A DNA stretch of 64,000 nucleotides, taken from Elusimicrobiota bacterium (GTDB lineage Bacteria; Elusimicrobiota; Elusimicrobia; UBA1565; UBA9628). The stretch is taken from contig DAIDHI010000069.1 in the NCBI GenBank assembly GCA_027452025.1, positions 48,267-112,266 on the forward strand, given 5' to 3'. The notes below the pieces were generated by a model that worked only from the letters and a program-made list of their open reading frames with translations, was not told the origin of the DNA and did no database searches. The translations under genes were made by a program, and so were the position numbers. The stretch's first letter is position 1. Every line of letters starts with the position of its first letter. This document shows, one piece after another, positions 1 through 64,000 of this stretch.

Positions 1-1
1 C

Positions 2-256
2 GCCTTCACGCTGGTCACCGACCAGGACGCGGCGATGATCAAGCAGATCGAGCGCCGCCTCGGCCGCGCCATCGAGCGCCGGACGCTGGCGGAGTTCGAC
101 TATCGCAGGTCCCAGCCGCACGCCGCGCCCCAGGCGGCCGCCCGGCCCTCCCGGCCGCATCAGCACCAGCCAGCCCCCGCGCGGCACGATCAAGCCAAGC
201 CGCACGGGCCGCTGCACGGCGAGAGGAGCCGCGGGCGCAGACGGTGGCGGCGCTGA
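2..256 (+). CDS. DEAD-box RNA helicase, C-terminal end only (basic R/G-rich tail), truncated by window edge
   Basis: Frame 2 reads AFTLVTDQDAAMIKQIERRLGRAIERRTLAEFDY followed by an Arg/His/Pro-rich tail, typical of RhlE-like helicase C-termini. Confidence 0.65.
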   Translation, partial: AFTLVTDQDAAMIKQIERRLGRAIERRTLAEFDYRRSQPHAAPQAAARPSRPHQHQPAPARHDQAKPHGPLHGERSRGRRRWRR

Positions 257-286
257 GGGCGCAGGAAAGGCCCGCCGCGGACCGGC

Positions 287-712
287 TTAGGGACAGTTGC
301 CGACGCGCTTGCCGCTGATCTTCATGCCCCCCACGACGCGGCCGCCCTGCTCGTTGGTGACCGTCTCCTCGTAGGAAGTCCCGGAAGCCGACGTCAGCTT
401 CCCGATCATCGTCAGCGGGCCGCCCCGGCCCTTGGTCTTGCACGAGATCTTCCAGCTGACGGTGTTGCCCTTCACTTGGTAAGAGTCCTCATGGCATTTG
501 CCCGGGATCTTATGCAGCGCTTTCCCGGAATCGATGTCCTTTTTCGAATAGCACATGACGCGGGTCGTCGGAGGCGGAGTGAACGGCACTCCCGGCGGCA
601 TCCGCATCGTCGACGTCACCTTCCACTGCCCCGGCTGTATCCGGGGAGCGGCCGCCGATGCGCCGGCCGCCAAGAACAACGCCGTCAACGCCGCCAATAA
701 AGAACTCTTCAT
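287..712 (-). CDS. Exported DUF3617-like protein
   Basis: Signal peptide MKSSLLAALTALFLAAGASAA; IQPGQWKVTSTM...CYSKKDID...CHEDSYQ pattern; purine-rich RBS upstream. Confidence 0.6.
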   Translation of the reverse strand: MKSSLLAALTALFLAAGASAAAPRIQPGQWKVTSTMRMPPGVPFTPPPTTRVMCYSKKDIDSGKALHKIPGKCHEDSYQVKGNTVSWKISCKTKGRGGPLTMIGKLTSASGTSYEETVTNEQGGRVVGGMKISGKRVGNCP

Positions 713-748
713 GCTGGTTCCTCCTGAGTCATGCTTGCTCGTCTTGCG

Positions 749-1348
749 CTAGCGGCGGGCGGGCTTGCGGGCCCGCGCCAGAAGGGCCACGAGCCGCGTC
801 GCCTTGGCCTTCTTCGCCAGGGACACCGCCGTGTCGCCGTCCTTGTCCTTCATCTCGATCTTGGCCCCGGCCTTCACGAGGACGCCGACGACGGGGGTGA
901 GGCTCTTGTCCATGGTCGCCTTCGAGACGGCGTAGATCAGGGGCGTCCACCCCTGGTTGTCGGCGGCGTTGACGTCGGCCCCGGCCTTGATGAGCGCCTT
1001 GGCGATGTCCGCCTTGCCGGCAACCATGAGCGCCGTCATGCCGCCGGCGTCCTTCACGTTCACGTTCGCCCCCGCCTTGATCAGCACGGAAACGACGCGC
1101 GCGTCCCGATTGTCGGCGGCCGCGGCGAAAAGCGCCGTGTCGCCGGTGGAAGGGTCCTTCGCGTCGACTTTCGAGCCATTGCGAAGCGCCGCGCGCACGG
1201 CCGCGACGTCTCCTTTGTCGGCCGCGTCTCTTAGGCTCTTGGCCGGCGACGAGGCGAAGGCCGGCCCCGCCGCCAGCAGCGCCGCGCAGCAACCGGCGGC
1301 CGCCAACGCCGCGATGCGTCCAGCCGTCCTCCTCGACAGATTCTCCAT
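749..1348 (-). CDS. Secreted ankyrin-repeat protein
   Basis: Repeated ankyrin motifs (DTALFAAAADNRDARVVSVLIKAGANVNVKD, GMTALMVAGKADIAKALIKAGADVNAADNQGWTPLIYA); N-terminal signal peptide. Confidence 0.85.
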   Translation of the reverse strand: MENLSRRTAGRIAALAAAGCCAALLAAGPAFASSPAKSLRDAADKGDVAAVRAALRNGSKVDAKDPSTGDTALFAAAADNRDARVVSVLIKAGANVNVKDAGGMTALMVAGKADIAKALIKAGADVNAADNQGWTPLIYAVSKATMDKSLTPVVGVLVKAGAKIEMKDKDGDTAVSLAKKAKATRLVALLARARKPARR

Positions 1349-1426
1349 TCCCGCCTCCGTGCTCCAGAATGCGACGATCGGCCCCGTCTCAACGGCAGCG
1401 CCATTCTACATGTTTCCAATATAACT

Positions 1427-2470
1427 TTGAGAAGTTTCCCGTGGAAAAAAAGCAGGACTGCGGCCCGGGCCCAGCCGGATTTTTGGTATCCTCACGAAAG
1501 CCTTGCGGGCTCGCGCCGTCCCTCGCGCGCGGCTTGTCCGGCTGGGAGAAGCCGTATCGCCAAGAGAAAACTGCCGTTTTGGCAGTGCTATCCGCTGATA
1601 GCGCTGCTCAGCGCCCTCGGGCTGTTTGCCACGCTGCTCCCGCGCCGCCTCGAAGTCCGGCTGGGACGCGCGCTCGGGCGCTGGGTGTTCCGCCTGCGGC
1701 TCTTCAAGCGCCGCGTCATCGAAGCGAACGTCAAGCGGTGCTTTCCGCGGCTCGACGATCGCGCGCGCGACGCCCTGATCCGGGGCAATTACGAGCACAA
1801 CGGCGTGCTCCTCTTCGAGTTCATGCATTTCTTCTCCCCTTTCAAGGGCCACTGGAAGAGCTACGTGCCGCGCGTCGCGCGCGTGCAAGGCCTCGAGCAC
1901 TGGAAGAGGGCGCACGCGCGCGGCAAGGGCGTGATCTTCTTCTGCTCCCACATGGGCTGCTGGGAGACGGCGGCCGCGGCCGTCTGCCTCAGCGGAGTCG
2001 CGGCGACGATCGTGACCACCGTGCTCGAGCCCGAGTGGCTGCACAACAAGATCACGGCGGCTCGGGCGACGGTCGGCATGTCGGCGGCCTTCCATCCGGG
2101 CTCCATGCCGGCCGTCCTAAGAACGCTGCGCCGGGGCGGCTCGGTCGCCTTCATGAACGACCAATACGCGCCGCCCCCGATGGGCGTTCCGGTGACCTTC
2201 TTCGGCACGCGCGTCGACACCTTGTCGGTGGTGGGCCCGCTGGCCAAGCGCACGGACGCGGCCGTCGTGCCGCTCTGCACCTACCGCGAAGCGGACGGCT
2301 CGACGACGGCCTGCATCGAGCCGGAGTTCGACCTCGGCGCGGCCGGCGACGACGCCTCGGCCGCGACCCAGGCGATCGCCGGCCGCGTCGAGACCTGGGT
2401 GCGCGCCAGGCCCGAGCAGTGGCTGTGGATGCACCGGCGCTTCAAGAACGTGGCCGCGCCGGCGGCCTGA
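1427..2470 (+). CDS. LpxL/HtrB-type lysophospholipid (lipid A) acyltransferase; true start probably downstream of 1427
   Basis: ANVKRCFP...FFCSHMGCWE...SVAFMNDQYAP...FFGTRVDTLSVVGPLAKRTDAAVVP...ARPEQWLWMHRRFK match LpxL-family motifs. Confidence 0.8.
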   Translation: MRSFPWKKSRTAARAQPDFWYPHESLAGSRRPSRAACPAGRSRIAKRKLPFWQCYPLIALLSALGLFATLLPRRLEVRLGRALGRWVFRLRLFKRRVIEANVKRCFPRLDDRARDALIRGNYEHNGVLLFEFMHFFSPFKGHWKSYVPRVARVQGLEHWKRAHARGKGVIFFCSHMGCWETAAAAVCLSGVAATIVTTVLEPEWLHNKITAARATVGMSAAFHPGSMPAVLRTLRRGGSVAFMNDQYAPPPMGVPVTFFGTRVDTLSVVGPLAKRTDAAVVPLCTYREADGSTTACIEPEFDLGAAGDDASAATQAIAGRVETWVRARPEQWLWMHRRFKNVAAPAA

Positions 2471-2551
2471 GCGCCAGCGGAAGACCCCCCGCGCCTTAGG
2501 CCCTTTGGCTCTTCCCGTCCCGCCGCCGCCGATATAACGTATATATCGACG

Positions 2552-4708
2552 ATGAAGAAAGCGCTGGCCGGCACCGTAGCGCTGAGCTTGGTCCTGCTTT
2601 CTCCGGGCTTGCAGTGCTACGCTCAGCTCGGGGAGACCGCCGATCCGGAGATTCCGGCCGGCCGCGTCGAGGCTGTTTCGCTTCCCGCAAGACTTCCCGG
2701 GCAGCTTCCGGGCGCCCCTGATTTGAGGGACTTGGCCATCCCCGGCCTGCCGGAGGCTTCCGCGTCCCAAGCGGCGCCGGCGTCGCGAGCCGAAGCCGAC
2801 GCCAAGCCGGCGGCCCGGAGCCGCGCCGAGGAAGCGGCCCTCGCGCGGCCCTCGCCCGAGCCGGACGACGGCGCGGGCCGCACCCAAGGATCTCTCGCGA
2901 CGCCGCCGTTTGCCCGGGCGGCCGCGGCCTCGCCGAGCTTCTTTCGAATTCATGCGCGGGTCTTGGCGGAAACCAAGCCTTGGCGCCTTCCCCTCGTCGA
3001 GGGGGCCCGAGAGACGGCGCCCGACTCGCCGCCCCCGGCGTTCCTCGGCCCGGGACTGCGGCCGGCGTCGGCGCGCGGCCCCGACGCCTCCCCGCCCCGG
3101 CTCGTCTCTTCCGCGCCCGGCGGCCAGGCCCCGCAGCCTCCGCGCCGCGGCGGGCTTCTCCCGCGCGCCCGCGCATGGCTGCTGCGCTTTTACCGCGTTT
3201 TCCCGGACAAGGTCCGCAACCGGCAGTTCTGGCGCTACAACCTGGCCCAGGTCGTCATCACCCAGGGCGCGACGTTCTATTCCACCGCCCTGCCGGGCTT
3301 CGTCGCCCCGACCAAGACGCTGGCCGGCCGCATGGGCGTGGTGCGTGCCGCGAGCTTCGGGGCCCAGTTGGGCGCCGACGTGGCGATGGGGCCCTCGGTC
3401 GACCAGAAGAAGACGTCTTCGTTTCTCTTCAAGACGTATCTCGGCCGCGGGCTGTTCCTGATCGCGATTCCCGTCCTGTCCTTGGCCTTTTTCCGCCACG
3501 GCGGGCTGTTTCCCACGCTGCCGCTTATCGGCGTCCTGGTCGGCATGTCGTTTTTGCAAAGCGCCGGAGTCCTGGCCTCGAACGTGGGCTTCAACCGGCT
3601 GTTGGGCGACGATCCCGCTTACTACAACAAGGCCAACGCGGCCAATTCGCTGGTCGTGAACTTGGCCGGAGTCGTCGGTCCGGCTCTGGCGGGCGCCTTC
3701 ATCGGCTGGGCCACGTCGCTCTTCGGCGTCTCGTCGGGCAACGCCCTGGCCTTCGGAGTCTACGGCGCGGCGTCCATCGTGACGGCGCTGATCTATCGCG
3801 GCGTCGGCCTCGTCAACCGGCAGCCGCAGTCCAAGGCCGCCGGCCCGCGCGAGAAGATATCGTGGAAGGAGACGCTGGCGCAGCTCAAGGTCGGCTTCCA
3901 GCTGCTCTGGCGCGACCGGTTCCTGCGCCTGACCTTGCTCCTGTCCACCGCCTCCCTGCTCATCGGCGACGCGATCTATTTCCTGGCGCTGCCCAGCTAT
4001 CTGGCCAAGATCGGCGCCGTCGTCGTGCCGGCCTTCATCGCCCATCTCCCCCTCGTCGGTCATCTCGTCGCCGCGCTTCTCGGCACCTCCGCGGCGATCT
4101 TCGGGTTCTTTTTCACCGCCTCGAACCTGGGAGCGACCGTTTTCGACGCGCTCTTCATCTCCCGGCAGGGCAAGAGCGAGGCCGCCCGCTCGGCCTCCGG
4201 CAAGCCCGCCTGGCTCAAGCCCCTCTTGTCGCTCAAGGACGCCGTGGACGCTTGGCTGGGCCGGAAGCTCGGAGCGGACCTGACGCCCCTGCAAAAGCAG
4301 GGCGTCTGGAGCTCGGTTTCCAACGGCGTCGGCTGGGTCGCCGGTCTGTCGCTTTTCCTGACCTCGCACCTGTGGCTGGCCCTGGGCGCCTTCGCCCTGT
4401 CGTCCTTCCTGCAGAGCCCCGCGGGCATGGTCTGGTCGAGCCTCCAGCAAGACGTGCTCAACCGGACCTATCCGCGGGATCAGGCCAAGATCTGGTCGGC
4501 CATGAGCGTCTACAGCCAGGTCTTCACCATGGCCGGGGACCTGGTCTTCGGCCTCGTCATGGCGAAGCTCGCCACCGGCCTGGCGTTGGGGCTGGTCATG
4601 GCCGTGATGGGGATCTGCGCCGCGCTGGCCGTCCTGCAGCCCTTCGTGGTGCTGCGTCCGGCGCCCATTGCCGGCGGCCCGGCGGCGGGCCCCAAACCCC
4701 GCCCCTAG
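2552..4708 (+). CDS. MFS-type multipass transporter with signal peptide and roughly 190-aa Ala/Pro-rich N-terminal extension
   Basis: Signal peptide MKKALAGTVALSLVLLSPGLQCYAQ, low-complexity A/P-rich region, then about 12 hydrophobic segments resembling MFS. Confidence 0.65.
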   Translation: MKKALAGTVALSLVLLSPGLQCYAQLGETADPEIPAGRVEAVSLPARLPGQLPGAPDLRDLAIPGLPEASASQAAPASRAEADAKPAARSRAEEAALARPSPEPDDGAGRTQGSLATPPFARAAAASPSFFRIHARVLAETKPWRLPLVEGARETAPDSPPPAFLGPGLRPASARGPDASPPRLVSSAPGGQAPQPPRRGGLLPRARAWLLRFYRVFPDKVRNRQFWRYNLAQVVITQGATFYSTALPGFVAPTKTLAGRMGVVRAASFGAQLGADVAMGPSVDQKKTSSFLFKTYLGRGLFLIAIPVLSLAFFRHGGLFPTLPLIGVLVGMSFLQSAGVLASNVGFNRLLGDDPAYYNKANAANSLVVNLAGVVGPALAGAFIGWATSLFGVSSGNALAFGVYGAASIVTALIYRGVGLVNRQPQSKAAGPREKISWKETLAQLKVGFQLLWRDRFLRLTLLLSTASLLIGDAIYFLALPSYLAKIGAVVVPAFIAHLPLVGHLVAALLGTSAAIFGFFFTASNLGATVFDALFISRQGKSEAARSASGKPAWLKPLLSLKDAVDAWLGRKLGADLTPLQKQGVWSSVSNGVGWVAGLSLFLTSHLWLALGAFALSSFLQSPAGMVWSSLQQDVLNRTYPRDQAKIWSAMSVYSQVFTMAGDLVFGLVMAKLATGLALGLVMAVMGICAALAVLQPFVVLRPAPIAGGPAAGPKPRP

Positions 4709-4810
4709 CGCCGCAGGCCAAGCTCCAACCGCCGTTTCACGGAATTTACAGGGCCTGCGTGGCCGCGGCCCGGCCCCAAAACTAGAATGAGGGCGTCCAC
4801 GGAGGAAGCC

Positions 4811-5293
4811 ATGGCCGAGAAACTCCCCGGAGAGGCCGACGTTTCCGATACCCCGACCCCGCACGCGGCGGCGCTCGAGGCGGCGCTCTACGCCGCGCTG
4901 CTCTGCGCCCGCCGCTACGAGCGCCACGAACTCATCGCCCGGACGCTGGGAATCCCGTCCGCCGCGCTGAGCGCCCGGCGCCACGCCGCCGAAGCCAGGG
5001 CCCACGCCCAGCGGCTGCGGGAGCGCCTGGTGAGCCTGGGAAGCCCGCCGCGCGTCGCGCCCGGAGACTTCGCCGCGCACCCGGGCCGCCTGGGCGCGTT
5101 CGATCGGCCCATCGCCGAGGTTTTGGACGAGGACCTGGCCGAGGAGCGCGCCTGCGTCGACGACTACGCCAGGCTGCGGGTTTTCGCGGCCGAGGACGAC
5201 GCGGCCTCGCGCTGGGTTCTCTCAGAGCTGGTCCTCGTCGCGGAGGAGCGCGCCGAAGCGGTCACCGCGCTCTTGCGCGCCCTGCGTCAATAA
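4811..5293 (+). CDS. Small helical protein, possibly ferritin-like/DUF2383-like
   Basis: ATG at 4811 preceded by GGAGG (supplied ORF starts at 4787); helical E/H-rich sequence ending DLAEERACVDDYARL...SELVLVAEERAEAVTALLRALR. Confidence 0.35.
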   Translation: MAEKLPGEADVSDTPTPHAAALEAALYAALLCARRYERHELIARTLGIPSAALSARRHAAEARAHAQRLRERLVSLGSPPRVAPGDFAAHPGRLGAFDRPIAEVLDEDLAEERACVDDYARLRVFAAEDDAASRWVLSELVLVAEERAEAVTALLRALRQ

Positions 5294-5302
5294 GGACGGC
5301 CC

Positions 5303-6901
5303 TCAGGCGCGCTTGAGCAGCCGACGCACCACGCGGCGCTCCTCGATGCCGAACAAGGAGGCCAGCAGGAGATAGACGGGCACGGCCAGCCCGATCGTGG
5401 TCGTCGTCTCGATCCACGGGCGCGTCCCGCCGAGGCGGTGGAGCGCCGACAGCCACGCCAGGCAGCCCAGCCCGAGCAGGACGCTGGCCCCGGCCGACTT
5501 CGCCACGGAGACCCAAAGCCTCCTTTCCAGACCGACGCGCGAATGCAGCCGGGCCAGCAGGACGGCCGAGCATATCCAGGAGCTCAGCGAGGCCGCCAGC
5601 GTCAGGCCCCTGACCTTGAGCGCGCCGATGAAGGCCAGGCAGAAGACCACGTTGATGGCCACCTTGAGGACGCCCACGCGCACGGGGGTCACGGCGTCCT
5701 TGAGGGCGTAGTGGGCCATGACGAGCACCTTCATCCAGCCGTAGGCCGTCAGCCCCAGCGCCAGGAACACGAGGGCCCCGGCGGTGGTCCGCGCCGCCTC
5801 GGGCGTGAACGCCCCGTGCTGGAACAGCAGCCGCACCATCGGCCCGGCCAAGGCCAGAAGGCCGGCGCTGGCGGGAAGCAGGACGAAGGCCGTCAAGGCC
5901 AGGGAGTCGCTGAGCGTGCGGCGATACTCGGAAACGTCCCCGCTGGCGACGTGGTCGGAGAGGTGGGTCAGCGCGACGGTGGCCGTCGAGATCCCGAAAA
6001 GCGCCAGCGGCAGCTGCAGCAGGCGGTTGGCGTTGTAGAGCGCGGTGATCGAGCCCGCCGCCAGAAAGCTCGCGAACAGGGTGTCGACGAAGGCGTCGAC
6101 TTGCTCGGCGGCGACGCTGATGAGCGAGGGCCCGAGGAGGGCGAGCACGCGCCGCACGCCGGGATGCCCCCAGGGCGCCCGGGGCCTGGGCAGCAGCCCC
6201 TGCCGGGCCAGGCCCGGCAGCAGCACCAGCCACTGGAGCAGGCCCCCGGCGGCCGCGGCGACCGCCAAGCCTATGACGCGCTCGCGCATCCCCGCCGGGC
6301 GCAGGATGCCGGCCGCAAGCAATCCCAGGTAGGCCAAAACCGAGATGGAGAAGCACGTGGGCGCCAGAGCGGCCGCGAAGAACGAGCGGCGGGCGAACAG
6401 CGCGGCTTGCGCCAGCGCCGCCGCCGTGATGAAGACGAAGAACGGAAACAGGATGCGCGTCAACAGGGTGGTCAGCGCGAGCTTGCCCGGATCGGAGGAG
6501 AAGCCGTACGTCATCGCGAGCACGATCGGCCGCGCGAACACGATGCCGAGCGACGTGAGCGCGGCCGTGAACAATACCAGGCCGGACCACAGCGAAGCGT
6601 GGAATTCGGCCGCGGCCCGGTCCCCCTCCTCCCGGGTGACCGAGGTGAGGACCGGCACGAACGAGGCGCTCATCGCCCCCTCGCCCAGGGTCCGGCGCAG
6701 GAAGTTGGCGATCCGGAAAGCGGCGTAGTAGCAGTCCGTGTAGGAGCCTCCGCCGAAGAAGTAGGCGATCCCGGCGTCCCTGACGTAGCCGAGGATGCGC
6801 GACGAGAGGGTCGCCAGGGTGAACGCGCTCATGTGGCGAGCGAACTGGCGGCGGGCTCCTTCGGCAGGCGCCTCGGAAGCGAGCCCGGAAGATTCGGCCA
6901 T
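5303..6901 (-). CDS. murJ: Lipid II flippase MurJ (MviN)
   Basis: LSRILGYVRDAGIAYFFG...DCYYAAFRIANFLRRTLGEGAMSASFVPVLT is the MurJ N-terminal signature; 14-TM pattern; start placed at 6901 after a TATAAT box. Confidence 0.93.
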   Translation of the reverse strand: MAESSGLASEAPAEGARRQFARHMSAFTLATLSSRILGYVRDAGIAYFFGGGSYTDCYYAAFRIANFLRRTLGEGAMSASFVPVLTSVTREEGDRAAAEFHASLWSGLVLFTAALTSLGIVFARPIVLAMTYGFSSDPGKLALTTLLTRILFPFFVFITAAALAQAALFARRSFFAAALAPTCFSISVLAYLGLLAAGILRPAGMRERVIGLAVAAAAGGLLQWLVLLPGLARQGLLPRPRAPWGHPGVRRVLALLGPSLISVAAEQVDAFVDTLFASFLAAGSITALYNANRLLQLPLALFGISTATVALTHLSDHVASGDVSEYRRTLSDSLALTAFVLLPASAGLLALAGPMVRLLFQHGAFTPEAARTTAGALVFLALGLTAYGWMKVLVMAHYALKDAVTPVRVGVLKVAINVVFCLAFIGALKVRGLTLAASLSSWICSAVLLARLHSRVGLERRLWVSVAKSAGASVLLGLGCLAWLSALHRLGGTRPWIETTTTIGLAVPVYLLLASLFGIEERRVVRRLLKRA

Positions 6902-6936
6902 GGCTAACAATTATACCGGTTTGCTACCCTGCGGAC

Positions 6937-7518
6937 ATGAAGCGCGTCGAGGACCGCCGCTGGAGGCCCGCGAAAGCCGACCTCGAGGCCGCCCGGAGAA
7001 AGACCGTCAAGGACGTCATCGGTCCCGGCCTCGACGTCCTTTTCGTGGGCATCAACCCGGGCCTCTACACGGCGGCGATCGGCCACCATTTCGGGCGGCC
7101 GGGCAACCGGTTCTGGCCGGCGCTCAACGCTTCCGGGCTCCTGCGCTCGAAGCTCACGCCCTACGACTCGCGGCGCCTGCTCAAGTCGAACATCGGCATC
7201 ACCAACATCGTGCGCCGCGCCACGGCGGCGGCCTCGGAGCTGACGATCCCGGAGCTGCGGCGCGGGGCCAAGCGACTGACGCGGCTGGTCGCGCGCTACA
7301 AGCCCGAGCAGGTGGCGTTTTTGGGCCTGGGGCTCTACCGCGACGCCTTCGACCGGCCCGCCGCGCAAGTCGGTCTGCAGAGAGAGCGCCTCGGCGAGTC
7401 TCTCCTCTGGGTCTTCCCCAACCCGAGCGGGCTCAACGCGCACTTCCAGGTGCCGGACTACGCCCGCATGTTCCGCAGGCTCAAGGCTCGCCGGCCCAAA
7501 GCCGGAAGCCTCCGGTGA
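6937..7518 (+). CDS. mug: G/U mismatch-specific uracil-DNA glycosylase (Mug/TDG family)
   Basis: DVLFVGINPGLYTAAIGHHFGRPGNRFWPALNASG and VFPNPSGLNAHF motifs. Confidence 0.92.
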   Translation: MKRVEDRRWRPAKADLEAARRKTVKDVIGPGLDVLFVGINPGLYTAAIGHHFGRPGNRFWPALNASGLLRSKLTPYDSRRLLKSNIGITNIVRRATAAASELTIPELRRGAKRLTRLVARYKPEQVAFLGLGLYRDAFDRPAAQVGLQRERLGESLLWVFPNPSGLNAHFQVPDYARMFRRLKARRPKAGSLR

Positions 7519-8146
7519 AGGCGTTGTCGTTGCCGCCCAGCCGCATGCCCGCGGGCAGCGGCCGCTTGAGCTTCTTGGCGTTTCCCCCGCCGATGACGAC
7601 CTCATCGGCTTCGAGGGCGTCCTTGAGGCGCTGCGCGATTTCGAGCACGGAGCGGCGCCACTTCTTCTTGCCGCGCTTTTCGAGCCCTCGCTTGCCGAGG
7701 TAGTCCTCGTAGGTCTTGCCGTTCTTGTAGGGCAGATGAGCCAGTTCCATGGGCTCCAGATCGCCGTCGACGATCATCGCCGAGCCAAGGCCCGTGCCGA
7801 GGCCCAAGAACAGCATCCGCCCCTTGCGGTAGCTGCCCAGGGCCTGCATGGCCGCGTCGTTGATGACCTTCACCGGCTTGCCGAACGCCGCTCGGAAATC
7901 GAAGCCCATCCAGCCCCCGCCGAGGTTGTAAGGCTCGTGGATCGGCCGGCCGTGGACGACGGGGCCCGGGTAGCCGACCGAGACGCGGTCGTAGCTCCAG
8001 CCGCTGGCCGCGCGCTTGACGGCGGCGGCCATGCGCGAGGCCGTCATCGCCGGTCCCGAGGGGATCTTCACCTCGTCCTTGCGGCCGGTAGCCAGGATCT
8101 TGACGTGGGTGCCGCCCACGTCGATGACCAGCACCGGGCGCTTCAC
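7481..8146 (-). CDS. ROK-family glucokinase, polyphosphate-glucokinase-like
   Basis: [38 protein letters not shown] motifs; downstream of zwf with 4-bp overlap. Confidence 0.75.
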
Positions 8147-9540
8147 AGCGCCGCCTCCAGCGCCGCCCGGGCGCCGACGACGGGATTGTGCCAGCCGCCG
8201 TGGTCGGCGATCAGATCGTCGGCTTCCTTGGGCCCCCAGGTGCCCGGCTTGTAGGAGATCGCCGGCCCGTGCTTCCTGAGCACCGGGTCGACCACGGCCC
8301 AGGCCGCCTCGATCGAATCCTGGCGCGAGAACAGGGCGCCGTTGCCCGCCAAGGCGTCTCCGAGGAGGCGCTCGTAAGGCGCCATCTCCTTGGGCTGCTC
8401 CTCGAGCATGTAGAGCTCGCGCTGAACGCCGACGAACTCCTCGCCGGCCTTCTTGACGCGCGCCGCCACGGCGATGGCCGGCCGCGGCGCCAGGCGAAAG
8501 CGCATGTAGTTGCGCTGGGCATGGGCGTGATCGGCGAAGAGCGCCTGCGGCGGCTGCTTAAGGCGTATCACGACCTCGGCGGCCTCGACGGGCAGGCACT
8601 TGCCCGAGCGCAGATACCACGGCACCCCGGCCCAGCGCCAGGAGTCGATGGCCAGGCGCACGGCGCAGAAAGTCTCCGTGTCCGAGTCCTTGGCCACGCC
8701 CGGCTCCTTGCGGTAGCCGGCGAACTGCCCGCGCACGACGTCCTCGGGACCCAGCGGCCGCATGGCCTTGAACACCTTGCCCTTCTCGTCGCGTTGGGCC
8801 TCGAAGCGGCGGCCGTAGGGCGGCTCCATGGCCAGCAGCGCGGCGATCTGGAAGAGATGGTTCTCGATGACGTCTCGCAGGCAGCCCACGCTCTCGTAGA
8901 AGCGCCCGCGGCCCTGGACGCCGAAGTCCTCGGCGAGCGTGATCTGCACGCTCTCGACGTAGTTGCGGTTCCAGATCGGCTCGAACAGGGAGTTGGCGAA
9001 GCGGAAGTAGAGGATGTTCTCGATCGCCTCCTTGCCCAGGAAGTGGTCGATGCGAAAGATCGCGCTTTCCGGAAACACCGACAGGGCGACGCGGTTGAGC
9101 TGCCGCGCCGAGGCCAGATCCCGGCCGAAGGGCTTCTCGATGATGACCCGGGCGTTGCCGGCCAGTCCATGCCGTCCGAGACTTTGGATGACGGCGCCGA
9201 ACAGGGAAGGAGGAATGGCCAGATAGTGAGCCGGGGCCTTGGCGCCGTCCACCTCCTTTTTAAGGCGCTGGAAGGTCGTCGGCGCGCTGTAGTCGCCGTC
9301 GACGTAGCGCAACAACGACAGCAGGCGCTTGAGGATCTTGGGATCGGCCTTCCCCGACTTCTTGACGGACTCCTCGGCGCGAGCCTTGAGCTGCTCCAAG
9401 TTCCAGTTCGAGAACGCCACGCCCACGATGGGAACGTCGAGAACCCCGCGCGCGACCATGGCGTAGAGCGCGGGGAAGATCTGCTTGCGGGCCAGGTCGC
9501 CGGTGGCCCCAAAGACGACGAGCGCGTCCGAGCGTTCCAT
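8143..9540 (-). CDS. zwf: Glucose-6-phosphate 1-dehydrogenase
   Basis: [68 protein letters not shown] motifs. Confidence 0.97.
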
Positions 9541-9541
9541 G

Positions 9542-10564
9542 TCAGCGCGCCTCCGCTTTCTTTTCCTGGTGGCCGCCGAACTCCTTGCGCATCGCCGAGA
9601 GCAGGCGGTCGGCGAAGTCCGCCTGGCCTCGCGAGGAAAAGCGCTCGAAGAGCGCCGAGCCGATCACCGGCGCCGGCACACCCTCCTCAATGGCGGCCAG
9701 GGCCGTCCAGCGCCCTTCCCCGGAGTCGGAGACCCGGCCGGCGAAGCCGGCGAGCTTCGGATCCTCGGCCAGGGCCGCCGCCGTCAGGTCGAGCAGCCAG
9801 GAAGAGATCACGCTGCCGCGCCGCCACACCTCGGCCACCTCGTCGAGCTTGAGGCTGTAGCGGTAGGCCTGCGGGTCGCGCAGGGGCGTGGTCTCGGCAT
9901 CGGCCTGGCGCGGGCGCAGCCCGACGTCGGCGTTCTTGAGGATGTTGAGGCCCTCGGCGTAGGCGGCCATGAGGCCGTACTCGATGCCGTTGTGGACCAT
10001 CTTGACGAAGTGTCCGGCGCCGCTGGGGCCGCAGTGCAAGTAGCCCTGCTCGGCCGCGCCGGGAGCGCCCGAGCGTCCCGGCGTGCGCGGCGCGGCCAAG
10101 GCTCCCGGCGCGATGCTCTTGAAGATCGGCTCCAGGCGCCGAAACGCGGCCTCGTCGCCTCCGATCATGAGGCAGTAGCCGCGCTCAAGGCCGAAGACCC
10201 CGCCGCTGGTGCCGCAATCGATGAAGTCTATCCCCTTGGCCTTGAGGACGGCGGCGCGCGCGATGTCGTCGCGGTAGTAGCTGTTGCCGCCGTCGATGAC
10301 GGCGTCGCCGGCGGACAAAAGCGGCGCCAGGGCGTCGATCGTGGCGCCCGTGGCCGCGGCGGGCACCATGATCCAGACGGCCCTCGGGCGGGCGAGCTTG
10401 GCGACGAAATCCTCGAGGGTGAAGCATCCCTCGATGCCCGGGCCCGAGAGAGCCTTGACCGAGGCCTCGTTGACGTCGTAAGCGACGCAGCGGTGGCCGT
10501 CCTTGACCAAGCGCCGCGCGAGATTGGCGCCCATGCGCCCCAAACCGATCATACCGAGCTGCAT
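9542..10564 (-). CDS. gnd: 6-phosphogluconate dehydrogenase (decarboxylating), short form
   Basis: [67 protein letters not shown]. Confidence 0.95.
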
Positions 10565-10582
10565 AACAGACCCCCTTGCGGC

Positions 10583-12964
10583 CTAGCGGCCGCGCACGTC
10601 CACGGACTCCACCGCGCCCCAAGGGCCGCCGGCCTCGGAGAGGGAGAAGCGCACGGGGGCGCGGCGACTGCGGGCGACGGCGACGTCAGCGTAGTAAATC
10701 CCGAGGCTGGTGGCGACGGCCTCCAGGTCCTGTCCGGCGCCGCCGCCCTCGGCCAGAAGCCGCAAGCGAAAGGGCGCGCTCGCCTGGACGCGCAGCGTGG
10801 CGCCGGCGGCGACGGCGCGAGGCTTGCGGTTGGCCTTCCAGACCTCCAGATCCTTGCGCCCTTTGCCGGCCAGATAGCGCTCGGCCACCGGCGCGAGGAG
10901 GTCGAAGCAGCGGCCGTCGGCGCGCGAGCGCAGGAGCTTGAGATACTCGGCGTGCGCCCACATCAGCGGCATGGCCGAGCCCGTGGGCCTTCCGAAGAAC
11001 AGCTCCTGGCCGGGGACGTCGGCGGCGTCCCATATCTGCTCGGGAAGCATCCCGCCGCGGGAGGCGAAGCCCTCCATCGCCTTGAGATAAGGCGCCGCGT
11101 CGCGTCCGGCGGAAAGCTCGTAGTGGCCGCGCTCGCCGGTCAGAAGCGGCCAAGCCCGGCCCTGGCCGAAGCCCGAGTAAGGGCCGCCGCCGGCCTGCTG
11201 GCCGTAGCCGTCGTGATTGTAGCGCCGCCAGCACGGCCCGGCCGGCGTGTCGACCTTCAAAAGGGCGTCGACGACGCGCAGGGAGTCCTCGATCAAGGCG
11301 TCTCCGGGCTTGCGGATGCCGTAGCGCACGAGTTCGAGAAAGCCCGCGTCGACGATGTCTTTGGCCGGAAAACGGCACGGCAGGCCGGGCGGCACGTTCT
11401 TGACGTCGAGCCACCCGGAGTCCGGATCCTCGGGCGCATGCGGGTCCGCGGGATCGGCCGGCAGGATGCGGATGTAGTGGCGCGAGACGCCGGGCAGCAG
11501 GCGGCCCTGCCCGGTCGCCGTCCACGCCTCCACGCGCGATTCCAGGAAGTCGGCATAGTCTTCCAGAAACGCGGCGGTCCTGCCGTCGCCGCGGCGGCGC
11601 GCGAGCGCCGCCGCGCAGACGAGCGCCGCGATGCAGGCGGCCAAGGTCGAGGGAGAGAACCCGCTGCTCTCCTCCCAGCGCTCCTGGGGCGTGACGGGGC
11701 CGCGCTCGATGAGATAAGCGGCGGCCTTGAGGACGACGGGATACGGGTCGAAATCCTCCAGCGCCCGAAGCTCGCTCAAGCGCCAGGCCAGCATGATCGG
11801 GAAGGCGGCCTCGTCGAGCTGCACGCCGCGCCAATAGGGCTCGCCGTCGATCCAAAAGTTCTGGAAGAAGCCTCCGCTCGGCAACTGGGTGGCGGCGAGG
11901 TAGATCAGGGCCTTGAGCGGGGTGCGGCGGTGGCCGGAGGCGAGCAGCGCCGCGGCGCTGTTGCACATGTCGCGGGTCCAGACCAGATGGTAGCCGCCCA
12001 GCCCGTCGTCATCCCCGCGCGCCTCGCCCCAGGGGATGCTCAGGGAGGCGATCATCGCTCCCGGGTAGGTCTTGTCCTCGTGGGCCAGGAGCAGGCTGTT
12101 GCTGATGCGGCAGAGGCGGCCGCCGTCGCCGGAGGCTTTCTCCAGGGGCTCGACGTGCGCGCCGGCCCGGCTCCATTGCTCCAGGAAGCGCTCGCGCTGC
12201 TCGGCAAACGGCACCCCCAGCGACTGCAGGAGCGTGGAGATCGCCCCGTGCATGCCGAAGCCGAAGGCCAAGCCGAGGGTGAACTCCCGCCCGGCGGAAA
12301 GGTCGAGCTCGCCGGTGAGGGCGACGTTGCCGTCCAACGCCGCGTCGAAGGTCCACTCCAGGCGCTTGTGGGCGTGCAGGTCGCTCCAGCCGTCGCTTTG
12401 GCCCACGTAGCCGCAAGAAGAGCGCGAGAACGGAATCGAGGCTCCGAGCGCGAGCTGGACCTGGTCGCGGTAGGCCACGAGCACCTCGCGCCCCGCCACG
12501 CTCGCCTTGACGGCGCTGTTGCCCCACCCGCGGCTTCCCAAGTGGGGCGCCAAGAGCGCGTAGAGCCGCAGCTTCTCGAGCAGCGCCTCGTCGCCTTCGA
12601 CGCGGGTGCGCAGGAGCACGCAGGGCAGGTGCGGATCGCAGATGAGCTCCTTGACGAGCCGATAGCGGCCCTTCGGGTCCTCGGAGACGAGGCGGTAGCC
12701 CAGGCCGCCCTGCCCCAGGTAGTCCAGGGTCGTGCGCAGGTCGCGCTTTTCCTCGTGGAAGAACGTCTCGCCGTCGGTGACGAGGTATTGGAGATCGCGC
12801 GTCTGCGGCGAGTCGATGGTCGGGAAGTAGATCTCGTTGAGGATGCCGTGCGACAGCGTGAACCAGACCCGGCTGGCGGTATTGTACGCCGTCCCGAGGC
12901 CTTCCTTGCTGCTGCGCGTCCAGCGGGGCTCAAGCCCCGGGCGGCCGAATGCGTCCTGGCTCAC
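10583..12964 (-). CDS. Glucan 1,4-alpha-glucosidase (GH15 glucoamylase)
   Basis: GTG start; YNTASRVWFTLSHGILNEIYFPTIDSPQTRDLQYLVTDG, YHLVWTRDMCNSAAALLASG, FWIDGEPYWRGVQLDEAAFPIMLAWRL. Confidence 0.9.
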   Translation of the reverse strand: MSQDAFGRPGLEPRWTRSSKEGLGTAYNTASRVWFTLSHGILNEIYFPTIDSPQTRDLQYLVTDGETFFHEEKRDLRTTLDYLGQGGLGYRLVSEDPKGRYRLVKELICDPHLPCVLLRTRVEGDEALLEKLRLYALLAPHLGSRGWGNSAVKASVAGREVLVAYRDQVQLALGASIPFSRSSCGYVGQSDGWSDLHAHKRLEWTFDAALDGNVALTGELDLSAGREFTLGLAFGFGMHGAISTLLQSLGVPFAEQRERFLEQWSRAGAHVEPLEKASGDGGRLCRISNSLLLAHEDKTYPGAMIASLSIPWGEARGDDDGLGGYHLVWTRDMCNSAAALLASGHRRTPLKALIYLAATQLPSGGFFQNFWIDGEPYWRGVQLDEAAFPIMLAWRLSELRALEDFDPYPVVLKAAAYLIERGPVTPQERWEESSGFSPSTLAACIAALVCAAALARRRGDGRTAAFLEDYADFLESRVEAWTATGQGRLLPGVSRHYIRILPADPADPHAPEDPDSGWLDVKNVPPGLPCRFPAKDIVDAGFLELVRYGIRKPGDALIEDSLRVVDALLKVDTPAGPCWRRYNHDGYGQQAGGGPYSGFGQGRAWPLLTGERGHYELSAGRDAAPYLKAMEGFASRGGMLPEQIWDAADVPGQELFFGRPTGSAMPLMWAHAEYLKLLRSRADGRCFDLLAPVAERYLAGKGRKDLEVWKANRKPRAVAAGATLRVQASAPFRLRLLAEGGGAGQDLEAVATSLGIYYADVAVARSRRAPVRFSLSEAGGPWGAVESVDVRGR

Positions 12965-12984
12965 CCTTCCAGCTATATCAAATG

Positions 12985-16512
<3,528 letters not shown>

Positions 16513-16555
16513 GACGCCGAAACGACCCGCAACGAAGCGGCCAGAGCCGCCGAGT

Positions 16556-18196
16556 CTAGCGGCTCTTGGTGACCAAGGCGCCCGAAGAGCCCTCGTTGTC
16601 GGTGGCGCCGATGAAGGCGGCCACGTTGTCGTGGAGGCTCTTGAGCGAGGGCTGGTGAGCGTAGACCATATGGCCGGAGGGATAGAACTTGAACGAGATG
16701 TTGGAGAAGAGCTTCTCGGGTATCTGGAGGTGGCGCATCTCGTAGATGCCCTCGAAGAACGGCGTGGCCAGATCGAAGTAGCCCGCGTTGAGCAGGACCC
16801 GGAGGTTCGGATTCTGCTTCATGGCGTCGGCCAGGTCCGGCATCACGTTGGTCGTCTGCGGCAGCGGCTGCTCCGACGTCGGCGGCTTGTGCTGGAAGTC
16901 CCACTTCGTCTCGATGACGTCGAGCTCGGGCTCGAACTCGCGAGCCGGCTGGTAGGCCAGGACCTTGCGGGCGTAGTCGTTGAAGGCGGAGACGTAGGCC
17001 GAGCCGATGGCCGCGCCCTGCGGATCGTAGCTGGCTTCCTTGCTCAACGGATCAAGCGTCGGGCCCGAGAAGCGGGTGTCCAGGCGGCCGATCGTCGCAT
17101 CCGCGTCGTCCTGGAGGGTTTTCTCGAACTCCCCTCCATCGATGCGCAGGTTGGCCTTCTCGATGTAGGCGACGGGCAGCCCCGTGAACTGGTGCAGCTC
17201 GCCGGCGACTTGATCGCGGACCTTCGGGTCCAGGCTCAGGCCCGCGGCCAGCGCCCGCTCGTAGTCGCCGGTCGCGAACTTCTCGACGTCCGCCAGGACG
17301 TCCTTGAGGGGCCGCGGCGCCCCCGGAAGCTTGTGATGGTACCAGGCCGTCGCGGCGTAGGTGGGCAGCGCCAGGACGTAGGGCAGATCGACGCTGGGAT
17401 TGGTCTCCGGCCCGTCGGGGCTGAGATCGTAGTTCAAAATCTGGGACAGCAGGACGACGCCGTTGAAATCCACGTCGTAGTTGGTCTCGAGCTGGTCGAC
17501 GAGGACGGCCGAGCGGGTGGTGCCGTAGCTCTCTCCGAAGAGGTACTTGGGCGAGTTCCAGCGGCCGTATCGCGAAAGGAACTGGTTGATGAACTCGGCG
17601 AAGGCGTGGGCGTCCTGATCGACGCCCCAGAACGCCTTCTCCTTGTCCTTGCCGGCGATGCGCGAGAATCCCGTGCCCGGGGCATCGACGAACACCAGGT
17701 CGCTGGCGTCGAGGAGGCTGAAATCGTTGTTGACGATGCGATACGGGGCGGCCGGCGTGTGCGTGTCGTCGTTGGTGACGACGCGGCGCGGGCCGAAGGC
17801 GCCCATATGCAGCCAGACGGTCGACGAGCCGGGGCCGCCGTTATAGAGGAACGTGATCGGGCGCGTCTCGGAGGGCGCGCCGCGCTTGAAGTAGGCGACG
17901 TAGAACATCGAAGCCTCGGCCGGAGGCTCCTTCTGCTCTTTTTCGCGGGCCTCGGAGCCCTTCTTGGGCAGCACGTCGTCCCAGCCTTGCGGATGGACCA
18001 CCAGCGTCCCCGCCACGGCGCGGTAATCGACGCGCTTGCCCTCGACGAGGACGGAGCCTTCCGTCTCCTTCTGCGCGGGCTTGAAAAAGCCCAGCGCTGG
18101 CGCGGCGTCCTTCTCGGCCTTCTTGGGGGCGTCGGCGGCAAGGGCTTGCGCGGCGCACACGGCGGCGAAAACGACGGCGAATCCGAGTCTCTTCAC
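16556..18196 (-). CDS. Exported S10-family serine carboxypeptidase-like peptidase
   Basis: Signal peptide; TFLYNGGPGSSTVWLHMGAFGPRR, FVDAPGTGFSR, LFGESYGTTRSA; C-terminal PSGHMVY. GTG start at 18196 overlaps the upstream stop. Confidence 0.85.
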   Translation of the reverse strand: MKRLGFAVVFAAVCAAQALAADAPKKAEKDAAPALGFFKPAQKETEGSVLVEGKRVDYRAVAGTLVVHPQGWDDVLPKKGSEAREKEQKEPPAEASMFYVAYFKRGAPSETRPITFLYNGGPGSSTVWLHMGAFGPRRVVTNDDTHTPAAPYRIVNNDFSLLDASDLVFVDAPGTGFSRIAGKDKEKAFWGVDQDAHAFAEFINQFLSRYGRWNSPKYLFGESYGTTRSAVLVDQLETNYDVDFNGVVLLSQILNYDLSPDGPETNPSVDLPYVLALPTYAATAWYHHKLPGAPRPLKDVLADVEKFATGDYERALAAGLSLDPKVRDQVAGELHQFTGLPVAYIEKANLRIDGGEFEKTLQDDADATIGRLDTRFSGPTLDPLSKEASYDPQGAAIGSAYVSAFNDYARKVLAYQPAREFEPELDVIETKWDFQHKPPTSEQPLPQTTNVMPDLADAMKQNPNLRVLLNAGYFDLATPFFEGIYEMRHLQIPEKLFSNISFKFYPSGHMVYAHQPSLKSLHDNVAAFIGATDNEGSSGALVTKSR

Positions 18197-19788
18197 TCCG
18201 TCCTCCTGTTGGCGACCAGGGATGTTAGCAGATTTTCCGGCCGCGCCGAGCCCACGCCGTCCTCGGAACGCAGGACGGCCAGGACGTCGCGCTGGGTGAT
18301 CATGCCGACGATAGTCGAGGGCTGGGAGCAGGACAGCACGGCCAGGCGCTCGGCGCCCCGCTCGATCATGCGGCGGGCGGCCTCCCGCAGGGTCGCGTCT
18401 TCCGAGACCACGGCGCCCGCCGCCCGAAGCGCCTCGAACTCCGGCGAGGACTCCCGGCGCGTCAGCGCCTCGGCGACGTGCATCCAGTCGAGCGGATTGG
18501 CGACAAAACCCTCCGGCACGGCCATGCCCTGCCGGACGAACTTCTGGGTCATGATGTTCTCGCGCGAGAGTATCCGGCAGACGAGATAGGAGGAGGCGGC
18601 GGCGGCCAGCAGCGGCATGAGCACGGCCGGCTGATAGGTGGACTCGAAGGCCAGCACGACGGAGGCCAGGAAGGCCCCCGACATGCCGCCGAAGAACGCC
18701 GCCATGCCGGCCAGGGCGGCCACGCGCGGATCGAGCAGCGTTCCCATGGCGTGCGCGATCATGGTCCCGCCGCTGGCGCCGATGAGCAGCAGCGGGGCGA
18801 GCGTTCCCGAGGACGTGGCGCTGCCCACGCCCGCCACCCACGCCGCCAGCTTGAGGGCGCCGAGACGTCCCGCGGAGGCGGCGGTGAAGGCGCCGGAGAG
18901 CACCGACTGGATGTCCGGATAGCCCGGCCCGAGGACGCGGGGGTCGACCAGCGCCAAAAGCCCGATGCCGAGACCGCCCAGCGCGGGCTTCCACATCCAA
19001 TGCAGCGGAAGGCTCTCGAAGAAGTGCTCCGCGCGGTGGACCAGCTCGACGACGGCCACGGCTAAAAGGCCTAGCGCCGCGCCCAAGACGAGATAGCCGC
19101 CCAGCGTCCAGGCGCTCGCAGCCGGCAGGGCCGGCACGTGGAACATCGGCCCCGGCTCGAGCACGGCCGAACGCAGGGCGCAGGCGGCGGCGCTGGCCAG
19201 CGCCACCGGGATGAGCGAACGGGGATGAAACTCGAAAAGCAGCAGCTCCACGGCCAACAGCACAGCCGAGATCGGGCAGGCGAAGGCGGCCGAAAGCCCC
19301 GCGGCCGCGCCGGCGGCCAGCAAGGTCTTTCGTTCGATCGCCGTGGTCGGCGCGAACTGGCCGAGCAGCGAGCCCAGCGCTCCTCCGGTCGCGATCACCA
19401 CCCCCTCGGCGCCGAAGGGGCCGCCCGTCCCGATGACGATGCAGGTCGACAAGGGCTTCAAAGCCAGCACCTTGGCCGGCACGCGGCTGCCGTTGAGCAG
19501 CACCTGCTCCATGGCCTCGGGGATGCCGTGACCCTGGATCGCGCGCGAGCCGTAGCGCGCCATGAGGCCGACGATCAGGCCTCCGATGGCGGGCACGACG
19601 ATGACCCAGGCCCCGAGATGATGGCCGGCCGCCACGACGCGCGCGTCCGAGAGGCGGTGGTAAAAGGCGAGATTGGTGACGACGGCGATGAGCCAGAGCA
19701 GGACTTTGGCGGCCACCGCCATGGCCAGGCCGATCGCCACGCAAGCCGCGGAGATGGCGGCAAAGCGGCGGGCTGCGGCGGGCTCCAT
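18193..19788 (-). CDS. ClC-type chloride channel/antiporter with C-terminal CBS pair
   Basis: GTGGPFGAEGVVIATGGALGS and SAAFACPISAVLLAVELLLFEF ClC motifs; C-terminal CBS-like segment. Confidence 0.88.
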   Translation of the reverse strand: MEPAAARRFAAISAACVAIGLAMAVAAKVLLWLIAVVTNLAFYHRLSDARVVAAGHHLGAWVIVVPAIGGLIVGLMARYGSRAIQGHGIPEAMEQVLLNGSRVPAKVLALKPLSTCIVIGTGGPFGAEGVVIATGGALGSLLGQFAPTTAIERKTLLAAGAAAGLSAAFACPISAVLLAVELLLFEFHPRSLIPVALASAAACALRSAVLEPGPMFHVPALPAASAWTLGGYLVLGAALGLLAVAVVELVHRAEHFFESLPLHWMWKPALGGLGIGLLALVDPRVLGPGYPDIQSVLSGAFTAASAGRLGALKLAAWVAGVGSATSSGTLAPLLLIGASGGTMIAHAMGTLLDPRVAALAGMAAFFGGMSGAFLASVVLAFESTYQPAVLMPLLAAAASSYLVCRILSRENIMTQKFVRQGMAVPEGFVANPLDWMHVAEALTRRESSPEFEALRAAGAVVSEDATLREAARRMIERGAERLAVLSCSQPSTIVGMITQRDVLAVLRSEDGVGSARPENLLTSLVANRRTE

Positions 19789-19800
19789 AGACGAGTTAGT

Positions 19801-21110
19801 TTATCTCTTTTTGCTCTCCGGGTTCAGGTCGTGCGCGTGGACGAAGAGGGCGTCGCGCGCGGGAGCGGCGTCGGGCGTGGGCAGGTCCATCTCGTAGGCC
19901 GCGGCGCGGGCATGGTCGGATAGCTGCCTCCGGGGATCGTAGACCCGGCTGAACTTCCAGAGCATGCGCACGAAGTTGGTCTGGCCGCGCCGAAGGCGAG
20001 ACGTCGCCGTGGCCGCCGCCTTGCGCAGCGCGCCGACGCCCAGGTGCTTCTTATTAAGGACAGACTGAGTCTCCACGAGCTCCTCGTAGAACCGCGCCAG
20101 GGGCAAAGCCGTGGGCAGGACGGCGTGCTGGACGTCGAAGAGCCGGTAGTCGCGCGTGCTCAGCCGCCGGGTCTCGGTCAGCCACGTCTCGGTGCCGGGA
20201 TAGGGCGTGTTGACGGTGAAGTGCACGATCTCCGGGATGCCCGCCGCCCACTCGCGCACCAGGGCGAAGCGCCGCTCGTCCCAGGATGGATCGGCGATGA
20301 TGTTGAGGGCGACGTTCAAGCCCAGGGAGCGGGCGAACTCGAGAGCCTCGAAGTTCTTGTCGAGGCTCACGCGCTTGCGGTGCGCTTTGAGTCCCTCCTC
20401 GTCGATGGCTTCCACGCCGAGGAACATGTAGCGCAGCCCCAGTCGCCGCCAATAGCGGAAGACCTCCTTGTTGCGCAGCAGCACGTCGGCGCGGGTTTCG
20501 AGATAATATTCCTTGCGGATGCCCAGGCGCTCCACCTCCCGGCCGATCGCCAAGCCGTGCTCGGGATGGACGAAGGAGACGTCGTCGACGATGAAGACGC
20601 CCGGCTCCTCGACGCGAGACAGCAGCTGCGCGGCGCGCCGCGGCGTCATCGTCGGTAGGAGCGTCCGTAGAAGGTCCAGGCCGAGCAGAAGGCGCAGTCC
20701 CACGGGCAGCCGCGGGCGGGCTCGAGCGCGTCGATGGAGTCCAGCAGGCGCGGCGCGGGGCCGAGCCCTTGCCCGTGACCACGCCGGGCAGCCCGTCCAC
20801 CGGCTGCCCGGTTTCGACGGCGCGCAGGAGCCCCGGCAGGACCGCCTCGCCCTCGCCCCGGGCCACGCAATCCATCGCGCCGCCGGCGTGGCGCAGTATC
20901 TGCGCGGCGGTTAAGGAAGCGCTGTGGCCGCCGCAGAAGATGAACGCGCGCGGCCCGAGGACGGTCCGGGCCGGCTTGGCCAGGTCCAGGACCTCGGGGA
21001 TGTTGGCGAGATAATTGAGGGAGAAGCCGACGGCGTCGGGCCCCCAGGTCCCGAGCTCCGACCGAAAATCCCGCGCGGAGAATATCTGCAGGTCCAGCGG
21101 CCGCGACCAT
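19801..21110 (-). pseudogene. B12-binding radical SAM protein, resembles hopanoid C-3 methylase HpnR; 5' truncated and frameshifted into three frames
   Basis: B12-like segment DLQIFSARDFRSELGTWGPDAVGFSLNYLANIPEV... in one frame, ARGCPWDCAFCSAWTFYGRSYRR (CxxxCxxC) in a second, and PGVFIVDDVSFVHPEHG...NFVRMLWKFSRVY in a third (ORF 19801..20703). Confidence 0.7.
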
Positions 21111-21197
21111 CGCGCCCCGGCAAAGTTTGAGTGACGCGCCGAGGGCGACCAAACGTTACAGGACGGCCGTGGGCCGGCGCCGCCGCCCGCGGGTAAA

Positions 21198-21268
21198 CTG
21201 GGGGTGTCAGACGTTGACTTGTTGACTTGCGGTCGACAAGTCAACAAGTCAACGTCTGACACCCCCAG
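21198..21268. repeat. Perfect long inverted repeat, 32-bp arms, 7-nt spacer
   Basis: CTGGGGGTGTCAGACGTTGACTTGTTGACTTG-cggtcga-CAAGTCAACAAGTCAACGTCTGACACCCCCAG; arms are exact reverse complements. Confidence 0.97.
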
Positions 21269-21277
21269 GAGGCTCAC

Positions 21278-21715
21278 ATGCCCAAGAATGCGCGAGACAT
21301 CATGACTAAGAATCCCACGTTCTGCACGCCGGACTCGGACCTGAAGTCCGTGGCCGGACTGATGTGCCAGCACGACTGCGGCGAGATTCCCGTCGTCGAC
21401 AGCGAGGAGAGCCGAAAGCCGATCGGCGTCGTCACCGACCGCGACATCGCCTGCCGCACCGTCGGCCAGGGACGCGACCCCTTCGAGCTCAAGGCCCAGG
21501 ACTGCATGTCCAGCCCCGCCGTCACGGTCAGCGAGGACTCGTCGATCGACGAGATCTGCCAGGTCATGGAGGACCATCGGATCCGCCGCGTGCCCGTCAT
21601 CGACGAGACCGGACGGCTCTGCGGCATCGTGGCCCAAGCCGACATCGCCGTCAAGAGCGGCTCGCCGCACCGGGTGCACGAGGTGGTGCGTCACGTCTCG
21701 CAGGCGACGGCATAA
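21278..21715 (+). CDS. Stand-alone two-CBS-domain protein
   Basis: ARDIMTKNPTFCTPDSDLKSVAGLM...PIGVVTDRDIACRTV...RIRRVPVIDETGRLCGIVAQADIA; RBS AGGAGG. Confidence 0.9.
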   Translation: MPKNARDIMTKNPTFCTPDSDLKSVAGLMCQHDCGEIPVVDSEESRKPIGVVTDRDIACRTVGQGRDPFELKAQDCMSSPAVTVSEDSSIDEICQVMEDHRIRRVPVIDETGRLCGIVAQADIAVKSGSPHRVHEVVRHVSQATA

Positions 21716-21718
21716 AGC

Positions 21719-22951
21719 TCAGAACGAGTAGTTGATGTCCATGAAGGCGGCCAGGCCCTCCTGGCCGTAGCCGAAGTCTATGGAGCCTACCACCTGCGGC
21801 CGCGCCACGACGCGCACGGCCGTGCCGAAGGCGGGCCGCACCCAGCGCCAGGCCATGGCCTGCGGCTGCGCGAACACCGTGCCGGCCTCGACGAAGGGCG
21901 CGAGCTCCAGCTCGGTCGCCACGCCGGCCAGCCGGCGGCGGTAGACGAGCACGCGCCGCTCAAGAGAAGCCTCGGCCAGCCCGCGATCGGTGAAGCGGCC
22001 CTCGCCGTAGGCGCGAAGCGTGTATTTTCCCCCGAGCTCCGGCTCCAGCCAAAAGGGCACGGGCGGCCCCGTCATCTGCTCGAAGAGCAGCCGCAGGGCC
22101 GTGACCTGCCGATGGCGGCCGGGACGCTTGAAGAAGCCGCGCAGGTCCGCCCTGTAATCCTGGTACGTATACTCGCTCGCCAGCCCCCTCTGCGCGGTCT
22201 GCGCGGAAAGCTCGGCGTAAAGCCCTTGGGTCGTCGTGATCGCGCTATCGCGGCTGTCGTAGGTCAGGTAGAGGCGGTCGGAGCCGTCCTGATGCCGATG
22301 CCCGGCAACCTCGCTCGGGAACAGTTCGCCGGTTCCCGGCAGCGAGGCGATCGGCCCGTTGCTGATGCGCACGCTTTGCAGGCTCTGTTCCGCGCTTAGA
22401 AAGAGCCGGCGATACAGGGGATAGCCGACGTGCACGAAGTAGCCTAGCCTGTCCTCGGTATAGTCGGTCTGCGCCGACCTGGGCGCGTCGGGCCCGATGC
22501 CGTAAAAGCGGTTCGACCCATCCACGTTCCAGCTCCCTTTGCCGCCCACCCTGAAGCGGCTGCCCTGGAAGCTCAAATCGTCTCCGCGGGCCATCACCTC
22601 GTGCTCGACGACTTGGGACAGCGCGGCCCTTGCCGCGAAGCTGGCATCGGGCTTGGGATAGAAATAATAGCGATAGGTGCCCGTGACGCCGAAGATCGGG
22701 TTGTAGTCGACGGAAGGCGCGTAGATCTCGCGCACGGTCTTGCCCCCTTCGCCCTCAAGCACCCACACCGGCATGACGCCGGTGGTGACGCCGCGGTTGG
22801 GGTCCGTGTCGATGACCGGCAAGAGCAGCAGCATCCCCCGCGGGATCGGGTGGAGGATGGGGCGCAGGATGGGGGGCGGCGGCTCTTCGGGCGCCTGCGG
22901 CCAAGCCGGCGAAGCGGCCGCCCCGAGCAGAAGCAGCAGCGCAAGCGGCAC
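21719..22951 (-). CDS. BamA/TamA-family outer-membrane beta-barrel protein
   Basis: Signal peptide; GTG start; barrel-like repeats, C-terminal ...SIDFGYGQEGLAAFMDINYSF with terminal aromatic residue. Confidence 0.65.
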   Translation of the reverse strand: MPLALLLLLGAAASPAWPQAPEEPPPPILRPILHPIPRGMLLLLPVIDTDPNRGVTTGVMPVWVLEGEGGKTVREIYAPSVDYNPIFGVTGTYRYYFYPKPDASFAARAALSQVVEHEVMARGDDLSFQGSRFRVGGKGSWNVDGSNRFYGIGPDAPRSAQTDYTEDRLGYFVHVGYPLYRRLFLSAEQSLQSVRISNGPIASLPGTGELFPSEVAGHRHQDGSDRLYLTYDSRDSAITTTQGLYAELSAQTAQRGLASEYTYQDYRADLRGFFKRPGRHRQVTALRLLFEQMTGPPVPFWLEPELGGKYTLRAYGEGRFTDRGLAEASLERRVLVYRRRLAGVATELELAPFVEAGTVFAQPQAMAWRWVRPAFGTAVRVVARPQVVGSIDFGYGQEGLAAFMDINYSF

Positions 22952-23023
22952 AGGCCGATTCTAGCGGCCCGCTCGCCCCTCGCCCATGGTCCGCGCGTCA
23001 CGCTTTTGCGTATAATCGGCGCC

Positions 23024-23689
23024 ATGACCCTCGCCCAAGCCTTCCAGGCCGCCGCCGCCGCCGCTTCCTCCCTGCTGCCGCTGGCGCGCATCCCGGTCTC
23101 TCAGGCGCAAGCCGCCCGCGACCGGACTTTCGTCAGCCGCCCCCTCGGCGGCGCCTCCATCCAAGCCGAGATCACGGCCGACGGCTCCGGAGAATTCTGG
23201 ATCCGCCTGCGCCAGGACGGCCGGGACCGGGTCCTGCCTCTGTCGGACCTCGAGTCGTCGGCCCGGCGCGCCTGCTTCGGCGCCGCCTGCTACGCGGTCG
23301 ACCTCGAGCAAAACGACCTGGTCGTGCGGCCCGAGGACGCGCGAAACGGCGAAGCCTCTTTCTCCCTCGACAAGCTCGCCGACGCCGTCTTGGCCAACGC
23401 CCCGCAGGCGCGCTTGAGCGAGGACGTCGTCTACTCCGCGGTCTACGAGCCCGGTCCGACGCCCGGCGCGGGCGCCGTGCTCTGGCACCGGGATCTGTCC
23501 GGCGGCGTCTATATCGCGTATCGCACGCCGCAGGAGCTGGCGTCCAACACCTGGCTCGTCGTCGTCAACGGGATCTATATCGGCGTGCGCCGCGAGGGCG
23601 ACGACCTCGTCTTCTCGGCCAAGCCCGCCGAGCAGTCCCTGGCCGGTCCCATCGGTCTCCGGCGGCAGCGCCGCGTACCGGGGACGTGA
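23024..23689 (+). CDS. Hypothetical protein
   Basis: ATG at 23024 preceded by TATAAT; stop overlaps next start (GTGA). Confidence 0.55.
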   Translation: MTLAQAFQAAAAAASSLLPLARIPVSQAQAARDRTFVSRPLGGASIQAEITADGSGEFWIRLRQDGRDRVLPLSDLESSARRACFGAACYAVDLEQNDLVVRPEDARNGEASFSLDKLADAVLANAPQARLSEDVVYSAVYEPGPTPGAGAVLWHRDLSGGVYIAYRTPQELASNTWLVVVNGIYIGVRREGDDLVFSAKPAEQSLAGPIGLRRQRRVPGT

Positions 23690-25458
23690 CGCCGCCGGAC
23701 AAGCCAAAGTTCATCTTCGACGGCGACTGCGGCTTCTGCCGCCTTTGGGCGCGCGCCTGGCAGGCCCGGACGGCCGGTCGCGTCGACTTCGAACCCCGGC
23801 CTGGCATCCGCGCCTCCCGCCTCGAAGAGCCCGGGCGCGTCAGCGAGGCCGCGCGCGGCGTCTTCGCCCTCCTCTCCTACGCCCCGCACGGAGGCCGAGC
23901 GCTGCGACTCTACGACCGCGTCCCGCCGTTTGCCGCCGCCAGCGAAGCGGCCTACGGCCTCCTCGCGCGGCATCGCGTCCTCGCCGCGCGCGTCACGCGC
24001 CTTTTTTGGGGAGACCCGCGGCCCCGCAGCGTGCTCGCCGCGCGCTGGCTGTTCCTGCGCCTGCTGGGCCTGGTCTACCTGGCGGCCTTCCTCTCGCTGG
24101 GCTCGCAAGTGGCCGGGCTGCTCGGGCCGAGCGGCATCCTTCCGGCCGGGCCTTGGCTCTCGGCCGCTCGACAGGCCTTGGGCGACCGCGCCTACCTGGC
24201 GCTGCCGAGCCTCGCCTGGGCCTTCGGCGCCGGCGACACCGCGCTCAAGGGCCTTTGCTGGGGCGGCGCCGCCGCGGCCGCGCTCGCCGTCCTCGACGTC
24301 GCGCCCGGAGCGGCCTTGCTCGCCAGCTGGGCCTGCTACCTTTCGCTCGTCAACGTCGGCCGCGATTTCCTCGGCTTCCAATGGGACGTCCTGCTGCTCG
24401 AGGCGGGCTTTCTGGCGGTCTTCCTGGCGCCCTGGCGGCTAAAGCCCAGCCTGCGCGACAGCGAACCCTCGCGGGCCTTCGTTTGGCTCTTGCGCTGGCT
24501 GCTGTTTCGCTTGATGCTCGAGTCGGGCCTCGTGAAGCTCGCCAGCGGCGACCCCGCGTGGCGCAATCTGACCGCCCTCTACTACCACTATCAGACGCAA
24601 CCTCTGCCGACCTGGATCGGCTGGTACGCCCATCAGCTGCCCGCCGCCTTCCAGCGCGCCAGCGTGCTCGCGATGTTCGTCATAGAGCTCGGCGTGCCCT
24701 GGCTCATCCTCATGCCGCGGCGGCCGCGCCAGCTGGCCTGCGCGCTGCTGGCCGCCTTGCAGGCCCTCATCGCGCTGACCGGCAACTACGGCTTCTTCAA
24801 CTTCCTGACCATCGCCCTTTGCGTTCTTCTGCTCGACGACGGCGGCCTGGAGCGCTGGCTGCCGCGCTTCGAGCCCCGCCCCCCCGGCCGCCCGTGGCGC
24901 CGGGCCTTCGCCTGGCCGCTCGGAGCCTTCATCGCGGTCTCCAGCGCCCTCCAGTTCGCGCGCTTGCTGCCCGCGCGCCTGCCCGGCGAGGAGGCCGCGG
25001 CGCGGCTGGTGTCGGCCGCCGACGGCTTCCACCTCTGCAGCCCCTACGGCCTCTTCGCCGTCATGACCACGCGGCGGCTGGAGATCTCCGTCGAGGGCAG
25101 CGACGACGGACGGACTTGGAAGCCTTATCGCTTCAAGTGGAAGCCGGGAGACCCCGCCCGCCGCCCCGCGTTTTGCGAGCCGCGCATGCCGCGCCTGGAC
25201 TGGCAGATGTGGTTCGCCGCGCTCGGGCCCTATCAGCAGAGCCCGTGGTATCTCCAGTTCCTGGCCCGCCTGCTCGAGGGCTCGCCGCAGGTCCTCGGGC
25301 TGCTGGCCGACAACCCTTTCCCGAACCATCCGCCGCGCTATCTGCGCTCCCTGGGCTATGAATACCGCTTCACCAGCGTCGCCGAGCGCCGCGCCACCGG
25401 CGACTGGTGGCACCGCAAGCTCCTCGGCCTTTACGCGCCGGTCCTCGAACGAAGATAG
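23686..25458 (+). CDS. Fusion of DCC/DUF393 thiol-disulfide oxidoreductase-like domain with lipase maturation factor-like membrane protein
   Basis: N-term KFIFDGDCGFCRLWARAWQ (DCC/CxxC); remainder LARWLFLRLLGLVYLAAFLSLGSQVAGLLG...DFLGFQWDVLLLEAGFLA...LESGLVKLASGDPAWRNLTALYYHYQTQPLPTWIGWYAHQLP typical of LMF family. Confidence 0.8.
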   Translation: MTPPDKPKFIFDGDCGFCRLWARAWQARTAGRVDFEPRPGIRASRLEEPGRVSEAARGVFALLSYAPHGGRALRLYDRVPPFAAASEAAYGLLARHRVLAARVTRLFWGDPRPRSVLAARWLFLRLLGLVYLAAFLSLGSQVAGLLGPSGILPAGPWLSAARQALGDRAYLALPSLAWAFGAGDTALKGLCWGGAAAAALAVLDVAPGAALLASWACYLSLVNVGRDFLGFQWDVLLLEAGFLAVFLAPWRLKPSLRDSEPSRAFVWLLRWLLFRLMLESGLVKLASGDPAWRNLTALYYHYQTQPLPTWIGWYAHQLPAAFQRASVLAMFVIELGVPWLILMPRRPRQLACALLAALQALIALTGNYGFFNFLTIALCVLLLDDGGLERWLPRFEPRPPGRPWRRAFAWPLGAFIAVSSALQFARLLPARLPGEEAAARLVSAADGFHLCSPYGLFAVMTTRRLEISVEGSDDGRTWKPYRFKWKPGDPARRPAFCEPRMPRLDWQMWFAALGPYQQSPWYLQFLARLLEGSPQVLGLLADNPFPNHPPRYLRSLGYEYRFTSVAERRATGDWWHRKLLGLYAPVLERR

Positions 25459-25481
25459 GTGGTGCCGGAAAGGTGGGAAAG

Positions 25482-25558
25482 GTGGTGCCTGGCTTTAACT
25501 AGTTTAACTTATGGGCCGAATCGGCCCATAAGTTAAACTAGTTAAAGCCAGGCACCAC
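25482..25558. repeat. Perfect long palindrome, 38-bp arms, 1-nt centre
   Basis: GTGGTGCCTGGCTTTAACTAGTTTAACTTATGGGCCGA-a-TCGGCCCATAAGTTAAACTAGTTAAAGCCAGGCACCAC; exact reverse complements. Confidence 0.97.
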
Positions 25559-25580
25559 GGCAAAATTGCAAAATGGAGCC

Positions 25581-26378
25581 ATGCCTCTCAGAGTCCTGAT
25601 CACCGGAGCTTCTTCCGGACTCGGCCGGGAGCTCGCCCGCCAGCTCGGCCAGGAGGGCTGCCGCCTCGCCCTGACCGGACGCCGGGCCGAGAAGCTCGCG
25701 CAGGCGGCCGACGGCGCCCGCTGCGCCGGCGCCGAAGTCCTCGAACTGCTGGGCGACACGACGAAGCGCGAGGACGTCCAGCGCCACTATGCGCGCATCA
25801 AGGCGGCCTGGGACGGCCTGGATTGGGCCATCCTCAACGCCGGCGTGGGCGACTCCGAGAGCGCGCGCAGCTTCACGGCCAAGAACGTCCGCTGGACCTT
25901 CGAGACCAACGTCTTCGGCGCGGCCGAGTGGATCGAAGCCGTGCTGCCCGACATGCTGGCGGCGAAATCCGGCACGATCGCAGGCGTCTCGAGCATCGCG
26001 GGCTTTCGCGGCCTGCCCGGAGCCGCCTCCTACAGCGCGAGCAAGGCGGCTTTGACCACGCTCCTGGAGGGGATTCGCGTCGAGCTGCGCGGCAGCGGCG
26101 TGCGCATCGTGACCGTATGTCCGGGCTTCGTCAAAAGCGAGATGACGGCCCGCAACGACCCGCGGCAGATGCCTTTTCTTCTCGAGACCGAGGACGGAGT
26201 GCGGCGCATGCTCTCGGGAATCCGCAAAGGCAGGAGCCTCGTCCACTTCCCGTGGCCGCTGTCGACGCCGATGGTCTACCTCATGCCCAACCTCCCGAAC
26301 GCGATCTACGACCGGGTCTTTTCCAAATTCAAGAAGCGCAAGAAGCCCTACGTCGATGAGTCCAAGAGCCAAGGCTAA
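25581..26378 (+). CDS. Short-chain dehydrogenase/reductase
   Basis: RVLITGASSGLGRELARQLG; NAGV; SSIAGFRGLPGAASYSASKAAL (YxxxK). Confidence 0.92.
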   Translation: MPLRVLITGASSGLGRELARQLGQEGCRLALTGRRAEKLAQAADGARCAGAEVLELLGDTTKREDVQRHYARIKAAWDGLDWAILNAGVGDSESARSFTAKNVRWTFETNVFGAAEWIEAVLPDMLAAKSGTIAGVSSIAGFRGLPGAASYSASKAALTTLLEGIRVELRGSGVRIVTVCPGFVKSEMTARNDPRQMPFLLETEDGVRRMLSGIRKGRSLVHFPWPLSTPMVYLMPNLPNAIYDRVFSKFKKRKKPYVDESKSQG

Positions 26379-26395
26379 TTGGTAGAATCCCGTCG

Positions 26396-27778
26396 ATGAG
26401 GCCCTCCCTGCTCGTCAAGAACGCCCTGCGCGTCGCCCTGATGGACGACGCGCGCGGCGAGCTTTCCGACGCCGACGTCCTCATCCGCGGCCGGGTCATC
26501 GTCGCGGTCGGCAAGGATTTGGAGGAACCGGGCGCAAGGGTCCTCGACGCCCGCGGCTGCGTCGTCATCCCGGGGATGGTCAACACCCATCATCACCTCT
26601 GCCAGACGCTGACGCGCGCCGTGCCGGCCGTCCAGGACGCGAAGCTCTTCGACTGGCTCGTCCATCTCTATCAGATCTGGCAGTTCCTGACCCCCGAGGC
26701 CGCCGGCGTGGGAGCCGAGGTCGGGCTTTCGGAGCTTTTGCTCACCGGCTGCACGACGGCCGCCGACCACACCTATCTCTTTCCCCGCGGCCGGCCCGGA
26801 GAACTCATCGACCGGCAGATCGACGCCGCGCGCAAGCTCGGCATCCGCTTTCATCCGACCCGAGGCTCCATGTCGGTGGGGCAGGCCTCGGGGGGCCTGC
26901 CGCCGCAGTCCTGCACGCAGGACGAGGACGTCATCCTCGAGGATTGCGAGCGCCTGGTCAAGCAATATCACGACGCCGGGCCCTTCTCCATGCTGCGCGT
27001 GGGGCTGGCGCCCTGCGCCCCCTTCTCCGTCAGCCCCAGCCTGATGAAGGCCGTGGCCGACCAGGCCCGCCGCTGGGGCGTGCGGCTGCACACGCACCTG
27101 GCCGAGACCTTGGACGAGGACGACTACTGCCTCGAGCGCTACAAGATGCGGCCTCTCGACTTCGTCGAGTCGGTGGGCTGGCTTTCGGGCAACGCCTGGT
27201 TTGCCCACATGGTCCACCTGCGGCCCGACGAGGTCGCGCGGCTGGCCAAGACGAAGACGGGCGTGGCCCACTGCCCGTCCTCGAACCTGCGCCTGGGCTC
27301 CGGCATCGCCCCCGTGCGCGAGTACCTCGACGCCGGCGTGCCCGTGGGCCTCGGCGTCGACGGCTCCGCGTCCAACGACAGCGGCGATATGCTCGGCGAG
27401 GCCCGGCAGTGCATGCTCGTCCACCGCGTGCGCACGGGCGTCTCCTCGATGACGGCCAGGGACGCCTTGTGGCTGGCGACTCGCGGCGGCGCGGCCGTCC
27501 TGGGCCGCGAGGACCTCGGCCGCATCGCGCCGGGGCAAGCCGCCGACTTAGCGATCTTCGACCTAGATAAAGTCGACTATGCCGGAGCCCTCCACGATCC
27601 CGTGGCCGCGCTGCTGTTTTGCGGCAGCAGCCACCGGACGAAGTGGACCATCGTCAACGGCCGCGTCGTCGTCGAGGACGGCCGGCTGGTCAACGCCGAC
27701 GAAAAGGACATCGCGCGCCGCGCCAACGAGCAGGCGAAAGCCCTGGCCGAGAAGGCGCCGGCCGGACGCGGCGTCTGA
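26396..27778 (+). CDS. Amidohydrolase, 8-oxoguanine deaminase-like (AtzB/SsnA group)
   Basis: VIPGMVNTHHHLCQTLTRAVPAVQDAKLFDWLVHLYQIW, TGCTTAADHTYLFP, HTHLAETLDEDDYCLERY, GVDGSASNDSGDMLGEARQCML. Confidence 0.82.
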   Translation: MRPSLLVKNALRVALMDDARGELSDADVLIRGRVIVAVGKDLEEPGARVLDARGCVVIPGMVNTHHHLCQTLTRAVPAVQDAKLFDWLVHLYQIWQFLTPEAAGVGAEVGLSELLLTGCTTAADHTYLFPRGRPGELIDRQIDAARKLGIRFHPTRGSMSVGQASGGLPPQSCTQDEDVILEDCERLVKQYHDAGPFSMLRVGLAPCAPFSVSPSLMKAVADQARRWGVRLHTHLAETLDEDDYCLERYKMRPLDFVESVGWLSGNAWFAHMVHLRPDEVARLAKTKTGVAHCPSSNLRLGSGIAPVREYLDAGVPVGLGVDGSASNDSGDMLGEARQCMLVHRVRTGVSSMTARDALWLATRGGAAVLGREDLGRIAPGQAADLAIFDLDKVDYAGALHDPVAALLFCGSSHRTKWTIVNGRVVVEDGRLVNADEKDIARRANEQAKALAEKAPAGRGV

Positions 27779-28338
27779 TGGCGCAGGTCTATCTTCTCGC
27801 GGCCGGGCGCGGGCGCCGCGCCGGCGGGCCCAAGGCCTGGCTGCCCGCTCACGGCAAGCCTCTTCTGGAGCGGCATCTCTCCTTTCTCTGCAAGCGCTTC
27901 CCCGGCGACGCCGTCGCCGTGTCGATCCAAGAGGCCTGGGAAGGACGCTGCCGGCTGCTGGCCCCCGAGGTGCGCTGGACCTGCGTCGACCCCGACCTTC
28001 CCGCGCTGGCCTCGCTGCAGGCGCTCGTGCGCCGCTCCGCGCCGCCGCAAGGGCGCTGGGCCTTCGTCTACCACGTCGATATGCCGGTTTGGGAGCCGGC
28101 GCTCTTCGACGCGCTGCTTGCCCGCACGCCCGTCTCCAAGGCGGACGCCGTCGTGCCCTGCTTCGCGGGGCGAGGCGGACACCCCCTGCTCGTGCGCGCC
28201 GGCGGCCTGGAGGCCATCGGCAAGCTCGACGCCGCCACCGACCGCCTCGACGCCTGGCTGAGGGGGCGGCGCGTCGAGCGGCTGGACGTGCCGTGGCCCT
28301 GCGTCGTGGAGAACTGGAACGGAGGCCCGGCGGCGTGA
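27778..28338 (+). CDS. MobA/MocA-like NTP transferase
   Basis: VYLLAAGRGRRAGGPKAWLPAHGKPLLERHLSFL; YHVDMPVWEPALFDALL; RGGHPLLVRAGGL; overlaps adjacent genes. Confidence 0.75.
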   Translation: MAQVYLLAAGRGRRAGGPKAWLPAHGKPLLERHLSFLCKRFPGDAVAVSIQEAWEGRCRLLAPEVRWTCVDPDLPALASLQALVRRSAPPQGRWAFVYHVDMPVWEPALFDALLARTPVSKADAVVPCFAGRGGHPLLVRAGGLEAIGKLDAATDRLDAWLRGRRVERLDVPWPCVVENWNGGPAA

Positions 28339-29693
28339 GGAGCTTCGTGCGCGGGCGCCGCGTGCTCACGCCCGAGGGGCTGCGCTCGGCCGTGGTCTGG
28401 ATCCAGGACGGCCGCGTCGAGCTCGTCGGCCCCTACGAGCCCACCGATGCGAGCCGCACGCTCGACGCCGGCGAGCTGTGCGTGCTGCCCGGTCTCGTGG
28501 ATTGCCACGTTCACGTCAACCAGCCGGGACGGACCGAGTGGGAAGGCTTTGAGACGGCGACGCGAGCCGCGGCGGCCGGCGGCGTGACGACGATCATCGA
28601 CATGCCGCTCAACAGCCGGCCCGTGACGACCACCGTATCGGCCCTCCAAACCAAGCGCCGGGCCGCCGAGCGCCTTTGTGCCGTCGACGTCGGCTTCTGG
28701 GGCGGCGTCGTGCCCGGCAACGAGGGCGAGCTCGAAGCCATGGCCGCGGCCGGGATCTTCGGCTTCAAATGCTTCCTCATCGACTCGGGCATCCCTGATT
28801 TTCCGCCCGTGGGCGAGACGGAGCTTTCGCGCGCCATGGAGGTCCTCGCCCGGCTCGGTCTTCCGCTGCTCGTCCACGCCGAACTCGCCTGCTGCGCCGC
28901 GCCCGCCGCCGCCGACCGGCGCCGCTACGGCGGCTACCTGGCCTCGCGGCCCAAGGCCTGGGAAAACGAGGCCGTCGCCCTCGTCGCGCGCCTTTCGCGC
29001 CGCACGGGCTGCCGCGTCCACATCGTCCACCTCTCCTCGGCCGAGGCCCTGCCGGCCGTCGCCGCCGCCAAGAAAGACGGCGCGCCGCTGACGGCGGAGA
29101 CCTGCCCGCACTACCTCTGCCTCAGCGCCGAGGAGGTCCCGGACGGGCGCACGGAGTTCAAGTGCGCGCCGCCGATCCGCGAGGCGGACAACCGCGAGAA
29201 GCTGTGGCAGGCGCTCGAGGACGGCACGCTCGATTTCATCGTCTCCGACCACTCGCCCTGCTCGCCGGACCTCAAGAAGCGCGAGTCCGGGGACTTTTCC
29301 GCCGCCTGGGGCGGCATTTCCAGCCTTCAGCTTGGCCTTGCCGCCGTCTGGACCGAGGCGCGGCGCCGGGGCATCCCGCTGGCGCGCGTCGCGCGGTGGA
29401 TGAGCGAGGCGCCGGCGCGCCTTTGCGGGCTCGAGGAGCGCAAAGGCGGCCTGCTCCCCGGGTGCGACGCCGATTTCATCCTGTTCGACCCCGACGCCGC
29501 CTGGACCGTCGAGGAAAGCGCCCTGCGCCATCGTCACAAGCTCACGCCCTACCTCGGGCGCGCGCTCGCCGGGCGCGTGGCCGCGGCCTACCTGCGCGGC
29601 GAGCGCGTCTTTCAAGCCGCAGACCCGGACGGCCCGCCCCGCGGCCGCCTCGTCTCGAGGAGCCCCGCCCATGGACTTCACCGCACTCATTGA
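28335..29693 (+). CDS. allB: Allantoinase
   Basis: GTG start 28335; LPGLVDCHVHVNQPGRTEWEGFETATRAAAAGGVTTIIDMPLNS; GFKCFL; HIVHLSSAEALP; FIVSDHSPC. Confidence 0.93.
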   Translation: MRSFVRGRRVLTPEGLRSAVVWIQDGRVELVGPYEPTDASRTLDAGELCVLPGLVDCHVHVNQPGRTEWEGFETATRAAAAGGVTTIIDMPLNSRPVTTTVSALQTKRRAAERLCAVDVGFWGGVVPGNEGELEAMAAAGIFGFKCFLIDSGIPDFPPVGETELSRAMEVLARLGLPLLVHAELACCAAPAAADRRRYGGYLASRPKAWENEAVALVARLSRRTGCRVHIVHLSSAEALPAVAAAKKDGAPLTAETCPHYLCLSAEEVPDGRTEFKCAPPIREADNREKLWQALEDGTLDFIVSDHSPCSPDLKKRESGDFSAAWGGISSLQLGLAAVWTEARRRGIPLARVARWMSEAPARLCGLEERKGGLLPGCDADFILFDPDAAWTVEESALRHRHKLTPYLGRALAGRVAAAYLRGERVFQAADPDGPPRGRLVSRSPAHGLHRTH

Positions 29694-30669
29694 TCTCGCC
29701 TCGGAGCGCGTCGGAGGCAAGGCCGTGCTCGCCAACGACGAGTTTTTCGCGCCCAAGGCCAACCTCGTCAAGGCCGCCGCGCCCGTGTGGCTCGAGGGCA
29801 AATACACGCCTCGCGGCAAATGGATGGACGGCTGGGAGACGCGCCGGCGGCGCCAGCCGGGACACGACTGGTGCGTGCTCAAGCTCGGCCTGCGCGGCGT
29901 CGTGCGCGGCCTCGACGTCGACACCTCGCATTTCACGGGCAACTATCCCGAGTTCTGCTCGCTGGAAGCGTGCGACGCCCCGGCCTCGGCCGCCCCGGCG
30001 CGCCTGGCGGCCGACCCGGCCCTCTGGACCGAGATCCTGCCCAAGACCGCGCTCGAGGGCGGGTCGCACAACCTGCTGCCGGTCCGAAGCCTTCGGCCCT
30101 GGACGCACCTGCGCCTCAACATCTATCCCGACGGCGGCGTGGCGCGCCTGCGCGTCTACGGAGACGTCGTGCCCGACTGGGAGCGCGCCAGGCGCCGCGG
30201 CTTGATCGATCTGGCGGCGGTCGAAAACGCGGGCTTGGCCGTCGCGCAGTCGGACATGTTTTTCGGCCGCGCGACCAACATGCTCATGCCCGGCCGGGCC
30301 AAGAACATGGGCGACGGCTGGGAGACCAAGCGGCGGCGCGGGCCGGGCCACGACTGGTGCGTCGTCAAGCTCGGCGCCTCCGGCGTCCTGTCCAAGATCG
30401 AGCTCGACACCAACCACTTCAAGGGCAACTACCCGGACTCCTTCTCGCTGGAAGGGCTCTACGCTCCCGATGCCCAGCCGGCGCAGCTGGCCCCGGGAAC
30501 CGGGGGCTGGAGGGAGCTGCTGCCGAGGCTCAAGCTGCGCCCCCACCGGCGGCACTTCTTCAGCCTCGCCGACGGGGCGGCGGCGCCTTTGACGCACGTC
30601 CGGCTCAACATCTATCCCGACGGCGGCGTCAGCCGGCTGAGGCTCTATGGACGGCCTGCCGTCGCTTAA
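29671..30669 (+). CDS. alc: Allantoicase
   Basis: Two tandem allantoicase repeats: KWMDGWETRRRRQPGHDWCVLKLG...DTSHFTGNYPE and NMGDGWETKRRRGPGHDWCVVKLG...DTNHFKGNYPD. Confidence 0.95.
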   Translation: MDFTALIDLASERVGGKAVLANDEFFAPKANLVKAAAPVWLEGKYTPRGKWMDGWETRRRRQPGHDWCVLKLGLRGVVRGLDVDTSHFTGNYPEFCSLEACDAPASAAPARLAADPALWTEILPKTALEGGSHNLLPVRSLRPWTHLRLNIYPDGGVARLRVYGDVVPDWERARRRGLIDLAAVENAGLAVAQSDMFFGRATNMLMPGRAKNMGDGWETKRRRGPGHDWCVVKLGASGVLSKIELDTNHFKGNYPDSFSLEGLYAPDAQPAQLAPGTGGWRELLPRLKLRPHRRHFFSLADGAAAPLTHVRLNIYPDGGVSRLRLYGRPAVA

Positions 30670-31159
30670 CGCGCTTCCCGCGGAGGCCGCCGTGGAGCGG
30701 CTGAGGCGGTGCTGCGGCTCGCGGCGCTGGGCGCAGGCCATGGCCGACCTGCGGCCGTTCGCCGACGCCGAGGATCTCTTCGCCGTGGCCAAACGCGTCT
30801 GGGAGGGCCTGGCGCCCGCCGACTGGCTGGAGGCCTTCGCCGCCCATCCGCGCATCGGCGGCAAGGACGCCCTGCGCGAGAAGTTCGCCGCCACGCGCGC
30901 CTGGGCCCGGGGCGAGCAGGCCGGCGCGGCGCAGGCCTCGGAGGAAGTGCTCGCGGCCCTGGAGCGCGGCAACGCCGACTACGAGCGCCGCTTCGGCTAC
31001 ATCTTCATCGTCTGCGCCACGGGCAAGTCGGCCGCCGAGATGCTGGAGCTGCTGCGCGAGCGTCTGTCCCACCCGCCCCACAAGGAGCTCAAGATCGCCG
31101 CGGCCGAGCAGGCCAAGATCACCCAGCTGCGCCTGCGCAAGCTGTTGTCGCGGCGCTAG
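30647..31159 (+). CDS. uraD: 2-oxo-4-hydroxy-4-carboxy-5-ureidoimidazoline decarboxylase
   Basis: LEAFAAHPRIGGKDALREKF...SEEVLAALERGNADYERRFGYIFIVCATGKSAAEMLELLRERL. Confidence 0.92.
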   Translation: MDGLPSLNALPAEAAVERLRRCCGSRRWAQAMADLRPFADAEDLFAVAKRVWEGLAPADWLEAFAAHPRIGGKDALREKFAATRAWARGEQAGAAQASEEVLAALERGNADYERRFGYIFIVCATGKSAAEMLELLRERLSHPPHKELKIAAAEQAKITQLRLRKLLSRR

Positions 31160-31189
31160 AAGGCGTTGACGGATGTTCGACGGAAACGC

Positions 31190-31195
31190 TAACCT
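31190..31195 (+). promoter_or_regulatory. Predicted -10 (TAACCT) with TTGACG 18 bp upstream, 6 nt before uraH GTG 31202
   Basis: TTGACG(31166-31171)-N18-TAACCT-N6-GTG. Confidence 0.6.
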
Positions 31196-31201
31196 CTCGC
31201 C

Positions 31202-31543
31202 GTGAGCCCGATCACGACCCACGCCCTCGACGTCTCCCGGGGCGTTCCGGCGCTCGGAATGCCGGTGCGGCTGCAGCAGCGCAAAGCCCCCGACCGTTGG
31301 CAGCTGCTCGGCGAGTCGAGGACGGACGCCGACGGGCGCGTCAAGGACCTCCTGCCCGACAACTTTCCCCTCGAAGCCGGGATCTACCGCCTCACCTTCG
31401 ACACGGCGGCCTACTTCCGAAGCCTCGGCGCGGACTGCTTTTTCCCGTTCGTCGAGATCGTCTTCGAGGTCAAGGACAAGCGCCACCACCACGTGCCGCT
31501 GCTCTTGTCGCCGTTCGGCTACTCCACCTACCGGGGCAGCTGA
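31202..31543 (+). CDS. uraH: 5-hydroxyisourate hydrolase (transthyretin-like)
   Basis: ITTHALDVSRGVPALGMPVRLQ; FFPFVEIVFEVKDKRHHHVPLLLSPFGYSTYRGS (C-terminal YRGS). Confidence 0.96.
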   Translation: MSPITTHALDVSRGVPALGMPVRLQQRKAPDRWQLLGESRTDADGRVKDLLPDNFPLEAGIYRLTFDTAAYFRSLGADCFFPFVEIVFEVKDKRHHHVPLLLSPFGYSTYRGS

Positions 31544-32187
31544 TGGCGGCCCTGGTGCTGGCGGCGTGCCTGGCCGCGCTGTCCGCGGCCCAAACCCCGG
31601 CCATCGTCGCCGCCGGCCGCGCCCTCTTCGACGCCGACGGCTGCCGCTCCTGCCACAAGATCGCCGGCGTGGGCGGAAACACCGGTCCGGACCTGACCTT
31701 CGTGGGCTTTCGCCGCAGCCCCGCCTGGCTGGGCGTCTGGCTTTCCAGCCCCCGCGCCTGGAAGCCGGGCACCCTGATGCCGGAGTTCCGCCTGCGCCCG
31801 GCCGACCGCGAGGCTCTCGTCGCCTTCCTCTCGACGCTCAAGGGCCAGGGCTTCTCGGCGGCCGCCGCGCCGACCGGCCGCGAGCTCTTCGACCGCGTCG
31901 GCTGCGTGGCCTGCCACGGCCCCGAGGGCCGCGGCGGGCAGCCTAACAACAACGTCCCCGGCGGCCTCATCCCGGCGCTGTCCCAGGCCGCCGAAGGCTA
32001 CACTCCCGCCGAACTCGAGGGCAAGATCAGAGGCGGCTCCCGGCCGCAACCGGCCGATCCCTCCCAGCGCGCGCCGCTGGTCGCCATGCCGGCCTGGGGC
32101 CGGGTGCTCTCGCCCGCTCAGATCGCGATTCTCGCGGCCTACGTCGAGAGCCTGGACTCGGCCAACACGGCCAAGGCGGACTGGTGA
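31543..32187 (+). CDS. Diheme c-type cytochrome, exported
   Basis: Signal peptide; two CXXCH motifs CRSCH and CVACH; ATG overlaps uraH stop. Confidence 0.9.
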   Translation: MAALVLAACLAALSAAQTPAIVAAGRALFDADGCRSCHKIAGVGGNTGPDLTFVGFRRSPAWLGVWLSSPRAWKPGTLMPEFRLRPADREALVAFLSTLKGQGFSAAAAPTGRELFDRVGCVACHGPEGRGGQPNNNVPGGLIPALSQAAEGYTPAELEGKIRGGSRPQPADPSQRAPLVAMPAWGRVLSPAQIAILAAYVESLDSANTAKADW

Positions 32188-33002
32188 GCGCGCTTCAGGA
32201 GTGGCTCAACCTCGTGCTGCGGTGGATGCACGTCATCGCCGGCATCATGTGGATCGGCTCGACCTACCTCTTCAACTGGATCGAGCGCACCTTCACGCCG
32301 CCGGAGGACGCCGCCTCCAAGCCCAACATCTCGGGCGAGCTGTGGATGGTCCACGGCGGGGGCTTCTACCTCGTCGAGAAGCAGAAGTGGCCCGAGATCA
32401 TGCCGCGCACGCTCCATTGGTTCAAGTGGGAATCGATGATGACCTGGATCAGCGGCTTTCTGCTGCTGGTCGTCGTCTACTGGGCGGGCGCCCCGCTTCT
32501 GCCCTACGGCTCGCCGCTCTCGCGCCTGCAGGGCGTCGGGATCTCGGCCGGCGTCCTCGTCGGCGGCGTGCTCGTCTACAATCTGCTGTGGAACTATTCC
32601 CCGCTGCGAAACCGCGAGCGCCTCGGCATCGCCGTCAGCTGGGTCCTGATCGTCGCCCTCGCGTGGGAGCTCACGAGGCTGCTGACCGACCGCGCCGCCT
32701 ACCTCCACATCGGCGCGATGTTCGGCACGATCATGGTCGCCAACGTCTGGATGATCATCCTGCCCAACCAGCGCAAGATGATGGCGATCACCGAAGCCGG
32801 CGGCAAGCCCGATCCGGAGCTCGGACAGCGCGCCGCCCGGTGCTCGCGCCACAACACCTACATGTCGGTGCCGCTGATCTTCTGCATGATCAGCAACCAT
32901 TTCCCGGGCGTGACCTTCGGGCGCGGGTACAACTGGCTCATCCTGGGCGGCCTGATCCTGGCCGGCTGGGCCGCCGCGAAGGTCATTCGAGACGTCCTGT
33001 AG
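32184..33002 (+). CDS. PuuD-type membrane urate oxidase (urate hydroxylase), without C-terminal cytochrome c domain
   Basis: RWMHVIAGIMWIGSTYLFNWIERTFTPPEDAASKPNISGELWMVHGGGFYLVEKQKWPEIMPRTLHWFKWESMMTWISGFLLL; GRGYNWLILGGL; multiple TMs. Confidence 0.9.
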   Translation: MSALQEWLNLVLRWMHVIAGIMWIGSTYLFNWIERTFTPPEDAASKPNISGELWMVHGGGFYLVEKQKWPEIMPRTLHWFKWESMMTWISGFLLLVVVYWAGAPLLPYGSPLSRLQGVGISAGVLVGGVLVYNLLWNYSPLRNRERLGIAVSWVLIVALAWELTRLLTDRAAYLHIGAMFGTIMVANVWMIILPNQRKMMAITEAGGKPDPELGQRAARCSRHNTYMSVPLIFCMISNHFPGVTFGRGYNWLILGGLILAGWAAAKVIRDVL

Positions 33003-33031
33003 GCGGTCTTGACGTATTAGGAACGCGAGGC

Positions 33032-33037
33032 TACACT
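33032..33037 (+). promoter_or_regulatory. Predicted -10 (TACACT) with TTGACG 17 bp upstream, 8 nt before GTG 33046
   Basis: TTGACG(33009-33014)-N17-TACACT-N8-GTG. Confidence 0.7.
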
Positions 33038-33045
33038 CCCCTCGC

Positions 33046-34536
33046 GTGCGCCGCCTGACCCCTCTCGCCGCCGCCCTCGCGGTTATTGCCGTTTTCTCCG
33101 GCCGCGCCGCCGCCGTGCCCTCCTTCAACGACCTGGAGCCCGGCGTCCGGATATCCTCGGCCGTCCCCGGCGCCGTCGTCGGCTCGGCGTCCTCGCCTCG
33201 AATCTACTATATCCGCGGCAGCAGCCTGGTCTATTCCGCCTCAAGCTCCGACGGCGGCCTGACGTTCACCGAGGACGCGGGCATCAGGCTCTCCAGCACC
33301 ACCGAGCCGCTTCTCGACATCGCCATCAGCTCGATCACCGGCCTGTCGGTCCTGCCTCTGAGCGGAAGCGGCTACCGGATGGTCTATTCCGTCATCGGCT
33401 CGACCGGGGATTTCCGCATCTACAGCGCCACCTCGGCCGACGGCATCAACTGGGCCAACGACACCGGCACCCGCATCGACGGCGGGACCTCGTTCGTCGG
33501 CTCCCCCAGCCTCGTCGACCTCGGCAGCGGCGACTGGAGGCTCTATTACACCCATAACGTGCAGGGAGGCGCGAGCTTCGCGGGCAACGAGATCGCCACG
33601 GCGCTGTCGACCAACTACGGCCGGGACTTCTCCTCGACGGAGACCGTCGTGGCGCAGACGGCCCAGCAGGTGGCCGGCGTGCGGCGCACCGACGACCGCG
33701 TGCGCCTCTACTACACCGTGGCCCCCTCGGTGGGCGTGGCCACGACGACGGCCATCGCCAGCGCCCTGTCGGCCGACGTCAACGGACTGATCTTCTCGCT
33801 CGAATCCGGCCTGCGCTTTTCGACGAGCACCGGGCTGGGCTCGATCTCCGATCCCGTGGTCGTCAAGACCACGGATACCTTCCGCTGGCGCCTCTACTAC
33901 GATTTCAAGCCCTTCCAAGTCGGCCTGACCACGGCCGACGTCTTCTCCGCCGTCACCGACGAGCCTGATCCGCAGGCGATCTCTCCCTCGCATATCATCT
34001 ACGCGCAAGGCCCCGGAGTCTTCACGATCTCCGGCGAGGTCCTCGGCTCGGCCGCCCAGCCGGTGACGGCCGAGCTTCAGATGGCGGGGCAGCCCTCCAT
34101 CCCGGCCACGAGCGTGAGCGTCGTCAGCGATCAGGAAGTCCAATGCAGCTTCAACACCCTCAGCGCCGCCCTGGGCTACTGGAACCTGGTCGTGACGGGC
34201 GCCGACGGGCAATCCACCACGCTGCCCAACGCCGTGTGGCAGGACTTCGCCAGCGGCACGGTCTCCATGATCGACAACCTGCTTCGCCCTCGGGACGGCA
34301 CGAAGACGACCATCGCGGTGACCGTCTATGCCGCCGGCACGGCGCGCGTGCGCGTCTACACGCTCGACGGCCACTTGGTCAACACCCTCTATGACGGCCC
34401 GATCGCCCAAGGAACAACGAACTTCACCTGGGACGGGCGCACCGCTCAAGGCAACCTCGTGGCCAGCGGCGTCTATCTCGTCGAGGCGCGCGGTCCCAAG
34501 CTCGAAGCCGTCAATAAGGTGGTCGTCATCAAGTGA
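33046..34536 (+). CDS. Secreted beta-propeller-like protein with C-terminal FlgD-like/T9SS-type-A-like sorting domain
   Basis: GTG start, signal peptide, Asp-box-like repeats, C-term ARVRVYTLDGHLVNTLYDG...FTWDGRTAQGNLVASGVYLVEARGPKLEAVNKVVVIK. Confidence 0.75.
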   Translation: MRRLTPLAAALAVIAVFSGRAAAVPSFNDLEPGVRISSAVPGAVVGSASSPRIYYIRGSSLVYSASSSDGGLTFTEDAGIRLSSTTEPLLDIAISSITGLSVLPLSGSGYRMVYSVIGSTGDFRIYSATSADGINWANDTGTRIDGGTSFVGSPSLVDLGSGDWRLYYTHNVQGGASFAGNEIATALSTNYGRDFSSTETVVAQTAQQVAGVRRTDDRVRLYYTVAPSVGVATTTAIASALSADVNGLIFSLESGLRFSTSTGLGSISDPVVVKTTDTFRWRLYYDFKPFQVGLTTADVFSAVTDEPDPQAISPSHIIYAQGPGVFTISGEVLGSAAQPVTAELQMAGQPSIPATSVSVVSDQEVQCSFNTLSAALGYWNLVVTGADGQSTTLPNAVWQDFASGTVSMIDNLLRPRDGTKTTIAVTVYAAGTARVRVYTLDGHLVNTLYDGPIAQGTTNFTWDGRTAQGNLVASGVYLVEARGPKLEAVNKVVVIK

Positions 34537-35456
34537 GGCGCGCGCTCTGGGCGGCCCTCTGCCTGGCCCTGCCGGCCGCGGCCTTCGGAGAGGCGGGGCT
34601 GACCGGAGGCACCACGCTCACGCGCCCGACCAGCGCGCGCGCGATCGCGATGGGGGAGGCCTTCACGGGCGTCGCCGGCGGCATCGACTCCCTGGGCTAC
34701 AATCCGGCCGGCTTGATCGGCGAAAAACGGGCCCGCCTGTCGACTTTCTACACCCAGGGCATCGCCCAGGACCACTTCAGCTTCGCCGGCTACGCCCATC
34801 CCGTGCCCTTCGGCGTGGTCTCCGTCAGCGGCCTCTATTACAACGCCGGCGGCGTCAACCTCAACCTCAACGGCAACAACCAGACCGTGATCGCCGAGGA
34901 GGACTTCGCCGGGATGGTCTCGGCGGCCGTCCCGGGGCCCGACGGGCTGTCCTTCGGAGGCACGGCCAAGTACTACCACTTCAATCTGGCCCAGCAGGCG
35001 ACGGCGACCGGCTTTGCCGGCGACCTCGGCGCCCTGTGGCAAAGCCCCATCTCCGGCCTGACGCTCGGAGCGTCTCTCTCGCAGCTCGGTCCGGACGTCA
35101 AGTTCGAGCAGGCCGGCGATCCTCTGCCGCAGACGGCGCGCGCCGGGGCCGGCTACCGGCTCGACCTGCGGCCCGCCGCCGACGCCCCCATCGCCTTCAG
35201 CTACATCCTGCTGACCGCCGACGCCGTGCGCGTCAAGGATATGCCCGCCGCCGCCGCCGGAGGCATCGAGCTGGCGGCCCGGGTCTTCAAGACCGGGCAG
35301 ATCGCGCTGCGGATGGGCTACGTGGTCAACAGCGACATCAACTCCTTCAGCACGGGCGTGGGGCTGCGGGAAGGCCGCTTCGTCGTCGACTACGCGCTCG
35401 GCGTCTCGCGGGTCTTCGACAACACCCAGAACGTCACCCTCGGCATACTTTTCTGA
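34533..35456 (+). CDS. PorV/PorQ-family outer-membrane protein
   Basis: TRPTSARAIAMGEAFTGVAGGIDSLGYNPAGLIGEKRARLSTFYTQGIAQDHFSFAGYAHP is PorV-like; C-term aromatic. Confidence 0.82.
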   Translation: MRRALWAALCLALPAAAFGEAGLTGGTTLTRPTSARAIAMGEAFTGVAGGIDSLGYNPAGLIGEKRARLSTFYTQGIAQDHFSFAGYAHPVPFGVVSVSGLYYNAGGVNLNLNGNNQTVIAEEDFAGMVSAAVPGPDGLSFGGTAKYYHFNLAQQATATGFAGDLGALWQSPISGLTLGASLSQLGPDVKFEQAGDPLPQTARAGAGYRLDLRPAADAPIAFSYILLTADAVRVKDMPAAAAGGIELAARVFKTGQIALRMGYVVNSDINSFSTGVGLREGRFVVDYALGVSRVFDNTQNVTLGILF

Positions 35457-35493
35457 TATGGACCGGCGGCGAGCAAGACACTAGACTCGCCGC

Positions 35494-36610
35494 ATGTCCG
35501 CCGTTTTCGCCCTTCTGGCGCTGCTGGCGTCCTCCCCGCGCGCCCAGGTCGACCCGACCCCGCGCCGCCTGCTTCAGCTCGGCTACGAGCAGCCCTTCGT
35601 CGGCCCGGCGCCGAGCGGCGCCTATGTCTTCTACTACGCCAACCAGCCGAATTTCATCAAGAAGGACGTCAGTTTGCGCGTGGCGCTGGCGCCCACCTAC
35701 GTCGACAGCGAACTCGGCTTTCGCAACGCGCTGGGCCCGCACGTCGACCTGGGGCTGGGACTCGCCGGCGGGGGCTTCGCCGACAACTACTACGAGGTCC
35801 ATCAAGGGCACTACTTCCCGGAGCAGTCCTTCGACGGCTACGGCGGCGCGGCCTCGGTCAGCGTCTATCCGCTGTTCAATCCGGGACAACGCATCCCGCT
35901 CAACGGCGTCTACCGGCTCACCGTCCACGGCGCGACGTACGCCGGGACGTCGCAAACGGCCGGGAACTTCGTCTTGCCGCCCGATCATATGGAGGCCGCG
36001 ATGCGGGCGGGGCTGCGCCTGGGGGGCAAGCCGCCGCGCCTGCGCCCGATGCAGGCGGCCGAGCTTTCGGCGTGGTACGAGGGCATCCTGCGAGACAATT
36101 ACGGGCCCTACGGCTACGCGGCGACCGCCTGCTCAGCCGTCAGCCCAACTACTACTGGGCCCGCTCGCTGATCAACTTCATGCAGGGCGAGAAGCGCTAC
36201 CTCGAGGCCACGCTCCAAGCCGGCGGCAGCGCCGACGCCGACCGCCTGTCCGGCTATCATCTGGGCGGCACGCTGCCCTTTTCGGGGGAATTTCCGCTGG
36301 AGCTTCCCGGCTACTACAATGGAGAGCTGGCGGCCAAGCGCTACGCGGTCTTCGGCGCGGCCTACGGCGTCCCCGTGGTGGCCCAGGACCTGGTCTGGTC
36401 CAGGCTTTTTTTCAACGCCGCCAACGTCACCTTCCTGCCCGGCGAGGGCCAGCCCGGGCCCTGGAACACGGGCGCCGCGGAAGCGACTCGATCACGCTGC
36501 TCACCCAGCTCGACTTGCGCGCGCTGGAAGAGCAGGCCGGCTACAAGCCGCGGAGCTTCATCCCCGGGCGGGCCACGGACTTGCAGTGGCTGGGAGAGCT
36601 GTTCCGCTAG
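35494..36610 (+). pseudogene. Outer-membrane beta-barrel-like exported protein interrupted by two apparent frameshifts
   Basis: Segment 1 frame of 35494..36171 to ...YGPYGYA; segment 2 GDRLLSRQPNYYWARSLINFMQGEKRYLEATLQ...PGPWNTG; segment 3 GSDSITLLTQLDLRALEEQAGYKPRSFIPGRATDLQWLGELFR; three different frames in succession. Confidence 0.7.
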
Positions 36611-36616
36611 CGCGGC

Positions 36617-36805
36617 TCAGCTCATCAAAGGGATGCCCAACGCCTTGCAGATCTTGCGGGCGGCGAAGTCCTCCATCTCGGGGTGCCGCGTGATCGGCAC
36701 TTCCTTCTGATTGACGGGATTCTGATAGACGGAATACTTGCCCCCCTCGCGGATGAGGACGCAGCCGTTGTCGGTGAGGTGCTTGATGAGGTCTCTTCGC
36801 TTCAT
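36617..36805 (-). CDS. HicA-family (YcfA-like) small protein, no HicB partner nearby
   Basis: MKRRDLIKHLTDNGCVLIREGGKYSVYQNPVNQKEVPITRHPEMEDFAARKICKALGIPLMS. Confidence 0.75.
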   Translation of the reverse strand: MKRRDLIKHLTDNGCVLIREGGKYSVYQNPVNQKEVPITRHPEMEDFAARKICKALGIPLMS

Positions 36806-36813
36806 AAGTTCTC

Positions 36814-38166
36814 CTATGATCGGCTCTTGGCCCGGCGCCCCTCGAGAATCTTGAGGAAGGAGCGCGTCTCCAACTCCTCGCGCGACAGCCCCGCCGCCCG
36901 CGCCTCGTCCTCGGTAATCGCGCCGCAGCTCTCGCCGCGCAAAAAATAGTTGAGCAGGCCCTGGCCGGTGGCGGCGTCGTCGAAGACGTCGCCGACCAGC
37001 GTCGCCTGCGCCGCTCTCTCGATGAAGTTGCGCAGCCGGACGGAGGCCGCCTGCAGCCCGTCGAGGAAGAACGAGTAGACCGCGGCGTAGCGCGTGGGCA
37101 GCTGCGCCGGGTGCAGGTCCCAGCCCTGGTAATAGCCGTGGGTGAGCGAATGCTGGACGTGGTCGAAGTGCAGCTTCCAGGCCCGCTGCACGGCGACGAC
37201 GTTCTCGTGGACCTGCTCGCTCGTCAGACTGCCGCCGGGAGCGGCCCGGTGCGGGCCCACGGGCATGACGTTGGTGGCGCCGTCGCAAATCGTCACGCCG
37301 GTGCCGGCCAAGGACACCTGCATGAAGTGCTTGGCGAAGTCGCAGACCGGATGGTCCATGCGCTGCTGGGACGCCGTGACGTTGCAGCAGGCCGTGTAGT
37401 CGTAGGTGCCGAAGTGAGCGCCGCGGCAGCGCCCGTCGCAGGCGCGGGCAAGCTCCAGCACCGCCGCGCGGCCGTCCGGCGTCAGGATCGACTGGGTGGT
37501 CTCGATCATGAGCTCGATGGGGATCGCGCGGCGCGCAAGCCGCAGGCGCTTTTCGAGAACGTCGAGCAGCCGCGCCACGGCGGCGGCGTGGCGGGCGTTG
37601 GCGAGCTTGGGAACGGTGACGGCGAAGTTGGCGGGAAGCGTCTTGCCCTTGGTCACGAGGGACGTGACGAAGAGGTCCAGGGTCCGGGCGCTGCGCGCGT
37701 GGAGCTCGCTGGAGAAAGGCTTGAGGCGGATGCCGAGAAACGGCGGCAAGGCGCGGTGGCGCAGGCCCTTGACCACCTCCTCGGCCGCGGCGACGGCGTG
37801 GTGGTCCTCCTCCTCGTCGGGCCGGTTGCCGTAGCCGTCCTCGAAGTCGATGCGGAAGTCCTCCACCGGCTCGCGCTTGAGCTTCTCGACGACGCGCTCG
37901 TAGACGGGGCGAGCCAGGCGCTCGGGCAGGCCGAGGGCCTGCGCGAAGACGCCCGGCTCCGGCGCGTATTGGTGGAGAGCGCGCAGGGCCAGCGTCCCGA
38001 GCTTGGCCGTGGTGTCCGACTTGAAGAGATGGGCCCCGCCGTAGACGGTGTGCACGGGCTGGCGCCGCGAGGAGTCGCCGGGGTAGAGCCTGGCCGTCGC
38101 GGCGTTGGCCTTGAGGAGGTCTCGGAAAATCGGGCTCGTCGTCTTGGGGCTGAGCGTGGTCTTCAA
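36814..38166 (-). CDS. HpcH/HpaI aldolase / CitE-like (DUF6986-like) lyase family
   Basis: DFRIDFEDGYGNRPDEEEDHHA; IPIELMIETTQSIL; GAHFGTYDYTACCNVTASQQRMDHP; TTG start. Confidence 0.7.
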   Translation of the reverse strand: MKTTLSPKTTSPIFRDLLKANAATARLYPGDSSRRQPVHTVYGGAHLFKSDTTAKLGTLALRALHQYAPEPGVFAQALGLPERLARPVYERVVEKLKREPVEDFRIDFEDGYGNRPDEEEDHHAVAAAEEVVKGLRHRALPPFLGIRLKPFSSELHARSARTLDLFVTSLVTKGKTLPANFAVTVPKLANARHAAAVARLLDVLEKRLRLARRAIPIELMIETTQSILTPDGRAAVLELARACDGRCRGAHFGTYDYTACCNVTASQQRMDHPVCDFAKHFMQVSLAGTGVTICDGATNVMPVGPHRAAPGGSLTSEQVHENVVAVQRAWKLHFDHVQHSLTHGYYQGWDLHPAQLPTRYAAVYSFFLDGLQAASVRLRNFIERAAQATLVGDVFDDAATGQGLLNYFLRGESCGAITEDEARAAGLSREELETRSFLKILEGRRAKSRS

Positions 38167-38170
38167 GTCG

Positions 38171-39031
38171 TCACCTTCCTTCCAGGAATTGCCGCAGGAG
38201 GTTCTTGGAGACCTCCAGGCGATAATGGCGCGTCGAGCGGATGTCGTCGATGGGCGAGATGTCTTTCTCGAGGAGGCGGCAAGCCTCGGCGATGGAATCG
38301 GCGTCCAGGCGCTTGCCGGCGAGGAAGCGCTCGGCCGCCGAGAGCCGCCGCACGGTGGGCGCCACGCTGCCCAGCGCGAAGCGCAGCTCGGCGACGGTCC
38401 CCTTCTTGTCCAGCCACAGCAGGCCCGCCGCCACGGTCTTGGAAATCGCCTGCGCGGCGCGCGTGCCGACCTTGCGGAAAAGCTGCCGCGAGGGCTTCGG
38501 CCTCAAAAAGGGCAGCTCGAGCGACTCGATGAGCTCGCCGGGGCAAAGCGTGGTCTTCTTGACGCCGGCGAAGATCTCGGAGAAGGCGATGAGGCGGCGC
38601 CCGCTGGCCGAAACGGCCTGGATGAGGGGCTCGTAGACGGCGAGCGCCGGGAAGGTGTCGCCGGCCGGCGAGGCGTTGGCGATGTTGCCCCCGATCGTGC
38701 CCCGGTTCTGGATCTGAACCGCGCCGATCGTGGCGCAGGCGGCGACGAGCAGGGGGAACTCCCGGCGCACGACGGCGCTTTCCTGCAGCGCGGCGTGCGT
38801 GGCCAAGGCGCCGACGACGACGCTCTCGCGCCCGGAGCGGATGGCCGCCCAGGAGCGCAGCCGGGAAAGATCCACGACGGTGCGGCCGCCCAAAAGCCCC
38901 GCGTTCCAGGAGACCATGAGGTCGGTGCCGCCGGCCAACGGCAGGGCGCGCGGCTCGCGGCGCAGGGCGTCGAGGGCCTGCCGGGGCGTGGCCGGCCGAA
39001 GCACGGTCGTCGCGCCCGGATCGCCCCTCAT
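38171..39031 (-). CDS. Xanthine dehydrogenase family FAD-binding subunit
   Basis: ALPLAGGTDLMVSWNAG; GAVQIQNRGTIGGNIANASPAGD. Confidence 0.93.
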   Translation of the reverse strand: MRGDPGATTVLRPATPRQALDALRREPRALPLAGGTDLMVSWNAGLLGGRTVVDLSRLRSWAAIRSGRESVVVGALATHAALQESAVVRREFPLLVAACATIGAVQIQNRGTIGGNIANASPAGDTFPALAVYEPLIQAVSASGRRLIAFSEIFAGVKKTTLCPGELIESLELPFLRPKPSRQLFRKVGTRAAQAISKTVAAGLLWLDKKGTVAELRFALGSVAPTVRRLSAAERFLAGKRLDADSIAEACRLLEKDISPIDDIRSTRHYRLEVSKNLLRQFLEGR

Positions 39032-39492
39032 CGCTTGCCCTCGGCGCGCGCGGCCTCGGCCACGGCCTCGACGATGTGGCGGTAGCCCGTGCAGCGGCAC
39101 AGATTGCCGGCCAGAGCCTGCCGAATCGAGGCGTCGTCGCTCTTGCCGCCGCGGCGCAGATGCGCCTGGGCGGTCATGAGCATGCCCGGAGTGCAGATGC
39201 CGCACTGCGCCCCGCCCCGCTCGAGAAAGCAGCGCTGCAGGACGCCGAGCTTTTCCGGCGAGCCCAGGCCTTCCACGGTCTCCACCGTCCGGCCCTCCAC
39301 CTGGCAAACGGGCACGAGGCAGCTGTTGACCGGCTCGCCGTCGAGCAGCACCGTGCAGGCCCCGCACTCGCCCTCGCCGCAGCCCTCCTTGGTCCCGGTC
39401 AGGCGCAGGTGCTCGCGCAGGACGTCGATGAGGCGGGTGAAGGGCGCGCCCTTGAAGACGCGCTTTTTGCCGTTGACCTTAAAAGCGATCAT
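39028..39492 (-). CDS. Xanthine dehydrogenase family 2Fe-2S subunit
   Basis: GCGEGECGACTVLLDGEPVNSCLVP; QCGICTPGMLMTAQAHL; NLCRCTGYRHIVEAV. Confidence 0.97.
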   Translation of the reverse strand: MIAFKVNGKKRVFKGAPFTRLIDVLREHLRLTGTKEGCGEGECGACTVLLDGEPVNSCLVPVCQVEGRTVETVEGLGSPEKLGVLQRCFLERGGAQCGICTPGMLMTAQAHLRRGGKSDDASIRQALAGNLCRCTGYRHIVEAVAEAARAEGKR

Positions 39493-41719
39493 GGAACTCC
39501 CGGCAGAGGCACTCCGGCGTGATGGGCAAGGACGCAACCCATAGCCCCGTGGCGTGGAAGACGGCGGCGGCGATGGCCGGCGCCGGCACGTCCATGGGCA
39601 GCTCGCCCACGCCCTTGGCGCCGAAGGGCCCGCGAGAATAGGGCCGTTCGACGAGCTCGACGTCGATGGGCGGAGTGTCGGGCGCCGTAGGGATGATGTA
39701 GTTGGTCAACTGGGCGTTGAGCATCGCTCCGTCCTTGTAGACGGGGTTTTCCAAAAGAGCGTAACCGAGGGCCTGCGCCGTGCCGCCCACGATCTGTCCC
39801 TCGGCCAGCAGCGGATTGATCGCCTTGCCGATGTCCTGCGCCGTGGTCAGGCGCAGCACGCGGACCTCGAAGGTCGCCTTGTCCACCTCGAGGTCGGCCA
39901 CGCAGCAGGCGTAGCTGTAGACGCCGTAGGCGTCGCCCTTGTAGGAGGCGTCGTCCCAGCGCACCTCGGGCGGAGGCTCGTATTCCACGATGAACCGCCG
40001 CGAGGCTTCGCGGCCGCATAAGAGGCGCGCCGCGCGCCGCAGCGCCGCGGCGTCGCGCGCGCCGCGGCCGGCCCGATCCAGCTCGTCTTTGAGCTGGAGG
40101 CAGGCGCGGCGCACCAGAGCCCCGACGACCATGCACGTGCGGCTGGCGACCGTGGGACCGCTGTTGGGCACGCGCCCGGTGTCGGGTCCCGCGACCTCGA
40201 CGCAGTCCAGCGGCGCGCCCAAGGTCTCGGCCGCGATCTGGGAAAACATCGTGTTGGTGCCCTGGCCGATCTCGGTGGAGGCCGCCAGGACGACGACGCG
40301 CCCGTCGCGCGTCAACTCCACGCCGGCCTTGCTCGCCAGGTAGACCTCGCCGGAACCCGTGAAGCCCGCTCCGTGGTGGACCAAGGCCAAGCCCGCGCCG
40401 CGCCAGGTCCGGTTGCGCGGGTTCTTGTTCCAAAGGTCGTAGCGCTTGCGCCGCGCCGCGTAGCCGCTGCGGAGCGCGGCCCGCTCCAGGCATTCGCGCG
40501 CGCCCACGCTTTCGGAAAGCTTTTGGCCCGTGGCCGTCGTCGAGCCGAGGTCGAAGGCGTTTTTACGGCGCAGGGTCAAGGAATCGATCCCGAGAGACTG
40601 CGAGATCTTTTCCCAGTGCAGCTCGACGGCAAACAGGGTCTGCGGGGCGCCGAAGCCGCGAAAAGCGCCGTTGGGCGGCGTGTTGGTGGCCACGACGCTC
40701 GCGCGCACCCGGACGTGGTCGCATTCGTAGGGGCCGGCGGCGTGCAGCGTGCCGCGCGAGAGAACGACGGGAGAAAGAGTCACGTAGGCCCCGCCGTCCA
40801 TGACGACCTCGACGTCCTGGGCCAGGAGCTTGCCGTCCTTGGAAAGGCCGGTGCGATGGCGCACGACGGCGGGATGGCGCTTGGTGGTCGCCGCCATGTC
40901 CTCGGCGCGGTCGTAGACGATCTTGACGGCCTTGCCGGATTTGAGCGCCAAGAGCGCGGCGTGGCCGGCGATCATGGAGGGATACTCCTCCTTCCCGCCG
41001 AAGCCCCCGCCCGTGGTCGCCTGGACGACGCGAACCTTGCTTTCGGGCAGGCCGAAAGCCTTCATGAGCGCCTTGTGCACGTAGTAGGGGCACTGCAGCG
41101 AGCCGGTGACGACCAGCGTGCCGTCTTTCTCGACCCACGCCGCCATGCCGTTGTTCTCGATGTAGGCCTGCTCCTGGTGAGGGACGCGGTACTCGCCGCT
41201 GACGACGACGTCGGACTCGGCCAGGGCCTTGTCCACGTCGCCCTTGACGATCTCGAAGCGCTTGAAGACGTTGTCGGCGCCGTGCAAGAGCCGCTTCTTG
41301 GCCAGGGAGTCCTCGATCGTCAAGACGGGCTCTTCCGGCTCGTAGTCGACGCGGACGTGCTTGAGCGCCTCGTAGGCGCGGGCGCGCGAGAGATGCGCGA
41401 TGAGGGCGATGGGCTCCTGCGGATGACGCACGCGCCCGTCGGCTAAAAGCGGCTGGTCGTCCTCGATGAGGGCGACGACGTTCTTGCCCGGGATGTCCTT
41501 GGCCGTGACGACGACGCACTCGTCCCAGGCAAACGCGGGGTCGAAGCGCAGGCCCTTGATCCGTCCGCAGGGGATGGAGGATCGCAGGGTCACCCCGTGC
41601 AGGCAGCCCGGCAGCGGCAAATCGTCCACATAGCGCGCCAGGCCGCAGAGCTTGGCCGGGCCCTCGCGGCGCAGCCCGCTTCGGCCTACGAATTTCTCCT
41701 GCTTTTGTAGGCTTTTCAA
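39479..41719 (-). CDS. Xanthine dehydrogenase family molybdenum-binding subunit
   Basis: GRSGLRREGPAKLCGLARYVDDLPLPGCLHG; TTGGGFGGKEEYPSM; PNGAFRGFGAPQ; ASTEIGQGTNTMFSQIAAETLG; FGAKGVGELPM; TTG start. Confidence 0.96.
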   Translation of the reverse strand: MKSLQKQEKFVGRSGLRREGPAKLCGLARYVDDLPLPGCLHGVTLRSSIPCGRIKGLRFDPAFAWDECVVVTAKDIPGKNVVALIEDDQPLLADGRVRHPQEPIALIAHLSRARAYEALKHVRVDYEPEEPVLTIEDSLAKKRLLHGADNVFKRFEIVKGDVDKALAESDVVVSGEYRVPHQEQAYIENNGMAAWVEKDGTLVVTGSLQCPYYVHKALMKAFGLPESKVRVVQATTGGGFGGKEEYPSMIAGHAALLALKSGKAVKIVYDRAEDMAATTKRHPAVVRHRTGLSKDGKLLAQDVEVVMDGGAYVTLSPVVLSRGTLHAAGPYECDHVRVRASVVATNTPPNGAFRGFGAPQTLFAVELHWEKISQSLGIDSLTLRRKNAFDLGSTTATGQKLSESVGARECLERAALRSGYAARRKRYDLWNKNPRNRTWRGAGLALVHHGAGFTGSGEVYLASKAGVELTRDGRVVVLAASTEIGQGTNTMFSQIAAETLGAPLDCVEVAGPDTGRVPNSGPTVASRTCMVVGALVRRACLQLKDELDRAGRGARDAAALRRAARLLCGREASRRFIVEYEPPPEVRWDDASYKGDAYGVYSYACCVADLEVDKATFEVRVLRLTTAQDIGKAINPLLAEGQIVGGTAQALGYALLENPVYKDGAMLNAQLTNYIIPTAPDTPPIDVELVERPYSRGPFGAKGVGELPMDVPAPAIAAAVFHATGLWVASLPITPECLCREFHDRF

Positions 41720-41815
41720 GGAGAGCCTATTCTACAAAAAGGGTTGATTTCGTTGGTAGGTCCTCCGGTCCGTCGTTTTGGCCCCTCGGGCCCTGACAAA
41801 CGCCGGCAACGGGGC

Positions 41816-41821
41816 TACAAT
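41816..41821 (+). promoter_or_regulatory. Predicted -10 (TACAAT) with -35-like CTGACA 17 bp upstream, 6 nt before ATG 41828
   Basis: CTGACA(41793-41798)-N17-TACAAT-ctcccc-ATG. Confidence 0.7.
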
Positions 41822-41827
41822 CTCCCC

Positions 41828-43363
41828 ATGCGGCCGCTCCTGCCGACTCTGCTGATGGTCCTGCTGCTCGCGCCGGCCGCCGGCGCCGCCGCGCCGTCCG
41901 CTCTCTACGACGACCGGCCGCACCCCCTTTCCGACGATCTGCGCACAGACCTCCTCTTCCAGGGCTACCGCTTCGAGGCCTCGACGGGGCACGTCCTGTC
42001 GCCGGACACCCATAAGCCGCTGACCGTGGCGCAGCTGGACGATCTCAAGCGCCAGCTCGCCGCCGATTATCGCCGAGACGGCCTGGAGCGCATCGCCGCC
42101 TTGGTCGACGCCGAGAACCCCGCCAAGCCCTTGGATCCGGGCGCGCGCCTGCGCGCCGAGCGCATCGCCGAGGCCGAAGGGGTGCCTCCCCGGCTGGCCA
42201 GAGACCTGCGCTCCGCGCGGCTGCTCGCCGGCGCCGTTTCCGCGGAGGCGGACCGTGATTATCTCAGGTCCGCCCGCGTCTTCGACGCGCAGAGGCCGCT
42301 GTCGGACTTTCAGGCCCGCGCCGTGCCCCTGGCCTCGCCGCCGCCGCAGCCGGCGCCGCCGCCCTACTTCGACGCCTCGGAGCGAGCCTTGGGGCGTTTG
42401 CTGCAGCAAGCCACGCAGGCCCGGCTGTCGCTCAATCCCGTCGGAGCCGAGCTGCTGGCCCATTTCCGAGACGCCTCGGGAGCCCTGCGCCTGCCGAGGA
42501 TGGTGGTCCTGCCCATCGAATCCGACGCCGCCGCCACCTACGCCGGCGGAGAGATCGCCTTGAGCCAAAAGGCCGTCGTCTCCGCGATCGTCCGCGCCGC
42601 GCCGAGCGCCCGGCGCGCGGCCCTGCGCGCCGGCCTCGCCGACTCCCGCGCCCTGACGCGCTATTTGCTGGCGCATCCGGCCGCCTTGAAAGCCTTCTTG
42701 TCGCGCAACGACTACACCGTCGCCCACGAGCTGACCCACGCCTGGCAAAGCCGCAGAGACCCTCTCTTTGCCGAGATCGACCGCGGGAACTTCCCCTACT
42801 CGGACTACGTCGAGCAGGAGCAGGAAGCCTATCTCGTCGAGATGCGCTACGTCTACGAGAAGCTGAAGGCGAATCCCGCGGCGCTCGACGGCGACCCCGA
42901 CGAACTCGATCTCTACCGGCGCTTCGCCTTCGACTTGGACGGGTGGCGCGGCCAGATCGACCAGCTGTATCTGGAGCAGGACCCTCAGTCCGCGGCGACC
43001 CTGCCGACGGGCGAGCAGATGCAGGCGGAGCGCGTGAAGGCCGCCCGGCGCCTTTCCACCCTGGGGTCCTGGTGGCGGCGGGTGGAGAGCCTCAAGCTCC
43101 TCGGACTGGCCCAGGGCTCGGCCGAGGAGGAGGCTTACCGCGCCCGCGCCGACGGGCTCCTCGACCGGTTTCGCAAGACCGAATATCCGGCGATCCAGAA
43201 GGACTCCCCGGCCCTCCTCGCCCGGGCCTTCCTGGCCGCGGCCCGCGCGGACCGCGGCATGGCCCGCGCCGAAGATCTTGACGACGCGGCCCGCTACGCC
43301 GACGCGTCCGCGGACGCGTCGCTGATCGCCGCCGTGCGCTCCGCCAAGGAGAAGCTACGATGA
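41828..43363 (+). CDS. Exported putative zinc metalloprotease
   Basis: Signal peptide; HEXXH in NDYTVAHELTHAWQSRRD with downstream EQEQEAYLVEM. Confidence 0.6.
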   Translation: MRPLLPTLLMVLLLAPAAGAAAPSALYDDRPHPLSDDLRTDLLFQGYRFEASTGHVLSPDTHKPLTVAQLDDLKRQLAADYRRDGLERIAALVDAENPAKPLDPGARLRAERIAEAEGVPPRLARDLRSARLLAGAVSAEADRDYLRSARVFDAQRPLSDFQARAVPLASPPPQPAPPPYFDASERALGRLLQQATQARLSLNPVGAELLAHFRDASGALRLPRMVVLPIESDAAATYAGGEIALSQKAVVSAIVRAAPSARRAALRAGLADSRALTRYLLAHPAALKAFLSRNDYTVAHELTHAWQSRRDPLFAEIDRGNFPYSDYVEQEQEAYLVEMRYVYEKLKANPAALDGDPDELDLYRRFAFDLDGWRGQIDQLYLEQDPQSAATLPTGEQMQAERVKAARRLSTLGSWWRRVESLKLLGLAQGSAEEEAYRARADGLLDRFRKTEYPAIQKDSPALLARAFLAAARADRGMARAEDLDDAARYADASADASLIAAVRSAKEKLR

Positions 43364-43905
43364 AGAAGGCCTGCCTCGCCGCGCTGCTGCTGCTCGGGCC
43401 CGCCGCCTGCCGGCGCGCGCCGCGGCTGCTCTCGCCTCAGGACGCGCTCTATGAGACGCGCGACGGCTCGCTGCGCTGCGAGGTCCCCAAGGATTGGCGG
43501 GTGCTCGAGGACCAGGGCGGCGCCCAACGCGCCACGTTCTTCGGCCCGCCCGACGGGCCGCGTCCTTACGCCTTCTCGATCGGGGCCTACTTCTACGGGC
43601 CCGGCTCGCCTTTCGCCACGCCCCAGGACTGGGCCCGCGCCCAAGCGCTCTCCGCCAAGGATTCGACGCCGCTGACCTCCTACTCTTGGAAGGGCCGCTC
43701 GGCCTTCGAGATGACGGTCGAGCGCCGCGTGCCCGTCTTGCACCGGACTGGGCCGGCCGTCCTGCGCCGCGACCGCGCCGTCGTCATCCCTGCCTCGGGC
43801 GGCTTCTGGGCCCTGGTCTACTCCGCGCCGCAAGACGAGTTCGCCGGGCAGCAAGCCGTCTTCGACCGGTTCCTGCAAAGCCTGGAGCTTCCGGGCGCGC
43901 GCTGA
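43360..43905 (+). CDS. Hypothetical lipoprotein
   Basis: MKKACLAALLLLGPAACRRAP lipobox-like; ATGA overlap with upstream gene. Confidence 0.6.
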   Translation: MKKACLAALLLLGPAACRRAPRLLSPQDALYETRDGSLRCEVPKDWRVLEDQGGAQRATFFGPPDGPRPYAFSIGAYFYGPGSPFATPQDWARAQALSAKDSTPLTSYSWKGRSAFEMTVERRVPVLHRTGPAVLRRDRAVVIPASGGFWALVYSAPQDEFAGQQAVFDRFLQSLELPGAR

Positions 43906-43907
43906 AC

Positions 43908-45713
43908 TCAGCGCGAGAGGAAAAACAGCGCCAGCGAGAAGGCCACGGGAATCCAGAAGTTGTCGTCGGGCTTGACCGGAAGGATGTCGACGGCGCTGAA
44001 GGCGGCCGCCGCGCCGAGCGAAACCAGGGGCGAGAAGCCGAAGAAGGCCGCGACGCCGAAGGCCGCCAGCGCGGCGGCGAGGCTGCCGGGCCAGGAACGC
44101 GTCGCGCCGAAGACCTTGTAGAGGCCGACGGGAAAGCGCAGGCCCAGCAGAGGCGAGACGGCGTCCGCGATAAACAAGGCGGCGATCGAAGCGCAGACGA
44201 GGGCCGGACGAGCGCCGAAGGCGGCGACGACGGCGGCAAGCCCAAGCGCGGCGTAAAAGAACCCGGACGGCCTGGCCGCTTCCTTGTCGCGAAACACTCC
44301 TTTGAAGAAGCGCTCGAAAAAGGGCCTCGTCGCCGGGACTTTGAGGCGGACGGCCTCGAAGCCCGCCGCCGCCGCCGCCCACGCGCCGAAGGCCCAGGCC
44401 GCGTGAGAGCCGAGCAGCAGATAGGCCGGGATGTAGAGCAGCCCGCAGAAATGGATCGCCTTGCGACGCAGCTCGCGCCGGAACGTCTCGCCGCCGCTGC
44501 GCCAGGCCGCGATCGCCGGGCCGGTCAGGAGATAGGCGCCGAAGACCGCCGCGGGCGCGAGCCTGGCCAGGCCGGCCGCGGAAAGCCCGGCGACGAGCGC
44601 GGCGGCGGCGGCGACCGGAGCGATCAGGGCCTTGGAGCCGCCCAGCTTGAAGCTCGGATAGGGCAGGCGCGACACCATGGCCGCCGCCGCGGCGAGAGTG
44701 ACTCCCACGGCGACCGGCGTCGCGGCCGCGCCCAAAAGCGGCAGCGCTAGGGTGAGCGCGACGACGACGCCGGCGCCCCCCGGGATCGGAAGGCCAGTGA
44801 AATAGCCGGTTTTCTTTTGCCGTCCGGCCGCCTCGGCCATGGCGCCGACGTTGAAGCGGCCCAGGCGATAGAGCCCGGCGAAGGCGTAGAGCGCGACCGG
44901 GAGGACCGCCGCGGCGCCAAGGCCGGACAGCGCAGCCTTGTAGATCAGCAAAGCGGGGGCGGCGCCGAAGGAGACGACGTCGGCCAGCGAGTCGAACTCG
45001 ATGCCCTTGGGATCGTGAATGCCGAGCCAGCGGGCGGCGCGCCCGTCGAAAGCGTCGAAGCCGTTGGCCAGCAGGATGAGACCGCCGGCAAGCAAAACCG
45101 AGCCGCCGCAGGACAGCAGCATCATGGCCGCCAAGCCGCTGGTGAGGTTCAAGCCGGTGAGAAGATTGGGCAGAAAACCGAGATACTTCTTGGGCCCATT
45201 GGGCCGCGGCGGCGCGGGGGTTCCGGAATCGGCGGGGCGGCCTTGCGCGGCGGGCGAAAGCTCGGAGGGGCCGCCGGAGGCGGAGGCGGCCGGAGCGTCG
45301 TCGTCCTCGGCCCGGGGCGCGGCCGCGTCATAGTCGCGCGACAGCTCGGAGGCGAGGGCGCCGGACCCGGGGCGCGCGCGCCCGGCCTGCGCGGCGAAAG
45401 CGCGCAGAGAGGCCAGCGGCGTCGGGGACCGGCGAGCCGCTCCGGCGGCCGCCGTCGGGACGGCCTTCGGAACGGCCCCCGCGGACGCGCGCCGCGCCGT
45501 CGCCGGCGCAGCGGCCCGCGGGGCGGCGGCCGCGGCGGCGTCGGGAGCCGAGAGCGCATCCACCGCCTCCAAGGCAGCGGGCTCAGGCAAGGCGGGAAGC
45601 GGCGCGAAAGGCGCCGGCAGGGACTCAGAGCGCTGCGGCAAAGCGGGACGCTCGACGTCGGCCGCACGAACGGCCCCCGTCCAGGAGGCCAAAAGCAGAA
45701 CCAAAATCTTCAC
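43908..45713 (-). CDS. Fusion: signal peptide + Ala/Pro-rich linker + CDP-alcohol phosphatidyltransferase (PssA-like) + dolichol-kinase/DGK-like membrane domain
   Basis: CDP-AP motif DGRAARWLGIHDPKGIEFDSLADVVSFG; C-term RRKAIHFCGLLYIPAYL...DAVSPLLGLRFPVGLYKVFGATRSWPGSLAAALAAFG...NFWIPVAFSLALFFL. Confidence 0.75.
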   Translation of the reverse strand: MKILVLLLASWTGAVRAADVERPALPQRSESLPAPFAPLPALPEPAALEAVDALSAPDAAAAAAPRAAAPATARRASAGAVPKAVPTAAAGAARRSPTPLASLRAFAAQAGRARPGSGALASELSRDYDAAAPRAEDDDAPAASASGGPSELSPAAQGRPADSGTPAPPRPNGPKKYLGFLPNLLTGLNLTSGLAAMMLLSCGGSVLLAGGLILLANGFDAFDGRAARWLGIHDPKGIEFDSLADVVSFGAAPALLIYKAALSGLGAAAVLPVALYAFAGLYRLGRFNVGAMAEAAGRQKKTGYFTGLPIPGGAGVVVALTLALPLLGAAATPVAVGVTLAAAAAMVSRLPYPSFKLGGSKALIAPVAAAAALVAGLSAAGLARLAPAAVFGAYLLTGPAIAAWRSGGETFRRELRRKAIHFCGLLYIPAYLLLGSHAAWAFGAWAAAAAGFEAVRLKVPATRPFFERFFKGVFRDKEAARPSGFFYAALGLAAVVAAFGARPALVCASIAALFIADAVSPLLGLRFPVGLYKVFGATRSWPGSLAAALAAFGVAAFFGFSPLVSLGAAAAFSAVDILPVKPDDNFWIPVAFSLALFFLSR

Positions 45714-45847
45714 GGGTTCCTATTATAAAGGCGGCCTGCCCGGCCCTCCTAGGGCCCAAAGTCCCGCGCCGGGCGGTCCAAGAGCCCCATACGGGACCGT
45801 GACCCGGCGGCCACGCGGACGCCAAAACCCGCTGCTAGAATCGCCGC

Positions 45848-46297
45848 ATGAAAGCCCTGGCGACGCTCGCGCTGATCCTCGCCGCCTCGCCGGCCGCAGC
45901 CACGCGGCTGGACCCTTCCTCCGGCCCGACCAAGACCGCCACGACCGAGCTCGTGAGAGTCAGCTCTCCGATCCTGCTTCGCGGGCGAGTCGGCGGCCTG
46001 CGCCCGGGACGGCCGCGCCTGGTCCTGCTCACGGGCGTCGCGCAGTTCAAGGGCGCGGGCGGCCTGTCCAGCGGGCGCCTGCCCGTCGTCGTGGCCGCCG
46101 TCGTCGACGGCACGCCCGGCTGCATCGACGGCTGGGCCAGGCCGGCGATGGACGTCCTGCTCGAGCGCGACGGCCGCTACGTGGCCGGCGCCCGCGTGGA
46201 AGGGACGGTGCCCGTCTTCGGCTGCGTCCGCGGCGGCGAGGTGCGCCTCTCCGGAGGGGGAGTCATGCTCGGCGACGCCCTGACGGCCCGGCCATGA
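45848..46297 (+). CDS. Hypothetical exported protein
   Basis: Signal peptide MKALATLALILAASPAAATR; ATG preceded by TAGAAT-6nt. Confidence 0.55.
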   Translation: MKALATLALILAASPAAATRLDPSSGPTKTATTELVRVSSPILLRGRVGGLRPGRPRLVLLTGVAQFKGAGGLSSGRLPVVVAAVVDGTPGCIDGWARPAMDVLLERDGRYVAGARVEGTVPVFGCVRGGEVRLSGGGVMLGDALTARP

Positions 46298-47061
46298 CGC
46301 GGCCGCGCTCGCCGCACGGCCTGGGCGCCCTCCTGCGGGGCAGCCTGCGGCTGGTCCTTTCCGGCGCCGGGGAGGTCGCCGTCGTCGTGGCCCTCGGCCT
46401 GCTGCCGGACGCCCTCTTGCGCGCGTGGACGCTGGGAGCCACCGGCCTCGGCGATCCGGAGACGCTTCGCCGGACGCTCTCCGGCGGCCACCTCGGCCGC
46501 TACGCTCCGGCGGCCGCCGCGCGGGCGGCCGGCGAGGCGTCGGCTTTCGTGGCGAGCCTGACGCTGCTTCTGGTGCTCGACGCCCGCGACCGCGGAGCGC
46601 CCTTGGGCCTGCGCCGGGCCTTCGCCGCGACGCTCGAGCGTTTATGGCCCTATTTCGCCACGATGACGAGGGTCTTTTTGCTGGTGGCGGGAGGCTTGCT
46701 GCTTTTCGTGGCCCCAGGCGTGTTCTTGGCCTATGTGTTCGCCCTCGCCGGCGCGGCGGTGGTCGTCGACGGCCTGTCGGGCCGCCACGCCTTGTCCCAG
46801 AGCCGCAGGCTCGTCGAGGGCCGGCCGGGCCGCGCGGCGGGCTACCTGAGCGCGGCGGCGTCCGCGGCCGTGGCGGCCGGCGGCGGGGCGATCTGGCTGC
46901 TGGCCCAGGTCGCGCGGCTCGGCGGTCCTCCCGGCTTGGCGCGGTGGCAGCTCGTCGGCTACGCGCAGCGCTGCGCCGCCGGCCTCGCTCTCGCGTGGCT
47001 GGCGGCCTTTACGCTGCTGCTCTACAAGGATCTCGAAGCCGTCGAAGCGCCCGATCAGTAG
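46294..47061 (+). CDS. Hypothetical membrane protein
   Basis: Several hydrophobic segments; ATGA overlap with upstream gene. Confidence 0.6.
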   Translation: MTRPRSPHGLGALLRGSLRLVLSGAGEVAVVVALGLLPDALLRAWTLGATGLGDPETLRRTLSGGHLGRYAPAAAARAAGEASAFVASLTLLLVLDARDRGAPLGLRRAFAATLERLWPYFATMTRVFLLVAGGLLLFVAPGVFLAYVFALAGAAVVVDGLSGRHALSQSRRLVEGRPGRAAGYLSAAASAAVAAGGGAIWLLAQVARLGGPPGLARWQLVGYAQRCAAGLALAWLAAFTLLLYKDLEAVEAPDQ

Positions 47062-47375
47062 CGAGCCAGGCTGGCGTCGACGTGGCAGGCCCAGCTGTCG
47101 ATGCCGCCCGCCAGATTCTTGGCCGCGTAGCCTTTCTGGCACAGCAGCATCACGGCCTGCGCCGAGCGCCCGCCATGGTGGCAGTGCACGACGATTTCCG
47201 CGCCCTTCGGGAGCTCGCCGAGGCGCTGCGGAAGCTCTCGCAGCGGGATGAGCTTGGCGCCCTCGATGCGGCAGATCTCGTATTCGTCCGGCTCGCGGAC
47301 GTCGACGAGCAGATGCGGCTTTTTTTCCTCGCGCATCTTCTTGAGGTCCTGAACCGTGATCGTGGGGATGGACAT
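47055..47375 (-). CDS. Single-domain rhodanese
   Basis: PHLLVDVREPDEYEICRIEGAKLIPLRELPQRL...EIVVHCHHGGRSAQAVMLLCQKGYAAKNLAGGIDSWA; active-site-loop Cys. Confidence 0.93.
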   Translation of the reverse strand: MSIPTITVQDLKKMREEKKPHLLVDVREPDEYEICRIEGAKLIPLRELPQRLGELPKGAEIVVHCHHGGRSAQAVMLLCQKGYAAKNLAGGIDSWACHVDASLARY

Positions 47376-47501
47376 GAAGGGAGTTTATCACTTCGAGCGG
47401 ACCCCTAGGAAGAAGGTCCTCGCCCGCGTTAGGACCTAAGACCGCTCATTGTGGGCCGCAATCCCCTCCCGCGCGCCGGCCGTAGACGCTACAATCGCCC
47501 A

Positions 47502-48638
47502 ATGCCGCGAAAGAGCGCCTTGCTTTGGCTGGCTCTTCTGCTGGCGCCGGCGCCGGGCCGGGCCGCCTCTCCCTCGGACGCCTTTGCGCGCGAGTTCGCC
47601 CCGCAGGAGCGGATCCTTCTTTCCGGCGTCCTGGCCGACCCGGCCGAGGCGCGCGAGTTCGCCCAGGACGCGGCGGCTCCCGGGCAGGCCGCGCTCGACA
47701 AGTGGAGGGAGCGCGTCGCGCTCTTTTCGCAGCAGTACCTCCAGTCCCCGCCCCCCATCAACGAGGCCGGCCGCTCCCTCGAGCAGATGGTGGTCCCCGC
47801 GGAATGGGAGATGCTCATGACCGCGCTGCGCATGCTCAGCGCCGGCGGCCTCGCCCAAGAGGCGAAGTTCCGCATATTCCTGGCGATGATCGACCGCGCC
47901 AACCGCGACCTCGCGGCCAACCCTCCCGACTCGCGCATGGCTCACAAGGTCATCGCCATGGGCCGCTCCGACTTGACCGAGTCGATGCGGGACTATTTGG
48001 CCGGCCCCGTCGGCCGCTCCGCGCTCGCCGAGGCCCTGCGCCTGCGCGCGCTGGCGCTCCAGCAGCAGCGGCAAAACCAAAGCCGGCAGCAGCGGGCCGA
48101 GGCGCAGGCCGCCCAGGAGGCGTCCGCGCGGCGGCGCAAGCAAGCCGCGGACGCCGCGGCGGCCAAGAAAAGCGAAGCGGCGCGTCGGCTGGCGTCGGCC
48201 CGACGGCAGGCCGAGGGCGCGAGCCGAACGCTCCGGCAGGCAAGCGGCGGCTCGGCGGAACAAGCCAAGGAAGCCGGCAACGGCGGCTACGACGGCGGCC
48301 GCGCCGAGGTCTCCGCCCCCGCGGAAGCGGGCGGGACATACGCCGACCCCGGCGGCTCGTCGCCTCCCGAGCTGCCGAGCCTGCAGCCGCCGACCTTGCC
48401 CGATCTCGTCGGCCCCTCGCTCAAGGTCCCCTCCCCGCGGTCCGAGCAAAGCGAGCTCGACCAACTCAACCTCGCGCGCAAGAAGGTCTCCGGGCACAAG
48501 AAATGGTTCGCGGCGCTGGGACTGGGGCTGCTGGGAGCCGCCGTAGGCTTGCTCCTCGGCGGGCCGATCGGCGCCGCGGCCGGCGCGACCGCGGGCTTTC
48601 TCGGCGGACACCGCCTCGGCCGCTTCCTCTGGGGCTGA
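47502..48638 (+). CDS. Hypothetical exported coiled-coil protein with C-terminal glycine-zipper
   Basis: Signal peptide, Q/R/A-rich helical segment, C-term LGLLGAAVGLLLGGPIGAAAGATAGFLGGHRLG. Confidence 0.6.
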   Translation: MPRKSALLWLALLLAPAPGRAASPSDAFAREFAPQERILLSGVLADPAEAREFAQDAAAPGQAALDKWRERVALFSQQYLQSPPPINEAGRSLEQMVVPAEWEMLMTALRMLSAGGLAQEAKFRIFLAMIDRANRDLAANPPDSRMAHKVIAMGRSDLTESMRDYLAGPVGRSALAEALRLRALALQQQRQNQSRQQRAEAQAAQEASARRRKQAADAAAAKKSEAARRLASARRQAEGASRTLRQASGGSAEQAKEAGNGGYDGGRAEVSAPAEAGGTYADPGGSSPPELPSLQPPTLPDLVGPSLKVPSPRSEQSELDQLNLARKKVSGHKKWFAALGLGLLGAAVGLLLGGPIGAAAGATAGFLGGHRLGRFLWG

Positions 48639-48647
48639 GTCCCCGGC

Positions 48648-49055
48648 TCACTGGACGCGCAATTCGCGCCGCACCGAGATCCACAAGACGGGCACGCAGG
48701 CCAGCAGTCCCAGCAGCAGATAGCGGTTTTGGGCGCGCAGATGATCCTTGGGGTCTCCAAGGGAGGAGACGTCGGGATCCTCGGGAAGATAGTAGACGAT
48801 GACGTCGTCGTCGACGCCGAGGGAATCGTAATCCGGCGAGCCCAAGCCCGCTTTATCGATGCCGCTGTGCAGGCTCTGGCCGACCATGAAGGAATAGTTG
48901 ACCAGCCGCGAGCCGTCCAGGCCCTTGGCCGTGACCCAGCCCTCCGCGGCCACGCCGCGACGCTGCAGCCGCTCATAACGCGGCCAGTCCTGCCGCCAAA
49001 CCACCCAGGAAACGGCCGCGGCGATGGCGATCCCTACGAGCACGGAGCGGCGCAC
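48648..49055 (-). CDS. Small membrane protein (DUF3592-like)
   Basis: GTG start; N- and C-terminal TM segments flanking EGWVTAKGLDGSRLVNYSFMVGQSLHSG...DDVIVYYLPEDPDVSSL. Confidence 0.5.
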   Translation of the reverse strand: MRRSVLVGIAIAAAVSWVVWRQDWPRYERLQRRGVAAEGWVTAKGLDGSRLVNYSFMVGQSLHSGIDKAGLGSPDYDSLGVDDDVIVYYLPEDPDVSSLGDPKDHLRAQNRYLLLGLLACVPVLWISVRRELRVQ

Positions 49056-49167
49056 CCCGCAAGCATAGCGCCCCGGGCGCCCTTTTTCCAGGTGCGCTTG
49101 GTCACCGGCCTTTGACCGGACCTTCACCCCGCTTTCGTGCTCGCGCGCTAAAATGACGTCACCAGGT

Positions 49168-50733
49168 ATGCGGGTCCTTCCCGAATTCACCAGACGCGCG
49201 TGGCGCCGCTGGCGCGGCGGCCGAAGGGGCCTTTCGCCCCGGCCGCAGGTGCGCCCGCACATGCTGCTTCAGGCCCTGGACCGCGTCGGCGACTGCGTGG
49301 CCGCCGTGGACCGCCAGGGACGGGTCATCTACGGAAACGAGCGTTTCGAGGAGCTTTTGGGCGCGCGGCCGCTGGGCGCGCATCTGCGCGAGTGGATCGA
49401 CGGCAACGCCCTTCTGCGCGAGGACACCCGGACGCCTTTCCATTTCGAGGAAGGCGCCGTGGAACGGGTGCTGCGCGGGCAAGCCGGCTCCCAGGAAGAC
49501 GTCGTCTATCTCAAGGGGCCCGGCGCGCCGCAGGGAATGTATTTACGCTGGCTCTGCGAGCCGCTGCTCGCGCCCACCGGCCTCGAGCTCGGCGCCCTGA
49601 GCATCCTGCGCGACGTCACCTTCGAGCGCGCGCAGTCAGGCTCCCTGCGCGAAAGAGACGAGCAGCTGCGCGCCGCCCTCGACGCCGTGGACATGGGCAC
49701 CTTCCGGTGGGACGCCGCCGCCGACGTCCTGTTCTGGGACGAGCACGCGGCCAGGATCATGGGTCTGACGCGACCGTCGCCCGGGCGCATCGCGGACTGG
49801 ATGGCGCGGGTGCATCCCGACGACCGCGAGACGCTGCAGGCCGATACCCGCAAGGCCGTGGCCGACCCCGCGCCGTTCCTTTTCGAATACCGCGTCATCC
49901 GAGCGGACGGCCGGGTGCGCTGGGTCCAGGCCCACGGGCGGGTGCTCGCGCGCGAGGCCGGCCCCGTCAAGACCGGCGTCATCGTCGACATCACCGAGCG
50001 CAGGAGCGCCGAGGAGGCCCTGCGCCGCACCGTCGAGCAGCTCACGCGCAGCAACCGAGACCTCGAGGACTTCGCCTTCGTGGCCTCGCACGACCTTCAG
50101 GAGCCCGTGCGCAAGCTGGTGAGCTTCGCGCAGCTGCTCGAGCGCCGGATCTGCGGCGTGGCGGACGAGGAGGCGCGCCGCTACCTCGACTACATCGGCG
50201 GCGGCGCGCGGCGCCTCAAGGAACTGCTCGACGACCTGCTCGACTACTCGCTGGCCGGACGGGACTACAAGATCGAGACGGTGGCGCTCGAGGACGCCGT
50301 CCAAGACGCTCTGCGCACCCTCCAGCCGCGCCTGCGCGAGGTCTCGGCCGCCGTCGACTCCCGCGCGAGCGGCCGGGTGCGGGCCGACCGCGCGCGGCTG
50401 ACCCTCGTCCTGCGCCACCTCGTCGACAACGCGATCAAGTTCCGCGGGCCCGAGCCCCTGCGCCTCGAGATCCGCGCCCGCCGCGAGGGCGCGCGGTGCG
50501 TCTTGACGGTGCGCGACAACGGCATCGGCATCGAAGAGCGCTACTTCGAGCGGATCTTTCAGCCCTTCAAGCGGCTGCACGGCAAGGACGAATATCCCGG
50601 CACGGGCATCGGCCTGGCCCTGTGCAAGAAGATCGTCGAGACGCTCGGCGGGCGCCTTTGGGTGGAGTCCGCGCCCGACCGGGGCTCGGCCTTCAGCGTC
50701 GAGCTGCCCTGCGCGCAGGCGTCGCGGCGATGA
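49168..50733 (+). CDS. PAS-domain sensor histidine kinase (start 49153 or 49168)
   Basis: PAS segments; FAFVASHDLQEPVRKLVSFAQLLERR H-box; DNAIKFRG, VRDNGIGIEERYFERIFQPFKRLHGKDEYPGTGIGLALCKKIVETLGG. Confidence 0.94.
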   Translation: MRVLPEFTRRAWRRWRGGRRGLSPRPQVRPHMLLQALDRVGDCVAAVDRQGRVIYGNERFEELLGARPLGAHLREWIDGNALLREDTRTPFHFEEGAVERVLRGQAGSQEDVVYLKGPGAPQGMYLRWLCEPLLAPTGLELGALSILRDVTFERAQSGSLRERDEQLRAALDAVDMGTFRWDAAADVLFWDEHAARIMGLTRPSPGRIADWMARVHPDDRETLQADTRKAVADPAPFLFEYRVIRADGRVRWVQAHGRVLAREAGPVKTGVIVDITERRSAEEALRRTVEQLTRSNRDLEDFAFVASHDLQEPVRKLVSFAQLLERRICGVADEEARRYLDYIGGGARRLKELLDDLLDYSLAGRDYKIETVALEDAVQDALRTLQPRLREVSAAVDSRASGRVRADRARLTLVLRHLVDNAIKFRGPEPLRLEIRARREGARCVLTVRDNGIGIEERYFERIFQPFKRLHGKDEYPGTGIGLALCKKIVETLGGRLWVESAPDRGSAFSVELPCAQASRR

Positions 50734-51197
50734 CCGAGCCCCAGGCGCCGCGCCGGATCCTTCTCGTCGAGGACGACGACGCAGACGTCGAGCTCATCCG
50801 TCAGGGCTTGGCCCCCGCCAAGGAGCGCATCGCGCTTCACGTCGTTTCCGACGGCGAGCAGGCCCTCAAGTTCCTGCGCCGCCAGAGTCCTTACCAGGAA
50901 GCCCCCCGCCCCGACGCGGTGCTGCTGGACCTGAACCTGCCCCGCCTCGACGGCCGGGAGGTCTTGCGCCAGGTCAAGCGCGACGAGGCGCTGCGAATGA
51001 TCCCCGTCATCATCCTGACCACCTCGGACGCCCGCGCCGACGTCGCGCGCTGCTACGCCTGGGGCGCCAACTGCTACGTCACCAAGCCCCTGGGCCTCGA
51101 CGAGTTCCTGGTCAAGCTCGCCGCCATCGAAAGGTTCTGGACCGACGTCGTCCAGCTGCCGCCCTCCCGGGAAGCTTGGCCGTTCCCGCCCGATTAG
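50730..51197 (+). CDS. Response regulator (Rcp1-like receiver)
   Basis: RILLVEDDDADVELIRQGL; DAVLLDLNLPRLDGREVL; IPVIILTTS; YVTKP; 4-bp overlap with kinase. Confidence 0.93.
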   Translation: MTEPQAPRRILLVEDDDADVELIRQGLAPAKERIALHVVSDGEQALKFLRRQSPYQEAPRPDAVLLDLNLPRLDGREVLRQVKRDEALRMIPVIILTTSDARADVARCYAWGANCYVTKPLGLDEFLVKLAAIERFWTDVVQLPPSREAWPFPPD

Positions 51198-51204
51198 ACC
51201 TTGC

Positions 51205-51210
51205 TATAAT
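51205..51210 (+). promoter_or_regulatory. Predicted -10 (TATAAT) 6 nt before xdhC GTG 51217
   Basis: ttgcTATAATggccccGTG. Confidence 0.7.
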
Positions 51211-51216
51211 GGCCCC

Positions 51217-52029
51217 GTGACCCCCTCGGAGCTGCTTGCGGCGCTGTCCGAGCGCTTGGCCCGCGGCCAGAGCGCGGCCATGGTCACCGTCACGGGCTGC
51301 TCCGGCTCGGCGCCCCGGGAAATCGGCGCCAAGATGCTGGTCTTTGAAGGCGGCGAGACTCTGGGGACGGTGGGCGGCGGGCGCTTCGAGGCGCAAGCCG
51401 TCCAGGACGCCCTGGCGGCGCTAAAGGAAGGCGCGCCCCGCAACGCCTCCTACGAGCTCGAGCCCCGGATGCTGGGAATGTATTGCGGCGGGCGCGTCGA
51501 GGTCTTCATCGAGGTTTTCTGCGAGCGCCTCAAGCTCGTCATCCTGGGCGCCGGCCACGTCGCCGAAAAGACGGCGGCCCTCGCGGCGTTTCTCGGCGTG
51601 CCGCACTGGGTCGTCGATGACCGCGAGCAGTACGCCAGCCGCGCGCGCTTCCCCTGCGCGCGCGAGGTCCTCGTCGGCCCGATGGAGACCGTCCTCAAGC
51701 GCCTGCGCGTCGACGCCGACACCGCCGTGGCGATCGTGACGCGCTGCCACGGCTTCGACCTGCGCTGCCTCGTCGCCGCGCTGGGCACGCCGGCCTTCTA
51801 TATCGGCATGATCGGCAGCCGCACCAAGACGCAGCGCCTCTTCGAGCTCTGCCGCCGCCGCGAGCTCGACCCCGCCGGGGATCCGCGGGTCCACGCCCCG
51901 ATCGGACTGGATTTGGGCGGCCGCAGTCCGGAAGCCATCGCCTTGTCGATCCTTTCGGAGATCCTCATGACCAAGCATCGCGCCACGGGCAAGTCCCTGC
52001 GCCTCCAACATGAAACCCACGCCCTCTAA
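51217..52029 (+). CDS. xdhC: XdhC-family molybdenum cofactor insertion/sulfuration protein
   Basis: MVTVTGCSGSAPREIGAKMLVFEGGETLGTVGGGRFEAQAV; LVILGAGHVAEKTAALAAFLG; FYIGMIGSRTKTQ. Confidence 0.92.
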   Translation: MTPSELLAALSERLARGQSAAMVTVTGCSGSAPREIGAKMLVFEGGETLGTVGGGRFEAQAVQDALAALKEGAPRNASYELEPRMLGMYCGGRVEVFIEVFCERLKLVILGAGHVAEKTAALAAFLGVPHWVVDDREQYASRARFPCAREVLVGPMETVLKRLRVDADTAVAIVTRCHGFDLRCLVAALGTPAFYIGMIGSRTKTQRLFELCRRRELDPAGDPRVHAPIGLDLGGRSPEAIALSILSEILMTKHRATGKSLRLQHETHAL

Positions 52030-53218
52030 AAAGCTTTCTTCGCTGCCTCCTTATCTCTTCGTGCGCCTGGCCCAGCTCAAGCGCCAAGCCCAGGACGCCG
52101 GGCTCGACGTCATCGACCTCGGCCAGGGCAGCCCCGACCTGCCGAGCCCGGAGCACGTCGTCGACGCCTTGAAGAAAGCGATCGACGACCCGTCCACGCA
52201 CCGCTACCCCAATAACCTCGGCCTGCCCGCGCTGCGCCAGGCGATCGCCGGGTGGTATCGCCGCCGCTTCGGCGTGAGTCTCGACGCCGAGACCGAGGTC
52301 CTGCCGCTCATCGGCTCCAAAGAGGGCATCGCCCACCTGCTCATGGCCCTGCTCGAGCCCGGCCAGGGGGTGCTGGTGCCCAACCCCTGCTATCCCGTCC
52401 ACTACAACGGCGTGGTGCTGGCCGGCGGCAAGCCCATCCTCATGCCCCTGCGCGAGGAAAACGGCTTCATGCCCGACCTGCGCAAAGTCACGCCCGCGCA
52501 GGCGCGCGCCTCGAAGGTCCTGCTGCTCAACTACCCCAACAACCCGACGGGCGCGGTGCTGCCCAGCAACGTCCTGCTCGAGGACGCCCTCGCCTTCTCG
52601 CGCAAGCACGGCTGCCTCGTCGCCTACGACAACGCCTATTCCGAGCTGACCTTCGACGGCTACAAGGCGCCCTCGATCCTGCAGATCCCGGGCGCGCTCG
52701 AGCACGCCGTGGAGTTTCACTCCTTCTCCAAGTCCTACTCGATGGCGGGCTGGCGCATCGGCTGGGTGGCGGGCAACGCCGACGCCATCGCGAACCTCTC
52801 CAAGTTCAAAGGTTTCCTCGACTACGGCATCCCGGGCTTCATCCAGCAGGCCGCCGTTGCCGCCGTCGAAGGGCCGCAGGACTATACCGTCCGCGCCGCC
52901 GCGACCTACGAGCGGCGCCGCGACGCCCTCGTCGCCGCCCTCTCCGACGTCGGCTGGACCGTGCCCACGCCGCGCGCCACGATGTATATCTGGGCGCGCC
53001 TGCCCAAGGCCGCCCAGAAGCAGGGCAGCCTCAAGTTCTGCGAGCGGCTGATCCTGGAGCACGGCGTGGTGATCTCTCCCGGCGTGGGCTTCGGGCCCTA
53101 CGGCGAGGGCTACGTGCGCATCTCCCTCATCGCCCCGGAGGCGCGCCTCGAGGAAGCGGCCCAGCGCATCGGGCAGTTCCTCAGCGCGAAGAAGCCCTGG
53201 CTCGCGAAGACGGCCTAG
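52010..53218 (+). CDS. Class I/II PLP aminotransferase (LL-DAP/alanine aminotransferase-like)
   Basis: DVIDLGQGSPDLPSPEHVV; NYPNNPTGAVLP; SFSKSYSMAGWRIGWVAGN. Confidence 0.92.
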   Translation: MKPTPSKKLSSLPPYLFVRLAQLKRQAQDAGLDVIDLGQGSPDLPSPEHVVDALKKAIDDPSTHRYPNNLGLPALRQAIAGWYRRRFGVSLDAETEVLPLIGSKEGIAHLLMALLEPGQGVLVPNPCYPVHYNGVVLAGGKPILMPLREENGFMPDLRKVTPAQARASKVLLLNYPNNPTGAVLPSNVLLEDALAFSRKHGCLVAYDNAYSELTFDGYKAPSILQIPGALEHAVEFHSFSKSYSMAGWRIGWVAGNADAIANLSKFKGFLDYGIPGFIQQAAVAAVEGPQDYTVRAAATYERRRDALVAALSDVGWTVPTPRATMYIWARLPKAAQKQGSLKFCERLILEHGVVISPGVGFGPYGEGYVRISLIAPEARLEEAAQRIGQFLSAKKPWLAKTA

Positions 53219-53235
53219 CCGCCGGCGCCGCCGTC

Positions 53236-54204
53236 CTGCGCGACGGGCTCGACCGGCCCTTCCACTACCTGCGGCTGTCGGTGGAGGACGCCTGCAACTT
53301 CCGCTGCGTCTATTGCCTCCCCGAAGGCTTTCGCAAGACGATCGAGGCGCCGCCGCTCTCCGTGCCCGAGATCGCCCGCCTGCTGCGGGCCTTCGCCGAG
53401 TTGGGTCTTTGGAAGGTGCGCCTGACGGGCGGCGAGCCGACGCTGCGCCAGGATATCGTCGACATCGCCAGGACGGCGGCCGAAACGCCCGGAGTGCGCC
53501 GCGTGGCGCTGTCGACCAACGGCTACCGCCTGAGCGCGCTCGCGCCCGACCTCGCGGCCGCCGGCGTGCGCGCCGTCAATGTCAGCGTCGACAGCCTCGA
53601 CGAGGGCCGCTTCGAGGAGCTGACCGGCCGGCGGCTGCTGCGCGAGGTCCTTTCCGGCATCGACCGCTGCCTAGAGCTGGGGCTTTCCACCAAGATCAAC
53701 GCCGTGCTCTTGTCCGGCGTCAACGACGGGGAGCTGGGCGCGTTCCTCGCCCTGGCCAAGGACCGGCCGCTCGGCGTGCGCTTCATCGAGCTCATGCGCA
53801 ACGGCGCCGCGGGCCCGATCTTCGAGAAGCGGCACCTGTCGGGGCAGGTCGTCGTCGAGGCGCTGCTTTCGCGCGGCTGGCGCGAGAAGCCGAGGCTGGA
53901 GGGCGACGGCCCGGCGCAGCGCTTCTCCCATCCCGATTACGCCGGCGAGGCCGGCCTCATCGCCCCCTACGCCAAGGACTTTTGCGCCGCCTGCAACCGC
54001 CTGCGCGTGACCTCGCGCGGCGGGCTGCGGCTGTGCCTCTTCGCGGAAGAGGACTTCTCGCTGCGCGACCTGCTGCAAGACGACGCGCAAAAGGAAGCGC
54101 TCAAGGCGCGGGTGCGCACGCTGCTCGGGCGCAAGGAGCCCTCGCACTATCTGCCCGAGGGACGCTTCGGCACGGCGAAGAACTTCGCTTTGATGGGAGG
54201 CTGA
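53236..54204 (+). CDS. moaA: GTP 3',8-cyclase; start uncertain (CTG at 53236 proposed)
   Basis: LRDGLDRPFHYLRLSVEDACNFRCVYCLPEG (CxxxCxxC); CAACNRLRVTSRGGLRLCLF; C-terminal GG. Confidence 0.92.
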   Translation: MRDGLDRPFHYLRLSVEDACNFRCVYCLPEGFRKTIEAPPLSVPEIARLLRAFAELGLWKVRLTGGEPTLRQDIVDIARTAAETPGVRRVALSTNGYRLSALAPDLAAAGVRAVNVSVDSLDEGRFEELTGRRLLREVLSGIDRCLELGLSTKINAVLLSGVNDGELGAFLALAKDRPLGVRFIELMRNGAAGPIFEKRHLSGQVVVEALLSRGWREKPRLEGDGPAQRFSHPDYAGEAGLIAPYAKDFCAACNRLRVTSRGGLRLCLFAEEDFSLRDLLQDDAQKEALKARVRTLLGRKEPSHYLPEGRFGTAKNFALMGG

Positions 54205-54208
54205 CTCC

Positions 54209-55171
54209 ATGAAGCGCGGCTTTCAGATGGTCGACGTCGGCGGCAAGACGCCCACCCGGCGACGAGCCCTGGCCACGGGGTCCCTGCGCATGGGCCGGGC
54301 GGCGTTCGCTCTCTTGAAAAGCGGCCGCCTGCCCAAGGGCGACGCGCTCGCGCTAGGCCAAGCCGCCGGCATCCTGGCCGCCAAGCGCGCGCCCGAGCAC
54401 ATCCCGCTCTGTCACCCTTTGCCCCTAGAGCGCGTGGACGTGCGCTTCTTGCTCGACGCCAACCTGCCCGGCGTGCGCGCCCAGTGCGAGGCGGCCGCCT
54501 TCGCCAAGACGGGCGTGGAGATGGAGGCGCTCTCCGGAGTCGCCGCCGCGCTTCTGGCCGTCTACGACGTCGTCAAGCAGGTCGATCCGGCGCTCACGAT
54601 CTCCGACGTCCGCCTCGAAGTCAAAGAGGGCGGCAAGTCGGGCGTTTGGAGGCATCCGCAAAGCGCGAAGCGGCCGACTATGGCCGGCCATAGTGCATCC
54701 AAGAAGCTCGGCCGCGCGGCCGTTTTAACCGTGAGCGACACGAGATCCCGGAAAACCGACGTCGGCGGGCCGCTGCTGGCTCAAGGACTGCGCCAGCTCG
54801 GCTTCAAGACGGCCAAGCCCGCCATCGTGCCGGATGACCGGCAGAAGATTTCCGCCGCCGTGGCGAGGCTGAGCGAAAGCCACGACGTCGTCGCCCTGAC
54901 CGGCGGCACCGGGCTTTCGCCGCGCGACGTCACGCCGGAAGCGGCCGCCGCGGCGTGCGACCGCGACATCCCGGGCTTCGGCGAGGCCCTGCGAGCGCTG
55001 GGCGCGCAAAAGACGCCGCTGGCGCGCCTTTCGCGCGGCGGGGCCTGGCTGCGCGGACGCTGCGTCGTCGTCGCCTTGCCGGGCAGCCCCTCAGGCGTGC
55101 GCGACGGGCTGCAGGTCCTTTCCGAGCTCCTGCCCCACGCCCTCCACGTCGCGCGCGGAGGCGGGCATTGA
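54209..55171 (+). CDS. MoaC-MoaB/MogA fusion protein
   Basis: MoaC part MVDVGGKTPTRRRALATG...IPLCHPLPLERVDV...EMEALSGVAAALLAVYDVVK; MogA part AVLTVSDTRSRKTDVGGPLL...VVALTGGTGLSPRDVTPEA...VVALPGSPSGVRDGL. Confidence 0.95.
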   Translation: MKRGFQMVDVGGKTPTRRRALATGSLRMGRAAFALLKSGRLPKGDALALGQAAGILAAKRAPEHIPLCHPLPLERVDVRFLLDANLPGVRAQCEAAAFAKTGVEMEALSGVAAALLAVYDVVKQVDPALTISDVRLEVKEGGKSGVWRHPQSAKRPTMAGHSASKKLGRAAVLTVSDTRSRKTDVGGPLLAQGLRQLGFKTAKPAIVPDDRQKISAAVARLSESHDVVALTGGTGLSPRDVTPEAAAAACDRDIPGFGEALRALGAQKTPLARLSRGGAWLRGRCVVVALPGSPSGVRDGLQVLSELLPHALHVARGGGH

Positions 55172-55923
55172 CGCCGGCCTGGGTGAGCGGCCATCCGCTG
55201 GTCCTCTTGGCGGTCTTCGCCGTCGCCCTGCTCTACGCCAGCGTCGGCCACGGCGGCGCCTCCGGATATTTGGCCGTGCTGGCGCTCTTCGGCTTCGCCC
55301 CGCAATCCATGAAGGCCAGCGCGCTCGTGCTCAACCTTCTCGTGGCCGCCGTCTCCTTCCATCATTTCCGCTCCGCTGGGCATTTCAAGAAGTCGCTCTT
55401 TTGGCCCTTCGCCGCGGCCTCGATCCCGCTGGCCTTCGTGGGCGGCTGGATCGCCTTGCCCGCGCGCGTCTACGCGGGGCTTCTCGCCGCCACGCTGCTC
55501 TTCGCCGCCTTCCGTCTCATCGTCTTTCCCTCCTCCGAAGCCGCCCGGCCGCCGCGCCGGCCGTCGTTGGGCGCGTCGCTTGGCGCCGGCGGGGCCATCG
55601 GGCTTCTCTCCGGCCTGGTCGGAGTCGGCGGCGGGATCTTCCTGTCCCCGATCATGATCTTGCTCGGCTGGGCCGACGCCAAGGAGACGGCCGCGGTCTC
55701 GGCGGCCTTCATCTGGGTCAACTCGGCCTCGGGGCTCATCGGCCAGATCCGCTCCCAGGGTCTCGACGCAGCGTCCCTCTGGCCGCTGGCCGTCGCCGCG
55801 GCCGCGGGCGGCTGGCTCGGCGCCTCGACGGGCGCGCGCCGCGTCCCGGCCGCGGCCTTGCGCCGGCTGCTGGGCCTGGTGCTGCTGGTCGCCGTCTTCA
55901 AGCTCGGGAGGATGGCCCTATGA
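55168..55923 (+). CDS. TSUP-family (TauE/SafE) membrane transporter
   Basis: TTG start; VGHGGASGYLAVLALFG, LSGLVGVGGGIFLSPIMILLGWADAKETAAVSAAFIWVNSASGLIG. Confidence 0.92.
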   Translation: MTPAWVSGHPLVLLAVFAVALLYASVGHGGASGYLAVLALFGFAPQSMKASALVLNLLVAAVSFHHFRSAGHFKKSLFWPFAAASIPLAFVGGWIALPARVYAGLLAATLLFAAFRLIVFPSSEAARPPRRPSLGASLGAGGAIGLLSGLVGVGGGIFLSPIMILLGWADAKETAAVSAAFIWVNSASGLIGQIRSQGLDAASLWPLAVAAAAGGWLGASTGARRVPAAALRRLLGLVLLVAVFKLGRMAL

Positions 55924-57179
55924 TCGGCTACTCCGAAGCGCTGCATCTGCTCGTCGAGACGGCCGAGGACGTCGGCCTGCTGCCCTTTTCGTCGGCGCCG
56001 CTGCGGGAGGCCGCCGGCCGCGTCGCCGCAAGCCCGATCGCCAGCGCGGAGCCGCTGCCCGCCTTCGATAACTCCGCCATGGACGGCTTCGCCGTCGTCT
56101 GCGCCCAGACGGCGGCCGCCTCCAAGTCCTCGCCGGCGCGCCTGCCCATCGTCGGCTCGGTGGCGGCCGGCGACGTGCCTCCCTCTCCGGCGCGGGCCTT
56201 CGGCGCCTTCGAGATCATGACTGGCGCCCCGATTCCCGCGGGCTTCGACGCCGTGGCCCGTCTGGAGGACGTGCGCCGCGAGGACGGCGAGGTCCTGGTC
56301 TTTTCTCCCGTCGATCGGGGCGCGTACGTCCGCCGCGCCGGCTCCGATTATCAAGCCGGCCTGCCGGTGGTCGCCCCCGGAGAACGGCTGGACTCGCGCC
56401 ATCTGCTCGCGCTGGCCGCTCTGGGCGTGGCGAGGGTGCCCGTGCGCTGGAAGCCGAAGGTGGCCGTCATCTCCACCGGCCGGGAGCTTATCGAAACCGG
56501 CGCGCCGCTTTTGCCCGGGCAGATTCGCAACGCCACCGGGCCGTATCTGGCCGCGGCGCTTTCGGAGCTGGGCGCCGAGCCGCGCGTCTACGGCACCGTC
56601 GCCGACGACCCCGTCGACTTCAAGCGGCGCATGGACGCCGCGTTGTCCCAGGAAAACGACCTGATCCTGACCACCGGCGCCGTCTCCATGGGCCGCCACG
56701 ACTTCGTCGCCGCAGCCGTGGCCGAGCTCGGGGGCAGGCCGCTGTTCCACAAGGTGGCGATGCGCCCGGGAAAGCCCATCCTCGCCGCCCGCTTCGGCCA
56801 CGGTCCGCTGCTCCTCGGCCTTCCCGGAAACCCGGTCTCGACCGTCGTCGGCCTGCGCTTCTTCGTCGCCCCCTACCTGCGCCGCCTGCTCGGCCAGCCG
56901 CCGGAGCGCTTCCTGCGCGCCGCCCTGGCGCAGCCGGTCCAAAAGCCCGCGGGGCTGCGCTGCTTCCTCAAGGCGCGCGCCGCCGCGGGCCCGGCCGGCA
57001 CGAGCGTCCAGGTGCTTCCCGGGCAGGGCTCCTTCCAGGTGCGGCCGCTGCTCGAGGCCAACGCCTGGGCGATCCTGCCCGAGGAGCCGGAGGAGCTTGC
57101 GGCCGGCGCCGAGGTCGACGTCGCCCCCATCCTGCCCGAGGACTCCTCCTGGGCTCCGCTCGCCGGGGCGCGCACGTGA
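55920..57179 (+). CDS. moeA: Molybdopterin molybdenumtransferase
   Basis: LPAFDNSAMDGFAVV; EIMTGAPIPAGFDAVARLED; VAVISTGRELIE; GLPGNPVSTVVGLRFFVAPYLRRL. Confidence 0.95.
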   Translation: MIGYSEALHLLVETAEDVGLLPFSSAPLREAAGRVAASPIASAEPLPAFDNSAMDGFAVVCAQTAAASKSSPARLPIVGSVAAGDVPPSPARAFGAFEIMTGAPIPAGFDAVARLEDVRREDGEVLVFSPVDRGAYVRRAGSDYQAGLPVVAPGERLDSRHLLALAALGVARVPVRWKPKVAVISTGRELIETGAPLLPGQIRNATGPYLAAALSELGAEPRVYGTVADDPVDFKRRMDAALSQENDLILTTGAVSMGRHDFVAAAVAELGGRPLFHKVAMRPGKPILAARFGHGPLLLGLPGNPVSTVVGLRFFVAPYLRRLLGQPPERFLRAALAQPVQKPAGLRCFLKARAAAGPAGTSVQVLPGQGSFQVRPLLEANAWAILPEEPEELAAGAEVDVAPILPEDSSWAPLAGART

Positions 57180-57424
57180 CGGTCCAAGTCGAGCTCTACG
57201 GGCGGCTGCGCGACGCCGGCCTAGGCGCCGCCGTCAGCCTCGAACTGCCGGAGGGCGCGACCGCCTTCCAGGCGCTCGAGGCGCTGCGCGCAGCCTTGGG
57301 ACCGCGCGCGGCGCTGCTCGAGGGCGCGGCATTGGCCACGGCCGACGCCGTCTTGTCCGGCGCGGAAAGGCTGCCGGCGGCCCAGGCGCGCCTGGCCGCG
57401 CTGCCCCCGGTCTGCGGCGGATGA
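57176..57424 (+). CDS. moaD: Molybdopterin synthase sulfur-carrier subunit
   Basis: Ubiquitin-like small protein ending PPVCGG; GTG start. Confidence 0.88.
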   Translation: MTVQVELYGRLRDAGLGAAVSLELPEGATAFQALEALRAALGPRAALLEGAALATADAVLSGAERLPAAQARLAALPPVCGG

Positions 57425-57861
57425 AGGACCCCGCCTGCGCCGTCACCGAGCATCCGCTGCGAGCCGAGGAGCTGCTCGACTGGCTGGCCGACCCGGCCCA
57501 CGGCGCCCGCGACCTCTTCCTGGGCGTGGTGCGCGCCGAGCACGAGGGCCGCAAGGTCCGCGCCGTCAGCTACGACTGCTTCAAGCCCCTGGCCGAGAAG
57601 ACCCTTCGGGAGATCGCGCGCGAGGCGCAGGAGCGCTTCGGATCGCGCCTCGCCTGCGCCCATCGCGTCGGGCGCCTGGAAGTCGGCGAGGCGAGCGTGG
57701 CGATCGCGGCCGGCAGCCCCCATCGCGCCGAGGCCTTCGAGGCCTGCCGCTACGTGATCGAAGAGATCAAGCGCCGGCTGCCCGTCTGGAAGAAGGAGCA
57801 TTACGAGGACGGCGATTCCGCCTGGCTGCCCGGCTGCGCGCTGGAGCGCGCGCCCCGGTGA
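57421..57861 (+). CDS. moaE: Molybdopterin synthase catalytic subunit
   Basis: DLFLGVVRAEHEGRKVRAVSYDCFKPLAEKTLREIA; AHRVGRLEVGEASVAIAAGSPHRAEAFEACRYVIEEIKRRLPVWKKEHYEDG. Confidence 0.95.
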   Translation: MKDPACAVTEHPLRAEELLDWLADPAHGARDLFLGVVRAEHEGRKVRAVSYDCFKPLAEKTLREIAREAQERFGSRLACAHRVGRLEVGEASVAIAAGSPHRAEAFEACRYVIEEIKRRLPVWKKEHYEDGDSAWLPGCALERAPR

Positions 57862-58382
57862 AAATCCGCTGCGACTTGCACGTCAACGGCGGGTCGCGCA
57901 AGCTCTTGCTCGTGCCCGGCCCCAACGAGCCGGGCGAGCACCTGGCCTTGAAGCTCGCCGCCTACCTGCTCTTCTGGGACGAAGACCCGATCGTCGACGC
58001 GAGCGTGAAGACCCCGGCGCTGTCCCAGTTCGAGTTCCTCCCCGACGTCCTCGGGCTCGACGAGGGCGGAGACATCAAGCTGTGGGTCGAGTGCGGCACG
58101 GCCACCATGCACAAGCTCGGCAAGCTCGTCAAAAGGCTCTCCCAGGCCCGCATCGTCGTGCTCAAGGAAAGCGAACGCGACGCCTCGCGCGCGCGCAAGG
58201 ACGTCGAGGAGCATCTAGACAAGCCCCAGCGCGTCGAGATCCTCGCCTGGCCGGGGAAAGGCTTCCGCGAGTGGGTGGAGTCCGTCGGCGAAAAGACCGA
58301 GGTCTACGGCGAGGCTGGCGGTCTCATGATCAACGCCGTGGTCAACGAGCGCCCCGCGCTCGTCGAGTTCAAGCGCTTCTGA
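57858..58382 (+). CDS. YaeQ-family protein
   Basis: GTG start; LALKLAAYLLFWDEDPIVDASVKTPALSQFEFLPDVLGLDEGGDIKLWVECGTATMHKLGKLVKR (PD-(D/E)XK-like YaeQ pattern). Confidence 0.7.
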   Translation: MKIRCDLHVNGGSRKLLLVPGPNEPGEHLALKLAAYLLFWDEDPIVDASVKTPALSQFEFLPDVLGLDEGGDIKLWVECGTATMHKLGKLVKRLSQARIVVLKESERDASRARKDVEEHLDKPQRVEILAWPGKGFREWVESVGEKTEVYGEAGGLMINAVVNERPALVEFKRF

Positions 58383-58589
58383 AGCTCTGCGGCCGCAGGC
58401 CGCGGAGCCGCGGCCCCGAGGGCCGTAAGAAAACGTGCTCGCAATGAAGGCCTCCGTGCTTGCCGTCCGCCTTCGGCGGCCGGTTGAGCCCTCGCTGACG
58501 CTCGGGCGCTCGGCTCGAGAACTCTCGATAGCGAAAGTCCAAGCCGGAACGCCGTTCCAAAATCACCTCCTTCGGTGGAGGTCAGCGCG

Positions 58590-59474
58590 CTAGTACAACA
58601 GCCAGAAGTAATCGGCCAGAGCGGCCGTGGCGGGCTGGCGCAGTTTCTTGAGCAGGTCGGCGCGCGAGCGCGCGGAACCGTCCTGAGGATAGGGGAGCAC
58701 CAAAGCCTGCGAGGCGGCGGAGCGCGAGCGCACGCTGTCGAGGATGCCGCCGTCGAGCATCACGTGGCCGGCCCCGGCCAGCACGACGACCTTTTTGCCG
58801 GCGTTGACTTGATCGACGACGGCCTGGCCCATCGTCTCGTTCCAGGCCGCCATCGCCTGCATCATGCGGTCGACGACTTGCGGCGGCATGGCCCCGTGGC
58901 CGCCAAGCTCGGCGAGGACGGCATCCTTGTAGGCCTTGTCCGTGATGGGGTTGACCACCTTCGGCAGCCAGCGGCGCTGGGCGCTCGTCAGAGACGAGAG
59001 TCCGCCGACGTAGATCTGGTGCGCCACGCTCTGCGGCAGGTTGAGCGCCACCAGACGAATGCGCCGGGCCCGGCACAAGGCGAGCACCGGCTCGTAAAGC
59101 GAGTAAGGGAAACCCCACTCCTTGCGCCAGAAGGCGGCGAAGTCGGCCTCGCTCATGGCTCCGGAGACGTAGTCGTCGAGGACTTGCTGGCGGCTCTGGT
59201 CGACCATCTCGAGGCCGACGACGAGGTTCGGCTCGCGCCGCGAGAGCAGCCGCACGACCTCGGCCTCCACGGCGTGGCTGGCCGGCTGATCGTGGCGCTC
59301 GCCGACGTAGACGATCCGGTCGCGCGCCAGGCGCGCGGCCAAGGCGCCCTCCGACAGCAATGAGCGGCTCTTGGCGGCGTAGACCGGAGCGGGCGCGGCC
59401 GGCGGCGCGGGCGGCAGGCGCGGCGTGAAGCCCGGAGCGGCGGAGATCAGCGCGGCGAGGGCGAGGCCGTTCAC
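58590..59474 (-). CDS. ChaN-like haem-binding-uptake (Tiki-superfamily) protein
   Basis: RIVYVGERHDQPASHAVEAEVVRLLSRREPNLVVGLEMVDQSRQQVLDDYVSG; VVVLAGAGHVMLDGGI. Confidence 0.82.
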   Translation of the reverse strand: MNGLALAALISAAPGFTPRLPPAPPAAPAPVYAAKSRSLLSEGALAARLARDRIVYVGERHDQPASHAVEAEVVRLLSRREPNLVVGLEMVDQSRQQVLDDYVSGAMSEADFAAFWRKEWGFPYSLYEPVLALCRARRIRLVALNLPQSVAHQIYVGGLSSLTSAQRRWLPKVVNPITDKAYKDAVLAELGGHGAMPPQVVDRMMQAMAAWNETMGQAVVDQVNAGKKVVVLAGAGHVMLDGGILDSVRSRSAASQALVLPYPQDGSARSRADLLKKLRQPATAALADYFWLLY

Positions 59475-61184
59475 TTACCGCCGGCGGCGGGAGCGGCGGG
59501 AGCGGCGGTCGCGGCGGCCGCCGCCCTGCTGGGTCGGATGCCACTGGTCGAGCGGCGTCGGCTCCTGGTAGAACAGCATCGGGTCCTCGCCCGGATGGCT
59601 GTTGAGGAACAGGAACGAGACGGGATAGCCGTACTCGGCGGAGAGCTTCGGGGCCTCGGCCTCCAGGTGCGTCTTGAGATCGGCCTGGCCCGGATCCTTC
59701 CAGACGAGCACGCCCTCGCGGGCCGCCTTGCGGTCGGAGCCGCCCAGATCGGTGGAAAAGAGTATGCCGATCGGGCCGTCGCCATAATGCTTGCGCACGT
59801 AGGCGTCGATGATGGCGCGGTCGCGCTGGTACATCCGCAGCTTATAAAGGAACTTCTCCTCCATGACGTCGAGCATCCCGTTTTTGTCGAGCTCGGCCTT
59901 ATCCTGGGCGCCCTTGGCCAGCGTCAGCGGCACGCGGGCCGACTTGGCCTCGACGATGAGGATCTGGCCCTGCGGCGACTTCACCACGGCGTCGAACTCG
60001 GTCTTGTACTGGCCCTGCGGATCGAAGAAGTCGCGGCCGCTTTCGAGGATGCGGTAGCCGCGATCGACGAAGTATTCGATGGTCTTGAGCTCGAGCAGGA
60101 GGCCCACGTAGCGGCTGTAGGTCACGCCGTCGTAGATGTTGGCGAGCGCGGCCTGGTTTTCCGGGAAATGCGCGGCCAGGCGGCGGACGTCCTCGCGCAT
60201 CTGGGCGACGTTCTTGGGCGTCGGACCCATCTCGTCGACGAACTCAAAGCGAAAGCGCGGACCGAACTCGTGCTCGCGGCTCTTGATGTAGCTCTTGATC
60301 TCGTCGTAGCCGCGCGTGTCGAAGGCGAGCACGACCTGATCGAAGCGGCCCAAAGCCGACTCCGCGGCGCCTCCCGGGGCGAACTGGACCTTCTGCTGGT
60401 CGAGCGTCTTGGCCACGCGACGGATGCCTTCCTGAATCTCGGAGCTGCGGTTGGGCGCGGGATGAAAGAACACGCGCGTGGTGTGGACGGCGATGCGCCG
60501 GCCGGAATCGTCCGTGATCACGCCGTCGACCCAGGTCAGGGTGCTCAGAAGATGGGTGTTGGAGTCCGTCACGCCGCGCGCGCGCGCCACGTGCTCGATG
60601 GCCGTGAGCTTGGCGCGGATCTCGGCGTAGGCGTCGTCCATGACGTTCATGCTCTCGCCGAGGTCGACGCCCTTGCGCGTCAACTCCGCTTCCAGGCGCT
60701 TGATCTCGCGGTATTGGGCCGCCGTGCGGCCCGTGACGATCATCCCCTCGTCGTTGGAGACGGCCCCGCCGGCGTTGAATCGTCCGCCGCGCGAGGAGAC
60801 GGCGCCGGAGTCGCCGCGGTCGCGAGAACCCGAGAAGACGGCGTCGAGCTTGCGCAGCCCGCGCCGGCCGCTCGGATCGGAGGCGATCGCCTTGGCGATC
60901 TGCCGGGATTGGGCGGAGAGCGCGGCCTCGACGCCCTTGACGGGAGCGGCGGCGGCCGCGGGGGCGACGGCGGCCTGCGGCAGCGAAATCTGAGGGATCG
61001 CCGAGATCGCCTCGGCGGCGTCGGCGGCCGACGGCGTCAGGGCCGCGGCGGCTTCGGGCGCCTCGAGCTGCGGCGAGACGGCCTGCGGCAGCTGCGGAAT
61101 CTCGGGAACGTCCTTGAACTCCGCCGCCGGGACGGCGAGCGGGATCAGGAGCAGCCAAGCGGCCAGGCGCAGGCGCGTTTTCAT
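59475..61184 (-). CDS. Exported protein with Ala/Pro-rich N-terminal extension and putative PD-(D/E)XK-fold C-terminal domain
   Basis: Signal peptide MKTRLRLAAWLLLIPLAVPAA; E(LKTIEYF)...GQYKTEFDAVVKSPQGQILIVEAKSARV fits E...D...ExK spacing. Confidence 0.5.
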   Translation of the reverse strand: MKTRLRLAAWLLLIPLAVPAAEFKDVPEIPQLPQAVSPQLEAPEAAAALTPSAADAAEAISAIPQISLPQAAVAPAAAAAPVKGVEAALSAQSRQIAKAIASDPSGRRGLRKLDAVFSGSRDRGDSGAVSSRGGRFNAGGAVSNDEGMIVTGRTAAQYREIKRLEAELTRKGVDLGESMNVMDDAYAEIRAKLTAIEHVARARGVTDSNTHLLSTLTWVDGVITDDSGRRIAVHTTRVFFHPAPNRSSEIQEGIRRVAKTLDQQKVQFAPGGAAESALGRFDQVVLAFDTRGYDEIKSYIKSREHEFGPRFRFEFVDEMGPTPKNVAQMREDVRRLAAHFPENQAALANIYDGVTYSRYVGLLLELKTIEYFVDRGYRILESGRDFFDPQGQYKTEFDAVVKSPQGQILIVEAKSARVPLTLAKGAQDKAELDKNGMLDVMEEKFLYKLRMYQRDRAIIDAYVRKHYGDGPIGILFSTDLGGSDRKAAREGVLVWKDPGQADLKTHLEAEAPKLSAEYGYPVSFLFLNSHPGEDPMLFYQEPTPLDQWHPTQQGGGRRDRRSRRSRRRR

Positions 61185-61262
61185 GGGATTAGTTTAAAAG
61201 GAAGCGGTGTCCGTCGGTTGGGCCTTTAGGCCCCCGAGGCGAGCGGCGATGGACCTAGGGGT

Positions 61263-61931
61263 CTAGGACAGGGGCTTGAGGGTCGGGGCCTTGAGCACGG
61301 GCAGCGCGCCCAGGACCGGGCCCTTCTTGGGCTTCGGCTTGGGCCGCGCCTTGGCGGCGCGGCCGGGCTTGGTCTTCTGGACGGTCGTCTTCTCGGCCTT
61401 TTGCGCCTGCTCGACCTCGGCCTTGACCACGGCGATGCGCAGCGTGAGCTCGGCCAGGCGCGCCTGGCGCAGCTCGAGGGCGAGCTTCGCGGCCGCGGCG
61501 GCCTGGGCGCGGGCGCGCGCGTCGGTCTCGACGGCGGCCAGGCGTTTCAAGTGCTCCGTCACGTAAGCGAGGCGCTCCTCAAGGGACGCGATGGCGCGGG
61601 AGGCGTCGGCCAGCCCGCGGCGCACGTCGGCTTCCCGCCGGCAGGCCTTGGCCAGCTCCTCGCGCAAGCCGGCCACGACGGCCCTCTGCCAGCCGGAGGC
61701 GTCGCAAGCCGGCAGGGGATCGTAGACCTGCGCGACGACGGACGGCGGCGGCCCGAGATGCGGGTAGAGCTCGGGCACCTCGCCGGCGTGCAGCCAGTCG
61801 AGCATGTCGGCTCCCTGGCGGGTTTCGGGGCAGACCAGCGTGGCCGCGCCGTAGCCTTCGAGAGCGGGCAGGTCGTCGGGCGCGTAGGGCCCGCCGACGC
61901 TGCGCTTGAGCAGCACCCAATACTTGGACAT
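61263..61931 (-). CDS. Hypothetical cytosolic protein with GYF-like N-terminus and coiled coil
   Basis: MSKYWVLLKRSVGGPYAPDDLPAL...GADMLDWLHAGEVPELYPHL; long E/A/R-rich helix; K/P-rich C-term. Confidence 0.45.
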   Translation of the reverse strand: MSKYWVLLKRSVGGPYAPDDLPALEGYGAATLVCPETRQGADMLDWLHAGEVPELYPHLGPPPSVVAQVYDPLPACDASGWQRAVVAGLREELAKACRREADVRRGLADASRAIASLEERLAYVTEHLKRLAAVETDARARAQAAAAAKLALELRQARLAELTLRIAVVKAEVEQAQKAEKTTVQKTKPGRAAKARPKPKPKKGPVLGALPVLKAPTLKPLS

Positions 61932-61983
61932 GGTCTTCCCCGCTACTATAACAGGGGGCCCGGCGAATTCCAGTCCCTTTTTG

Positions 61984-62745
61984 TTACCGAGGCTGGCCGA
62001 GGTTGCGCAGCTTATTGGTCGTCAGCACGGAGTTGGGGACGACGAGCAGCTCTCCCGCGTCGGCGCGCAGGCGGGTGGTCTTGAATCCAATGCGCTCCAC
62101 CCGGCCCTTCCAGTCGTTGTCGAGGGCGACGCGGTCGCCCACCGTGAAGGGCCGGTCCATGAAGATGACGATGGCGGCGAAAAAGTCGGCGAAGATGGAT
62201 TGGGCGGCCAGGGCCACGGCCACGCCGCCGATGCCGAGGCCGGTCAAAAGCGCCGACACGTTGACCCCGAGGTTGGCGAGGATCAGCAGGATTCCGAGCA
62301 CCCAGATCGCCACGTTGGAGACGACCGTCACGCTCTGCGCCGCAGCCTCGCTTCGCGACGGCTGCGCCGCCAGCACCATGCGCCGGATGAGGAAGCCCGC
62401 CACGTCCTGCGCCGCGCGGATGAGGCGATAGCCCACGGCGAGGACGACGGCGATCAGGATCAACTTTTGGACGAACGCCGGCCAGGCGAGATTGCGGGTG
62501 GCGAGGAAGAAGGCGACGACCGGCGCCTCCGGACCGCTGACCTGCGCCAGCAGGTTTTCGAGCAGCTCCTTGACGTGGGCGTCTGGCGAGCGCTCGATGG
62601 CCTTTTGCAGCCGCCCGATCACGTGCCGGCGCAAGAGGACGATGCCGAAGTAGACCCAGATGAAGATCGCGGCCGCGAGGACGACCTGGCGGGCGTCGTT
62701 TTCCCCGAGCCCGATGAGCCGCGGGTCGAAGGGCCAGTGGGGCAT
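61984..62745 (-). CDS. MscS-family mechanosensitive channel
   Basis: [92 protein letters not shown]. Confidence 0.94.
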
Positions 62746-62837
62746 GGCCGCATCCTAGCAATTCCGGCTTTCCCGGGAAATTGCTATACTTCCTTTTCGC
62801 CGCTTCGCCGTCGAAATCCCGTCATCTCGAGGACACA

Positions 62838-64000
62838 ATGCCCACCGCCGCCATGCCCAAGACCAAGAACGATTTCAAAGTCAAAGACATCTCCCTCGCC
62901 GAGTGGGGCCGCAAGGAAATCACCATCGCCGAGGCCGAGATGCCCGGCCTGATGGCCCTGCGCGAGGAGTATAAGGGCAAGTTCCCCTTGAAGGGCGCGC
63001 GCATCGCGGGCTGCCTGCACATGACCATCGAGACGGCCGTCTTGATCGAGACGCTCAAGGAGCTCGGCGCCGACGTGCGCTGGTCCTCGTGCAACATCTT
63101 CTCGACGCAAGACCACGCCGCGGCGGCCGCAGCCAAGGCCGGCGTCCCCGTCTTTGCCTGGAAGGGCGAGTCGTTGGAAGAGTACGACTGGTGCGTCGAG
63201 CAGACCTTGAAGTGGCCGGACGGCAAGCCCCTGAACATGATCCTCGATGACGGCGGCGACCTGACCAACATGGTCTTCGACAAGTTCCCGCAGCTCGCCA
63301 AGGGCGTCTACGGCGTCTCCGAGGAGACCACCACGGGCGTTCATCGCCTCTATCAGCGCCAGCAGAAGGGCACGCTGCTTTGCCCCGCCATCAACGTCAA
63401 CGACTCCTGCACCAAGTCCAAGTTCGACAACCTTTACGGCTGCCGCGAGTCCCTGCTCGACGGCATCAAGCGCGCCACCGGCGTGATGGTGGCGGGCAAG
63501 ACCGCCGTGGTGGCCGGCTACGGCGACGTGGGCAAGGGCTGCGCGCAGTCTCTGCGCGGCATGGGCGCGCGCGTCCTCATCACCGAGATCGACCCGATCA
63601 ACGCCTTGCAGGCCACGATGGAAGGCTACCAGGTCGTCTTGATGGACGAGGCCGCTTCGACCGGCGACATCTTCGTGACCACGACGGGCTGCCGCGACAT
63701 CATCATGAAGCGCCATATGGATGCGATGAAGTCGCAGGCCATCGTCTGCAACATCGGCCACTTCGACCTCGAGATCGACATCGCGGCCTTGAACGGCGAC
63801 AAGAAGCTCAAGAAGGTCAACGTCAAGCCCCAGGTCGACCAGTACATTTGGCCCAGCGGCAAGGTGCTGACGGTCTTGGCCGAGGGGCGCCTGGTCAATC
63901 TCGGCTGCGCCGAGGGCCATCCCTCCTTCGTCATGAGCGCCTCCTTCACCAACCAAGTCATGGCGCAGATCGAGCTGTGGAGCAACCGCGGCAACGGCAA
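62838..64000 (+). CDS. ahcY: Adenosylhomocysteinase, truncated by window edge
   Basis: [96 protein letters not shown]. Confidence 0.97.

Follow-up and report, generated by a model that had tools for sequence, protein, structure and literature searches.

The two long palindromes of the window (the whole 64-kb stretch of DNA that was analysed) belong to a family of at least 46 palindromes in this genome, divided among four subfamilies, P1 to P4. Each subfamily matches the TIRs of one of the four Y1 transposase genes that the genome carries, and the palindromes are therefore read as head-to-head TIR dimers that are non-autonomous. With a probability of roughly 0.85, they belong, as its non-autonomous members, to a TIRYT-type Y1 (HUH) transposase system (TnpA_REP subclass 2.1).

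Two window palindromes and their genomic copies

Within 20.8-26.0 kb the longest inverted repeats, both perfect, lie at 21198-21268 (32-nt arms, 7-nt loop) and at 25482-25558 (38-nt arms, 1-nt gap), and each folds much more stably than its shuffles (DNA z of -12 and -17, respectively). The outermost CTGGG/CCCAG of the former is flanking sequence, as are the extra outer pairs of the latter, leaving elements proper of 61 nt (P1) and 73 nt (P2) that run from GGTG to CACC (Table 1). The original prediction, that the two are diverged members of one modular family, is borne out by the 46 copies and their four subfamilies. The match of 7/10 that it gave for the outer 10 nt was reproduced. The internal tandem is likewise present in both elements, with 11/16 matching positions instead of the 12/16 claimed, and its period is 8 in P1 and 9 in P2, which has one extra G, not 8 in both. 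The proposed 'GG.CGA core' had to be abandoned as a module, given that the centre differs in almost every genomic copy (20 distinct loops, or tips, among 22 P1 copies); that the two window elements resemble each other at the centre probably came about by chance.

Table 1. Features of the window, the four palindrome subfamilies and the Y1 transposase genes of the genome
Feature	Position	Strand	Remarks
P1 element, palindromic TIR dimer GCGGTCGAC	21203..21263	.	26-nt arms, 9-nt centre; 22 copies in subfamily; covariance-model match 78 bits
P1 constant end box GGTGTCAGAC	21203..21212	+	inverted copy 21254-21263; box common to 3/4 subfamilies, conserved in 94 Y1 TIRs
P1 tandem word GTTGACTT x2	21213..21228	+	inverted copy 21238-21253; same word in TIRs of Y1 gene at G000:C44
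CBS-domain gene, neighbour	21278..21715	+	Pfam CBS 3e-29; Shine-Dalgarno AGGAGG adjoins P1
Lipase-maturation-factor-like gene, upstream of P2	23686..25458	+	Pfam LMF1 2e-63
P2 element, palindromic TIR dimer, 73 nt	25484..25556	.	8 copies in subfamily; empty site in three relatives
P2 constant end box GGTGCCTGGC	25484..25493	+	inverted copy 25547-25556; same box in TIRs of Y1 gene at G000:C60
P2 tandem word TTTAACTA-G-TTTAACTT	25494..25510	+	inverted copy 25530-25546; word or variants of it present in C60 Y1 TIRs and 8 palindromes
Short-chain dehydrogenase gene, downstream of P2	25581..26378	+	Pfam adh_short 2e-48
Subfamily P1			GTCAGAC+GTTGACTTGTTGACTT; 22 copies
Subfamily P2			GCCTGGC+TTTAACTnnTTTAACTT; 8 copies
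Subfamily P3			GTCAGAC+TTTCACTTTTCACTT; 8 copies
Subfamily P4			GTCAGGC+CTTGAATTGTTTTCCTT and variants; 8 copies
Y1_Tnp gene C44	C44:58357-58674		TIRs = P1 subfamily
Y1_Tnp gene C60	C60:45409-45732		TIRs = P2 subfamily
Y1_Tnp gene C34	C34:34884-35162		TIRs = P3 subfamily
Y1_Tnp gene C86	C86:96534-96815		TIRs = P4 subfamily

The covariance search proposed with the original prediction, using a model built from the two window palindromes alone (E<=0.01, 3.25-Mb genome), found further members: 89 strand-matches, corresponding to about 44 genomic places, with the two palindromes as the only significant matches in the window. A search for the pattern GGTGnCwGnC-N25..55-GnCwGnCACC recovered 46 places; the reversed pattern, used as a control, recovered 1. 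Besides the 46 dimers, some single TIR arms are dispersed in the genome. Two covariance-model matches, G000:C27:13766-13832 and G000:C40:1-58, fall outside the pattern search, one of them at a contig end. As for a known RNA family, Rfam returned sub-threshold microRNA-type hairpin scores only. Just upstream of P2, at 25459-25493 of the window, AGGTGGTGCC is present twice, approximately 21 nt apart, and may be a truncated older TIR.

Compensatory change, which had been claimed for the two window elements, holds between them and also within P2 and P4, as judged by counting the variable arm cells that are paired and comparing the count with arms reshuffled between copies, a test whose p-values are optimistic because the copies are related. 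Paired cells amounted to 32/32 in P2 (18.4 expected), 60/64 in P4 (44.2 expected), 84/88 in P1 (80.3 expected) and 79/91 in the related genome G025 (69.7 expected); no arm covariation was detected in P3 by the same reshuffling. P2 comprises several distinct symmetric variants with zero one-sided arm changes, and in P1 only 0.7% of arm positions depart from the consensus. The inner bases of the P1 tips resemble one another only somewhat more than random bases would (0.46-0.52 versus 0.36-0.37), and only a few of these tips (GTTTGG, GTTTG) fit, by eye, a derivation from the interior of the C44 element. In two P1 copies (L008 and L012) the tip reads GCGAAGC/GCTTCGC, a sequence that forms a DNA mini-hairpin of unusual stability.

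Transposase genes and the layout of their TIRs

The genome contains exactly four PF01797 (Y1_Tnp, HUH tyrosine transposase) genes, all bracketed by TIRs of 25-28 nt that are unrelated to GTAG REPs, and the fit between genes and palindrome subfamilies is one to one. The Y1/HUH transposase with linked copies that the original prediction had suggested looking for is thus present in four versions. The four proteins (268-280 aa), whose match to PF01797 exceeds the cut-off, possess an HUH motif, a catalytic Tyr within Y---NP and, at the C-terminus, an HTH-like tail; across an alignment of 61 proteins, H60, H62, Y119 and N123 are invariant and P124 is conserved in more than 90%. Pfam matches to the tail are all under the curated cut-offs (C34, HTH_38 at 4e-4 and HTH_23 at 1e-3; C44, HTH_23 at 6e-3; C60, weak HTH_23/Bac_DnaA_C; C86, none), while its alignment columns are conserved and the C-terminus is helical in the predicted model. 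The TnpA_REP structure 4er8 was the best match both in a profile search (E=5e-12) and in a fold search with an AlphaFold model (pLDDT 92.6; E=4e-7), the latter placing the ISDra2 and IS608 transposases next. The Y1 matches include Elusimicrobia/Elusimicrobiota MAGs, which is no proof of the phylum of the host.

A comparison of 94 Y1 elements with detectable TIRs, drawn from many phyla, indicates that the modular layout is general: the TIR end has a nearly invariant box (GKGTCAGRC-like), after which come two element-specific words in tandem, at a period of 7-9 nt. Same-base matches in these TIRs are enriched at lags 7, 8 and 9 (z of 7.2, 8.3 and 5.1) and depleted at lag 10. As an ancestry-aware control, word 1 of one TIR was compared with word 2 of another. 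Identity of at least 6/7 was reached by 43% of the comparisons within a TIR and by 7% of those between TIRs (p about 0.0002), and by 35% and 5%, respectively, after dereplication. Since identity within a TIR lies so far above that between TIRs, the duplicated word changes in concert. In Mantel tests, box distances correlate with those of the HUH domain (r 0.31; partial 0.32) and not with those of the HTH region (partial -0.08), whereas word distances track both HUH and HTH (0.29 and 0.21). The association of word with HTH, given HUH, is weak (partial r 0.13, p 0.001), with phylogeny partly controlled. These comparisons suggest that the HTH tail may help to read the tandem word.

The pattern is present in 17 of the 37 genomes searched, the majority from different genera within this family and order. 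Palindrome sets in four of them (G009, G023, G025 and G031) have their best match in a Y1 TIR from their own genome, with different words, namely TTGAGAA twice in G023, TTCGGAA twice in G025 and CAGAA twice in G031. For some sets in G022, G024, G025 and G009, all incomplete genomes of which G022 and G024 are fragmented, no matching Y1 gene was found. A further kind of repeat, in G009 and G016 (L188-L203), shares the GGTGyCwGrC box and has arms of only 13-16 nt; its total length is roughly constant at 48-52 nt, and its interior of 20-odd bases differs widely from copy to copy.

Relation to known systems and insertion sites

The original prediction knew of no named family with this exact layout; a named family exists, the TIRYT/TIRtron, in which a RAYT-like tyrosine transposase gene is flanked by TIRs unrelated to GTAG REPs; as described in the text of that report, the TIRs form repeat families, some self-complementary and often occurring as dimers (Di Nocera et al. 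2013, PMC3733652). The present elements share with it, as far as that text goes, a RAYT-like gene with non-GTAG TIRs, a dispersed TIR repeat family and dimers. They differ in that the dimers are near-perfect, 53-73 nt long, virtually spacerless and variable at the tip, and in that four subfamilies fit four genes in one genome. The motif GGGGWSAS is given in the text of PMC3733652 for some, not all, TIRYT TIRs; GGTGTCAG fits it at 7/8 positions (P1, P3 and P4), GGTGCCTG at 5/8 (P2) and GGGGTCAG, in many relatives, exactly. Within that text we found no duplicated element-specific word inside the TIR. By their sequences, these elements would constitute a new set of TIRYT-type elements, of a kind already known.

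According to PMC6006769, TnpA_REP subclass 2.1 probably corresponds to the TIRYT of PMC3733652. Proteins of that subclass (Quentin et al. 2018, PMC6006769) likewise have HUH, Y---NP and a long C-terminal tail that is Bac_DnaA_C/HTH_23-like. That study, which reported no REP-like sequences near subclass 2.1 genes, was sceptical of TIR recognition by the tail and did not settle what the HTH tail does, whereas here multicopy palindromes are seen together with a candidate target of the tail, the tandem word. The likeness to REP/BIME-RAYT systems that the original prediction drew is correct as regards the linked Y1/HUH genes and the TnpA_REP-like sequence and fold, and fails in that these are not GTAG-tagged REPs. 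As in the REP/REPIN systems with RAYT of E. coli, Pseudomonas and Stenotrophomonas, the repeats are palindromic, mostly extragenic and linked to a Y1 enzyme, and REPINs are inverted pairs, as are these dimers; the differences are the missing GTAG tag, the identity of the arms with the TIRs of full elements, and the long arms with tandem words. With IS200/IS605 elements (IS608, ISDra2) they appear, on the modelled structure, to share the HUH/Y1 catalytic fold. In those elements, which lack TIRs, the hairpins are subterminal and insertion takes place next to a fixed short target. Neither trait is seen here, where the TIRs are perfect and no flank motif was found apart from a weak A/T at -2 of full elements. 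An exact-letter literature search for the box sequence retrieved unrelated papers only, and none of the open-access papers searched links Elusimicrobi- with REP. Nor did those that were read (PMC3733652 as text) yield a tandem element-specific word and its coupling to protein domains, a one-to-one correspondence of four transposases and four palindrome sets within one genome, or a hypervariable tip.

P2 is an insertion, because its site is empty in three relatives: the spacing of the flanking genes is -4, +5 and -11 nt in these genomes, where the hairpin is absent, and 122 nt here, P2 included. The CBS gene beside P1 also has orthologues in three relatives without a nearby hairpin, a weaker case given that the upstream gene is not conserved there. 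According to a simple codon-usage gene caller, 41 of the 46 copies are intergenic, and a Shine-Dalgarno sequence with start codon directly follows one end in 12/46 copies, against 2.3% of random positions. Several P1 copies (for example at 21258-21278 of the window) immediately precede an AGGAG Shine-Dalgarno, reflecting either target preference or tolerance.

No target-site duplications above chance were observed at the palindrome copies. A motif preceding P1, AGnCTCCTnnG, was set aside, as 3 of 150 shifted-flank sets score equally and it overlaps Shine-Dalgarno sites; no flank motif was found for P2-P4 or, except for a weak A/T at -2, at either end of 92 full elements. We therefore do not claim insertion at Shine-Dalgarno sequences or cleavage at CT. 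By contrast, the cleavage sites of IS200/IS605 and TnpA_REP enzymes are short and defined (PMC8266576). The missing target duplication and the missing consistent flank or cleavage motif count against the TIRYT-type reading, as do the palindrome sets of other genomes for which no matching Y1 gene was found, the weak association of word with HTH and the lack of arm covariation in P3.

Alternative origins and a candidate mechanism

The palindromes might be plain internal-deletion derivatives (MITEs), with a left end joined to a right end and no special copying of arms. The identity of the arms with the TIRs of full elements accords with such an origin, and a 94-nt copy (C67:26533) that keeps one arm of each end type resembles a deletion product. 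In three of the four full elements, however, the ends differ by at least one base, while the dimers are symmetric at those positions, so simple joining of left to right end fails for most dimers. The several symmetric variants of P2 and P4, and P1 tips that differ in nearly all copies despite arms that are 99.3% identical, also speak against plain deletion, which we regard as unlikely. Decidedly less probable is that the palindromes are regulatory hairpins of the host, acting in a 5'-UTR, as terminators or to stabilise mRNA, whose RNA structure is preserved by selection independently of transposases. Their mostly intergenic placement, the 12/46 copies directly before a Shine-Dalgarno and start codon, the covarying arms and the very stable RNA fold are what such a role would produce; if transcribed, P1 of the window is predicted to form a very stable RNA hairpin in a 5'-UTR. 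Yet the neighbouring genes change from copy to copy, the same sites lack the hairpin in relatives, the subfamilies track transposase TIRs and not gene class, and the arms hardly vary in primary sequence, a constancy beyond what a hairpin needs. Least credible of all is a classical RAYT mobilising ordinary REP/BIME elements of the GTAG or CGTC type, even though the transposase superfamily and fold are the same and the palindromes are many and dispersed: a GTAG at the 5' foot of the hairpin, or a CGTC tag, is absent from the listed copies and flanks, box and tandem words stand in its place, and the proteins bear a long C-terminal HTH tail.

The favoured reading, that of a TIRYT-kind Y1 system, permits a mechanism to be outlined. 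The element, in which one TIR is present twice, in inverted orientation and separated by a few nucleotides, would fold into a hairpin when single-stranded, as expected of this transposase class. The HUH/Tyr domain may recognize the constant box and nick near it, and the C-terminal HTH tail would help to read the tandem word, thus giving each transposase its own substrates; the strand would then be moved or copied to a new site. With less confidence, we suppose that one arm is copied from the other by fold-back, a process that would restore exact symmetry and also re-make the tip. Such copying would account together for the symmetric arms and the re-made tips. Between selection and a copying mechanism, the two options offered by the original prediction, the concerted arms and variable tips would point to hairpin-templated copying. 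The complete scheme, a two-part rewritable address in which HUH reads the box and the HTH tail helps to read the concertedly rewritten double word, coupled with renewal of the palindrome by fold-back copying and a tip re-made in every round, is put forward tentatively, as a proposal with rather less than an even chance of being right. If correct, the address would keep several transposase-palindrome sets in one genome apart. Four transposases in one genome, each with its own palindrome set and with its own ends, which hold a duplicated element-specific word, bear on how the long, HTH-bearing Y1 subclass finds its DNA; they bring both the specificity of the HTH tail and the maintenance of perfect palindromes within direct experimental reach.

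One further locus carries P2-type ends without a transposase. At G000:C97:36179-36770 two inverted P2-type TIR arms, the upstream one resembling a decayed dimer, surround a cyclophilin (peptidyl-prolyl isomerase) gene, which is possibly a passenger; the arms may equally represent two separate insertions.
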